This document shows positions 1-40,464 of a stretch of DNA of 40,464 nt, piece by piece. Position 1 is the first letter of the stretch. Each line of letters starts with the position of its first letter. Origin of the DNA: Candidatus Palauibacter australiensis. Its GTDB lineage: Bacteria > Gemmatimonadota > Gemmatimonadetes > Palauibacterales > Palauibacteraceae. A model generated the notes under the pieces. It did not search any database and was not told the DNA's origin. It saw nothing but the letters and a program-made list of their open reading frames with translations. The translations under genes were made by a program, and so were the position numbers. The stretch is from the NCBI GenBank assembly GCA_026705295.1, contig JAPPBA010000045.1, positions 1-40,464 on the forward strand, written 5' to 3'.

Positions 1-190
1 GGCCGGGGCGCGCCCGGCCGCCGGCCCGGAGCGCGGCCCGGCCGGCGATGACGCAGAGCAGCCCCGCCGCGATCGCCGCGGGAGCGTGAAGGGCGACGGC
101 GTCGGCACGGGCGAGCGCGAGCCCGGCCACATCCCCGGCGGCGAGCGCCAGAGCCGTCAGAAGCAGGGGCGACAGGGAGCGGGACGTCGA
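1..190 (-). CDS. ComEC/Rec2-like membrane protein, N-terminus only (runs off left edge)
   Basis: An open minus-strand frame runs from an in-frame stop at 193-191 off the window edge. It encodes a hydrophobic Leu/Ala-rich start (SPLLLTALALAAGDVAG, then AAIAAGLLCVIAGRAAL) that looks like the two N-terminal membrane helices of ComEC/Rec2, the competence DNA-uptake channel. No ATG lies in frame. A strong GGAGG (199-195) stands 7 nt before an ACG at 187-185; CTG (175) and GTG (130) are the other candidates and are badly spaced from it. The gene follows the LapA-like gene on the same strand. Only about 60 residues are visible, so the family is a guess from N-terminal character, and another polytopic membrane protein is possible. 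Confidence 0.4.
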
Positions 191-250
191 TCAGCCTCCG
201 GGCGCAGGGTACGGCCCTACGCTCGGAGCGGGCGTCAACCGTCCATCAAC

Positions 251-616
251 TCAAAGGAGGGGACTCGGCTCCGATCGGTCCGGCGGGCCCGGGAGCTCCG
301 CCCCGGCCGGAGACTCCACGTCAGCCGGAGACTCCATGTCAGCCGGGGGCTCCGACGCGACCGGCGGCTCGTATGCGAGGCGCGCCGACGCCGCCCGGTT
401 CGCGAGGCGACGGGCCCGGCGCTCGGCCCGCCACGCGAGCAGACTCGAGAGACCCATCCCCCCGAGGATGCAGGCGAAGACGACGAGTGAGAGCGGCGCG
501 CGGATGCGGAGGAAGGGCAGCACGACGTTCACGACTTCGTTGCCGTTCCGCACCGAAAACCAGAACGCCGCGAGGATGACGACGACGAAGGCGAGGAGCC
601 GCGTCACGAAGCGCAT
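251..616 (-). CDS. LapA-like (DUF1049) small membrane protein
   Basis: A 121-residue protein with two hydrophobic segments (about residues 7-24 and 40-62) separated by a short loop containing SVRNGNEVVNV, the layout of the LapA/DUF1049 family of small inner-membrane proteins. The C-terminal cytoplasmic tail is Arg-rich and then turns into a Pro/Glu/Ala repeat (about residues 88-110) made of 18-bp DNA units. The start ATG (616-614) overlaps the miaB stop as TGATG, so translation is probably coupled to miaB. In Escherichia coli LapA works with LapB in controlling LPS synthesis; here only the fold can be claimed, as no LapB neighbour is visible. Confidence 0.75.
   Translation of the reverse strand: MRFVTRLLAFVVVILAAFWFSVRNGNEVVNVVLPFLRIRAPLSLVVFACILGGMGLSSLLAWRAERRARRLANRAASARLAYEPPVASEPPADMESPADVESPAGAELPGPPDRSEPSPLL
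306..353. repeat. 18-bp in-frame tandem repeat, about 2.7 copies
   Basis: Units at 306-323 and 324-341 differ by one base, and a diverged third begins at 342. On the minus strand they encode repeating SPAD-type hexapeptides in the tail of the LapA-like protein. The unit is a multiple of three, so copy-number change keeps the frame. Confidence 0.8.
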
Positions 617-2025
617 CAGCAAGGCTGCCCCATGAAGGTCGCGCCGGTCGTCCCCGTGAGCCGCACCTGCGCGTACGTACCGATCCGGCAGGGGTCTCCG
701 GGGAAGGCGACGACCTTGTTCTGCTCCGTCCTGCCGAGCACGTCGCCCGGCGAACGCGCGGAGCGCTCGATCAGCACCTCGCGCCGCGAACCCACCTCGG
801 ATTCGTTGATCTCGCGCTGGATCGCGCGGTGCTCGCCGATCAGGCATTCCAGTCGCTTCGAGCCCACCTCGTCCGGCACGAAATCCGGGGCCGGGAAGCG
901 AGTGGCCGGCGTCCCTTCGCGCAGCGAGTACTTGTACAGATACGCATCGTCGAACCGCACCCCCCGCATCAGCTCCAGCGTGGCCTCGAAATCCGCCTCC
1001 GTCTCCCCCGGGAAGCCGACGATCACATCCGTGGAGAGCGCGATGCCGGGCACGTCGCGGCGGGCGGCCTCGACCTTCTCGAGGAACCCCTCGCTCGTGT
1101 AGCGCCGGACCATGCGCTTGAGGATGCGATCGGAGCCCGACTGCACGGGCAGGTGGAGCTGGCGGCAGATCGTCGGCTCCCCCGCCATTACCTTGAGCAG
1201 TTCCGGCGTCACATCGTTGGGATGGGGGGAGGTGAATCGGACACGGCGAATGCCGTCCACGCGGCTCACGGCCCGCAGCAGCGTCGCGAAGTTCCAGTCT
1301 CCGGACGTGTACGAGTTCACGGTCTGTCCGAGGAGCACGACTTCGGTGAACCCATCTTCCACGGCGCGCCGGGTTTCGGCGAGGACCGCCTCGGGCGTCC
1401 GGTTCTTCTCGGGTCCCCTCACATAGGGGACGATGCAGAAAGTGCAGCGATGATCGCAGCCGCGCTGGACCGTGATCCAGGCGCTTACGCCCTCCCGCCT
1501 CACGCTGTCCACGCCCTCGTAGTTCTCTTCCGCGTCGAGTCCGAGCAGCGTCTGTCCGCGCTCGATCGCGTTCGCCCGGATCGAACCGATGAGTGCCGGG
1601 AGAGCGCGGTAGGCGTCCGGCCCGGCCACCAGGTCCACGCCCGCTGCCTCCTCGATGAGCCTCGGGCCCAGCCGCTGCGCCATGCACCCCGTCACCCCCA
1701 GCACGAGGCCGGCGTGCCGCTTGCGGTGGCGTTGGAGTTCGCCGATCCGGCCGCGGACGCGCCTTTCCGCGTGCTCGCGAATCGCGCAGGTGTTCACGAG
1801 GATGACATCGGCGCGCTCGGGCGCGTCCACGCTCACGAAGCCCTCGTCGACGAGCAGCCCCTCCATCAACTCGGTGTCGTTGATGTTCATCTGACACCCG
1901 TAGGTCTCGATGTAGACGCGCCCTCCGAGCGGACGGGGGTCGCGGGGCCGATCCGCGCCGGGCGTCTTCAGGGTGACGAGCTTTGTCCTTTCCGGCTTTG
2001 TCCTTTCCAGCTTTGTCCCTTCCAT
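616..2025 (-). CDS. miaB: tRNA-2-methylthio-N6-dimethylallyladenosine synthase MiaB
   Basis: Radical-SAM methylthiotransferase that adds a methylthio group to i6A37 of tRNAs. The 469-residue product has the N-terminal MTTase domain with three cluster cysteines (C44 in YGCQMN, C80 in VNTC, C114 in VTGCMAQ), the radical-SAM CxxxCxxC (C190, C194, C197), and a C-terminal TRAM-type region (from about residue 400, with RTEQNKVV). The motifs match MiaB rather than RimO or MtaB. The ATG at 2025 lies 7 nt after the stop of the upstream outer-membrane gene and has no clear SD. Residues 2-17 are encoded by a 15-bp triplicate repeat and precede the conserved fold, so a start further downstream is possible. 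It ends in a TGATG overlap with the LapA-like gene. Confidence 0.95.
   Translation of the reverse strand: MEGTKLERTKPERTKLVTLKTPGADRPRDPRPLGGRVYIETYGCQMNINDTELMEGLLVDEGFVSVDAPERADVILVNTCAIREHAERRVRGRIGELQRHRKRHAGLVLGVTGCMAQRLGPRLIEEAAGVDLVAGPDAYRALPALIGSIRANAIERGQTLLGLDAEENYEGVDSVRREGVSAWITVQRGCDHRCTFCIVPYVRGPEKNRTPEAVLAETRRAVEDGFTEVVLLGQTVNSYTSGDWNFATLLRAVSRVDGIRRVRFTSPHPNDVTPELLKVMAGEPTICRQLHLPVQSGSDRILKRMVRRYTSEGFLEKVEAARRDVPGIALSTDVIVGFPGETEADFEATLELMRGVRFDDAYLYKYSLREGTPATRFPAPDFVPDEVGSKRLECLIGEHRAIQREINESEVGSRREVLIERSARSPGDVLGRTEQNKVVAFPGDPCRIGTYAQVRLTGTTGATFMGQPC
1981..2025. repeat. 15-bp tandem repeat, three copies, at the 5' end of miaB
   Basis: Three abutting 15-mers (1981-1995, 1996-2010, 2011-2025), beginning ctttgtcctttcc or ctttgtcccttcc on plus, encode EGTKL/ERTKP/ERTKL on minus. 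Each minus-strand unit carries an SD-like AAGGA or AAGGGA. Confidence 0.9.
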
Positions 2026-2032
2026 CGGTGGC

Positions 2033-3229
2033 TCAGCGCTGCCTGAGGGAGAAGGAGACGGTGACGCGCCGGAAGTTCTCCGCGAAGCCGACCGTAGCGA
2101 CGTCCCCGCGCGACCCGCTCTCGAAGGCGAGGTCGAATACGGCCAGTCCCTCCTGAAACTCCCAGCCGAAGCCGGCGGTGAAGGCGGATTCGTCGAGCGC
2201 TTCGGCACCCGGGCTGAAGGGGAGCCCCGTCCGCCGCCATCCGGCCCGAAGCGGCAACCGCCCGCCGAGCAGGGAGAGCGCGCCGTATTCGATCCCCCCG
2301 CCCAGCCAAGCGACATCGTGGGACTGGAACGCGGAGCCGGCCGCCGCGGCGCGCGACCCCACGGCCGACCACCCGGCCCGGCCACCGCCGGCGGTGACGA
2401 GGAGCTGGTCCGTCACGAGCACACTGCCGCCGAGTTCGATCGAGGTCGGCAGGTCGAAGTCCGCCTCGGGTTCCTCCGCCGCTTCGGGCGTCGCGTACAG
2501 TGTCCCTCCCGTCCCGAGTGACACCCCCGCCACGACGCGGTCCCCCAGACGGATCGATCCGCCCGCCCGGAAGCGCCAGGCTCTCCAAGACAGCTCCCTC
2601 GCCCCCACAATGCCGCCGAGCACGGGAGCCCCTCCGATCGGATCGTCGAACTGGCGGAAGAACGACTGCCGGAGCGAACCGGTCAGCCGCTGCGCCGAGA
2701 TCCCGACGCCCAGCGGCCCGAGGCGACGCGCAAGCGACAAGTCGATCGTGCTGATGCCGCCGTTGTGTTCCCGCGTCTCCTCGTAGGGCACCGCGCCGTC
2801 GTTCAGCCGCAACGTGTCCTGCAGGATGTTGGACCAATCCTGATCGAACTCGCCGCCGAAAGCCAGGCTGAAGGCCCAGTCGTTCTGCGGGACGAGCGCG
2901 CGGATCGTCGTGAAGCGTCCCCGGCCCGTGTCGATCGACCTGCTCTCGCCCTCCAGGGTCACGCCCTCGGTGGCCAGCGAGACGGAGAAGCCGGGTTCGG
3001 CGTGGAGCAGAAGGTCGGCCGGGTTCGTGAGACTGTACGATCCGCCGAGCAAACCGGAGCCCGATCCGCCGAGCGCGGCCGACCGCCCATCCACGGGCGC
3101 GACCGGATAGCCGAGCCCGATCGCCGTGAGCGGCGTCTGCGCCAGGACGGCAACGGGCGAAGCCGCCAGCGCGGCCAGGGCGAACCCGGCCCGGATCCAT
3201 CCGCGGAACCCTCGGGCGGCCGGCATCAC
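2033..3229 (-). CDS. Outer-membrane beta-barrel protein (PorV/FadL-like)
   Basis: A 398-residue protein with an N-terminal signal peptide (hydrophobic core about residues 13-28, ending VLAQT). A mature part follows of alternating short beta strands with many glycines and aromatics. It opens with GLGYPVAPVDGRSAALGG and has an SLTNPADLL element, the NPA-type signature seen in PorV/UPF0164 and FadL-like barrels. The last strand ends in VTVSFSLRQR. The start is GTG at 3229 or the adjacent ATG at 3226; both overlap the stop of the upstream lipoprotein gene (GTGATG). Location should be the outer membrane. Substrate is unknown; a transport or secretion-shuttle role is family inference only. Confidence 0.75.
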   Translation of the reverse strand: MMPAARGFRGWIRAGFALAALAASPVAVLAQTPLTAIGLGYPVAPVDGRSAALGGSGSGLLGGSYSLTNPADLLLHAEPGFSVSLATEGVTLEGESRSIDTGRGRFTTIRALVPQNDWAFSLAFGGEFDQDWSNILQDTLRLNDGAVPYEETREHNGGISTIDLSLARRLGPLGVGISAQRLTGSLRQSFFRQFDDPIGGAPVLGGIVGARELSWRAWRFRAGGSIRLGDRVVAGVSLGTGGTLYATPEAAEEPEADFDLPTSIELGGSVLVTDQLLVTAGGGRAGWSAVGSRAAAAGSAFQSHDVAWLGGGIEYGALSLLGGRLPLRAGWRRTGLPFSPGAEALDESAFTAGFGWEFQEGLAVFDLAFESGSRGDVATVGFAENFRRVTVSFSLRQR

Positions 3230-4458
3230 GGTACCGTGAAGTCCGGCGCCGAACTGAACACGATGCGGATCTGCGGCTGGAATTCCGGCGGCGATTCGGC
3301 GGAACCGAACTCCCAGTAGCCGAGCGCCTGCGCATCCGGATCCGCCCGGAAGCCGATCCGGATGCGCCTCAGCGAATCCAGGACGGCCCCCGCCATCAGG
3401 CGCGTGATGTCGAGGCGAACCGGCTCACCCTCGCGGAGTCGGGCGGGATCGAGCGTTGTCGTGACCAGGTCCCCGCTCCCGATCGGGGTCTTTTCGCCGG
3501 TCTCGAACGGGTCGCCTAGCAGACTCACCTTTCGGGCCTCGATCGTGCGCTCCGCCGCATGCAGATCGGGCGCGGCCAGCGGATGCAGGATGACCTCGGC
3601 CTGGCTGACCGTCGCCCCCTCGAGTCCCCCCTCCCCGTGGAGGCCGGGCGGCACGAACTCGAAGTAGATGCGCGAGGCGGGGAGACCGCCGACGCGAAGC
3701 TCCGTGCCGGTCGGAGGCTGTGGCGGATCCACGATGAACGCGTGCTCCTCCCAGAACTGGGACTGCGGAACCGGGAGGGTCCGCCCGACCAGGGTCGGAT
3801 CGTACCGGAGGACCATCTGTGCGACTCGGAGTTTCGTCTCGGGGCCGTCCAGCACGATGGCGAAGCCGTTGCCCCCGTCCTCCCTCTGCCACGCCTTCAT
3901 CAGCGAGTCCTCCGCCACGGCCGGCGTCATGAGGAGCGTATCCGAGACCGCCTCCAGCACCGCCGACGCGATCTCGACCCCGAGGCTGCCCCCGGGCTGT
4001 GTCCACGGAACCCCGGCGGTCGCCTCCTGCCACGTCGCGCGATGAGGCTCGAAACGCTCCCCCAGTTCGACGAGTTTCACTGTGACGGGAAACTCCGTGA
4101 ACTCCGAGCGGATCGTGTCCAGGCGGAGCAGGAACTCAACCTCCTCGAACCTCGCAACAGGCAGCGTGTCGACGAATGTCCGGATCGTGTCGGGGACGTT
4201 GAAGCGCGCGAGTCCGCGACTCGACACGTCCGTTCCGGCCGAGACGTAGACGAACGGCGCGGTGGATGGCCGGGCGAAGCCGGTCAGCGTCGTGTCGCGC
4301 CAGGACGGCAGATCGGAAACGGAGATGGTGACGTCCCGCGTCTCCACACCGGCGCCCGGCACGTTCTCGGAGCCCAGGGAGAGCGGGTCCTCCGCGCATG
4401 CGCCCAGCAACACCGGGAGGACCGTCGTGACGAGCGCCGCGAGTCTGCGTCCGTTCAC
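3226..4458 (-). CDS. Lipoprotein with DNRLRE-like beta domain
   Basis: A 410-residue product starting at a GTG that overlaps the cdd stop (GTGA, 4458-4455). The N-terminus is a lipoprotein signal with lipobox LLGAC (Cys about residue 20). The region at about residues 30-200 describes a strand-rich domain and contains the pattern W-x(2)-A-T-A-G-V-P-W-x(2)-P-G-G, typical of DNRLRE/CBM96-type domains in surface adhesion or carbohydrate-binding proteins. A second, similar half follows (about 260-400). The stop overlaps the start of the outer-membrane barrel gene, so the two are probably made together and may form an outer-membrane lipoprotein/barrel pair. Exact function is not recognisable. Confidence 0.7.
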   Translation of the reverse strand: MNGRRLAALVTTVLPVLLGACAEDPLSLGSENVPGAGVETRDVTISVSDLPSWRDTTLTGFARPSTAPFVYVSAGTDVSSRGLARFNVPDTIRTFVDTLPVARFEEVEFLLRLDTIRSEFTEFPVTVKLVELGERFEPHRATWQEATAGVPWTQPGGSLGVEIASAVLEAVSDTLLMTPAVAEDSLMKAWQREDGGNGFAIVLDGPETKLRVAQMVLRYDPTLVGRTLPVPQSQFWEEHAFIVDPPQPPTGTELRVGGLPASRIYFEFVPPGLHGEGGLEGATVSQAEVILHPLAAPDLHAAERTIEARKVSLLGDPFETGEKTPIGSGDLVTTTLDPARLREGEPVRLDITRLMAGAVLDSLRRIRIGFRADPDAQALGYWEFGSAESPPEFQPQIRIVFSSAPDFTVP

Positions 4459-4901
4459 GGGCCCGTCTCCCCCAGCGCGGCCATCTGCTCGAGCGAGAAA
4501 TTCGCCGGCAGCAGATCCCGCAACCGCCAGACGACGGACTCGCCGTTCGTTCCGATGCTCATGACCTCGAGTCCCCGGCCGAACTCGGCGAGCGCCTGGC
4601 GACACATGCCGCACGGCGGGGCCGGGGCGGCGCCGCTCGTCACGATGGCGATGCGGGAGAAGGCGCGCGCCCCCGAAACGACGGCGTGCCCGAGCGCGAC
4701 GCGTTCCGCGCACGTCCCCACGGGGTACGAGGCGTTCTCCACGTTGCACCCGGCGAAGACCCGGCCGTCATCGGCCTCGAGCGCGGCGCCGACGAGGAAA
4801 CGGGAATACGGAGCGTACGCGCGCTCGCGGGCCTCCCTCGCGTACGCGGCAAGGTCTTCCCATGAGAGCGGTGCTCCGGCTGTCACTCGAGTCTCGGTCA
4901 T
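4455..4901 (-). CDS. cdd: Cytidine deaminase
   Basis: Pyrimidine salvage enzyme converting cytidine and deoxycytidine to uridine and deoxyuridine. The 148-residue protein has the size of the homotetrameric class. The zinc site is complete: C64 and catalytic E66 in TCAERVAL, plus C97 and C100 in PCGMC. The substrate-binding NVENASYP lies at about 53-60. It starts at ATG 4901, overlapping the alr stop by ATGA, and ends overlapping the lipoprotein start by GTGA. The protein looks intact. Confidence 0.95.
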   Translation of the reverse strand: MTETRVTAGAPLSWEDLAAYAREARERAYAPYSRFLVGAALEADDGRVFAGCNVENASYPVGTCAERVALGHAVVSGARAFSRIAIVTSGAAPAPPCGMCRQALAEFGRGLEVMSIGTNGESVVWRLRDLLPANFSLEQMAALGETGP

Positions 4902-6070
4902 CGTCTTCCATCGGCAGCGTCGGCCCGCCCGCCCACGTAGTGTCGGGGCAGACGGCGTCCGATCGCCGTCAGCACTTCGTATTCGATCGTCCCGGCGGTC
5001 TCCGCAAAGTCCGCCAGCGCGATCTCCTCCCCTTCGTCACGGCCCAGGAACGTGGCCACGTCCGCAGCTTCGACACCCGGCGCGCCGGAAACGTCCACTG
5101 ACGTCACGTCCATGCAGACACCGCCACGGATCGGCACGCGGATGCCGCGGATGAGCGCCTGTCCCCGGTTCGACAGCCGCCACGGCAACCCATCCGCGTA
5201 CCCCATTCCCACAGTGGCGAGGCGTTCGCCGCGCCTCGTCGTGTAGGTGGCTCCGTAGCTGACGGTCGAGCCCGGCGCCAGGTCACGGACTTCCAGCACC
5301 CTCGCGCGTACCCGCGCCACACTTTCCGGGTCCGCCAGCGCGCCCGCGGAGCCCGTCCCCCGCCGTCCCCCGTACAGGTAGATCCCCGGCCTGACGAGCC
5401 CCAGATGATACTGCGGATCCGTCATCACCGCATCGCTGTTCGCCGCGTGGAGGAAGGGGACCTCGACGCCCACCGCCTCCAGGATCGATGCGGCTCGCCG
5501 CAAGCGGGTCACTTGAAGGGATGTCGCGTCGGGATCCGTTCCGGCGGAATGGAAATGCGTGTAGACGCTCGCCAGTGAGACGCCGCCGCGCGAGAGGATC
5601 GACGCGACCTCGGGCGCCCACGCGGCGGCCTCGGCCGCCGGGAGGCCCGCGCGACCCATGCCCGTGTCGATCTCGAGATGGGCGGGGATCCGAGTGGACG
5701 CCGCCCGCGCACCGGCGTCGAGTTTCGCAAACGACGCCAGACTCAGCACCGCGCTCTCAAGCCGCGCCTCGATGAGTTGCGAGACCTCGGCGGTGGCCGA
5801 GGGGGCGAAGACGATGATGCGGCGCTCGATCCCGCCCCGCCGGAGTTCGGCGCCTTCCGGCGGCGTCGCCACCCCGAAGGCGTAGGGCTCCAGGCGGTCG
5901 AGAGCGCGGGCGACCTCGATCGCGCCGAGACCGTAGGCGTCCGCCTTGACCATGGGGACGAAGCGGGCGGGAGCCGCATGTTCCGCCATGCGCCGGGCGT
6001 TCCGCGACAGCGCGGCCAGATCGACCTCGAGCCACGCTCGGTACGGGGGGTCTTCGCGCCTGCGGGTCAA
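4898..6070 (-). CDS. alr: Alanine racemase
   Basis: PLP enzyme that interconverts L- and D-alanine for peptidoglycan. From the TTG at 6070 the product is 390 residues. The PLP lysine is K42 in MVKADAYGLG, and the catalytic-tyrosine region is SYGATYTTRRGE. A GTG at 6115 would give 405 residues, but the extra 15 are Arg/Pro-rich, lie outside the conserved fold, and sit only 3 nt from a good minus-strand -10 (TATCAT, 6124-6119). The TTG is therefore preferred, although it lacks an obvious SD. Alr heads the operon alr-cdd-lipoprotein-barrel-miaB and is divergent from mazG. Confidence 0.93.
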   Translation of the reverse strand: MTRRREDPPYRAWLEVDLAALSRNARRMAEHAAPARFVPMVKADAYGLGAIEVARALDRLEPYAFGVATPPEGAELRRGGIERRIIVFAPSATAEVSQLIEARLESAVLSLASFAKLDAGARAASTRIPAHLEIDTGMGRAGLPAAEAAAWAPEVASILSRGGVSLASVYTHFHSAGTDPDATSLQVTRLRRAASILEAVGVEVPFLHAANSDAVMTDPQYHLGLVRPGIYLYGGRRGTGSAGALADPESVARVRARVLEVRDLAPGSTVSYGATYTTRRGERLATVGMGYADGLPWRLSNRGQALIRGIRVPIRGGVCMDVTSVDVSGAPGVEAADVATFLGRDEGEEIALADFAETAGTIEYEVLTAIGRRLPRHYVGGRADAADGRR

Positions 6071-6118
6071 GCGTCGCCGGGGGTTCGGGGGTCGAATGCA
6101 GCGGCGTCCTGCCACGGG

Positions 6119-6128
6119 ATGATACCTT
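6119..6128. promoter_or_regulatory. Overlapping divergent -10 elements for alr (-) and mazG (+)
   Basis: The 10-bp segment atgatacctt reads as TATCAT on minus (6124-6119) and TACCTT on plus (6123-6128). TACCTT lies 7 nt before the mazG ATG, which has no SD, suggesting a leaderless mazG message. No convincing -35 is seen on the plus side. This is motif reading only. Confidence 0.4.
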
Positions 6129-6135
6129 CGCCGTC

Positions 6136-6987
6136 ATGCGAGAGCCAACCGCACCGGCCGACGTCGAGACGCTCCACGCGAAGGAAGCGCACGAAGGGGA
6201 TGATGCCCTCGCCCGCGCCCTCGCGCTGGTCCGCTTCCTGCGCCTCCGCTGTCCCTGGGACGCGAAGCAGACGCCGCAGACGCTCCGTCCGTACCTCCTC
6301 GAAGAGGCGCACGAGGTCGCGGACGCGATCCGGGCGGGAGATGACGCCGACCTGCGGGGAGAACTCGGCGATCTGCTCCTGAATGTCGCCTTCCAGATCG
6401 TGCTCGCCGAAGAGCGCGGCGCCTTCGCGGCCGCCGACGTCGTCGAAGCGCTGGAGGCGAAGATGGAGGCTCGTCACCCGCACGTGTACGGCGATGCCGA
6501 CGCCCCGCCCGACTGGGAGTCGCTCAAGGCGGCGGAACGCGAGTCTCCGGATGACCCCTTCCACGGGGTCCCGGGGGGACTCGATCCGCTCAGCCGCGCG
6601 GCGCGCGTGCAGGAGCGGATGGCCGGTTTCGGGTTCGACTGGCCCGATCTCGCGGGACCTGTGGAAAAGGTGCGCGAAGAGACGGCGGAACTCGAGCGCG
6701 CGGCCGCCGAAGACGCGTCCGGGTCTCCCGCTTCGGCCGCGCCGCCCCGGATCGGGGAAGCGAGCCCGGAGGTCGTCGAGGAGGTCGGAGATCTGCTCTT
6801 CGCGGTGGTGAACGCTTCGCGGTGGGCCGGCGTGCACCCGGCCAACGCGCTTCTCGGCGCCGTCGAGAAATTCGAGCGGCGCTGCCGGCGCATGATCGAG
6901 CTGGCCGAGAATCGCGGACTCGACTGGAAGAACGCGGAACTCGCCACGCTCGACGCCGTGTGGGACGAAGTGAAAGCCGGCGAATAG
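6136..6987 (+). CDS. mazG: Nucleoside triphosphate pyrophosphohydrolase MazG
   Basis: House-cleaning NTP pyrophosphatase that hydrolyses NTPs to NMP and PPi. The 283-residue protein has two MazG domains. The first carries LRLRCPWDAKQT, LLEEAHEVADAI and ELGDLLLNVAFQ (about residues 35-95); the second carries VREETAELERA and EVGDLLFAVVNASR (about 180-235). The acidic metal-binding EExxE/D motifs are present in both. A Ser/Ala/Pro-rich stretch (about 195-210) is inserted between the halves of the second motif. The ATG is preceded by TACCTT rather than an SD. It converges on the gamma-glutamylcyclotransferase-like gene, 33 bp away. Confidence 0.95.
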   Translation: MREPTAPADVETLHAKEAHEGDDALARALALVRFLRLRCPWDAKQTPQTLRPYLLEEAHEVADAIRAGDDADLRGELGDLLLNVAFQIVLAEERGAFAAADVVEALEAKMEARHPHVYGDADAPPDWESLKAAERESPDDPFHGVPGGLDPLSRAARVQERMAGFGFDWPDLAGPVEKVREETAELERAAAEDASGSPASAAPPRIGEASPEVVEEVGDLLFAVVNASRWAGVHPANALLGAVEKFERRCRRMIELAENRGLDWKNAELATLDAVWDEVKAGE

Positions 6988-7020
6988 CAACCTGCCGGGG
7001 CCGCCGCGGCTCGCCGCCGC

Positions 7021-7737
7021 TCAGGCGGGGTCGCGCTCGCGATCCGACGCGCGAGCCGGGCGGGCGCGGTCCGTGAGTTCGTAGATGTTGCAGGCCCGCC
7101 ACACGGTCGCGCTCCCGGCCCCTACGTTCTTCATCTCGACGGGGGCAAGGATCCTCCGATAGGCTTCGCCCTCGAAGGCATCGAGCCGGTCCCAGGCCTC
7201 GGGCAGCGCGAGACTTTCGAACACCTTCACGGCGACTCGATCCCCGGAGCTCCCGGCGACGAAGCCGGGATAGCCCTGTCGCGCCGCCCAGCCGCGGTCG
7301 CGAAGCGTGCCCTCGACCGTCCCTTCCTCCCAGCTCCCGACGAGCGTCGCCACGTGATGATGGTTGTTCTCGCCGGGGAGGAGGGACCCGTACGCGGCCA
7401 GACGCCGCTCCGGGTGGTCGAGCAGGGCCTCGATCAGCCGTTCGAGGATCGGTTCGAGGTATTCCCGCAACGCCGCGGCGCCGGCTTCCCCGCCCGGTTC
7501 GGCCAGGAGCGCTTCGAGTTCCGCCAGCGCTCCCGCCGCGCCCGGCCGGCGGTCCTCGCCCGGTCGGCGGTCCTCGCCCGGCAGGACGGCGGCAAGCTCC
7601 TCGAACCCCGACAGCAGGGCGCGGAGGCGGGCGGAACTGCCTTCGGGCGCGAGCCGCGCTTCGTTGAGGCGGGAGAGCGCGCCCCGGAGGGGAGCCGGGT
7701 CGCAGATCGGGTCCGGCACCGGGCCGCCCGCGGTCAC
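7021..7737 (-). CDS. Gamma-glutamylcyclotransferase-like (GGCT/AIG2) protein with N-terminal extension
   Basis: The C-terminal half (about residues 112-225) is a GGCT/AIG2-like fold: YGSL at 116-119, the G-rich turn, and an acidic EGEAYRR (188-194) at the usual catalytic-glutamate position. Members release 5-oxoproline from gamma-glutamyl compounds or act on related amide adducts. The first 110 residues are an Ala/Leu/Glu-rich helical extension not needed for the fold, containing a perfect repeat GEDRRP-GEDRRP. Start GTG 7737 overlaps the stop of the upstream S33 hydrolase (GTGA). Substrate is unknown. Confidence 0.75.
   Translation of the reverse strand: MTAGGPVPDPICDPAPLRGALSRLNEARLAPEGSSARLRALLSGFEELAAVLPGEDRRPGEDRRPGAAGALAELEALLAEPGGEAGAAALREYLEPILERLIEALLDHPERRLAAYGSLLPGENNHHHVATLVGSWEEGTVEGTLRDRGWAARQGYPGFVAGSSGDRVAVKVFESLALPEAWDRLDAFEGEAYRRILAPVEMKNVGAGSATVWRACNIYELTDRARPARASDRERDPA
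7547..7582. repeat. 18-bp tandem repeat, two copies, inside the GGCT-like gene
   Basis: Two abutting 18-mers (7547-7564, 7565-7582) differ only at the last base and encode GEDRRP twice in the linker region of the protein. Confidence 0.85.
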
Positions 7738-8702
7738 GGTGCTTCCGGCGGCCGCTGCTGGAGGAAGGCGTGAACGCCGGGCCAGAACAGCGCCGGCTTC
7801 TCGATGAACGGGAAGTGTCCCGATCCGTCGACCGGAACCAGATGACTATCCGGCAGGGCTTCGTTCATCGCCTGCACCATTTCGATGGGGATCGGATCCT
7901 GTGCGCCATGCACGATGAGCACCGGGACCTCGATCTCACCGAGACGGTCCCAGAAGTCGAGGCCCTGGAGCGGCGCCATGAGGAGGCTCGCGACGAGCTG
8001 GCCCTGGCTCGCCGTCCTCTCGTGCAGCGAGAGGCGAAGCAGGCTGTCCGCCACGCCGGCGTCCGCGAACGTCCCGCGGAAGACGTGGAAGAAGACGCGG
8101 CTGATGGCCTCCGCCTCCCGCGCCGCGAATTCCGGCGTCGCCCGAATCGAGTCGATGGCCGCGAGGTCGGCCGAATCCCGTCTGGCCAACTGGTTCTCGT
8201 CGGTCTGCTCGCGAAACCGGCTGCCCGGCTCGACGGGCGCAACGAGGATGAGCGCCGCCAGCCGCTCGGGGCGCTCCATGGCGTAGAGGAGGGCCGGAAT
8301 CGCTCCCCACGAGTGCGCGAGCAGCGTGATCTTCTCGCGTTGCGCGACGCGTTCGCGGATCCGGTCGATATCCGTGAGGAAGCGCTCCATCGAGAGGCTC
8401 GCCGCGTTCACCACGGCCCTCGACGCCCCAAGGCCCCGCTGATCGTAGAAGACGACCTGGTGCGTCTCGGACAGCGGTCCGAACCACGGACGAAGGTAGG
8501 AGTGGTCGAGGCCCGGTCCGCCGTGAACGACGACGACGGGCTCCCCGACCCCCACCGTCTGGTAGAAGAGTTCCGCCTCGAAGACGGAGAGCGAACCCGC
8601 TCGGGTCGGCGGGCCCGCTTCGGAGGCGGGAGCATCGCACCCCGCCATGAGGGCTGCGAGGACGGCAAGGCCGAAGCCGACGGGCGCGCGGGGGCCGGTC
8701 AG
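7734..8702 (-). CDS. Alpha/beta-hydrolase lipoprotein, proline iminopeptidase (S33)-like
   Basis: Alpha/beta hydrolase with HGGPG oxyanion motif (60-64), nucleophile elbow AHSWG (S131), an acid in HGAQDPIP and a His in GSGHFPF, as in S33 peptidases such as proline iminopeptidase. The first ATG (8648) would start inside a lipobox. Reading upstream in frame gives a signal with core VGFGLAVLAALMAGC, so the start is most likely the CTG at 8702, which overlaps the MOSC stop as CTGA and gives 322 residues with lipidated C22. No ATG, GTG or TTG lies in frame between the stop and this segment. Probably an envelope-anchored peptidase or esterase. Confidence 0.85.
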   Translation of the reverse strand: MTGPRAPVGFGLAVLAALMAGCDAPASEAGPPTRAGSLSVFEAELFYQTVGVGEPVVVVHGGPGLDHSYLRPWFGPLSETHQVVFYDQRGLGASRAVVNAASLSMERFLTDIDRIRERVAQREKITLLAHSWGAIPALLYAMERPERLAALILVAPVEPGSRFREQTDENQLARRDSADLAAIDSIRATPEFAAREAEAISRVFFHVFRGTFADAGVADSLLRLSLHERTASQGQLVASLLMAPLQGLDFWDRLGEIEVPVLIVHGAQDPIPIEMVQAMNEALPDSHLVPVDGSGHFPFIEKPALFWPGVHAFLQQRPPEAP

Positions 8703-9169
8703 GATTCCCAGGCCACCGCATCGCCGAGGGCGAGGGGACCGCCCTCGATCACCATCCCGTATGCGCCACCGCGCCAGTCGGGCGCCAACGCCGCCTTCAG
8801 CCCGGGCGCCGCGTCCTCCATGCGCTCGCAGGGCAGCGTCTCGCCCCGGATGCGGATGCGGCAGCCCGCGATCCGCAGCACCCGGTTCGCCGTCTCGCAG
8901 AAGTCGACGCCCCGCACGAGCAGGTTGGCCCGGCGGGCATCCGGCGCCAGGTCGACGCCGACCTCCCCCGTCGCCGTCTCCCAGGCGTCCGCATCGAGGA
9001 GCGTCACCTGCCGGTAGCCGCCGCGGTCGACGTTCCCCTCCAGTCCCTTCCCCGCGACGAGGGTGGCTTCCGGGACCGGCTCCATGGGGCCCTTCCGCGT
9101 CGACTTGAGCCAGATCGCCTCGAGCCGCGCCGAGCCGGAGCCCGCGGACCTCGCGGTGGACTCAGCCAT
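8699..9169 (-). CDS. MOSC domain protein
   Basis: A 156-residue stand-alone MOSC (molybdenum cofactor sulfurase C-terminal) domain. Seen: KSTRKGPM near the start, the GLEGNVDRGGYRQVTL segment, and the conserved cysteine C114 in LPCERM, proposed in the family to carry sulfur or bind Moco. The size is normal for bacterial stand-alone MOSC proteins. The stop overlaps the S33 hydrolase start (CTGA), and its own start overlaps the DUF1080-like gene by 8 nt. No molybdoenzyme or Moco gene is in the window, so its partner is unknown. Confidence 0.85.
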   Translation of the reverse strand: MAESTARSAGSGSARLEAIWLKSTRKGPMEPVPEATLVAGKGLEGNVDRGGYRQVTLLDADAWETATGEVGVDLAPDARRANLLVRGVDFCETANRVLRIAGCRIRIRGETLPCERMEDAAPGLKAALAPDWRGGAYGMVIEGGPLALGDAVAWES

Positions 9170-9848
9170 CGGTCACCTCCAGCGAGGAGAAGTGCAGGTT
9201 GAGGCCGTGGTTCACCCTCAGTCCCACGACGCCGTCGACGTGCTGCCCCGCTCTCGCCGTCCGGAACACCTCCTGCTCGTTCACGCCGAAGATCACGTCG
9301 TCGCCCGCGGACTCCACGAAGAGGATGTTCTTCGCCGTCGCCGCGCCCTCGCCCCGCGCCACCCAGGTGACGACCGCCTCGTGCTTCGTCCAGTCGAGGA
9401 GTGTGGATGTCTCGCCGCCGTCCCGGCGCTTCACGATCACGCTCCCGTCCGCCCGGATGAGGAGGTAGGTGTAGGCCTGGCCGTCTCCCTCCAGGTCCGC
9501 GCCGCCGATGAAGACGCCGAACCCTTCGTTCCGGCCTTCGGGGTCGAACAGAAAGACGGTCGACTCGACGCGAAAGTCGCCGTCGGCCCGGGTTTCGGGA
9601 TCGTAGAAGATGCCGGCCGGCCCCGTGGTGACGTGCCAGCCGGGCGGCATCTCCTGGAGGGCTTCCACCCCGTCCCCTCCGTGGTCGGTGCGGGCGAGCC
9701 AGCCCTCGGGCGGCGGCAGCTTGTCCTCCTGGGCGGCAGCGGCGAGGGGAAGCAGGGCCAGGCCGGCGATGGCCAGACGCCACGCGGCGCCCCCGACGCG
9801 CTCCCGGCGGAAGCGCAGGTTCGAATGAGACGGCATGTTCGGCGTCAC
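9162..9848 (-). CDS. Secreted DUF1080-like (LamG-fold) protein
   Basis: A 228-residue product from GTG 9848, or 224 from ATG 9836. An N-terminal signal peptide (core about residues 24-38, ending AAAAQE) is followed by one jelly-roll domain. The order of strands and motifs (GWHVTTGPAGIFYDPE, FRVESTVFLF, EGFGVFIGG, YTYLLIRADGSVIV, LRVNHGLNLHFSSLEV) resembles DUF1080/3-keto-disaccharide hydrolase-like and other concanavalin-like domains. It probably acts in the periplasm or at the surface on a sugar or polymer. The 3' end overlaps the MOSC start by 8 nt. Enzymatic activity cannot be claimed. Confidence 0.65.
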   Translation of the reverse strand: MTPNMPSHSNLRFRRERVGGAAWRLAIAGLALLPLAAAAQEDKLPPPEGWLARTDHGGDGVEALQEMPPGWHVTTGPAGIFYDPETRADGDFRVESTVFLFDPEGRNEGFGVFIGGADLEGDGQAYTYLLIRADGSVIVKRRDGGETSTLLDWTKHEAVVTWVARGEGAATAKNILFVESAGDDVIFGVNEQEVFRTARAGQHVDGVVGLRVNHGLNLHFSSLEVTDG

Positions 9849-9934
9849 TCCGGTTTCGGGTCCGGTTCGAGGTTCCAGCCGCAGGCCGCCAGCCGCTGGC
9901 AGAAGCCGGCTGCCAAGGCCCGCGTGGGCGGCAT
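9845..9934 (-). CDS. Candidate 29-residue micro-ORF
   Basis: ATG at 9934, with GGAG 9 nt upstream, opens a 29-codon frame. Its TGA overlaps the GTG start of the DUF1080-like gene (GTGA, 9848-9845). It starts 5 nt after the metallophosphoesterase stop, so it fills the gap between the two genes with the overlap style of real genes here. The peptide (Ala-rich helix, then GWNLEPDPKPE) is not recognised. It could be a coupling leader or chance. Confidence 0.3.
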   Translation of the reverse strand: MPPTRALAAGFCQRLAACGWNLEPDPKPE

Positions 9935-9939
9935 GATAG

Positions 9940-10854
9940 TCACTCCGGCGGCGACTCGCAGGACTCGCAGCGCGTGAGCCGGAGCGCGACGACTTCGGGC
10001 GGCACGAGGAAGCGCACGCCGAGCCGGCTCGTCCCCACGCCGGTCGTCACGAAGAGGTGTCTTCCGTCCTCCACCACATGACCCGCCGCGTATCGGTCCC
10101 CGAAGCGGGAGGGGGTGATCCGGGGACCCACGAACGGGATGACCACCTGTCCGCCGTGCGTGTGTCCGGCCAGCGTCAGGGAGGCCCGCGCCGGCACCTC
10201 GGGGAAGATGTCCGGGTTGTGCGTGACGACGATCACGGGCTCCCCGGGACGGGCCCCGGCGAGAGCATCGTCGATCGACGGATGGCCCGTCCAGAAGTCC
10301 GCCACGCCCGCGATCCAGAGGTCGTGGCCCCGCACGCGCGCCCGCCGGCCCCGGTTGTCGAGCACGGTGATTCCCGCGCCGGAGAGCGCCTTTTCCACGC
10401 GCTCGGCCGACAGCCAGCGGTCGTGGTTGCCGAGCACCGCGAACACGCCGTGGCGGGCGTCGAGGGCGGCAAGGTCCTCGGCGATCTCCTCGGGCGGCAC
10501 GAAGCGGCCGCCCACGACGTTGTCGATCGTCAGGTCGCCGGCGATGAGAACCAGGTCCGGGAGCGTTTCGTTCACCCGGCGCACGACGCGGCGCAGGTTG
10601 TCCCGGCCGTTTCGGGGCGAGCCCACGTGCAGGTCGGCGATGAGCGCGATGCGGGTCTCCTCCCCCTCGGGCCACCCCGGCACCTCGAGGTCGGCGCGGC
10701 GGAGGACCAGCCGGCCCGGCTCCCACCAGAACGCCCACGCGGCGAGAAGGGCCGCGGTCGCGAGGAGGAGGAGAAGCATCCAGCCCGTCCAGCCGGAGCG
10801 CGGTCGCCGCGGCGCTATCGCCCGCCGCCCGCGGTCCCGCTCCGGCCGATCCAC
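9940..10854 (-). CDS. Membrane-anchored metallophosphoesterase (YaeI-like)
   Basis: A calcineurin-like phosphoesterase of 304 residues with one N-terminal membrane segment (about 24-42). Metal-site motifs are complete and in order: DLH (74-76), GDL (about 106-108), GNHD (142-145), THN (about 211-213) and GHTHGGQ (230-236). This spacing and the membrane anchor resemble the YaeI group, some of which act on phospholipid or UDP-linked substrates; the substrate here is not known. The start is GTG 10854, inside the 3' end of the DUF885 remnant. The C-terminus ends in RCESCESPPE, an unusual Cys pair. Confidence 0.88.
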   Translation of the reverse strand: MDRPERDRGRRAIAPRRPRSGWTGWMLLLLLATAALLAAWAFWWEPGRLVLRRADLEVPGWPEGEETRIALIADLHVGSPRNGRDNLRRVVRRVNETLPDLVLIAGDLTIDNVVGGRFVPPEEIAEDLAALDARHGVFAVLGNHDRWLSAERVEKALSGAGITVLDNRGRRARVRGHDLWIAGVADFWTGHPSIDDALAGARPGEPVIVVTHNPDIFPEVPARASLTLAGHTHGGQVVIPFVGPRITPSRFGDRYAAGHVVEDGRHLFVTTGVGTSRLGVRFLVPPEVVALRLTRCESCESPPE

Positions 10855-10937
10855 GCATCGATCTGCCCTTCGAGCACGACCATGGGCACGGACCCGGTCC
10901 GGAGCACGACATCGTGGCCGGACCTTCGCAACGACAC
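10815..10937 (-). pseudogene. C-terminal remnant of a DUF885-family protein
   Basis: A 40-codon frame, GTG to TAG, whose core HDVVLRTGSVPMVVLEGQ followed by IDAWI reads like the last 30 residues of DUF885 proteins (consensus FHDxVLxxGxxPLxVLExxVdxWI, from memory). The several hundred upstream residues are absent; instead the frame begins one base after the stop of the tandem membrane paralog. It looks like the leftover of a gene removed by deletion, with the junction near 10930. It overlaps the metallophosphoesterase start by about 40 nt. It could instead be a translated small peptide. Confidence 0.5.
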
Positions 10938-10938
10938 G

Positions 10939-11019
10939 TCAGCGGCCTCCGGACTCGAGCTGCGGGACTTCTTCCTCCGGCTCCTCCTCGCGGGGGCCGA
11001 AGCGCACGAGGAGTCCGCC
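10939..11019. repeat. Near-identical 3' segment shared with the upstream paralog (copy B)
   Basis: These 81 bases match 11578-11658 with four differences by eye, much closer than the rest of the two genes. They encode the VRFGPREEEPEEE-PQLESGGR tail. Confidence 0.85.
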
Positions 11020-11574
11020 CAGGAACGACGTGATCAGCCAGATGAAGAGGATGATTGCGGTGACCTCGTCCGCCTCGAGGACGCCCGCGGCGAGGGTGCT
11101 CATCAGGGTGCCGAGCCAGAGGGCGAAGTTCTGGAGTTGGAAGTCGAGCTGGTCTCCACGCTTCATGCTCTGCACCGCTCGCAGGACGAGGTAGAGCACG
11201 GCACCGCCGAAAAACAGGAACGCGGCCGACTCGGAGATCGCCTGGATGAACCCGAACGCGAGACCGACGGCGCCGCCCGAGAGAATGCGCAGCGAAGAAG
11301 GCGAACTCGACTTGCGGGTGCGCGCCGGGGGGCCGGCCGGAACGTGACGGGCCGGGGCCGCGTGAACCCGGGGTGCCGGATCGGCGGCAGGCATCCCCTC
11401 GGCGGTGAATTCCGCGATCGCCGTTCGCGTTGCGCGCGCGTCGATCCCCGCCTCGGCGGCGACACGCTCCAGTTCCTCGACGCTGAGGGTGTCGCCGCGG
11501 GCGTCGATCTCGGCCGCGCGCTGAAGAATGAGGGAGACCTGCGACGTGGTGAGCTTCAGCGGTGGTTCTGTCAT
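10939..11574 (-). CDS. Tandem paralogous membrane protein, copy B
   Basis: A 211-residue protein. Residues about 5-60 form a small helical domain (LTTSQVSLILQRAAEIDARGD, then LSVEELERVAAEAGIDARAT) of a type often found before membrane segments in actinobacterial and gemmatimonad proteins and resembling a short HTH-like module. After a Pro/Ala linker come about four hydrophobic segments (about 97-120, 120-135, 155-170, 172-192) and an acidic tail (REEEPEEEVPQLESGGR). It is a close paralog of the gene immediately upstream (3 bp gap). Function is not recognised; a sensory or regulatory membrane protein is a guess. Confidence 0.7.
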   Translation of the reverse strand: MTEPPLKLTTSQVSLILQRAAEIDARGDTLSVEELERVAAEAGIDARATRTAIAEFTAEGMPAADPAPRVHAAPARHVPAGPPARTRKSSSPSSLRILSGGAVGLAFGFIQAISESAAFLFFGGAVLYLVLRAVQSMKRGDQLDFQLQNFALWLGTLMSTLAAGVLEADEVTAIILFIWLITSFLGGLLVRFGPREEEPEEEVPQLESGGR

Positions 11575-11577
11575 GCG

Positions 11578-11658
11578 TCAGCGGCCTCCGGATTCGAGCT
11601 GTGGGATTTCTTCCTCCGGCTCCTCCTCGCGGGGGCCGAAGCGGACGAGGAGTCCGCC
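11578..11658. repeat. Near-identical 3' segment shared with the downstream paralog (copy A)
   Basis: Partner of the copy at 10939-11019. Direct orientation, unit spacing about 639 bp, so unequal recombination between the two would fuse the genes in frame. Confidence 0.85.
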
Positions 11659-12222
11659 GATGACCGAGGTGAGGATCCAGCAGAGCAGGGTCAACGCGAA
11701 CCCCTCGGGTCCGAATCCGGCCGCGATGATCAGTGTCGACACGAACCAGAGGGTGAAGTTCTGGAGCTGAAAGTCGAGCTGGCTGCCCCGCTTCATGGCC
11801 TGTACGGCGCGCAGTATGAGATAGATCGCCGTGGCGCCGGATCCCGCGATGGCGCCCCCGAGCCCGCCCGCGAAGAGGAAGCCGAAGGCCACGCCGACGG
11901 CCCCGCCCGCGATGATGCGTCCGGGAGCGGGGGAGGCCGGGTTGCCGGTGGGCGCCGCGGGGGCCGCCGGAGGTCGCAGCTCAGGGACGGGAGCCGGCAT
12001 CTCGTCGGCGATCATTTCCGCGATCGCGGTTCTCGTCGCGCGCGGGTCGATCCCCGCCTCGCCGGCGATGCGCTCCAACTCCTCGACGGTCATCGAATCG
12101 CCGCGGGCGTCGATCTCGGCCGCCCGCTTCAGGATCTGCGAAACCTGGGCGGCGGTGAGCGTCGCGGGAGGGTGGTGGGCGGGCGGTTCGCGGGGGGCCG
12201 GCGGCTCGGTCATGTCGCTCAT
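11578..12222 (-). CDS. Tandem paralogous membrane protein, copy A
   Basis: A 214-residue paralog of the next gene with the same plan: N-terminal LTAAQVSQILKRAAEIDARGD plus a second helix pair (MTVEELERIAGEAGIDPRAT), a Pro/Ala linker, about four hydrophobic segments (GGAVGVAFGFLFAGGLGGAIAG onward) with the shared QAMKRGSQLDFQLQNF loop, and the identical acidic tail. The start ATG at 12222 overlaps the stop of the threonine-dehydratase-like gene (ATGA); ATG 12213 is a weaker option. No function can be assigned. The pair probably arose by tandem duplication. Confidence 0.72.
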   Translation of the reverse strand: MSDMTEPPAPREPPAHHPPATLTAAQVSQILKRAAEIDARGDSMTVEELERIAGEAGIDPRATRTAIAEMIADEMPAPVPELRPPAAPAAPTGNPASPAPGRIIAGGAVGVAFGFLFAGGLGGAIAGSGATAIYLILRAVQAMKRGSQLDFQLQNFTLWFVSTLIIAAGFGPEGFALTLLCWILTSVIGGLLVRFGPREEEPEEEIPQLESGGR

Positions 12223-13169
12223 GGCACGTCGCCCGCGAGGATGGTGGCCAGGGTGGACGGATCCAGATTCCCTCCGGACACGATGCAGACAATTTTGTTC
12301 CCCCGCACGGCGCCCGACAGGGCGGCCGCGACGGAGGAGGCGCCCGCCCCTTCGGCCACGACGCGGTTGCGGGTCGCGAGCAGCCGGATCGCCGCCGCGG
12401 TGTCGTCGAGCGTGATCTCGACGGAGCCGGCGAGGAGGTCCCGCGCCAGTTCCCACATGGCGGGTTCCACGTGCGGGCCCCCGATGCCATCGACGAACGA
12501 GGGCGAATAGGCGATCGAGACGGCCCGGCCGGCGCGCAGCGACTCCGCGAGCGGTGCCTGACCCGTGACCTCGGACGCCAGAACGGGCACATGCGGCGCA
12601 ACGGCCCGCAGGCCGGCCGCGATCCCGCACGCGAGGCCGCCTCCCCCGAAGGGGACGACGACGGCGTCCACATCGGGGAGGTCCTCGATCAGTTCGAGCG
12701 CGATGGTGCCGTTCCCCGCCATCACATCGCGGTCCATGAAGGCGTGGACGAACCGGCCCTCCATCCCGTCGAAGCGCTGCGTGCGGAAGACCTCGAACCA
12801 GGAGGCGACGGAGGTCTTGATGGCTGTCGCGCCGAGCCGGGCGATCGCGTCCAGTTTGAGCCGCGGCGCCGTCTCCGGCACGACGACCGAGCACGGGACG
12901 CCGAGGCGCCGTGCGTTCCAGGCGATGCCCTGCGCCATGTTGCCCGCACTCGCCGTCCATACTCCCGCCGCCAGCTCCTCGGGCGGGATCAGGCCGATCG
13001 CGTTCGCCGCCCCGCGGATCTTGAACGAGCCGATCGGCTGCAGGTTTTCGAGCTTGAGCCAGATCTCGGGCCCCTCGTCGATGCCGAGGCGGATGAGCGG
13101 CGAGCGGAGGGCCGCCGCGTAGACCCGGTCGCGCGCCGCCTCGATCTCCGACAGGCCGGGAGGCTTCAC
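12219..13169 (-). CDS. Threonine/serine dehydratase-like PLP enzyme (fold type II)
   Basis: A 316-residue fold-type-II PLP enzyme: Schiff-base lysine K50 in PIGSFKIRGA, the SAGNMAQG phosphate/carboxylate loop, the GGGGLACG PLP-phosphate loop, and C-terminal SGGN. It lacks the C-terminal ACT-like regulatory domain of biosynthetic IlvA, so it belongs with catabolic threonine dehydratases and serine racemases. Expected reaction: L-threonine or L-serine to 2-oxobutyrate or pyruvate plus ammonia. The start overlaps the stop of the trans-sulfuration enzyme by ATGA, which suggests joint use in amino-acid catabolism with 2-oxobutyrate as a shared product. Confidence 0.88.
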   Translation of the reverse strand: MKPPGLSEIEAARDRVYAAALRSPLIRLGIDEGPEIWLKLENLQPIGSFKIRGAANAIGLIPPEELAAGVWTASAGNMAQGIAWNARRLGVPCSVVVPETAPRLKLDAIARLGATAIKTSVASWFEVFRTQRFDGMEGRFVHAFMDRDVMAGNGTIALELIEDLPDVDAVVVPFGGGGLACGIAAGLRAVAPHVPVLASEVTGQAPLAESLRAGRAVSIAYSPSFVDGIGGPHVEPAMWELARDLLAGSVEITLDDTAAAIRLLATRNRVVAEGAGASSVAAALSGAVRGNKIVCIVSGGNLDPSTLATILAGDVP

Positions 13170-14359
13170 GCCGTCAGGCCCGCGACCGCCCGCGGCAGGC
13201 TCGCCAGCGCCCGATCGAAATCGGCCGCGAGATCCTCCGTCGCCTCCAGTCCGGTGGAGAAGCGGATGAGGGCGTCCCGGATGCCCGCCTTCGCCCGCTC
13301 CTCGGCGGACATGCCCGCGTGCACGGCGGCGGCGGGCCGCACCACGAGCGACTCCGGGCCCCCGAGACTGGCCGCGACCATCGGAATCTCAAGCGCGGAG
13401 ATGAAGGCCTCGGCCGCGTCGACCCCGCCCTCGAGTTCGAACGACATCATCCCGCCGAAGCCGTCGAACAGACGCGCGGCGCGCTCGTGCTGCGCGTGGC
13501 TCTCAAGCCCCGGATAGTGCACGACGGACACGGCGGGGTGCGCTTCGAGCCGCGCGGCGAGCCGCCCGGCCGACCCGTTCTGCTCGCGGACGCGTACGCT
13601 CAGCGTCTTCAGACCGCGCTCGAGCAGGAACGCCGCGTGCGGGTCGAGGGAGCCGCCGAGATGGTCCTGCATCACCTTCACGCGGCGCACGAGGTCCGAC
13701 GGCCCGGCCACGCTACCGGCCACGATGTCGCTGTGGCCGTTCATGTACTTCGTGCAGCTTTCGAGCACGAGATCGAAGCCGATCTCCGCCGGCCTGAAGT
13801 TGATCGGACTCGCGAACGTGTTGTCGATCAGCGTCACGAGCCCGTGCTCGCGCGCGAAGGCCACGACCGCCTCCAGATCTGCGACCTGCACGAGCGGATT
13901 CGTGAGCGTCTCGACGTACATGGCGCGCGTGGTCGGCGTCAGCGAGGCCGCCCAACCCGACGGGTCCTGGGGGTCGATCACGGTGTGTCCGATGCGGAAC
14001 CGCGGCAGATCCTGCTGCAGGAACGCGGCCGTGCCGCCGTACAGCGTGTCCTGCACGAGCACGTGGTCGCCGGCGGACAGCAGCGTCAGCAGCGACCCGG
14101 AGATCGCCGCCATCCCGCTACCGAGGGCGAGAGCCGCCTCCGTCCCTTCGAGCGCCGCGATGCGCTCGCCGAGAACGCGATGGTTCGGCGTCGTGCTGAG
14201 CCGGATGTACCCGATGTCGTGGTAGTCCTCGCCCCGAAGCTCGTAGTTCGCCGTCTGGTAGATCGGCGTGACGACGGCCCCCTCCGGCCTCGGCTCCTGC
14301 TCGCCCGCGTGCACGGCGTCGGTGGACGCCGCCCTTCTCCCATTCCCGAAGTTCTTCAT
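13166..14359 (-). CDS. Cys/Met metabolism PLP enzyme (trans-sulfuration family)
   Basis: A 397-residue fold-type-I PLP enzyme of the cystathionine gamma-synthase / cystathionine lyase / methionine gamma-lyase family. Seen: YIRLSTTPNHRVLGERIAALEG near the N-terminus, the PLP-ring region LGSGMAAISG, Asp180 in LIDNTFASP, and Schiff-base Lys204 in ESCTKYMNGHSD. The C-terminal substrate loop SLGGPESLVVRPA is conserved. The exact reaction cannot be told from sequence alone. Start ATG 14359 has AAGGA 6 nt upstream. It ends in an ATGA overlap with the threonine-dehydratase-like gene. Confidence 0.88.
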   Translation of the reverse strand: MKNFGNGRRAASTDAVHAGEQEPRPEGAVVTPIYQTANYELRGEDYHDIGYIRLSTTPNHRVLGERIAALEGTEAALALGSGMAAISGSLLTLLSAGDHVLVQDTLYGGTAAFLQQDLPRFRIGHTVIDPQDPSGWAASLTPTTRAMYVETLTNPLVQVADLEAVVAFAREHGLVTLIDNTFASPINFRPAEIGFDLVLESCTKYMNGHSDIVAGSVAGPSDLVRRVKVMQDHLGGSLDPHAAFLLERGLKTLSVRVREQNGSAGRLAARLEAHPAVSVVHYPGLESHAQHERAARLFDGFGGMMSFELEGGVDAAEAFISALEIPMVAASLGGPESLVVRPAAAVHAGMSAEERAKAGIRDALIRFSTGLEATEDLAADFDRALASLPRAVAGLTA

Positions 14360-14370
14360 GTTTTTCCTTT

Positions 14371-14399
14371 CAGTCCCACATCACTCAGTCCCACATCAC
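14371..14399. repeat. 15-bp direct duplication spanning the SnoaL-like gene's stop
   Basis: Two abutting copies (14371-14385 and 14386-14399, the second lacking only the last base) begin cagtcccacatcac. On minus they repeat the last four codons and stop (VMWD-stop) just after the real stop. Confidence 0.9.
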
Positions 14400-14885
14400 G
14401 CGGTGGATGCGCCACCCGGTTTCGAGCCGCTTCCACACCTCGAGAAACTTGCCGTTGAGTTCGATATCGTCGGGGCCGCGCACCCGGTACGTCCCGTTCG
14501 CGAACGCCAGCTCCCCGTCCACCTCGATCTCCTCGATCGTGAACCGGGCCTCGCGCAGCGGGACGGAGCCGGCCAGCGCGCGAGCGATGGCGTCGTGCCC
14601 CCGGACCGCCGGCTCTCCGGACGGCAGCCGCACCGCGTCCGGCGTGAAGACCTCGGCGACGGCCTCGCCCGGCGCCCCCGCGATCAGCGCGGCTTCCCAG
14701 CGCCGCGTGACGCGCTCGATCTCCGCTCGCACCTCCTCGACGGTGGCCGACCCTGCGGTCGCCCCCTCCTCCGGCCCCGGGCCTGAGCACGCCGCCGCGA
14801 CCAGGCCGCCCGCCACCGCCGCCGCCAAGCCGCCCGCCGCAACGATGCACCGAAACGTTCCGCTCGCAGGCCGTGTTCTCTTCAT
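14385..14885 (-). CDS. SnoaL-like/DUF4440 lipoprotein
   Basis: A 166-residue protein with a lipoprotein signal (core AAGGLAAAVAGGLVAAACSG, Cys at about 33). An NTF2-like domain follows: VEEVRAEIERVTRRWEAALIAG, then DAVRLPSGEPAVRGHDAIARAL and LEVWKRLETGWRIHRVMWD, the classic DUF4440/SnoaL pattern. NTF2-like lipoproteins of this type bind small ligands; no catalytic residues can be assigned. The ATG lacks an SD, and TACAAT lies 8 nt upstream, so the message may be leaderless. It is divergent from the DUF2911 gene. Confidence 0.8.
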   Translation of the reverse strand: MKRTRPASGTFRCIVAAGGLAAAVAGGLVAAACSGPGPEEGATAGSATVEEVRAEIERVTRRWEAALIAGAPGEAVAEVFTPDAVRLPSGEPAVRGHDAIARALAGSVPLREARFTIEEIEVDGELAFANGTYRVRGPDDIELNGKFLEVWKRLETGWRIHRVMWD

Positions 14886-14893
14886 GGGTCGAT

Positions 14894-14899
14894 ATTGTA
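14894..14899 (-). promoter_or_regulatory. -10-like element TACAAT for the SnoaL-like gene
   Basis: TACAAT on minus, 8 nt before the ATG at 14885. It matches five of six bases of the sigma-70-type -10. No clear -35, no SD between it and the ATG. Confidence 0.45.
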
Positions 14900-15034
14900 T
14901 GTGAGGCCGCCTGCCGCGGCGACGCGCCCCGCTTTCGGGTTCGCGCGCGCCGCCGTAGGATGCCCGTCGCTGTTGAGGATTGTCCGCGCATCGCCGGCCG
15001 GCGATGCCGCGCTTGAACCTGCTTGGAGGTACGA

Positions 15035-15664
15035 ATGAAGAAGATGTTCCGCGCCGTCCCCTGCCTGACGATCGCCCTCGGAGTCGCCCTTGCCTTCGCC
15101 GCGCCCGCGGAAGCCCAGGACCGTCGCGCGAGCCCGCGTGGCGAGGCGGCGACCCAGGTCGGCGGCGGCTATGATGCCGAGGGGAGCTACAGCGGCTCCT
15201 GGGTCGTCGTCACGTACGGGCGCCCGATCCTGCGCGGCCGCGACCTGTTCGGCTCGGGCGATGAGTATGGCCAGCAGTTCCTGCGCGGGGCGCCGGTGTG
15301 GCGCGTCGGCGCGGACCAGTCCACCCGTCTCATGACCGAGACGGACCTCATGTTCGGCGGCGAGCGGCTGCCGGCCGGCGAATACAGTGTGTTCGCGGAA
15401 CTCACCGAGGCCGAGTGGACGCTGATCTTCTCGAACTGGGGCGCGAAGGAGAGCTTCCGCGAGGAGAACCCCGATGCGCTGTGGGGGGCGTACAGCTACA
15501 CGCCCGACCGCGACGTGCTGCGCACGAGCATGGATGTGGACACGATCATGATGTCGGCCGACCAGCTCACCATCTCGTTCATGGACATGACGCAGGAGGG
15601 CGGCGTGTTCACGATCTGGTGGGGCGACCAGGTCGCGACCGTCCCCTTCCAGGTGGCCCGCTAA
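15035..15664 (+). CDS. Secreted DUF2911 protein
   Basis: A 209-residue protein starting at ATG 15035 with GGAGG 5 nt upstream. Signal peptide about residues 1-27 (core LTIALGVALAFAAPAEAQ). The mature part shows the DUF2911 pattern: VVVTYGRPILRGRDLFG, PVWRVGADQSTRL, TETDLMFGGERLPAGEYSVFAEL, WTLIFSNWG and a late FTIWWGDQVATVPFQV. The family is common in Bacteroidota and Gemmatimonadota and has no known function. An in-frame TTG 12 nt upstream is rejected because it overlaps the SD. Its TAA overlaps the stop of the converging ATPase remnant. Confidence 0.85.
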   Translation: MKKMFRAVPCLTIALGVALAFAAPAEAQDRRASPRGEAATQVGGGYDAEGSYSGSWVVVTYGRPILRGRDLFGSGDEYGQQFLRGAPVWRVGADQSTRLMTETDLMFGGERLPAGEYSVFAELTEAEWTLIFSNWGAKESFREENPDALWGAYSYTPDRDVLRTSMDVDTIMMSADQLTISFMDMTQEGGVFTIWWGDQVATVPFQVAR

Positions 15665-16145
15665 CGTAGCCAGATATCCGCGATTCGCTTCAGCGGCAGG
15701 GCGGTGATGGTGTCGGTCAGCGGGTATTCGACATCCCCCGGATAGACGACCCATAGACGCTCGAGGTTCAGATCCCGGATCACGACGTGCATCGACTTCG
15801 TGGTCCGGGGCGCCTCCGTGCACTTGAACTCGAAGCCCCAGCGCCGTCCGCGCCGCAGGAGCAGGAGGTCCAGTTCCGCCCCCCGCTGGGTTCCGTAGAA
15901 ATAGGCCTCGCGCTCTCCGTGCTCGAGGAGCGTCTGCTCAAGGGCGAACCCCTCCCAACTGGCGCCGTAGCGGGGATTCACGGCCAACTCCGTCATTTCC
16001 TCGATCCCGAGCAGGGAATGCAGGATGCCGCTGTCGCGAATGAAGACCTTCGGACGACCTGCTCGGCCAGCGTCGTTTTTCCGACTTGGCGTGCGCCCAG
16101 AAGAGCGACCACCGGAGCCTCGGACAGCCCGCGGCGGATCGCCCT
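15661..16145 (-). pseudogene. Internally deleted AAA ATPase / DUF4143 protein
   Basis: Two pieces of one family are joined. The N-terminal piece (to about 16056) is RRGLSEAPVVALLGARQVGKTTLAEQV, the P-loop start of AAA_14/DUF4143 ATPases. The C-terminal piece (from about 16055 down) is PKVFIRDSGILHSLLGI, then GASWEGFALEQTLLEHG, a nuclease-like GAELDLLLLRRGRRWGFEFKC and end. About 240 middle residues (Walker B, sensor, winged helix) are missing, and the two pieces are in different frames. Translation from an internal ATG at 15996 would give only 111 residues. The gene is surely dead as an ATPase. It follows the amine-oxidase stop directly. Confidence 0.8.
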
Positions 16146-17517
16146 AATGGTTGATGATGCGCCGGGCCGCCAGCCGACCACTCATGAGCGCCCCGTGCGT
16201 GGTGCCCGCGAAATCGAACAGCGTGTGTTCACCAACCAGAAACAGGCGATCGTCGACGGGCTCGGAGAGCAGATCGAAATCGGCCCTGTCGGTCCCTGGG
16301 CGCGGGTAGGTATAGGCGCCGAGGGTAGTGGGGTCCGTCGACCAATGGGTGGTCCGCACCTCTGCGGGTGTGCCGACCTCGGCGCCCCAGACGGTCCGTA
16401 GCACCTGGAGGGCGTCTTCGCGCATCTCGGCGTCCGACATTCGGTCGGCCACCAGGGCATAGTCGCCCAGCGACAACCCGAGAAGGATGTTCTCGGTGCT
16501 GAACGTCCGATAGTTCACCCAATAGCACCACCGGCCCTTTTCCCTCGTCACCACACCGAAATACTGGGTATCCGTATCCCAGAACGGCGCATCGAACTTC
16601 AGGGCAATCTTGGTGACACTCCCAAAGCCGAGTGACTCGATGGCCTTCAGGTATTCGGAAGGCAGCGGAGGCTCGAAGCGGATCCGTCCCGCCTTCAACG
16701 CACCCAGCGGGGCCGAACATACGATGTAGTCGCCGGTCCATTCGCGTTCGCCCGCGACCGCGGTCACACCCTGCGCGCCATATGTGATGGACTCCACCTC
16801 CGCATCGAGCCGAAGGTCCAGATCTCCGGCCAACGGCTCAAGGATGACGCTGTACCCCGTCGTGAGGACGACGTCTGCTCCGGGAAACGCCTCATCCGCG
16901 TCGTGCAGGGTGGCGGAGAGGTCTTCGATCGCCCCTCCCTTCGAGAATTCGGTATAGGCCGACAACGCCCATACAAGCCCCGGATCTTCGAGCGTCTCGG
17001 GCGCCGCCAGCCGGATCGCGTCGTGCAGACTCATGCCATCCCCGAGGCGCGCGGTATCTCTGGCTCGTTCGAGCGCGTCTTCCCACCCCCGGTCGATGGC
17101 ATCGACTCGAGCTTCGGGAAGGCGCATACCGGAATCGTCAAATACCGCCAGGCTCTCGTCGTCCGTAACGAACGTCCGTCCGTTCACCGCCTCGACCAGG
17201 CCCATGATCGGGTTGTCGCCGCTCGGGCCGTGCACCCAGCCCGCCCCGTATTCGAACGGGGCCCCCAGGCTGAAGTCCGTGTGAATCCGGCCGCCCGGCC
17301 GGTCCTTCGCTTCGAGGACGACGACATCGATACCCGCATCGGCCAGGGCACGGGCGGCCGCAAGCCCGGAAATACCGGCGCCGACCACAATGGCGCGCCC
17401 GGCCGCCAGGGTCCGGGCCGACCCGTCACGCGGCCTGGGCAGCAGCGGCAGACCCGAGGCAAGGAGGGAGAATTCCAGAAACCTCCGGCGGCCGATGCGC
17501 CGCCCGCGTCTGATCAG
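16144..17517 (-). CDS. Flavin monoamine oxidase family protein, Tat signal
   Basis: FAD-dependent amine oxidase. The dinucleotide motif VGAGISGLAAARALADAGIDV (about 45-65) is followed by the GG doublet DRPGGRIHT and YGAGWVHG. The C-terminal FAD contact is GEHTLFDFAGTTHGALMSG. The N-terminus RRRFLEFSLLASGLPLL is a twin-arginine signal, so the enzyme is probably exported folded with FAD. No ATG, GTG or TTG precedes it in frame after the S9 stop. The CTG at 17517 overlaps that stop as CTGA, gives 457 residues, and is the best start. Its amine substrate is unknown. Confidence 0.87.
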   Translation of the reverse strand: MIRRGRRIGRRRFLEFSLLASGLPLLPRPRDGSARTLAAGRAIVVGAGISGLAAARALADAGIDVVVLEAKDRPGGRIHTDFSLGAPFEYGAGWVHGPSGDNPIMGLVEAVNGRTFVTDDESLAVFDDSGMRLPEARVDAIDRGWEDALERARDTARLGDGMSLHDAIRLAAPETLEDPGLVWALSAYTEFSKGGAIEDLSATLHDADEAFPGADVVLTTGYSVILEPLAGDLDLRLDAEVESITYGAQGVTAVAGEREWTGDYIVCSAPLGALKAGRIRFEPPLPSEYLKAIESLGFGSVTKIALKFDAPFWDTDTQYFGVVTREKGRWCYWVNYRTFSTENILLGLSLGDYALVADRMSDAEMREDALQVLRTVWGAEVGTPAEVRTTHWSTDPTTLGAYTYPRPGTDRADFDLLSEPVDDRLFLVGEHTLFDFAGTTHGALMSGRLAARRIINH

Positions 17518-19613
17518 GACGTTGTCGCGGCGTAGCGGCGGAACCACTCCAGAGTGGACAGCATCTTCCCGATGTGGTGGCTCGGGCGGCGGCGGATGCC
17601 GTGCGGCTCGCCGGGGAAGCGCACGAGCGACGTCTCCACACCGAGCAGCTTGAGCGCCTTGAAGTACTGCTCGGATTCCGACATCGGCGTGCGCCAGTCC
17701 TCCTCGCCCGTCACGATCCGCGTCGGCGTCGTCACGTTCTCGACCACGCTCAGGAGCGAGCGCGATTCGTAGTGCTCCACGTGGTCCCACGGCAATCCCG
17801 GGAACCAGTAGTTGACGCCGTAGGCCGCCATGTCCGCCGTGAGCACGAAGCTGTACCAGTTGATGACGGGATACCACGAGACCGCGGCGCGGAAGCGGTC
17901 CGTCCGGCCCACGAGCCAGGCCGTGAGGACGCCGCCTCCGCTCCCGCCCACGACGTACAGCTGCTCCTCGTCCACGTACCCCTGGTCGATCACGGCGTCG
18001 ACGCCGGACACGAGGTCGTAGAAGTCGTCGCCGGGGTACGCGTGGTGGATCAGGTTCCCGAAGTCCTCGCCGTAGCTCGTGCTGCCGCGCGGGTTCGTGT
18101 ACAGGACGACGTAGCCCTGCGCCGCCATGAGCTGCTTCTCGAGGTCGAAGCGCGCGCCGTAGTTGGAGAAGGGGCCGCCGTGGATCTCGAGGATGAGAGG
18201 ATATTCGCGGGACGGGTCGAAGCCGGGCGGCTTGATGATCCAGCCGTGGATCGGGCGTCCGTCGTGGGAGGACTCGTACCAGATCTCCTTGACCTCGCCG
18301 ATCTCCCGCTTGGCCATCAGGTCGTCGTTGATCCCGGTGAGCACGCGGACGTCGCTCCCGGGGCGACCTGTTGCGACTTCGGAGATGACGGCCGGCGTCG
18401 TGTAGTTCATCGCGAAGCTGCCGTCGTCGGCCACGGAGTACGTCGCTCCGGCGTAGGCCCGGGCGACCCCGCCGACGTTGGCGGTCAGCACCCGGTGGCC
18501 GCTCCCGTCGTCGTCGAGCCGGAAGTGGGCGAGCTTCGTCATCCCCTCGTCGTCGTAGAGCGCGTACAGCCCCGATCCGTCGGGCGCCCACGTGGCGCCG
18601 TACACCTCGCGGTCGAGTCCTTCCGAGAGCGAACGCGGGTCGCTCCCGTCCCGGTTCATGACGTAGAGCCGCGTGAGCTGGTAGCCCTGGAAGCGGTCGT
18701 CCATGCCGAAGTAGGCGATGTGCCGCCCGTCGGGAGAGACGATCGGCCCGTCGTCCGGCCCCCGGCGATCCGTGAGCTGCGTCGCCGCGCCGTCGGCCAC
18801 CGAGACCTCGAACACCTCCGTGTCCGCGACGAACACGCTCTCCGTGTCGCCGCCGCGGGGATCGCGCGACATGACGAGGCCCGTGCCGTCCGGAGTCCAG
18901 GAGAAGTGCGTACCCCCGATCCCGTTCCCCGCCCAGTGGTTGTCGCCGCTGGTGATCTGGCGGGCCGTTCCGCCCTCCGCCGGGACGACGAAGACGTGCA
19001 CGAACCCGTGCGGAAGATCTCCGAGTTGGTCGAAGCGGTATACCAGCCGCTCGACGACCTGCGCGGGCTCAGCCCACTGCGCGCCCTCCGGCGGGGTCGG
19101 CATGCCGCCGATCATCGGCGCGGGCTTCGGCACCAGCTTCCCGAACGCGATCCGCGTCCCGTCGGGGGACCACTCGAAGGACCGGGGCGGCTCGGTCACG
19201 TTCGTGATCGTCGAGGTCTCCCCGGAGTCCATCCAGCGCACATGGATCTGCGCGTCGCCACTCCGGTTCGAGACGAAGGCAAGCCGGGTGCCGTCGGGCG
19301 ACCAGCGCGGGGAGCTGTCCGAATAGTCCCCCGTCGTGAGCGGCCGGTGCCCCAACCCGTCCGACCCCACGATCCAGAGGTTCGAGAAGCGGCTGTCCGT
19401 CATGATATCGGCGCGCTGACGGGCGTAGACGATCCAGCGCCCGTCCGGTGAGATCTGCGGATCCCCCGCGATCTCGACCTCGAAGATGTCCTCCATGCGA
19501 AGCGGGCCGGACTCGGCCCCCGCCTGGGCAACCGCCGGCACGGCGACGCACAGAAGGGCGGTGGCGGCAAGAAGCGAAAGGGAGATTCGGGCACTGCTGA
19601 GCGGGGCGGTCAT
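17514..19613 (-). CDS. S9 family peptidase (prolyl oligopeptidase / acylaminoacyl-peptidase type)
   Basis: A secreted serine peptidase of 699 residues with a signal peptide (core LSLLAATALLCVAVPAVAQ). A WD40/TolB-like beta-propeller spans about residues 50-430, with repeated SPDG/WSPDGT motifs. The C-terminal alpha/beta-hydrolase domain has HGGPFSNYG, nucleophile GGSGGG (S558), Asp639 in EEDW and His671 in EPHG. It cuts short peptides, often after proline or from acylated N-termini. Start ATG 19613 has GGAGAG about 6 nt upstream. The TGA overlaps the amine-oxidase start (CTGA). An N-terminal extension upstream of this ATG lacks coding character and was excluded. Confidence 0.93.
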   Translation of the reverse strand: MTAPLSSARISLSLLAATALLCVAVPAVAQAGAESGPLRMEDIFEVEIAGDPQISPDGRWIVYARQRADIMTDSRFSNLWIVGSDGLGHRPLTTGDYSDSSPRWSPDGTRLAFVSNRSGDAQIHVRWMDSGETSTITNVTEPPRSFEWSPDGTRIAFGKLVPKPAPMIGGMPTPPEGAQWAEPAQVVERLVYRFDQLGDLPHGFVHVFVVPAEGGTARQITSGDNHWAGNGIGGTHFSWTPDGTGLVMSRDPRGGDTESVFVADTEVFEVSVADGAATQLTDRRGPDDGPIVSPDGRHIAYFGMDDRFQGYQLTRLYVMNRDGSDPRSLSEGLDREVYGATWAPDGSGLYALYDDEGMTKLAHFRLDDDGSGHRVLTANVGGVARAYAGATYSVADDGSFAMNYTTPAVISEVATGRPGSDVRVLTGINDDLMAKREIGEVKEIWYESSHDGRPIHGWIIKPPGFDPSREYPLILEIHGGPFSNYGARFDLEKQLMAAQGYVVLYTNPRGSTSYGEDFGNLIHHAYPGDDFYDLVSGVDAVIDQGYVDEEQLYVVGGSGGGVLTAWLVGRTDRFRAAVSWYPVINWYSFVLTADMAAYGVNYWFPGLPWDHVEHYESRSLLSVVENVTTPTRIVTGEEDWRTPMSESEQYFKALKLLGVETSLVRFPGEPHGIRRRPSHHIGKMLSTLEWFRRYAATTS

Positions 19614-19671
19614 CTGACACTCTCCGTGGATCGGACCTTGATGGGTTGCCGTCGGCGAGGCAACCTTGCGG

Positions 19672-19677
19672 ATCATA
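19672..19677 (-). promoter_or_regulatory. -10-like element TATGAT for the S9 peptidase
   Basis: TATGAT on minus, about 59 nt before the S9 ATG, leaving room for the SD-bearing leader. A weak -35-like TTCCGA lies 16 nt upstream. Motif reading only. Confidence 0.35.
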
Positions 19678-19833
19678 GCCGGAAACGGCGGTATCGGAAC
19701 AGCGTCACCCGCTCGCCGGATGTGACCCGGAGCCTGCACTCCCAGTCTTTGGTTGGAGCCTCGCGCGTGTCGGCACCACGCCGACCCCGGGCCGTTGGGC
19801 GTTCCTGAACCGAGCACCAGGAGAGAAAAACCG

Positions 19834-20277
19834 ATGAAACTCTGGCACATCGTGTTGGTTGGTGCGTCGCTGGCGGGTTGCGGATCGGAGACGCCGGCAG
19901 AACCTGAGATCCCGCCTCCCAGCGCCGCCGGTCTATGGCTGAGCGTGGGCGACGACTCCGGCTCGGGTTTCTTCGTGCGTCTGGAACATGAGGCATTTGA
20001 AGCCCGGACCCAGCAACTGGCAGGGGATTGGATGGTCATGGTGAACAGCGAGTTCGAATCGGTGGGCACCGTCAGTCTCGGTTTGTTCGATCACCCGGAT
20101 ATCTCGTTCACGCTGGATCGGCCCTATGAGTGGCCGGAAGGCCAGCGGGCCGAACCCCGACGGTTCGAGGGTCGGATAAGTGGCCGAACCATGAGCGGAA
20201 CTCTAACGGGCCAGGACTCGGAGACCGCAACACCGATAACGCTGCAGCAGGTCTACCGACCGGAATCCGGTCCCTGA
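19834..20277 (+). CDS. Small lipoprotein of unknown function
   Basis: A 147-residue product with lipobox LAGC (Cys about 17) after the core WHIVLVGASL. Start ATG 19834 has AGGAGAG about 8 nt upstream. The mature part begins Pro-rich (TPAEPEIPPP), then AAGLWLSVGDDSGSGFFVRLE, and alternates strands to a final TPITLQQVYR. This suggests a small beta-sandwich or lipocalin-like fold with a GRISGRTMSGTLTG element. No family is recognised. It is divergent from the S9 gene and converges on the cold-shock gene over a shared terminator. Confidence 0.65.
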   Translation: MKLWHIVLVGASLAGCGSETPAEPEIPPPSAAGLWLSVGDDSGSGFFVRLEHEAFEARTQQLAGDWMVMVNSEFESVGTVSLGLFDHPDISFTLDRPYEWPEGQRAEPRRFEGRISGRTMSGTLTGQDSETATPITLQQVYRPESGP

Positions 20278-20282
20278 GACCG

Positions 20283-20316
20283 AAAAAAAGGGCCGCCCGT
20301 CGCCGGGCGGCCCTCT
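20283..20316. terminator. Bidirectional rho-independent terminator
   Basis: A perfect 10-bp stem (20290-20299 with 20304-20313) with a TCGC loop. Seven A's at 20283-20289 become a T-tract for minus-strand transcripts from the cold-shock gene; a weaker TCTTCT follows on plus for the lipoprotein gene. Strong signal for a GC-rich genome. Confidence 0.9.
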
Positions 20317-20352
20317 TCTAAACTCACCGTTCGCCTGCTGGCGGTCGGCAAA

Positions 20353-20562
20353 TCACGCGACGCGGGTCACGTTCTCCGCAGCCGGGCCCTTCGTCCCGTC
20401 CGTAACGTCGAACTCGACGGCCTCGCCCTCCTTCAGAGTGCGAAAACCATCCGCCTGAATCGCCGTGTGGTGTACGAAGCAGTCCTTGCCGCCCTCTTCC
20501 GGGGTAATGAACCCGAAGCCCTTCTGGTCGTTGAACCACTTCACGGTACCTCTCGTACGCAT
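20353..20562 (-). CDS. Cold-shock protein (CspA family)
   Basis: A 69-residue OB-fold nucleic-acid chaperone. The RNA-binding motifs are RNP1 KGFGFI (about 14-19) and RNP2 CFVHH (about 28-32), with the conserved GTVKWFN start and a C-terminal [10 protein letters not shown]. It binds single-stranded RNA and DNA and melts structure at low temperature. The start has AAGGAG 6 nt upstream of ATG 20562. A leader of roughly 100 nt is implied by an upstream -10-like element, as is usual for temperature-controlled csp genes. Confidence 0.95.
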
Positions 20563-20679
20563 TTCCTACTCCTTCGTTAGTCATGTCGGAGTTCGGGAAA
20601 CCCGTAGCTGCCGACCGCTGACCTGTTCGACGCGGTCTCCCCCGCGCCAGGGTCGTGGCATCCGCCACGCAGAAAACTA
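20563..20679 (-). promoter_or_regulatory. Possible promoter and long 5' leader of the cold-shock gene
   Basis: TAGTTT on minus (20679-20674) is a TANNNT -10 candidate in a locally AT-rich stretch. A hairpin CGTGGC-atcc-GCCACG (20654-20669) lies at the predicted start of a leader of about 105 nt. The rest of the gap to 20825 shows nothing clear. Confidence 0.35.
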
Positions 20680-20825
20680 AAGAAAAAGGGGCGACCTGTT
20701 GTTGAGAGGCCCCCCCGATCCTGCGATCCTGCCTTCTCAGTTCGGCCGTACCCGGCGTCGCGGGGCCGTCCGAACGCGCGCAATGATCGCCCTTCGGACC
20801 TCAAACGTCAAGGGGCGCACCGACC

Positions 20826-21374
20826 TCAGCCGCTTTCGCCCCCCACGACAGGGCTACGCCGTTCGAGCAGAAGCACGTCCCGCCATCGCCCGCCGAGCCT
20901 CCCCAGCCGCTCGCGCCGCCCCACGCGGCGGAAGCCGGCTCGCTCGTGGATGCGGAGACTTGCGACGTTCTCCGGGAAGATCCCCGCCTGCAGCGTCCAG
21001 AGCCCGGCCCGCTCGGACGATTCGACGAGCGCGGTCAGGAGGCTGAGGCCGATGCCGCCCCCGCGCGCGTACCCGTCGACGTAGACGCTCACCTCCGCCA
21101 CGCCGCCGTACACGCAGCGCCCCGAGACCGGAGCCAGGGCCGCCCACCCGACGATGCGCCCCTCTCGCTCCGCCACGAGCCGACAGCTCTCAAGGTGATT
21201 CGCATCCCACAACTCCCAGTCCGGCGCTTCCGTTTCGAAGGTGGCGTCGCCCGTCGCGATCCCCTCCTCGTAGATCCTCCGCACCGCTTTCCAGTCCCCG
21301 GGACCGAGCGAGCGGATCTCAAGGATGGCGGGGCCCGTCAACGCGCTATCATCCGGGTCATTCGCCGGTCTCAC
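20826..21374 (-). CDS. GNAT N-acetyltransferase (phosphinothricin-acetyltransferase-like)
   Basis: A GNAT-fold acetyl-CoA-dependent acyltransferase of up to 182 residues. The order of motifs (IYEEGIATGDATFETEAPDW, GRIVGWAALAPVSGR, YGGVAEVSVYVDGYARGGGIGLSLL, then FPENVASLRIHERAGFRRVG) is that of the Pat/MnaT (YncA) group. These acetylate amino groups of amino-acid analogues such as phosphinothricin or methionine sulfone. The acetyl-CoA loop ARGGGIG departs slightly from RG-x-GIG. Start is GTG 21374 or TTG 21341, the latter nearer the usual family N-terminus. Last gene of the M24-DUF-TlpA-GNAT run. Confidence 0.88.
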   Translation of the reverse strand: MRPANDPDDSALTGPAILEIRSLGPGDWKAVRRIYEEGIATGDATFETEAPDWELWDANHLESCRLVAEREGRIVGWAALAPVSGRCVYGGVAEVSVYVDGYARGGGIGLSLLTALVESSERAGLWTLQAGIFPENVASLRIHERAGFRRVGRRERLGRLGGRWRDVLLLERRSPVVGGESG

Positions 21375-21399
21375 GCGGGGGCGCCTTCACCACGGTGGG

Positions 21400-21960
21400 C
21401 TACTGCGCCTCGGAGAGGACCCTCTCGACGAGCGCCGCCGTTGCCGGTTCGAAGGGATGGAAGCGACCGCCCCAGTACGCCCGGATGAGGCCCTCCGCAT
21501 CCACCAGCAGCGTGTGCGGCACGCCGGGGTAGAGGTCGAGCGCCTGCGTGAGGCCGGGACCATCGCCGAGGAAGTTTGGATAGGTGATGTCGAACTCCTC
21601 CAGGAATCCCTCGACGAGCGCAACGTCCCCTTCATCGATGGAGATCCCGACGACCTCGAAGGGATCCGCCGCGTACTTCGCGTGCATCTGCTGCAACTCC
21701 GGCATCTCGTCGCGGCAGGGGATGCACCAGGTCGCCCACAGGTTCAGAACGACCACCCGGCCCCGGAACTGGTCGAGGTCCGCCGGCCGGCCGTCCAGGT
21801 GTGTCACTTCGAGCGCGGGGAGAGGGCGGTACGAGGCGAGCGCCCCCTCTGCCGGCTCAGGGGTCCGCGCGGCGTCCGCGGCCGCTCCATCGCGTTCACC
21901 CCCGCCGCACCCGGCCGCAAAGGCCGCAAGGGCCAGCGCGCCCAACGTCGCGCGCCTCAT
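21400..21960 (-). CDS. TlpA-like thioredoxin lipoprotein
   Basis: A 186-residue lipoprotein (lipobox AAGC, Cys18) with a periplasmic thioredoxin fold: VVVLNLWATWCIPCRDEMPEL gives the CxxC pair C79/C82, and GVPHTLLVDAEG supplies the cis-proline. It belongs to the TlpA/ResA-like reductases that keep periplasmic thiols reduced. The partner is unknown. It lies between a secreted DUF protein (31 bp upstream) and a GNAT (25 bp downstream) on the same strand. Confidence 0.9.
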   Translation of the reverse strand: MRRATLGALALAAFAAGCGGGERDGAAADAARTPEPAEGALASYRPLPALEVTHLDGRPADLDQFRGRVVVLNLWATWCIPCRDEMPELQQMHAKYAADPFEVVGISIDEGDVALVEGFLEEFDITYPNFLGDGPGLTQALDLYPGVPHTLLVDAEGLIRAYWGGRFHPFEPATAALVERVLSEAQ

Positions 21961-21991
21961 CGGTCCGTCTCCAGGTGCTTCATCGCGTTCT

Positions 21992-22639
21992 TCATCTCCC
22001 GTTCTTCATCTCTCGTTCAAAATCCAGGTTCGTGGGTGCGGGGAAGACACCGGGCGGGCGAGCGTACGGCTGGTCCGTAATGACGACCTCCGGCTCCGTC
22101 GTGAGCGGCATATCTTCGGCGACCGCCTCGAAGGAGAGGTCGTCCACCCACAGTTCCCCATCGCCCGTGAGCATCGCCCCGATGAGGATCGTAACGCCTT
22201 CCGGCGGGATGTCCACCACGATCTCGCGCGTCTCCCAATCCAGCGTGCCCTCCACACGCCGGTCCTCGCTGTTGTCCAGCGCGAGCATGGCGTACTTCCC
22301 TTCGAGGATGCCGTCCACCCGCACCCAGAGGCCGCCGGAATCGACGTCGTCGGCCCGCAGGAATCCGCGCAGGCGCATCCGCTTTCCGCGGTATGACGTG
22401 GCGTCGACGAGCTGCACGCTCGCGGCCCACTGGCTGCGGCGCCGGTTGCCGCGCGCCTCGAGCCGCATGCTGGAAGACCCGGAACGGGCCACCTCGGGGT
22501 CAAGCCTGAGGCGATAGTTCTCCGCGTCCTGTCCGACGAGGACCCACGCGTCCGGCATCTGGGCGTCGAGGTCGGCGTGGGTCGCCGGGACCAAGGCCCC
22601 GAGCGCGAGAACCACCCCCACGGCGGATCTCCGGATCAT
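21992..22639 (-). CDS. Secreted carbohydrate-binding-like beta-sandwich protein
   Basis: A 215-residue protein with a signal peptide (core VGVVLALGALVPATHA). The rest is one beta-sandwich (about 35-185) with patterns such as SGSSSMRLEARG, YRGKRMRLRGFLRADDV, GGLWVRVDG and GDGELWVDDLSFE, reminiscent of CBM/galactose-binding-like or CIA30-type domains. The C-terminal TNLDFERE occurs at domain junctions in related secreted proteins, hinting at a lost partner domain. The start overlaps the M24 peptidase stop (ATGA). No enzyme activity is evident. Confidence 0.6.
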   Translation of the reverse strand: MIRRSAVGVVLALGALVPATHADLDAQMPDAWVLVGQDAENYRLRLDPEVARSGSSSMRLEARGNRRRSQWAASVQLVDATSYRGKRMRLRGFLRADDVDSGGLWVRVDGILEGKYAMLALDNSEDRRVEGTLDWETREIVVDIPPEGVTILIGAMLTGDGELWVDDLSFEAVAEDMPLTTEPEVVITDQPYARPPGVFPAPTNLDFEREMKNGR

Positions 22640-24081
22640 CGCGGGATGAGCCAGAAATCGACCTGGCGACCGTCGATGTACCAGGTGCGCTCGCCGTCGA
22701 AGAACGCGTCCTCTTCGAGCATGATGCGCACGCTCTGTCCGTCCCATTCCGGGACCGGGACGGCCGCGTTGAGTTCGATCGCGTGCGCCGTGTTCGGGAA
22801 GAGCGGATAGTCGCCGCGCCCCGGTACGCCGCCCTGGTTGTCCCAGAGACCGATCGTGGGTCCGGCACCGTGGCCGTGGAAGCCGATGGGGTGCGTGTAG
22901 ATCGTCGCGTCGATCCCCTCGGCCTTCGCCTGCTCGAGCGCGCCGGCGAGGATCTCGTTCCCCAAACGCCCGGCCGCGAAGTTCTCCGTGAGGATGTCCT
23001 GGAGGCGGTTCCCGACGGCGAACGCGCGCACGAGGCCCGCGGGGGCGGCGTCCTCTCCCGGCCTCAGCACGTAGGCGTGCTGCTGCGTGTCGGTGTTCAG
23101 GCGCAGGTACTTGATCCCCAGGTCCACGTGCAGCAGGTCGCCCGGGCGGATCACGTTCTCGTCCGGAGGTGCGGAGAAATCCCCCTCCCCTTCCCTCGCG
23201 CCGCCCGCCTTCTCATGGCGCTGCACGGAGACGCTGGGCTGGAACCAGGTCGCGAGCTTGAGGTCGAGGATCCGTTCGCGGTACCACCACACGACATCCT
23301 CGGTCGTCGTCACGCCGGGCTGAATCACCTTCGCGCTGAAGCCTTCGGCGATGATCCGGTGCGCAATCCGCACGATCTGGGGATAGACCTCCATCTCCTC
23401 GGGCGTCCGCGTCTCCAGCCATCCGATCGCGAGGCGCTCGGTTCCGGACACGCGCTCGCGGTACTTCGCCGGGAGCGCGGCCATCAGCGCGTCGTACTCG
23501 GTTCCGGTGAGCCCGTCGGCGAGTGCGAAGGTCGAGGAGCGGTGCACGGCGATGCGTTGCGGGTCGCGCTCGGAGATGACCTCCGCCACCCGTCCCCACT
23601 GGTCCGGCTCGCTTTCCGGGTCCCACGCGCGCGGGAAGGGACCGATGTCGTACCGGGCCACGGCGAGCCGTTCCAGCGGCTGCCCCGGACCCCGGTCGTG
23701 GAGGATGAGGACGGTGCGCCGGCGGGCCGCCATGTACGTGGAAGGCAGCATCGTCTCGATCACCGGGTCCTCGTTGTATTCGCGGGCGGCGACGATCCAG
23801 AGGTCGACGCCCTCGCGCCGCATGATCTCGGGCGCGACCGTCTCGAGCCGGCCTTCGAGCCAACGATCGATGACGGCGGCCCGCTCGCGCAGCGGGAGGA
23901 TGACCGGCATCGCTCCATCCGTCCGCTGGGCGCCCGCGAACCCGCCCTCCGGCACCATGGCCGACTGAGCCGTCGCTTGCGGCGGATCGAGAGCCGCGGA
24001 CAGGACGAGGAAGAGGCCGGCGGAGAGGAGACCGGCCGGCTGCACCCGGCGGCGCGGGGAGCGTGGTGTCGAAGCGCGCAT
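22636..24081 (-). CDS. Secreted M24 family metallopeptidase (Xaa-Pro aminopeptidase-like)
   Basis: A 481-residue exported pita-bread-fold protein. An N-terminal signal (about residues 15-39) precedes a creatinase-like N-domain (about 65-230) with the DLWIVAAREYNEDPV segment. The metal-binding M24 domain has ligands in LHVDLGI, NTDTQQHAY, GFHGHGAGPTIG, AIELNAAVP and IMLEEDAFF. This set looks complete. Such enzymes release N-terminal residues before proline or act as di/tripeptidases. Start ATG 24081 has AAGGGAG 7 nt upstream; TAGGTT at 24120-24115 on minus is a possible -10. It heads a four-gene run with an ATGA overlap to the next gene. Confidence 0.88.
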   Translation of the reverse strand: MRASTPRSPRRRVQPAGLLSAGLFLVLSAALDPPQATAQSAMVPEGGFAGAQRTDGAMPVILPLRERAAVIDRWLEGRLETVAPEIMRREGVDLWIVAAREYNEDPVIETMLPSTYMAARRRTVLILHDRGPGQPLERLAVARYDIGPFPRAWDPESEPDQWGRVAEVISERDPQRIAVHRSSTFALADGLTGTEYDALMAALPAKYRERVSGTERLAIGWLETRTPEEMEVYPQIVRIAHRIIAEGFSAKVIQPGVTTTEDVVWWYRERILDLKLATWFQPSVSVQRHEKAGGAREGEGDFSAPPDENVIRPGDLLHVDLGIKYLRLNTDTQQHAYVLRPGEDAAPAGLVRAFAVGNRLQDILTENFAAGRLGNEILAGALEQAKAEGIDATIYTHPIGFHGHGAGPTIGLWDNQGGVPGRGDYPLFPNTAHAIELNAAVPVPEWDGQSVRIMLEEDAFFDGERTWYIDGRQVDFWLIPR

Positions 24082-24238
24082 TTCGAATCTCCCTTGGGAA
24101 TGTCGAAGGGCCTGAACCTACGGAATCCCCCGTGCGAGGGAGAGGGCCCGGAGGGGACGGTGGCGGAAACGGCCCGCGCCCCGCCATCGTAGGATCTTCC
24201 AGCCCCGCACCGGACGGACGCCTGATGAGGGATGCCCG

Positions 24239-24496
24239 ATGAAGGACGTGGATTCGGATCTCCTGCCCGAACTGTACTCCCGGCAGGAACTGGACAAGGC
24301 CCGCCGGCGACACCGGATCGTCGGCCGCATCGAGGGGGTCGCGGCCGCCGTCGTCGCGGGCACGATCTTCAGTTTCCTGGGCTGGATTCCGACCGTCCTC
24401 GTACTCGGCGTCGCCGGCTACCTCATCTACCGCTTCGTCCTCAAGCCCCGAAAGTCGTCCCGATCATCCGGCGCCCCCGAGGAAGATCTGACCTAG
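24239..24496 (+). CDS. Small membrane protein of unknown function
   Basis: An 85-residue protein with a charged N-terminus (LPELYSRQELDKARRRHRIVG), two closely spaced membrane segments (about 33-50 and 52-67) and a basic, Ser-rich tail. GAGGGATG precedes the ATG closely. Upstream, TAGGAT at about 24190 could be a -10. It converges on the DUF1761 gene, 22 bp away. No family is recognised. Confidence 0.6.
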   Translation: MKDVDSDLLPELYSRQELDKARRRHRIVGRIEGVAAAVVAGTIFSFLGWIPTVLVLGVAGYLIYRFVLKPRKSSRSSGAPEEDLT

Positions 24497-24518
24497 GTCC
24501 GGCCGGCGTCCATTACTG

Positions 24519-24923
24519 TCAGGGCCAGACGGCGAGCACGACGGCCTGTCCGATGAGGGCGACGGCGTTGTAGCCGAGGCTCAGGAAGAAGATCCCGGGC
24601 TTGCGGTTCTCGTAGGCCACGCCCTGGTGTCCGACGTTGAGCACGAACCCGATCGTGACCAGCAGCCCGACATGGACCCCGATCATGGCGCCGGAGCCGC
24701 CCATCACGGCGATGAGCTGCGCCAGGACGTAGGCGGTGACGAGCGAGAGAACGAAGCTCACCCCGTGCGTCTTGACCGGGTTGAAGTCCTTCTGGATCTC
24801 CTCGGCGGTGGTCTCCATGAGCGAGAGCCACTGCTTGCCGAAGATGGGGCCGTACCAGAGAAAGCCGACGACCAGCGGAACGATGCCGGCGACCAGGATG
24901 GCGAGCCAGTTGACGTCTTGCAC
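24519..24923 (-). CDS. DUF1761 membrane protein
   Basis: A 134-residue protein with four hydrophobic helices. The signature VNWLAILVAGIVPLVVGFLWYGP with FGKQWL, and the later GVHVGLLVTIGFVLNVGHQ, are typical of DUF1761. The family has no established function. It ends a six-gene operon, beginning 3 bp after the CocE gene's stop, and may be only co-transcribed rather than related in function. Confidence 0.88.
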   Translation of the reverse strand: MQDVNWLAILVAGIVPLVVGFLWYGPIFGKQWLSLMETTAEEIQKDFNPVKTHGVSFVLSLVTAYVLAQLIAVMGGSGAMIGVHVGLLVTIGFVLNVGHQGVAYENRKPGIFFLSLGYNAVALIGQAVVLAVWP

Positions 24924-24926
24924 GGT

Positions 24927-26903
24927 CTATCTCCTTTGGAGCGGGAGGTGGATCGCCGACGGACGGGCGGCGGCGTGATGAATCGTGTTCTCCGCCGGGA
25001 CCATGCGCGTGTGGCGCCCGAGCGGTTCGCCCGTGTTGGGGTTCACGTCGAAGCGGGGATAGTTGGAACTCGAGATCTCGAGCCGGATTCGGTGGCCGGC
25101 CCGAAACAGGTTGGCGGTCGGGAAGAGCCGAATCTCCATCTCGTAGACCTCTCCGGGCGTCATCAACGTCTCGCGCTCACGGGAGTCCCGGTAGCGGGCG
25201 CGGAGGATCCCGTCCGTGATATTGAGATCGAACCCGTCCGGATAGTCGTCGTTCGGGGGATAGACGTCGACGAGCTTGGCGGTGAAGTCGGTGTCGGGGG
25301 CGCTGGATGAGACCCACAACGTGACCGTGACCGGACCGATGACCTCCAGGTCCTCCGCCAGGGGCGCGGTCTCGAACACGAGCACGTCGGGCCGGTCGGC
25401 GGTGCGGCGGCCGTCGACCTCGGAGGCGAAGAAGCCGTTCTCCGAGCCGCCCGCCAGCGACCGGAAGGCGCGCTCGCGCTGGTCGTAGCCGCCCCGCTTC
25501 AGCGCGCCGGAGAAGGCCCCGCCGATCGTCGGGACCGGGTGCTCCGGATCGTAGGTGTAGGCGGTCGATCCTTCGTCGCCGCCCGGCGGCTCGCGCCTGA
25601 GCCCGCCGCCCGCGCGGAGGTGGAAGGGGATCGCTTCGGTGTCCTCGAGCGGCCAGCTCTGCGCGGTGCGCCACTCGCCGCCATGGAAGAGGCGGCCGTT
25701 TTCGTCGCGGCGGCCGTCACCGCCCCCCATGACGAAGATCGTGACCGGGCCGGGGGCCTCGCCCGCCAGCCTGTCCTCGCTCTCGAACAGGTCGTTCGCG
25801 CGCTGCCCGCGGAGGTTCCGGTCGAACCAGCGCAGGTGGAACTCGCGCGAGAAATCCTCCACCGCGGCCTCGGCCCCGAACTCGATGTCGCCGGCGTAGG
25901 AGCGGCTGTTGCCGCCGTGCGTCCACGGGCCCATGAGGAGCGTCATGGGCGACGACTTCCGCCGCGAGAGTTCGACGAAGCTCTGGATCGTGCCCGGGGC
26001 GTAGGAGTCGTACCAGCCGCCGACGTGCAGCATCGGGATGTCCGACGTCTCGTCGTAGTACTCGACCCAGTTGCGGCCGATGCCGCGGAAATAGTCGTCA
26101 TAGTCGCCGTGGTTCTGCATCGTGAGGTAGTAGGCCTCGAAATTCGGCGCGACGGCGAGCGGGTTCTCCCCCTTTCGGAAGGGCGTGTCCGGGAACCAGT
26201 CCGACGGCGGTTCCTCGGCGAGGCGGAGGCGGATCTCGGGGTCGTCCGCGACCGCCGCGAGCTGGAGGTGGGCCCAGCCGAGTTGCTGGCCGAGTTCGAG
26301 CGCGCCGTGGTTGCGGACCTTGTGCGTCCAGGCGTCGGAGAGGCCTCCCATGGTGAGCACGAGCGTCCTGAGGCCGGGCGGGTTCAGCTTGGCGGCGTCC
26401 GCCTGCGTGTGGGCGCCGTAGGAGGTGCCCCACATGCCGACCGAGGGTTCCGCGTAGTCGAGCCCCGCGATCCACTCGATCGTGTCGTAGCCGTCGGGCG
26501 CGTCGAACTCGTGGTACTTCTGGAAGGTGCCCTCGGAGGCGTAGAGCCCGCGCGTGTCCTGCAGCACGACGACATAGCCGTGCGTGGTGAACCAGCGCGC
26601 CTGGTCCACGAGTCCGCGCGAGGTCTTGTCGTACGGGGTCCGGTGGAGGAGGACGGGAAACGGCCCATCGACGGGCTCGTACTCGCGGGAGGGGCGGTAG
26701 ACGTCGGTCGCGAGGCGGATGCCGTCGCGCATCTGCACCATGAGATCCGTCTCGACCTGGAGGGCGTCGTACGGGCCGCGCCCCGCCGCGTCCGCCGCCG
26801 CATCCAGGGCGGCTTCCGCCGCCTCGTCGGAGCGGCTCGCATCGCCGCAGGCCGCGAGCCACAGCGCTCCCAGCAGGGCCCAGGCCTCGGCGGTGCGCCT
26901 CAC
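24927..26903 (-). CDS. CocE/NonD family alpha/beta-hydrolase lipoprotein
   Basis: A 658-residue lipoprotein (lipobox LAAC, Cys19) of the CocE/X-Pro dipeptidyl-peptidase class. The catalytic domain has the nucleophile elbow GTSYGAHTQ (S161), GGWYDSYAPG, and His in MGPWTHGG. A jelly-roll C-terminal domain (about 440-655) carries PVTVTLWVSSSAPDTDFTAKLVDVYPP and IRLEISSSNYPRFDVNPNTG. Substrates in the family are esters, amides and X-Pro peptides. Start ATG 26903 overlaps the MmgE/PrpD stop by ATGA, linking it with the tricarboxylate transporter operon. Confidence 0.92.
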   Translation of the reverse strand: MRRTAEAWALLGALWLAACGDASRSDEAAEAALDAAADAAGRGPYDALQVETDLMVQMRDGIRLATDVYRPSREYEPVDGPFPVLLHRTPYDKTSRGLVDQARWFTTHGYVVVLQDTRGLYASEGTFQKYHEFDAPDGYDTIEWIAGLDYAEPSVGMWGTSYGAHTQADAAKLNPPGLRTLVLTMGGLSDAWTHKVRNHGALELGQQLGWAHLQLAAVADDPEIRLRLAEEPPSDWFPDTPFRKGENPLAVAPNFEAYYLTMQNHGDYDDYFRGIGRNWVEYYDETSDIPMLHVGGWYDSYAPGTIQSFVELSRRKSSPMTLLMGPWTHGGNSRSYAGDIEFGAEAAVEDFSREFHLRWFDRNLRGQRANDLFESEDRLAGEAPGPVTIFVMGGGDGRRDENGRLFHGGEWRTAQSWPLEDTEAIPFHLRAGGGLRREPPGGDEGSTAYTYDPEHPVPTIGGAFSGALKRGGYDQRERAFRSLAGGSENGFFASEVDGRRTADRPDVLVFETAPLAEDLEVIGPVTVTLWVSSSAPDTDFTAKLVDVYPPNDDYPDGFDLNITDGILRARYRDSRERETLMTPGEVYEMEIRLFPTANLFRAGHRIRLEISSSNYPRFDVNPNTGEPLGRHTRMVPAENTIHHAAARPSAIHLPLQRR

Positions 26904-28303
26904 GCCGGGACTCCCGCCGGGGCCGTCGAGAGGGCGTCCACGAGGTCGTCGATGTGCGCGAGTTCGTCCACGCGTTCGAGCCTGGCCAGCGCCTCGTCAA
27001 TCCGCGCGTGGTCCATCACGAGGCTCGCGCAGTCGCGGAACTTGTCGTGCAGCTCCTCGCGGGTGAGCGGCCGCTCCGGCCCGCCGGGATAGGTGTCCGC
27101 CTCCGTGTGAAGCTCGGTCCCGTCGCGGAGCCGCACGTCGATGGCGCTCCGCATGCGGTCGTAGCCGCGGGCGTCGATCTCTTCATCGAACTGGACGGTC
27201 ACGCGGCGCATCATGTCCGCCGCCTCGTCGGAGAGGACGAAGTCGTCGTGGAACTCGCGGATCCCGGCCCGCCGCCGCAGGACGATGCTTGAGAGGACGA
27301 AGGGGATGCAGAACTTCGCCTCGAGTTCGTTGCGCGGTACGGGGTATCGCAGGGGGTTCAGGATGTTGTGTCCGGCGCGGAAGGTGATGTGCGCGACGTC
27401 GTCGGGGGCGAGGTCGTGCTCGGTGACGAGTTCGAGCATGGCGGCCATGCTGGGATGGCCGAGGCTCCCCGAGGGGAACGGCTTCACGGAGACGCCGGGG
27501 TCGAGCAGCGTGAAGGGGGAGCCCAGGGCGCCGACCAGCCGCTCGGGCTCGAAGCCGCCGCCGAAGACGCGGAAGAAGCCCCACGGCGCCTCCAGCGCGT
27601 CGTGCCCGGCGGTGAAGCCGCAGGCGGCGAGGTCGACCGCCAGGATGCCGTTCTCCGCCGCCCGGCCCGCGTGGAGCGGCTTCGTCATCGTGCCGAACCC
27701 GAGCCGGATCCCCGACGAGAGGCTGGCGGCGATCCCGAGCGCCATCGCGAGGTCGTCCGCCTGCAGCCCGGCGAGTTTCGCGGCGGTGGCGCAGGCGCCG
27801 AGCGTGCCGATCGTCGCCGTCGAGTGGAAGCCCTCCATGTAGTGCCGCGGGTCGATCGCCTCGGCGATCTTGCACTCGACCTCGAACCCGATGAGGAAGG
27901 CCTCCAGGAACTCGGCCCCCGTGGCCCCTTCCCTCTCCGCCACCGCGTATCCCGCCGCGAGCGGCGCGACCGTCGGGTGCGTGAGGAGTCCGAAGATGCG
28001 GTCGGGGGCGTTCGAGAGCTGCGTGTCGTCGAAGTCCATCGCGTGGCCCGCGGTTCCGTTGGCGCGCGCCGCGAGCGATGCCGGGGCGCGCGCGTCCGGC
28101 GGGCCGATGATCGTCGCCTGAGCGTTCCCGCCCTGCACCGCGATCTGGTCCTGGACGATGCGGGAACAGGAATCCGTCGATCCGGCGAGGATCACACCCG
28201 TCCCATCGGTGACGCAGCGCCGTCCCTCGGACAGCAGCCGCTCCGGAAAGTCGTCCATCTTCGTCTCGAGTATGAAGTCGATGACCGCACGCGTCGCGCT
28301 CAC
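26900..28303 (-). CDS. MmgE/PrpD family protein
   Basis: A 467-residue member of the 2-methylcitrate dehydratase / cis-aconitate decarboxylase / iminodisuccinate epimerase superfamily. Seen: ANGTAGHAMDFDDTQLSNAP (substrate loop with HAxDFDD), THPTVAPLAAGYAVAE, HSTATIGTLGACATAAKL and FGTMTKPLHAGRAAENG. These are the usual landmarks. Its exact dicarboxylate or tricarboxylate substrate cannot be told. Start GTG 28303 overlaps the TctA stop (GTGA). The tight link to the Tct transporter suggests the enzyme acts on the imported acid. Confidence 0.92.
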   Translation of the reverse strand: MSATRAVIDFILETKMDDFPERLLSEGRRCVTDGTGVILAGSTDSCSRIVQDQIAVQGGNAQATIIGPPDARAPASLAARANGTAGHAMDFDDTQLSNAPDRIFGLLTHPTVAPLAAGYAVAEREGATGAEFLEAFLIGFEVECKIAEAIDPRHYMEGFHSTATIGTLGACATAAKLAGLQADDLAMALGIAASLSSGIRLGFGTMTKPLHAGRAAENGILAVDLAACGFTAGHDALEAPWGFFRVFGGGFEPERLVGALGSPFTLLDPGVSVKPFPSGSLGHPSMAAMLELVTEHDLAPDDVAHITFRAGHNILNPLRYPVPRNELEAKFCIPFVLSSIVLRRRAGIREFHDDFVLSDEAADMMRRVTVQFDEEIDARGYDRMRSAIDVRLRDGTELHTEADTYPGGPERPLTREELHDKFRDCASLVMDHARIDEALARLERVDELAHIDDLVDALSTAPAGVPA

Positions 28304-29874
28304 TCGTGCTCCTCTTGCCGGGGTTCGTTGTCGGGTGTGTCGGGTTCGCCGTGTGTGTCGGGTCCGTCGTCTGTGTCGGGTCCGGGTTCGGGCGCTCGCG
28401 TCCTCCCGGATATCAGGCGGCTGCGAACCGCCGGGGCCGCGAAGCTCACCGCCGCGAGCAGGACCAGCACCAGGCCGATCGGGCTCTCGAGGAAGATCGA
28501 GTGCGACCCCGAGGACAGGCTCAAGGCCCGCCGATAGTTCGTCTCGATCATGGGGCCGAGGATGAGGCCGAGCACGGCCGGCGCCAGCGGGTAGCCGCCC
28601 CGCAGCATAGCGAAGCCGACGAGCCCGAAGAAGAGGGCGGCCCACGCATCCGTCGCGTTTCCGCGGAGGGAGAAGGTACCCACGAGCGAGATCGCGACGA
28701 CGAGCGGCATCAGGATCGACGGCCGCAGCCGGACCACCCGCGTCCAGAGGGGGATTCCGAGGCGCCCCACGGCCAGCATGAGAAGCACCGCCACCACGAA
28801 TCCCGCGTACAGCGCGTAGACGAGTTCGGAGCGCTCGGTCATGAGCAGAGGGCCGGGCGCCACGCCCTGCACCGTGAGGCCCCCGAGGAGGACCGCGGCG
28901 CTGGCGGACCCGGGGATCCCGAGCGCGAGGAGCGGGATCATCGCGGCCCCCACGCAGGAGTTGTTCGCCGCTTCCGGCGCCGCGATGCCCGCCGGCACAC
29001 CCGTCCCGAACCGCTCCGGCGCCTTCGAGACGCGCCGTTCCTCGTTCCACGCCACGATGGAGGCGATCGTCGCCCCGGCCCCGGGTATGGCCCCGATCAG
29101 GCCCCCGATGGCGGATCCCCGCAGAATCGTGCGCCACAGTCCGAACAGCTCGCGGGCTCTCGGGAGGGCGCCGGCGATGCCGCCTCCGGGGGGCGTCGAC
29201 CTGCGCCGGCCGGTCACCGCCTCCAGCGCCTCCGCGATCGCGAAGAAGCCGATCAGCATCGGGACGAGCCCGAGACCGTCCAGGAGCGCGTTCGTGCCGA
29301 ACGTGAGCCGCGGGGCCCCCGTGAGCACGTCGAGCCCGACGATGAAGAAGAGGAGCCCGAGGAGCGCGCTGACGATCCCCTTGAACGGATCCTTCCCCAC
29401 GAGGTTCGCGACGATGGAGAGCCCGAACACGCCGAGCCCGAAGTACTCCGCCGGCCCGAACGCGATCGCCGCCCGCGACAGCGGCCCCAACGCCAGGACG
29501 AGGAGGACGGCGCCGAGGAGCCCGCCGCTCATGCTGGAGAAGAGGGAGATCCCGAGGGCGCGTCCCGCCTCGCCGCGCTGCGTCATGGCGTAGCCGTCGA
29601 ACGTGGTGGCGAGGGCGGGCGAACTCCCCGGCACGCCGATCGCGATCGCGGTGATCGACCCGCCATACTCCGCCGCCATGTAGATCGAGACCATCATCAG
29701 GAGGGCCGGCGTCGGGTCGAGGGCGAAGGTGACGGGGAGGACGAGCGCGAGTCCCACCGTCGAACTCAGCCCCGGCATCGCCCCCGCGAACACGCCGAGC
29801 AGGCTCCCCGCGAGGAGCGCCGCGAGGTTGCCCGGCTGGAGCGCCGTCAGCAGGCCGTCGAGAAACGCGGACAC
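28300..29874 (-). CDS. tctA: Tripartite tricarboxylate transporter large permease TctA
   Basis: A 524-residue polytopic inner-membrane protein with about twelve helices. The family signatures are present: GVFAGAMPGLSSTVGLALVLPVTF near the start, AAEYGGSITAIAIGVPGSSPALATTFDGY, and the second-half repeat GAIPGAGATIASIVAWNEE with NNSCVGAAMIPLLALGIPGS. It forms the sodium- or proton-coupled channel that accepts substrate from TctC. The C-terminal 35 residues are an unusual hydrophilic tail of DGPDT-like repeats. It is separated from tctB by 10 bp and overlaps the MmgE/PrpD start by GTGA. Confidence 0.95.
   Translation of the reverse strand: MSAFLDGLLTALQPGNLAALLAGSLLGVFAGAMPGLSSTVGLALVLPVTFALDPTPALLMMVSIYMAAEYGGSITAIAIGVPGSSPALATTFDGYAMTQRGEAGRALGISLFSSMSGGLLGAVLLVLALGPLSRAAIAFGPAEYFGLGVFGLSIVANLVGKDPFKGIVSALLGLLFFIVGLDVLTGAPRLTFGTNALLDGLGLVPMLIGFFAIAEALEAVTGRRRSTPPGGGIAGALPRARELFGLWRTILRGSAIGGLIGAIPGAGATIASIVAWNEERRVSKAPERFGTGVPAGIAAPEAANNSCVGAAMIPLLALGIPGSASAAVLLGGLTVQGVAPGPLLMTERSELVYALYAGFVVAVLLMLAVGRLGIPLWTRVVRLRPSILMPLVVAISLVGTFSLRGNATDAWAALFFGLVGFAMLRGGYPLAPAVLGLILGPMIETNYRRALSLSSGSHSIFLESPIGLVLVLLAAVSFAAPAVRSRLISGRTRAPEPGPDTDDGPDTHGEPDTPDNEPRQEEHE
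28320..28395. repeat. Imperfect repeats encoding the TctA C-terminal tail
   Basis: Several copies of a gtgtcgggt(t/c)c core at irregular 18-24-bp spacing encode GPDT, GPDT and EPDT elements on minus, forming an acidic tail outside the conserved permease. Confidence 0.7.
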
Positions 29875-29884
29875 GGGCGGCCGA

Positions 29885-30400
29885 TCAGAAGCCGGAGGGA
29901 AGCGGCACGCCGAGCGCCACCATGAACACGAGATAGATGAAGCCGGCGAAGGCGAGCGGCACGGCGATGAGCGCGAGCCGCGAGCGTTCGCCCGTCAGCC
30001 ACATGAGCCCGGCGACGAGGAGCGGAACCGACACGAGGGTCCCGAGCCGGGGCCAGGCGAGGAGGAAGACGGCGATCCACGCCGCCCCCAGCCCCAGGCG
30101 GACGGCGGCGCGGCCGGCGGCCGGGCCCGCGACAGCGTTCCCGCGGGAACGTCCAGGGTCCGCTTCCGGCGGCTGCCGCGCGGCCCGGACCGCGAGCCAG
30201 GCCGCGCAGCCCATGAGCAGCATGGCGAGCAGCCGGGGGAAGAAGGCCGGACCCGGCGCCCCCTCGGCCAGCGACCCCGGGTAGGAGCGCGAGTCCAGCA
30301 GGACCCCCGCCGCCACGACGGCAAGCAATCCGGCCTCCGCGAGCAGCCGCAACCTGGCGTAGTGTCGCATACTGGCCCCGCCCGCGGAGGGACTACTCAT
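29885..30400 (-). CDS. tctB: Tripartite tricarboxylate transporter small subunit TctB
   Basis: A 171-residue four-helix membrane protein of the TctB family: a first helix after RLRLLAEAG, PGPAFFPRLLAMLLM in the conserved loop, then a hydrophilic loop and the terminal MVALGVPLPSGF. The last motif (LxVPLPxG) is the best mark of TctB. Start ATG 30400 overlaps the tctC stop by 8 nt; ATG 30370 is an alternative nearer the usual family start. It assists TctA in uptake. Confidence 0.9.
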   Translation of the reverse strand: MSSPSAGGASMRHYARLRLLAEAGLLAVVAAGVLLDSRSYPGSLAEGAPGPAFFPRLLAMLLMGCAAWLAVRAARQPPEADPGRSRGNAVAGPAAGRAAVRLGLGAAWIAVFLLAWPRLGTLVSVPLLVAGLMWLTGERSRLALIAVPLAFAGFIYLVFMVALGVPLPSGF

Positions 30401-31400
30401 CCAGTATTCCCAGCCGTCGCAGTATGTCGCGGCTCGTCGCCACCTCCTCGGCCATCCAGGCGCCGAACGCGTCCGCGTCCACCATCGTCGCGTACTCCAG
30501 CGCGGCCCGCTCCATGTATTCGCGGAACCCCGGGTCCTCGATCGCGGCCATCAGCCGCGCGCGCAGCTCCGCGCGCACCTCGGGATCCAGCGCCGGTGGG
30601 CCCACGACCCCGCGCCAGTGGACCGGCGCCAGGTCGTATCCCTGCTCCGCGTAGCTCGGCGTGTCCGGGAGCGCCTCGACCGGAAGCGCCACGCCCAGCA
30701 CCCGCATCGTCCCCGCCCTCAGGTGCTCACGCACGATGTTGTAGTTCGTGTGCGCCGCATCCGTGTGCCCGCCGAGCGCCGCCACCACGGCGTCGGCCGA
30801 CCCCTCGTACGCGATCCATCGCACGTCGGGGTCTTCCGCCGCGGCCCTCAAGCGGGCGAACCCGAGGAAGTGGGCCGACGCCGCCCCGAACCCCGACACC
30901 GAGACCTCGCCCGGCCGGGCGTGCGCCGCCTCGAACAGGTCGCCGAGCGTGTGGAAGGGGCTGTCGTCCCGCACCGCGATCAGAAAGGGGTCGATCTGGA
31001 TGCGGAGGATGGGGGTAAAGTCCCCGGGAGCGAACGGAATCCGCCCCGTCGCCATGTTCACGGTGCCGCTCGCCGTGAAGACGCCGAGCACGTGCGGGTC
31101 GCCCTCCCGTCCCTGCAGGTACTGCATGCCGGCCGCGCCCGCCCCGCCCTGCCGGGTCATGACGGTGACGCGCCGGCCATCGAAGTGCGGGGGCGCAGCC
31201 TCGGCCAGCGCTCGCGAGAGGAGGTCCGTCGGTCCGCCCGGCGTCGCCCACGAGACGATCTCGATCGTCCGGCTCGGAAACGCCGCCTCCTCCCCGGAGG
31301 TCGAACAACCGACCGCTGCGACCGACGCCACGGCCAGACCCGCCGCGGTAAACGCGAGTTGACGTCCGGATGATGGCGTAGACCATCCTCTGACATTCAT
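30393..31400 (-). CDS. tctC: Tripartite tricarboxylate transporter substrate-binding lipoprotein (TctC/Bug)
   Basis: A 335-residue periplasmic binding protein of the Bug family. It has a lipobox AVGCS (Cys about 32), then FPSRTIEIVSWATPGGPTDLLSR (the first-domain loop, usually PGGxxD), VMTRQGGAGAAG, and the second-domain YEGSADAVVAALGGHTDAA. The PGGPTD variant keeps the polar residue that contacts a carboxylate. Most Bug proteins are soluble; a lipid anchor is less common. No SD is evident before ATG 31400. It heads the transporter operon and is divergent from the toxin-antitoxin pair. Confidence 0.93.
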   Translation of the reverse strand: MNVRGWSTPSSGRQLAFTAAGLAVASVAAVGCSTSGEEAAFPSRTIEIVSWATPGGPTDLLSRALAEAAPPHFDGRRVTVMTRQGGAGAAGMQYLQGREGDPHVLGVFTASGTVNMATGRIPFAPGDFTPILRIQIDPFLIAVRDDSPFHTLGDLFEAAHARPGEVSVSGFGAASAHFLGFARLRAAAEDPDVRWIAYEGSADAVVAALGGHTDAAHTNYNIVREHLRAGTMRVLGVALPVEALPDTPSYAEQGYDLAPVHWRGVVGPPALDPEVRAELRARLMAAIEDPGFREYMERAALEYATMVDADAFGAWMAEEVATSRDILRRLGILDE

Positions 31401-31453
31401 GGAGGGAATGTGAGGTCTTCATCGAGGACGGGCCACGGGGCGGCGGGAATCCA

Positions 31454-31482
31454 TTGATGGAACTGGTCTGACTAGTTATTCT
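31454..31482 (+). promoter_or_regulatory. Candidate promoter of the toxin-antitoxin operon
   Basis: TTGATG (31454-31459) and TATTCT (31477-31482) are separated by 17 bp, the ideal spacing. The -10 ends 6 nt before the antitoxin ATG and no SD lies between, so the mRNA would be leaderless. A mini-ORF ATG-GAA-CTG-GTC-TGA (31457-31471) overlaps the -35 region. Confidence 0.5.
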
Positions 31483-31488
31483 GAACGG

Positions 31489-31764
31489 ATGGAACTGCTC
31501 TACTCGACCTATGAGGCGAAGGCCCGTTTCTCCGAAGTGTTACGCCACGTGAGGGAGGGCCGAACCGTGACCATATCCTACCGGGGAGACCCGGTGGCCG
31601 AGATCCGACCCCTTCGTGATCGGGCCACGCGTCTCGAGAAACGCCTTGCGGAGCTGGAGAGGCAGGGAGCCCTAACCCCGGCTCCCAAACATCGGGAACC
31701 CATGAAGCCCGGCAAACGGGTGCCGGGGGCGCTGGAGCGGTTTCTGGCCGACCGCGGTGAATGA
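31489..31764 (+). CDS. Phd/YefM-type antitoxin
   Basis: A 91-residue DNA-binding antitoxin. The N-terminal half has the Phd/YefM pattern: STYEAKARFSEVLRHVREGRTVTISYRGDPVAEIRPL. The C-terminal half is a charged, probably disordered toxin-neutralising segment (LEKRLAELERQG onward). It should bind its own promoter and the downstream PIN toxin. The stop overlaps the toxin start as ATGA. The ATG has no SD and lies 6 nt after a good -10. Confidence 0.9.
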   Translation: MELLYSTYEAKARFSEVLRHVREGRTVTISYRGDPVAEIRPLRDRATRLEKRLAELERQGALTPAPKHREPMKPGKRVPGALERFLADRGE

Positions 31765-32144
31765 GGGCCGCCTACGTCGACACCTCCGCAATCATTGCCA
31801 TCGCGTTTGACGAAGAGGGCTCGGACGGCATTGCCCGTCGAATCGACGGCTTCGATTACGTCACTTCGTCGAATCTCCTGGAGGCCGAGTTGCGGTCCGC
31901 CTGTACAAGGGAGGGTAGGCCAGTCCCGGAGAGCGTCGTATCGGCCTTCCGCTGGGTACAGCCGAACCGGGCCTTGTCGACTGAACTGCGATCGGTGCTG
32001 AGGGCGGGATACCTCCGAGGCGCGGATCTCTGGCATGTTGCCTGTGCCCTGTACATGGCGCGGGAGTCGGAGGATGTGACCTTCATCACGCTTGACCAGC
32101 GCCAAGCTGAGGTCGCGGCGTCCTTGGGGTTTCGGCTCGACTAG
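31761..32144 (+). CDS. PIN-domain ribonuclease toxin (VapC type)
   Basis: A 127-residue PIN-domain protein. The acidic active-site residues are present: D7 in YVDTS, E in LLEAEL (about 43), D in GADLWHVA (about 93) and D in TLDQRQ (about 111). VapC toxins are magnesium-dependent RNases that cut tRNA or rRNA. Length is normal and the active site is intact, so the toxin should be functional. It follows the antitoxin in the classic antitoxin-first ATGA arrangement. Confidence 0.93.
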   Translation: MRAAYVDTSAIIAIAFDEEGSDGIARRIDGFDYVTSSNLLEAELRSACTREGRPVPESVVSAFRWVQPNRALSTELRSVLRAGYLRGADLWHVACALYMARESEDVTFITLDQRQAEVAASLGFRLD

Positions 32145-32216
32145 CCAGCGCCATCGCACAGGCGACGGACGGGCTGGGGACGCCGGGCGGGCTGGTCGCG
32201 CCGGGTAGGCGTTCGG

Positions 32217-32222
32217 TAGACT
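32217..32222 (+). promoter_or_regulatory. -10-like TAGACT 7 nt before the first MBL gene
   Basis: TAGACT fits TANNNT and lies 7 nt before ATG 32230. The intervening gccccgc has no SD, so the message is probably leaderless. The stretch 32145-32216 contains nothing else recognised. Confidence 0.4.
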
Positions 32223-32229
32223 GCCCCGC

Positions 32230-33108
32230 ATGAGCGAACCCGGAAGCGACACCATGACGCCAACTGCGGCCCCGACACCGGCCGCCAGAACGGAGGCTGG
32301 CTGGCGGCGCGACGTGTGGCCAGGGATCCACTGGATCCAGGAGTGCGGCGGGCACCGGGCCGGGATCGCGCGCGCGGTGCTGGAGAGCGGCGCGGACTGG
32401 TACAGGCCCGGGAACGAGCTTTACGTCCCGCAGAACGCGTACCTCCTCACCGGCGAGCGGACGCTGCTCTGGGATACGCTCTCACCGGCCTCGGGCCACA
32501 TCCTTCTGCCGGCGCTCGAGGAACTGCTCGAAGGGCGGTCGCTCGACTACCTCGCCCTCTCGCATCCCGACGTACCGCACGCGGGGAATACGATGCAGGT
32601 GTTGCGGCGCTATCCGGACTGCCGCCTTGTCGCGCCGGCGACCGGCGAGACGCACGCGCTGTACCACCTCGACGACGCGATGAAGGTGGGACCCGAGGAC
32701 GAGATCGATCTCGGCGGGCTCCGGGTCCGCTTCCCGGAGGCGACCTTCCTCGACGCCGCGATCCACACGTGGATGAGCGAGGAGACGACCCGCACGCTCT
32801 TCACGGTCGACTGGATGGGATTCCCGCACCAGAGCGGCGAGTCCCTGCGGCGCACGGACGAGATCGACACGGTGGTGGACGTGGGGCGCCTCGAGGAGTT
32901 CCACAGCCGGGTCATGTTCTGGTTCCAGTACGTCGTTCCGGAGAAGGTGACGGCGGCGACGGACGCGCTCGCGGTGCAGTTCGCCGGATACGGGCTCGCG
33001 CCGGCGCACGGACTCCCGATCCCGGGGGAGGACGCGGCCCCGTACTACGAGCGGATGAACGAGGTCGTGCGGCGGGTGGCCGCGAGCGGGCGCGGGGGCG
33101 TCCTGTGA
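32230..33108 (+). CDS. MBL-fold protein with HxDxPH motif, copy 1
   Basis: A 292-residue metallo-beta-lactamase-fold protein of the flavodiiron/ODP-like branch but without a flavodoxin domain. The usual HxHxDH is replaced by H112-P-D114-V-P116-H117. The other ligand positions are kept: H179 in IHTWM, D194 in TVDWMG and H260 in APAHG. Asp114 sits where flavodiiron proteins have Glu. The position-5 Asp, normally a metal-2 ligand, is proline. The stop overlaps the start of a second such gene (GTGA). Activity is unknown; a modified mono- or dinuclear site is inferred. Confidence 0.85.
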   Translation: MSEPGSDTMTPTAAPTPAARTEAGWRRDVWPGIHWIQECGGHRAGIARAVLESGADWYRPGNELYVPQNAYLLTGERTLLWDTLSPASGHILLPALEELLEGRSLDYLALSHPDVPHAGNTMQVLRRYPDCRLVAPATGETHALYHLDDAMKVGPEDEIDLGGLRVRFPEATFLDAAIHTWMSEETTRTLFTVDWMGFPHQSGESLRRTDEIDTVVDVGRLEEFHSRVMFWFQYVVPEKVTAATDALAVQFAGYGLAPAHGLPIPGEDAAPYYERMNEVVRRVAASGRGGVL

Positions 33109-33851
33109 GTGCGATCAGCCTGGGCGACGGCGTCTCCTGGGTCCACGAGTGCTTCGCGGAGAGCAACGGCCACATCCACATCTCCGTCTACCTCGTCGAG
33201 GCGCCGGAGGGGGCGATCCTCATGGACTCCGGCTCCTTCCACCACCGGCAGCGCCTCTCGGACCGGATCGGCGACGCCACCGCCGGGCGGGGCGTCGGCG
33301 CCATCATCCTGTCCCACTCCGATTATCCCCACTCGGGCAACATTCCCGCCTTTCGCCGCGACTGGGGCGACTTCGAGATCGTCGCCTCCTGCGGGGACCC
33401 GGACCTCCAGGGCCTCCCGTACGCGCGCCGCACCAAGATCGGTGACGTCACCGACGTCCTCGGCCGGCGTTTCGTGGTGCTCGACCCCCCGCTCGCCGAC
33501 CGCAACCACACGACGTGGGTCTACGACGAATCCTCGCGCACCCTGTTCGTGGCGGACGGCTTCGGGTCGCTCCACCCCCCCGGCGCCTGCGACATCGACT
33601 GGGGCCGGATCCCGGAGGACGGACGCGCGGAGGGCGTACACGAGTTCCACGCCCAGACGCTGCCCTGGCTGCGCTATGCGGACCCGAACCGGGTCATGGA
33701 TGCGTTGCACGCGATGCTGGAGCGGCATCCCCCGGCCTGGATCGCGCCGATCCACGGCCCACCGATCGCCGAGGCGGACGTGGACCGCTACATGGCCGAC
33801 CTGAGCGACGCCCTGACCCGAATCGCAGCTTCCTGCGGATCATCGGAATAA
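33105..33851 (+). CDS. MBL-fold protein with HxDxPH motif, copy 2
   Basis: A 248-residue paralog of the preceding gene, starting at GTG 33105 in a GTGA overlap. It shares the same altered motif H71-S-D73-Y-P75-H76 and the ligands H135 in NHTTW, D151 in VADGFG and H217 in APIHG. The N-terminus VSWVHECFAESNGHIHISVYLV is shorter than in copy 1. Conservation of the same Asp-to-Pro change in both copies argues that it is functional and not decay. The two may form a heterodimer. Confidence 0.85.
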   Translation: MSAISLGDGVSWVHECFAESNGHIHISVYLVEAPEGAILMDSGSFHHRQRLSDRIGDATAGRGVGAIILSHSDYPHSGNIPAFRRDWGDFEIVASCGDPDLQGLPYARRTKIGDVTDVLGRRFVVLDPPLADRNHTTWVYDESSRTLFVADGFGSLHPPGACDIDWGRIPEDGRAEGVHEFHAQTLPWLRYADPNRVMDALHAMLERHPPAWIAPIHGPPIAEADVDRYMADLSDALTRIAASCGSSE

Positions 33852-33903
33852 GCCTGGGTCGAGCGACGTCCTCCCGATTCACCGAGCCTCCGCGCACACG
33901 TTC

Positions 33904-34548
33904 TCACCGGTCGAGCAGCTTCTCCAAATCGCCCTCGGAGGCGGCGCCGACGATTCGGGCGTGTTCCGACACGAATGTCGGGGTCGCGGTGATCCGCCAG
34001 CGGTCGGCGAGCGCGGCGTCGCGGGCGAGGCGCTCGGTGGTCGCGGTCGAGTTCAGACAGCGGACGAGACGCGTTCCCGCGGGAACGTCCACCGCGATCG
34101 CGACCGACTCCCAGTCCACGTCTCCCGTCTCCCAAGCTTCGTTCATCATCAGGTAGTCGTGCATGCGCGCGAACGCTCCCTGCTTCTCCGCGCAGATCGC
34201 CGCGCGCGCCGCCTGGGCCGAACGGTCCGAGAGGGGCACGTGAACGAGCACGACCCTGGCCTCACCCGACGCCACCCACCCGTTCACGGTCTCGTGCGAT
34301 GAGCGACAGAAGGGACACAGGTAGTCGCTGAACTCGAAGATCGTCTGCGGGGCATCGCCGCTGCCGAGCACACTTGTTCGACCCGCGGCGGCCTGTCTCC
34401 CTTCCTCGCGATAGAGCGCGAGCACCTGCCGCTCGGCCCCCCACTCCCGCAGGCGGCCGCCGACCACCCCCGACGGACGGAAGGCGATCACCGCGAGGAG
34501 TAGGAAGCACACCCACAGACCGATGTCGTGGATCCCGGGTCGCTTCAC
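33904..34548 (-). CDS. Membrane-anchored DsbA-like thioredoxin
   Basis: A 214-residue protein with one N-terminal membrane helix (about 9-25), then a DsbA/Com1-like thioredoxin domain: FEFSDYLCPFCRSSHETVN holds the active-site pair C78/C81 (CPFC), and TATPTFV (about 187-193) the cis-proline loop. The helical insertion lies between. Fold and CPxC type suggest an oxidase or isomerase of periplasmic disulfides. Two further cysteines (AAICAEK and RCLNST) could form a second pair. Start GTG 34548 overlaps the stop of the beta-propeller gene (GTGA), so it is co-made with a lipoprotein and a Cys-rich peptide. Confidence 0.9.
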   Translation of the reverse strand: MKRPGIHDIGLWVCFLLLAVIAFRPSGVVGGRLREWGAERQVLALYREEGRQAAAGRTSVLGSGDAPQTIFEFSDYLCPFCRSSHETVNGWVASGEARVVLVHVPLSDRSAQAARAAICAEKQGAFARMHDYLMMNEAWETGDVDWESVAIAVDVPAGTRLVRCLNSTATTERLARDAALADRWRITATPTFVSEHARIVGAASEGDLEKLLDR

Positions 34549-35804
34549 GTCCCCGGTGCCCTCGCGCCCGCGGGCAGCGGCGCGATCAGGACGTGTTCGA
34601 CATCCAGCTCGTCCCGCACCACCCCGACCGCCTCCGTTTCGTCGGCCCAGAGCAGATCGAAGCCGCCGGGAAACTCGACGTTCACGGCGGGGCTTCCCGG
34701 CCCGGCGTACACGCTCCAGATCGAGATCTCGTCTTCGTCGCGCGGGGCGTCCGTTCGCGGCCGGTAACCGGTCGCCCAGGCGCGTCCGTCGGCGCCCGCA
34801 ATCACGCTCCCCAGCGGTGGGAAGGAGTCGGGCACCGCCCACACGTCGAGCGTGGCCGCCATGCGGGTTTGCAGTTGGGCCGGCAGGAGACGATCCATCT
34901 CGGCGCGGAGGGGAGCCAGCGCCATGTCCCGGTCCGCCGCGGACACGGGCATCGATGGGAGGGAGAAATCGATCGCGGCCACAGGCGTGCCGCTACTCGT
35001 CACCCGCTCCGCGCGCGGACGCGCCGTGGACCCGAACAGAAGGACGGAATCGCGCGGCAGCACAAACGGCTGAGGCGAGAACGGAATGCGGCCCGAAATG
35101 TACGAATCTCCGGGATAGCGGAAGACGCGGGTTCCCGTGGTCTCGGCGACCGGGGCGAAGCCCGCCCCCGCCGCCGACGTCAGGAAGATGACGATCTGCA
35201 GGGGATGGGACTCGCCCATCTCGTCGACGCGTCGGTCGGGCCTCGCCACCGCCCACACCAGCCGGCCGTCATCCAAGGCGCCGTGCAAGCGCGGGGATTG
35301 CAGGGTGTCCCCCGGAGGGATCGGGATCCCGACGCGCCGCACACCCGCGCCGGTGTACGGCCAGACGGACGCGCCCCCCCGCGCCTCGTCGTAGACGACC
35401 ACGGAATCGCCGCGGTATCCGAAGAGCGCCGTCAGTTCGCCGAACTCACGCGGACCGCCGCCCACGCCGCCGCGGGTCTCGCGCCACGCCCCATCGAGCG
35501 TGAACGTGCGCAGCGTGGCGTCGCCCCGGTTCGCGACGACCAGCACACCGGCCGGCCGGTCCACGACCACGCCGGCGATGTCGTGGAAATCCGTCCGCCC
35601 ATCCCCGGACGCGCTTCCGAGCCGCAGGCGGAGCGGCCCCGCGCGAAGGTGCGCGGGGTCCGCTCCGAAGTCCGTTCCCGGATCCGCCGAGGCGGCCGTG
35701 TCGGTACGGCGATCCTCTGCCAGACATGCGGCGGCCAGCATCGCCGCCGCGAGTGTCGTCCAGTGCCGGGGCCGCGCCCCGGCCCCCGCTGCACGGAGTT
35801 TCAT
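34545..35804 (-). CDS. Lipoprotein beta-propeller (6-bladed type)
   Basis: A 419-residue lipoprotein (lipobox AAAC, Cys27). The mature part (about 60-410) shows repeated blade-like units: FHDIAGVVVDRPAGVLVVANRGDATLRTF, ELTALFGYRGDSVVVYDEA, then FPPLGSVIAGADGRAWATGY and DELDVEHVLIAPL. These resemble 6-bladed TolB/NHL-like propellers of Gemmatimonadota and Bacteroidota. Such propellers usually bind peptides or sugars rather than catalyse. Start ATG 35804 has GAGGA 7 nt upstream. It lies 10 bp after the Cys-rich peptide gene and overlaps the DsbA-like gene. Confidence 0.78.
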   Translation of the reverse strand: MKLRAAGAGARPRHWTTLAAAMLAAACLAEDRRTDTAASADPGTDFGADPAHLRAGPLRLRLGSASGDGRTDFHDIAGVVVDRPAGVLVVANRGDATLRTFTLDGAWRETRGGVGGGPREFGELTALFGYRGDSVVVYDEARGGASVWPYTGAGVRRVGIPIPPGDTLQSPRLHGALDDGRLVWAVARPDRRVDEMGESHPLQIVIFLTSAAGAGFAPVAETTGTRVFRYPGDSYISGRIPFSPQPFVLPRDSVLLFGSTARPRAERVTSSGTPVAAIDFSLPSMPVSAADRDMALAPLRAEMDRLLPAQLQTRMAATLDVWAVPDSFPPLGSVIAGADGRAWATGYRPRTDAPRDEDEISIWSVYAGPGSPAVNVEFPGGFDLLWADETEAVGVVRDELDVEHVLIAPLPAGARAPGT

Positions 35805-35814
35805 GTCATCGTCC

Positions 35815-36060
35815 TCAAAGGAGATGGGGATCCGAAGGAGGACCCCAAGTGGGGAAAAAGCATCCTCGCAGGCATTCGTTGACTTCGTAACTGCAGCCCC
35901 ACTCACCGTCCAGGACGCAGTCCGACCAATCTCGAATACAGTCCGTCTGGCAGTCGTCGGCGCGCGCGGACGCGGCCCGGCCGGGTTGCGCCAGGATGGC
36001 CGTGGCCAGCACGAGGTTGAAGCCAAGGAGTACCCAGCGTCCCGCTTTCGTCGTCTTCAT
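35815..36060 (-). CDS. Secreted six-cysteine peptide
   Basis: An 81-residue product with a strong signal peptide (RWVLLGFNLVLATAILAQPGRAASA) and a mature part of about 47 residues. Six cysteines at 37, 41, 48, 56, 63 and 67 give the mirror-symmetric spacing C-x3-C-x6-C-x7-C-x6-C-x3-C, suited to a disulfide-stapled helical hairpin. GGAGG lies 5 nt before ATG 36060. No family is recognised. It is the first gene of a unit with a propeller lipoprotein and a DsbA-like oxidase, which could bind it and fold it respectively. This is inference from arrangement. Confidence 0.75.
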   Translation of the reverse strand: MKTTKAGRWVLLGFNLVLATAILAQPGRAASARADDCQTDCIRDWSDCVLDGEWGCSYEVNECLRGCFFPTWGPPSDPHLL

Positions 36061-36137
36061 CGTCCCCTCCCATTCCCGGGTCGCCGGAAGGCCGGATCGC
36101 GGCCGCCATGGTCGTTGGCGCGCTCGTCGCGACCCTC

Positions 36138-36158
36138 CGGGACGGACCCTCCGTCCCG
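36138..36158. promoter_or_regulatory. 9-bp-stem hairpin in the Cys-peptide / NmrA intergenic region
   Basis: CGGGACGGA and its inverse (36138-36146 / 36150-36158) flank a CCC loop. There is no T-tract on either side, so a leader structure or operator is more likely than a terminator. It lies about 80 nt upstream of the Cys-rich peptide start. Confidence 0.45.
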
Positions 36159-36191
36159 TGCCTTCCGAGATTCACCCTCCAGAGTCCGGCC

Positions 36192-36212
36192 GGCTATCAA
36201 CGGGCTATCAAC
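36192..36212. repeat. Direct repeat GGCTATCAAC, two copies, 11-bp phase
   Basis: Exact copies at 36192-36201 and 36203-36212, one helical turn apart, between the Cys-peptide gene and the NmrA-like gene. The layout would suit a dimeric regulator on one DNA face. Function is unproven. Confidence 0.6.
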
Positions 36213-36334
36213 TCGCTCGCGGCCGGGGGCCGGCCGGGGGCTGGCAGGAGTCACGCCGGACGGCACTCGCCTCCCCTCCGCAGGCCACGTATCGTCGGAA
36301 CTTCACGGAATCGCGGGACGACAGGAGGGCGTGG

Positions 36335-37195
36335 ATGGCGGATGTGCTTTGCGTAGGCGGGACGGGGACCGTCGGGCGTCGGGTCGTCGAGGGCCTGGTG
36401 GCCCGCGGCGTATCGGTCCGGTGCCTGACGCGCTCGGCGGACCGGGCCGGGACGTCGGACGAACGGGTCGAGTTCGTGCAGGGAGATCTGGAGCGGCCCG
36501 ACACGCTCGCGCCGGCGCTCGAAGGCGTGTCGCGCATGCACCTCCTCACGGCGCTCCACCCGCGGGAGGCGCAACTCGGCATCGGGGCCGTCGGTGCGGC
36601 CGCGGAGGCCGACGTCGAGCGGATCGTCTTCCATTCCGCGCACCGCGCGCATGCGGCGCCCCACATCCCCCACTTCGCGAGCAAGATGGAGATCCTGGCC
36701 GCGCTCGAGGTCTCCAGCGTGCCGTGGGCGACGATCGAACCGAACCACTATTTCCAGAACGACTTGTGGCTGAAGCGGTCGCTCGAAGCCGGGGTCTACC
36801 CCGCACCGCTCGGCGGCGTGGGACTGCACCGGGTCGACGTCCGCGACATCGCCGACGCCACCGTGAACGCGCTCCTCGACGACGGCCACGAGGGGATCCG
36901 GCATCCGGTGGTCGGACCCGAACTCCTGACGAGCGCGGATGTCGCCCGCACGTGGAGCGAACACCTCGACCGCGAGATCGAGTACGTAGGCGACGACCTC
37001 GACGCGTGGGAGGCGCGCGCGGCCCGGCGCCTGCCGGACTGGCTCGTGAGGGACCTGCGGACCATGTCGGAGTACTTCCTCTCCGACGGGCTCATCGCGA
37101 CGGAGGAGGACTTCGCGACGATGAGCCACGTGCTGGGCCACGCGCCGCGCGTGTTCGAGGATTTCGTGCGGGAGACGGTCGCCGCCTGGCGCTGA
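36335..37195 (+). CDS. NmrA-like NAD(P)-binding protein
   Basis: A 286-residue atypical short-chain dehydrogenase fold. The N-terminal Rossmann motif GGTGTVGRRVVEGLVARG (about 8-25) is followed by LTRSADRAG and VQGDLERPDTL, as in NmrA/HSCARG and NAD(P)H-quinone-type proteins. The catalytic Tyr-x3-Lys of classical SDRs is not seen. The family senses NADP(H) or reduces quinones; the exact role is unknown. ATG 36335 has AGGAGGG about 6 nt upstream. It is followed after 12 bp by the NfeD-like gene. Confidence 0.85.
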   Translation: MADVLCVGGTGTVGRRVVEGLVARGVSVRCLTRSADRAGTSDERVEFVQGDLERPDTLAPALEGVSRMHLLTALHPREAQLGIGAVGAAAEADVERIVFHSAHRAHAAPHIPHFASKMEILAALEVSSVPWATIEPNHYFQNDLWLKRSLEAGVYPAPLGGVGLHRVDVRDIADATVNALLDDGHEGIRHPVVGPELLTSADVARTWSEHLDREIEYVGDDLDAWEARAARRLPDWLVRDLRTMSEYFLSDGLIATEEDFATMSHVLGHAPRVFEDFVRETVAAWR

Positions 37196-37207
37196 GGAGG
37201 TCGACAC

Positions 37208-37774
37208 ATGTTCACGATATACATCTTCAGTCTTCTCGTGGGCGGGGGCTTCCTCGCGCTGTCGGTGTTCGGGGACTTCCTGGACGGCATGGACATCGAC
37301 GTGGATGTTGACGCGGACCTGGACGCGGGGGGCGCGGCCGACGTGGCGAGACTCCTCTCGCTGCGGACGATCGTCTACGCCATGTTCGGGTTCGGCGCGA
37401 CCGGCGCCATCCTGCACTGGTTCACGAGTCCCGCGGTCACGGCCGCCATCGCCGGCGTCACGGGACTGGCCTCCGGGGCGTTCATCGGCGCCGCTTTCCG
37501 CTACATCAGGCGCTCGGGCGCCGGCACCGCGCTCGGAGAGCGTTCGCTGGCCGGATTGACGGGCGAAGTCACGATGGAAATAGCGCCGGACAGCGCGGGT
37601 ACGGTGAAGGTGTCGCGCGGCGAGCGCCGGTTCAGGGTGCGGGCCCGCATGGACTCGACCTGCCCGGACGACCTGCCGCTGCGCGCCGGACAGTCGGTCG
37701 TCGTCGTGCGCATGACAGACGGCATCGCGGATGTCGTGCCCATGGACCCCGAGGACATGACACTGGAGGAATGA
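37208..37774 (+). CDS. NfeD-like membrane protein
   Basis: A 188-residue protein with membrane helices at about 3-22, 52-70 and 76-97. Between the first two is an acidic D-x-D stretch (MDIDVDVDADLDA). The C-terminal half (about 110-180) is an OB-like fold: LAGLTGEVTMEI, SRGERRFRVRARM, RAGQSVVVVRMTDGIADVVP. This is the NfeD1b/YqiJ layout. NfeD proteins partner flotillin-like SPFH proteins in membrane microdomains, and a flotillin gene follows after 7 bp. GAGG precedes the ATG. Confidence 0.85.
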   Translation: MFTIYIFSLLVGGGFLALSVFGDFLDGMDIDVDVDADLDAGGAADVARLLSLRTIVYAMFGFGATGAILHWFTSPAVTAAIAGVTGLASGAFIGAAFRYIRRSGAGTALGERSLAGLTGEVTMEIAPDSAGTVKVSRGERRFRVRARMDSTCPDDLPLRAGQSVVVVRMTDGIADVVPMDPEDMTLEE

Positions 37775-37781
37775 GGTCGAA

Positions 37782-39107
37782 ATGCAAGACTTTCTGAATC
37801 TCCTGGCCGCCCCCGTCGTCATGGCGGGCGTCTTCTTCGTCGTCGTACTCGTGGCGATCATCACGATCAAAAACCTGATCGTGATCGTTCCCCCCAACCG
37901 CGCGGCCGTCATCACCGGCCGCAACCGCATGCTGACCGATGGCCAGGCCGTCGGCTACCGCTCCATCTCGGGCGGGCGCACAATCCGGATCCCGATCATT
38001 GAGACGGTCCAGCACATGAACCTCGAGACCATCCCCATCGAGGTCTCCGTCAACAACGCCTTCTCGAAGGGGAACATCCCGCTCAGCGTGGAGGCGATCG
38101 CCAACGTGAAGATCGCCTCGGAGCCCGAGTGGGTGTTCAACAACTCGGTCGAGCGCCTGCTCGGGAAGACGGAGGAGGAAGTTCGGGAACTCGCCCAGGA
38201 CACGCTCACGGGGAACCTGCGGGGCGTGCTCGCCACGCTCACGCCGGAAGCCGTGAACGAAGACCGGCTGGGCTTCGCCAAGGCGCTGGCGGAGGATGCG
38301 GGGGAGGACCTGGCGTCGCTCGGCTTCCACCTCGACGTGCTCAAGATCCAGAACGTGAGCGACGAGCGCGGCTACCTCGACGCGATCGGGCGCGAGAAGT
38401 CGGCCGAGGCGATCCGGCAGGCGGAGATCGCCGAGGCGCAGGCGGAGGCGGACACGCGCGAGGCGCAGGCCGAGGCGAGGCGGCGCGCCGAGGTGCGGGA
38501 GGCCGCGGCCTCGATCAAGGTCGCCGAGGCCCAGAACGAGTTGCGGGTGCGCAAGGCCGAACTGCATCGCGAGGGCGACACGGCCGAGAAGATCGCGCGC
38601 GTGAAGGCGCAGGAGGCCGAGGTCGAGGCCGAGAAGATCCTCGAGATGAAGCGCGTGGAGCGCGAGGAGCAGCGGCTGCGGGCGGACGTGATCGAGCCCG
38701 CCAAGGCCGAGAAGATGGCCGCGTTCGCGCGGGCGGAGGCCGAGGCGGCCCCGATCCTGGAGCGCGGAAAGGCCCAGGTCGAGGTCCTGAAGCGGCTCTA
38801 CGCCGAGGTCCAGACCGGAGGCGAGGCCGCCTTCGCCGTGTTCATGGCCGAGAAGCTGCCCGAACTGCTCGAGATCGCCGTTGGCGCCGTGGAAGGCGTG
38901 GACATCGACCGCGTCGTCGTCATGGACGGCGGCAAGGGAGAGGGCGTATCCAACGCCCTAAACCAGCGCGTGCGCGGCGCCTACGGAACGATGGAGGGAC
39001 TCGCGTCCGTGCTGGGCCTCGACATCCAGGAGGTCCTCCAGCGCGCGGTGGGTTCCGGCGACGCGGACAGCGGCGACGGTTCAGCCCCCGAGCTTCCGCC
39101 CGCCTAG
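37782..39107 (+). CDS. Flotillin-like SPFH protein
   Basis: A 441-residue SPFH/band-7 protein. One N-terminal membrane helix (about 13-35) leads into IVPPNRAAVITGRN, the start of the SPFH domain (to about 200, with KIQNVSDERGYLDAIGREK). A long Ala/Glu-rich coiled coil with EAQAEA-type repeats follows (about 210-340), then an oligomerisation segment (GVDIDRVVVMDGGKG, YGTMEGLASVLGLDIQEVLQ). This is the FloT/YqiK architecture. Together with NfeD it should organise membrane domains. The last 15 residues are a Pro/Ser/Asp-rich tail. Confidence 0.93.
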   Translation: MQDFLNLLAAPVVMAGVFFVVVLVAIITIKNLIVIVPPNRAAVITGRNRMLTDGQAVGYRSISGGRTIRIPIIETVQHMNLETIPIEVSVNNAFSKGNIPLSVEAIANVKIASEPEWVFNNSVERLLGKTEEEVRELAQDTLTGNLRGVLATLTPEAVNEDRLGFAKALAEDAGEDLASLGFHLDVLKIQNVSDERGYLDAIGREKSAEAIRQAEIAEAQAEADTREAQAEARRRAEVREAAASIKVAEAQNELRVRKAELHREGDTAEKIARVKAQEAEVEAEKILEMKRVEREEQRLRADVIEPAKAEKMAAFARAEAEAAPILERGKAQVEVLKRLYAEVQTGGEAAFAVFMAEKLPELLEIAVGAVEGVDIDRVVVMDGGKGEGVSNALNQRVRGAYGTMEGLASVLGLDIQEVLQRAVGSGDADSGDGSAPELPPA

Positions 39108-39134
39108 GCCCGGAACCCTCACGAGGGACGATCC

Positions 39135-40016
39135 ATGAGAGGAGCCATCCTTGCGCTGGCGCTCGCCTTGGCGGCCAGCGAGGTCGCCGCGCAGCCGTAC
39201 GTCGGGTCCGAGTTGGGCTTCACGCTCGCTCCGGCCATGCGGCTCGTCGGCACGGACAACGACTGGGGCACGCGCTGCGACCTGCTCATCAACCCCGATG
39301 GGGTGGAGACGGGATCGGAGTGCGACACCCCGCCGCCCCCGACCGAGTGGGCGAACGAATCAGGCGGCACGAGGGGGATGGCGACGGGAATCGCGGCCGG
39401 ATACCGGTTCGGCAGGTTCCGGGTCGAGGCCGAGTACCGGTACCGCGCCGCGGCGTATCACGACTATGCGCCGACGGAGATCGGCGATGTGGTGACCGCC
39501 CAGAAGGCCGACCAGGAGCTGGAGCGGGCGATCGGCGGCGCCGGCGACGTGAGCGCACACGGCGTGTTCACGAACCTCGCCGTCGATCTCGGCTCGGGCG
39601 GTGCGCGGCTGACGCCGTACCTGGGGGTCGGCGCGGGTGTGCAGCGCATGGCCGTCGACTATTTCAGCCTGTGGAAGCGAAACAACGACCCGACGCGGAT
39701 CGCCACGTTCGAGGATCCTGTGCTCCGCGCGAAGCTGGCCGGGACCACGACGCTGGGTTCAGCGGTGCTCCACGACACCATGTTCGGCGTCCAGGCGCTG
39801 GCGGGCGTGGACTACCGCGTCGCCGATCGCTTCACGGTCGGAACCCGGATACGCTACGCGAAGGCGCTCGGCCCGTTCGAGAGCGACCCTCGCGAGTGGG
39901 ACCAACTCCGCAGCCACGACTCCACCGTGGGCCGCGGTTCCCGCATCGTATACACCGTGGAAACGCGCGACACGAGCGCGTTCACCGTGACCCTCAGCCT
40001 GAGATACGACCTCTAG
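39135..40016 (+). CDS. Outer-membrane beta-barrel protein (OmpA-like 8-10 strands)
   Basis: A 293-residue protein with a signal peptide (about 1-19, LALALALAASEVAAQ). Amphipathic strands follow: YVGSELGFTLAPAMRL, GMATGIAAGYRFGRFRVEAEYRYRAA, GVFTNLAVDLGSGGARLTPYLGVGAGVQRMAV, GVQALAGVDYRVADRFTVGTRIRYAKA and the final AFTVTLSLRYDL. This alternation and the terminal aromatic are diagnostic of OmpA/OmpW-like barrels. A long loop (about 45-80) carries a Cys pair (C52 and about C63) and PPPP. ATG 39135 follows the flotillin stop by 27 bp. Confidence 0.8.
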   Translation: MRGAILALALALAASEVAAQPYVGSELGFTLAPAMRLVGTDNDWGTRCDLLINPDGVETGSECDTPPPPTEWANESGGTRGMATGIAAGYRFGRFRVEAEYRYRAAAYHDYAPTEIGDVVTAQKADQELERAIGGAGDVSAHGVFTNLAVDLGSGGARLTPYLGVGAGVQRMAVDYFSLWKRNNDPTRIATFEDPVLRAKLAGTTTLGSAVLHDTMFGVQALAGVDYRVADRFTVGTRIRYAKALGPFESDPREWDQLRSHDSTVGRGSRIVYTVETRDTSAFTVTLSLRYDL

Positions 40017-40040
40017 TCACGGCCACCGACGCGGCCTCCC

Positions 40041-40065
40041 TAGCGCACGATTTCGTAGCGCACGA
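40041..40065. repeat. 10-bp direct repeat TAGCGCACGA, 15-bp phase
   Basis: Exact copies at 40041-40050 and 40056-40065 in the gap after the outer-membrane barrel gene. On minus they lie in a coding-like frame ending VVRYEIVR-stop. Confidence 0.6.
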
Positions 40066-40085
40066 CGTAAGGGATGTCGAGCGTG

Positions 40086-40464
40086 TCAACCTGGCTTCTC
40101 CACGCGCGGGCTGAGTTTTGCGATGCGCCACGGCGGGAAACTGCTGTTCAGGAGAAGATACAGATGCCTGCCACCCCCCAGCACCCGCGAATCCTCCGGC
40201 AACGGCACCTTCTCGACCAGCTTGCGGCCCGTGTGCCGGTCGTAGATGTCCAACGAGGAGTGATACGCCCCGAAGGGTCCGCCGGCCTCCGGGTAACCGA
40301 AACGACCATGCACCACGACGAGATGGGAATCCACGACGGCGATGTGCGAGATCGTGCCTCGCCCTCCGAGCAGTTCCGGCATCTGCGTGGGGTACGCGCC
40401 CGGGTTGAAGGCGCCCGGTTCAAACACGGGAACCGGCTGGAACGTGGCCGGGGGGACGCCGATC
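40086..40464 (-). CDS. 6-bladed beta-propeller, C-terminal part only (enters from right edge)
   Basis: The frame is open to the window edge. The 126 or so visible residues cover the last blades: GGRGTISHIAVVDSHLVVVHGRFGYPE, SSLDIYDRHTGRKLVEKVPLPED, SRVLGGGRHLYLLLNS and the closing FPPWRIAKLS, a pattern typical of gemmatimonad 6-bladed propellers. Internal GTG 40427 is not the real start. A coding-like tail in another frame (40040 to about 40117, ending IPYVVRYEIVR) may be its lost C-terminus or a neighbour's relic. Confidence 0.72.
   Translation of the reverse strand, partial: IGVPPATFQPVPVFEPGAFNPGAYPTQMPELLGGRGTISHIAVVDSHLVVVHGRFGYPEAGGPFGAYHSSLDIYDRHTGRKLVEKVPLPEDSRVLGGGRHLYLLLNSSFPPWRIAKLSPRVEKPG

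Follow-up and report, generated by a model that had tools for sequence, protein, structure and literature searches.

A compact cassette of three genes, encoding an exported six-cysteine peptide, a beta-propeller lipoprotein and a DsbA-like thiol oxidoreductase, was found in Candidatus Palauibacter (Gemmatimonadota), and it appears fairly likely that the three form one functional unit for the oxidative folding of an exported disulfide-rich peptide. This assessment covers the unit and the folding; the downstream role of the peptide is considered separately. The window, i.e. the whole stretch of DNA that was analysed (40,464 nucleotides), belongs to a 3.58-Mb draft genome that is 95.5% complete, and statements on this genome beyond the window rest on searches of its contigs. 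Palauibacter is a marine genus, mostly from sponges and corals, and among the same-genus matches there are contigs labelled Candidatus Palauibacter denitrificans, poriticola and rhopaloidicola. The habitats of the order Palauibacterales comprise sponges, corals, marine sediments and saline soils (PMC10469786).

All three genes are read from the minus strand. The peptide gene (P0001, 81 aa; 35815-36060) is separated by 10 bp (35805-35814) from the propeller gene (P0002, 419 aa; 34545-35804), which overlaps by GTGA (34545-34548) with the gene of the DsbA-like protein (P0003, 214 aa, GTG start; 33904-34548). These coordinates agree with the first-pass annotation, which had reported three same-strand genes with this gap and overlap; the spacing C-x3-C-x6-C-x7-C-x6-C-x3-C that it had read in the peptide, and the CPFC and TPTF motifs in the third gene, are likewise present. 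P0001 is the sole ORF on either strand of the window that combines a signal with at least four cysteines in 45-125 aa. Searches of the source genome found no such cysteine peptide alongside its other propellers; on one contig (L057, G000:C61) several lipoprotein-like propeller genes are arranged near-tandem without cysteine peptides.

P0001 consists of a signal-like leader (about residues 1-32), followed by the core CQTDCIRDWSDCVLDGEWGCSYEVNECLRGC with the cysteines C37-C41-C48-C56-C63-C67. The six cysteines are invariant in all 12 congeneric genomes that carry the peptide, and the export proposed at first reading is supported by the leader. Among the genus orthologues the leader is nearly invariant in its amino acids, whereas the mature non-cysteine positions vary (pN 0.015 in the leader versus 0.178 in the rest of the gene). 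Silent sites in the leader also changed little (pS 0.10 versus 0.36), but this signal is weak because 5 of 117 windows in neighbouring genes (about 4%) are equally low, and an exceptional silent-site conservation of the leader DNA was rejected. In the AlphaFold2 model two helices (26-50 and 57-68) cover the cysteine-bearing segments, with a pLDDT of about 74-85 in the core and only 63 overall. Foldseek with this model yielded no significant fold match in the PDB, and P0001 matched no Pfam or NCBIfam family at E-values up to 1; P0004 had no match among plasmids. The peptide cores are acidic (charge about -3 to -7), which disfavours a membrane-lysing, cationic antimicrobial peptide.

The propeller lipoprotein P0002 carries a slightly weak lipobox, LAAAC, of which the cysteine (Cys27) is invariant and the sole cysteine in 9 of 9 orthologues. 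P0002 itself has no match in Pfam. A PDB search with its family profile retrieved NHL propellers of the six-bladed kind (E about 0.001), and the counterparts of P0002 in equivalent cassettes match PF17170 ('6-bladed beta-propeller'). Its AlphaFold model is unusable for docking, with a pLDDT of only 32. P0003 is a member of the DsbA/Thioredoxin_4 group by family match (PF13462, E 6e-19, and DSBA, PF01323, E 5e-10, both above cut-off), CxxC motif (CPFC) and cis-Pro loop (TPTF), and has an N-terminal membrane anchor. The nearest solved structures are of the DsbA, BdbD and DsbG type, and the solved relatives include some copper-resistance Dsb-like proteins.

The peptide is present in 12 of the 17 Palauibacter genomes. 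Wherever the contig permits it adjoins the DsbA gene, and in all but one genome it adjoins the propeller gene. The exception is G026, where the propeller is missing and the peptide and DsbA genes are about 70 bp apart; the propeller is hence not strictly obligatory. Wherever else the contig extends, the order and strand peptide-propeller-DsbA are kept; the expected conservation of gene order thus holds across the genus, save for the propeller of G026. Since the propeller and DsbA genes of G021 sit at a contig end, the cassette is probably present in 13 of the 17 genomes. Its absence from the other four counts against a functional unit. One draft (G019) contains two copies of the peptide locus (L040 and L024), one of them at a contig end, reflecting either a duplication or a mixed bin.

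A DNA alignment of 12 loci revealed a conserved stretch 5' of the peptide gene (36061-36220, minus strand), a possible 5' regulatory region. It includes a palindrome conserved in the genus, GGGACGGA-GGG-TCCGTCCC (window positions 36130-36160), some 100 nt 5' of the start of the peptide gene. As an RNA hairpin this element has essentially no covariation support in the 12 aligned loci and no match in Rfam; perhaps it is an operator.

Profile searches extended the six-cysteine peptides to other genera of the family and to a second family of the order. The peptides of these other Palauibacterales are encoded two in tandem, with type A (CX3C-X7-C-X7-C-X6-CX3C) followed by type B (CX3C-X6-C-(longer loop)-C-X6-CX3C). 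The six cysteines are the only columns free of any variation when 30 of these wider peptides are aligned, and hhalign linked the Palauibacter peptide profile to type A (79%, E 1.6e-5) and type A to type B (98%). In all ten assessable genomes a gene for a membrane-anchored thioredoxin-fold protein with a CxxC motif (CPAC, CPSC or similar) ends just upstream of the A/B pair. The DsbA partner proposed at first reading applies to Palauibacter and to family f6; the other genera of the order usually have a TlpA/Redoxin-like thioredoxin. That the peptides are linked independently to enzymes of the DsbA type and of the TlpA type argues for thiol chemistry on the peptide as the purpose of the association. 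In the genera g2-g4 the propeller is not part of the peptides' operon, which counts against a functional unit of all three genes.

In f2, which is the second family, four complete loci (L108:6958-10931, L105, L104 and L106) have an operon in which a thioredoxin gene is followed by A, B, a propeller, an ABC ATPase and a probable permease, and the order from peptide B onward recurs on a fifth contig, which is partial. Both f2 propellers tested match PF17170 above cut-off; the probable permease had no family match. A Fur gene follows the f2 operon, perhaps by chance. In f6, a third family, the propeller orthologues are 41-44% and the DsbA proteins 51-53% identical to P0002 and P0003, respectively; peptide, propeller and DsbA occur in the same order at three of five loci, and peptide plus propeller at one more, with flanking genes that differ from those in Palauibacter. 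Eight cysteines are found in the f6 peptide, the leader of which can be aligned to that of Palauibacter (VLxGxNLxL). The orthologous propeller of G214 has neither peptide nor DsbA beside it, again counting against a functional unit. The conserved cassette of peptide, propeller and oxidase proposed at the outset is nevertheless retained across families, and homologues with conserved cysteines do lie beside propeller and DsbA genes. At L195:1119-4309 two more pairs of a secreted cysteine peptide and a propeller-like ORF stand in tandem beside a peptide-propeller-DsbA triad; these partner ORFs have no match in Pfam. Weak profile matches across the class were mostly noise, and several led to cysteine peptides beside propellers or thioredoxins.

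Enzyme and propeller are also found joined in a single protein. In G022 (L026:2650-4473) a single protein of 607 aa joins a second DsbA-like domain, confirmed by Pfam, to a propeller-like domain. The C-terminal half has no Pfam match of its own; it can be aligned to separate ORFs of propeller size from the same genomes, and its homologues coincide in part with propeller matches. About 15 natural DsbA-propeller fusions were found in 14 genomes of two families (G022, G019, G024, G025, G026, G256, G096, G175, G264, G219, G090, G196, G355 and G394), and in G250 and G093 the two halves are adjacent genes. Immediately upstream of many fusion genes a secreted peptide with six to eight cysteines is encoded. 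In loci picked by similarity to the fusion enzyme, regardless of peptides, a secreted cysteine-rich peptide (signal, 45-125 aa, at least four cysteines, same strand, within 600 nt) was found beside 14 of 21, nearly always upstream, compared with 0 of 20 for loci centred on other propellers and with 1.2% upon random placement; these counts are not independent, as many of the genomes are related. The scripted count of 15 of 21 was lowered by one because in L026 the match belongs to the contig's main cassette and not to the fusion. The fusion-linked peptides mostly share a framework other than that of P0001, C-x(5-7)-C-x2-C-...-C-x4-C-...-C, so that the context is common to different peptide families. 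A second cassette in P. rhopaloidicola, with the order peptide, DsbA, propeller, peptide, displays a different cysteine framework. Upstream of another DsbA-like gene (L230 in G175, 1446-3572) there are three near-identical secreted eight-cysteine peptides with a CCWLD motif.

The fusions and the recurrent adjacency of peptides fit the first-pass proposal that the oxidase staples the peptide and the propeller binds it. Judging from the leader, the peptide would cross the membrane by Sec and then be oxidised by the membrane-anchored DsbA-like protein, although P0003 could be a reductase or isomerase instead of an oxidase. Since the propeller has a single cysteine, used for lipidation, the peptide is the only multi-cysteine partner of the enzyme within the cassette. 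The likely disulfides are C37-C67, C41-C63 and C48-C56, which would zip the two modelled helices into an antiparallel hairpin; cysteines at i, i+4 and i+11 would lie on one face of a helix and be mirrored in the second, making three rungs a natural arrangement. The membrane-held propeller may bind the peptide, either to present it to the enzyme or to retain or display it, or for both purposes. As to the peptide itself, a role as extracellular effector or signal is judged somewhat likelier than one in structure alone.

The same kit of parts, a small cysteine-rich protein, a propeller and a dedicated thioredoxin-fold protein, is known from the methylamine dehydrogenase genes, where mauA encodes the light chain, mauB the seven-bladed propeller of the heavy chain and mauD accompanies them. 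The peptide could thus be the small subunit, and the propeller the large subunit, of an extracytoplasmic redox or substrate-binding complex with dedicated Dsb-like maturation, and the tryptophans are in line with this: W45 and W72 do not vary within the genus, and f6 peptides likewise place one tryptophan between cysteines and another at the C-terminus. These residues are not kept in the type A and B peptides, however, the peptide frameworks differ widely among cassettes, no cytochrome gene was noticed in the cassette, and neither the peptide (light-chain) nor the propeller (heavy-chain) matches a methylamine dehydrogenase family in Pfam, the peptide profile having no convincing relative in the PDB either; we consider such a complex unlikely. 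The differing frameworks also speak against a metal-binding role, in which the peptide would be a copper or zinc chaperone or scavenger with metal-binding cysteines kept reduced by the thioredoxin-fold protein. Twin-cysteine helical hairpins do serve small metal or redox carriers, and the copper-resistance proteins among the relatives of P0003 and the possibly fortuitous Fur gene point the same way, but the peptides have no conserved His or Met ligands and the combination of CPFC and TPTF resembles the oxidising DsbA/BdbD, so that this role seems quite improbable.

There is, finally, the view that the three are only loosely linked and adjacent by chance: a DsbA with a housekeeping function, a propeller lipoprotein of a common kind and a small protein that is secreted. 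Such propellers are very abundant in these genomes, most of them without a peptide, and the solitary propeller of G214 would be expected under loose linkage. The order conserved across families despite different flanks, the existence of fusion proteins and the excess of peptides at fusion-similar loci over the controls all argue to the contrary, and we regard chance adjacency as very improbable indeed.

Beyond the functional unit for oxidative folding favoured here, we tentatively suggest, with somewhat less than even confidence, a widespread modular system of the Gemmatimonadota, in which many unrelated cysteine-peptide frameworks would each be served by a dedicated oxidase whose substrate-binding module is a beta-propeller, either a separate lipoprotein or fused, and which would yield diversifying secreted or surface-displayed disulfide peptides, with marine-invertebrate symbionts among the bacteria that carry it. 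The novelty is the DsbA enzyme paired or fused with a propeller at peptide loci. If true, this would be a new bacterial route to disulfide-rich peptides with a propeller as the substrate receptor of a DsbA-type enzyme, would offer a first testable role for some of the very common class of propeller lipoproteins, and would open a path to many uncharacterised disulfide peptides of uncultured symbionts. The paper on the Palauibacterales makes no mention of cysteine, disulfide or propeller (PMC10469786). In agreement with the first-pass annotation, which knew of no description of this version, a search of open-licence PMC articles, a scope that leaves novelty short of proven, found no published account of the cassette.

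Several known systems share elements with the cassette. In Bacteroidota, NVEALA peptides adjoin 6-bladed propellers, and like P0001 these are short, exported, cysteine-bearing and located beside a PF17170-type propeller; P0001 is found in another phylum, with a dedicated oxidase. As P0001 has no Pfam or NCBIfam match, the likeness drawn at first reading is an analogy only, and the word 'NVEALA' was not found in the open-licence PMC literature. Some bacteriocin operons contain their own thiol oxidoreductase, such as PedC for pediocin and BdbB for sublancin, and thus also place a dedicated thioredoxin-fold enzyme beside an exported cysteine peptide. Those operons lack a propeller, whereas the cassette combines a leader of the Sec type with a lipoprotein propeller and contains no immunity gene that could be recognised; its proteins match no recognised bacteriocin or immunity family in Pfam or NCBIfam. 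The alpha-hairpinins, plant antimicrobial peptides with the motif C-X3-C-Xn-C-X3-C and a 6C form C-X3-C-X3-C-X4-20-C-X3-C-X3-C (PMC11591084), share with P0001 the mirror-symmetric CX3C ends, which in P0001 may fall on a helix-loop-helix, as predicted by a model of low overall score; the likeness is one of motif. P0001 is bacterial, has an acidic core atypical of antimicrobial peptides and, with its spacing CX3C-X6-C-X7-C-X6-CX3C, fits neither the 6C motif nor the 4C motif CX3C-X4-20-CX3C without inner cysteines, two extra cysteines being placed at X6/X7/X6. The methylamine dehydrogenase set comes close in its composition of a small cysteine-rich protein, a propeller and a dedicated Dsb-like protein, whereas the cassette is set apart by a propeller related to the six-bladed NHL type, by variable peptides and by the fusion of Dsb-like enzyme and propeller.
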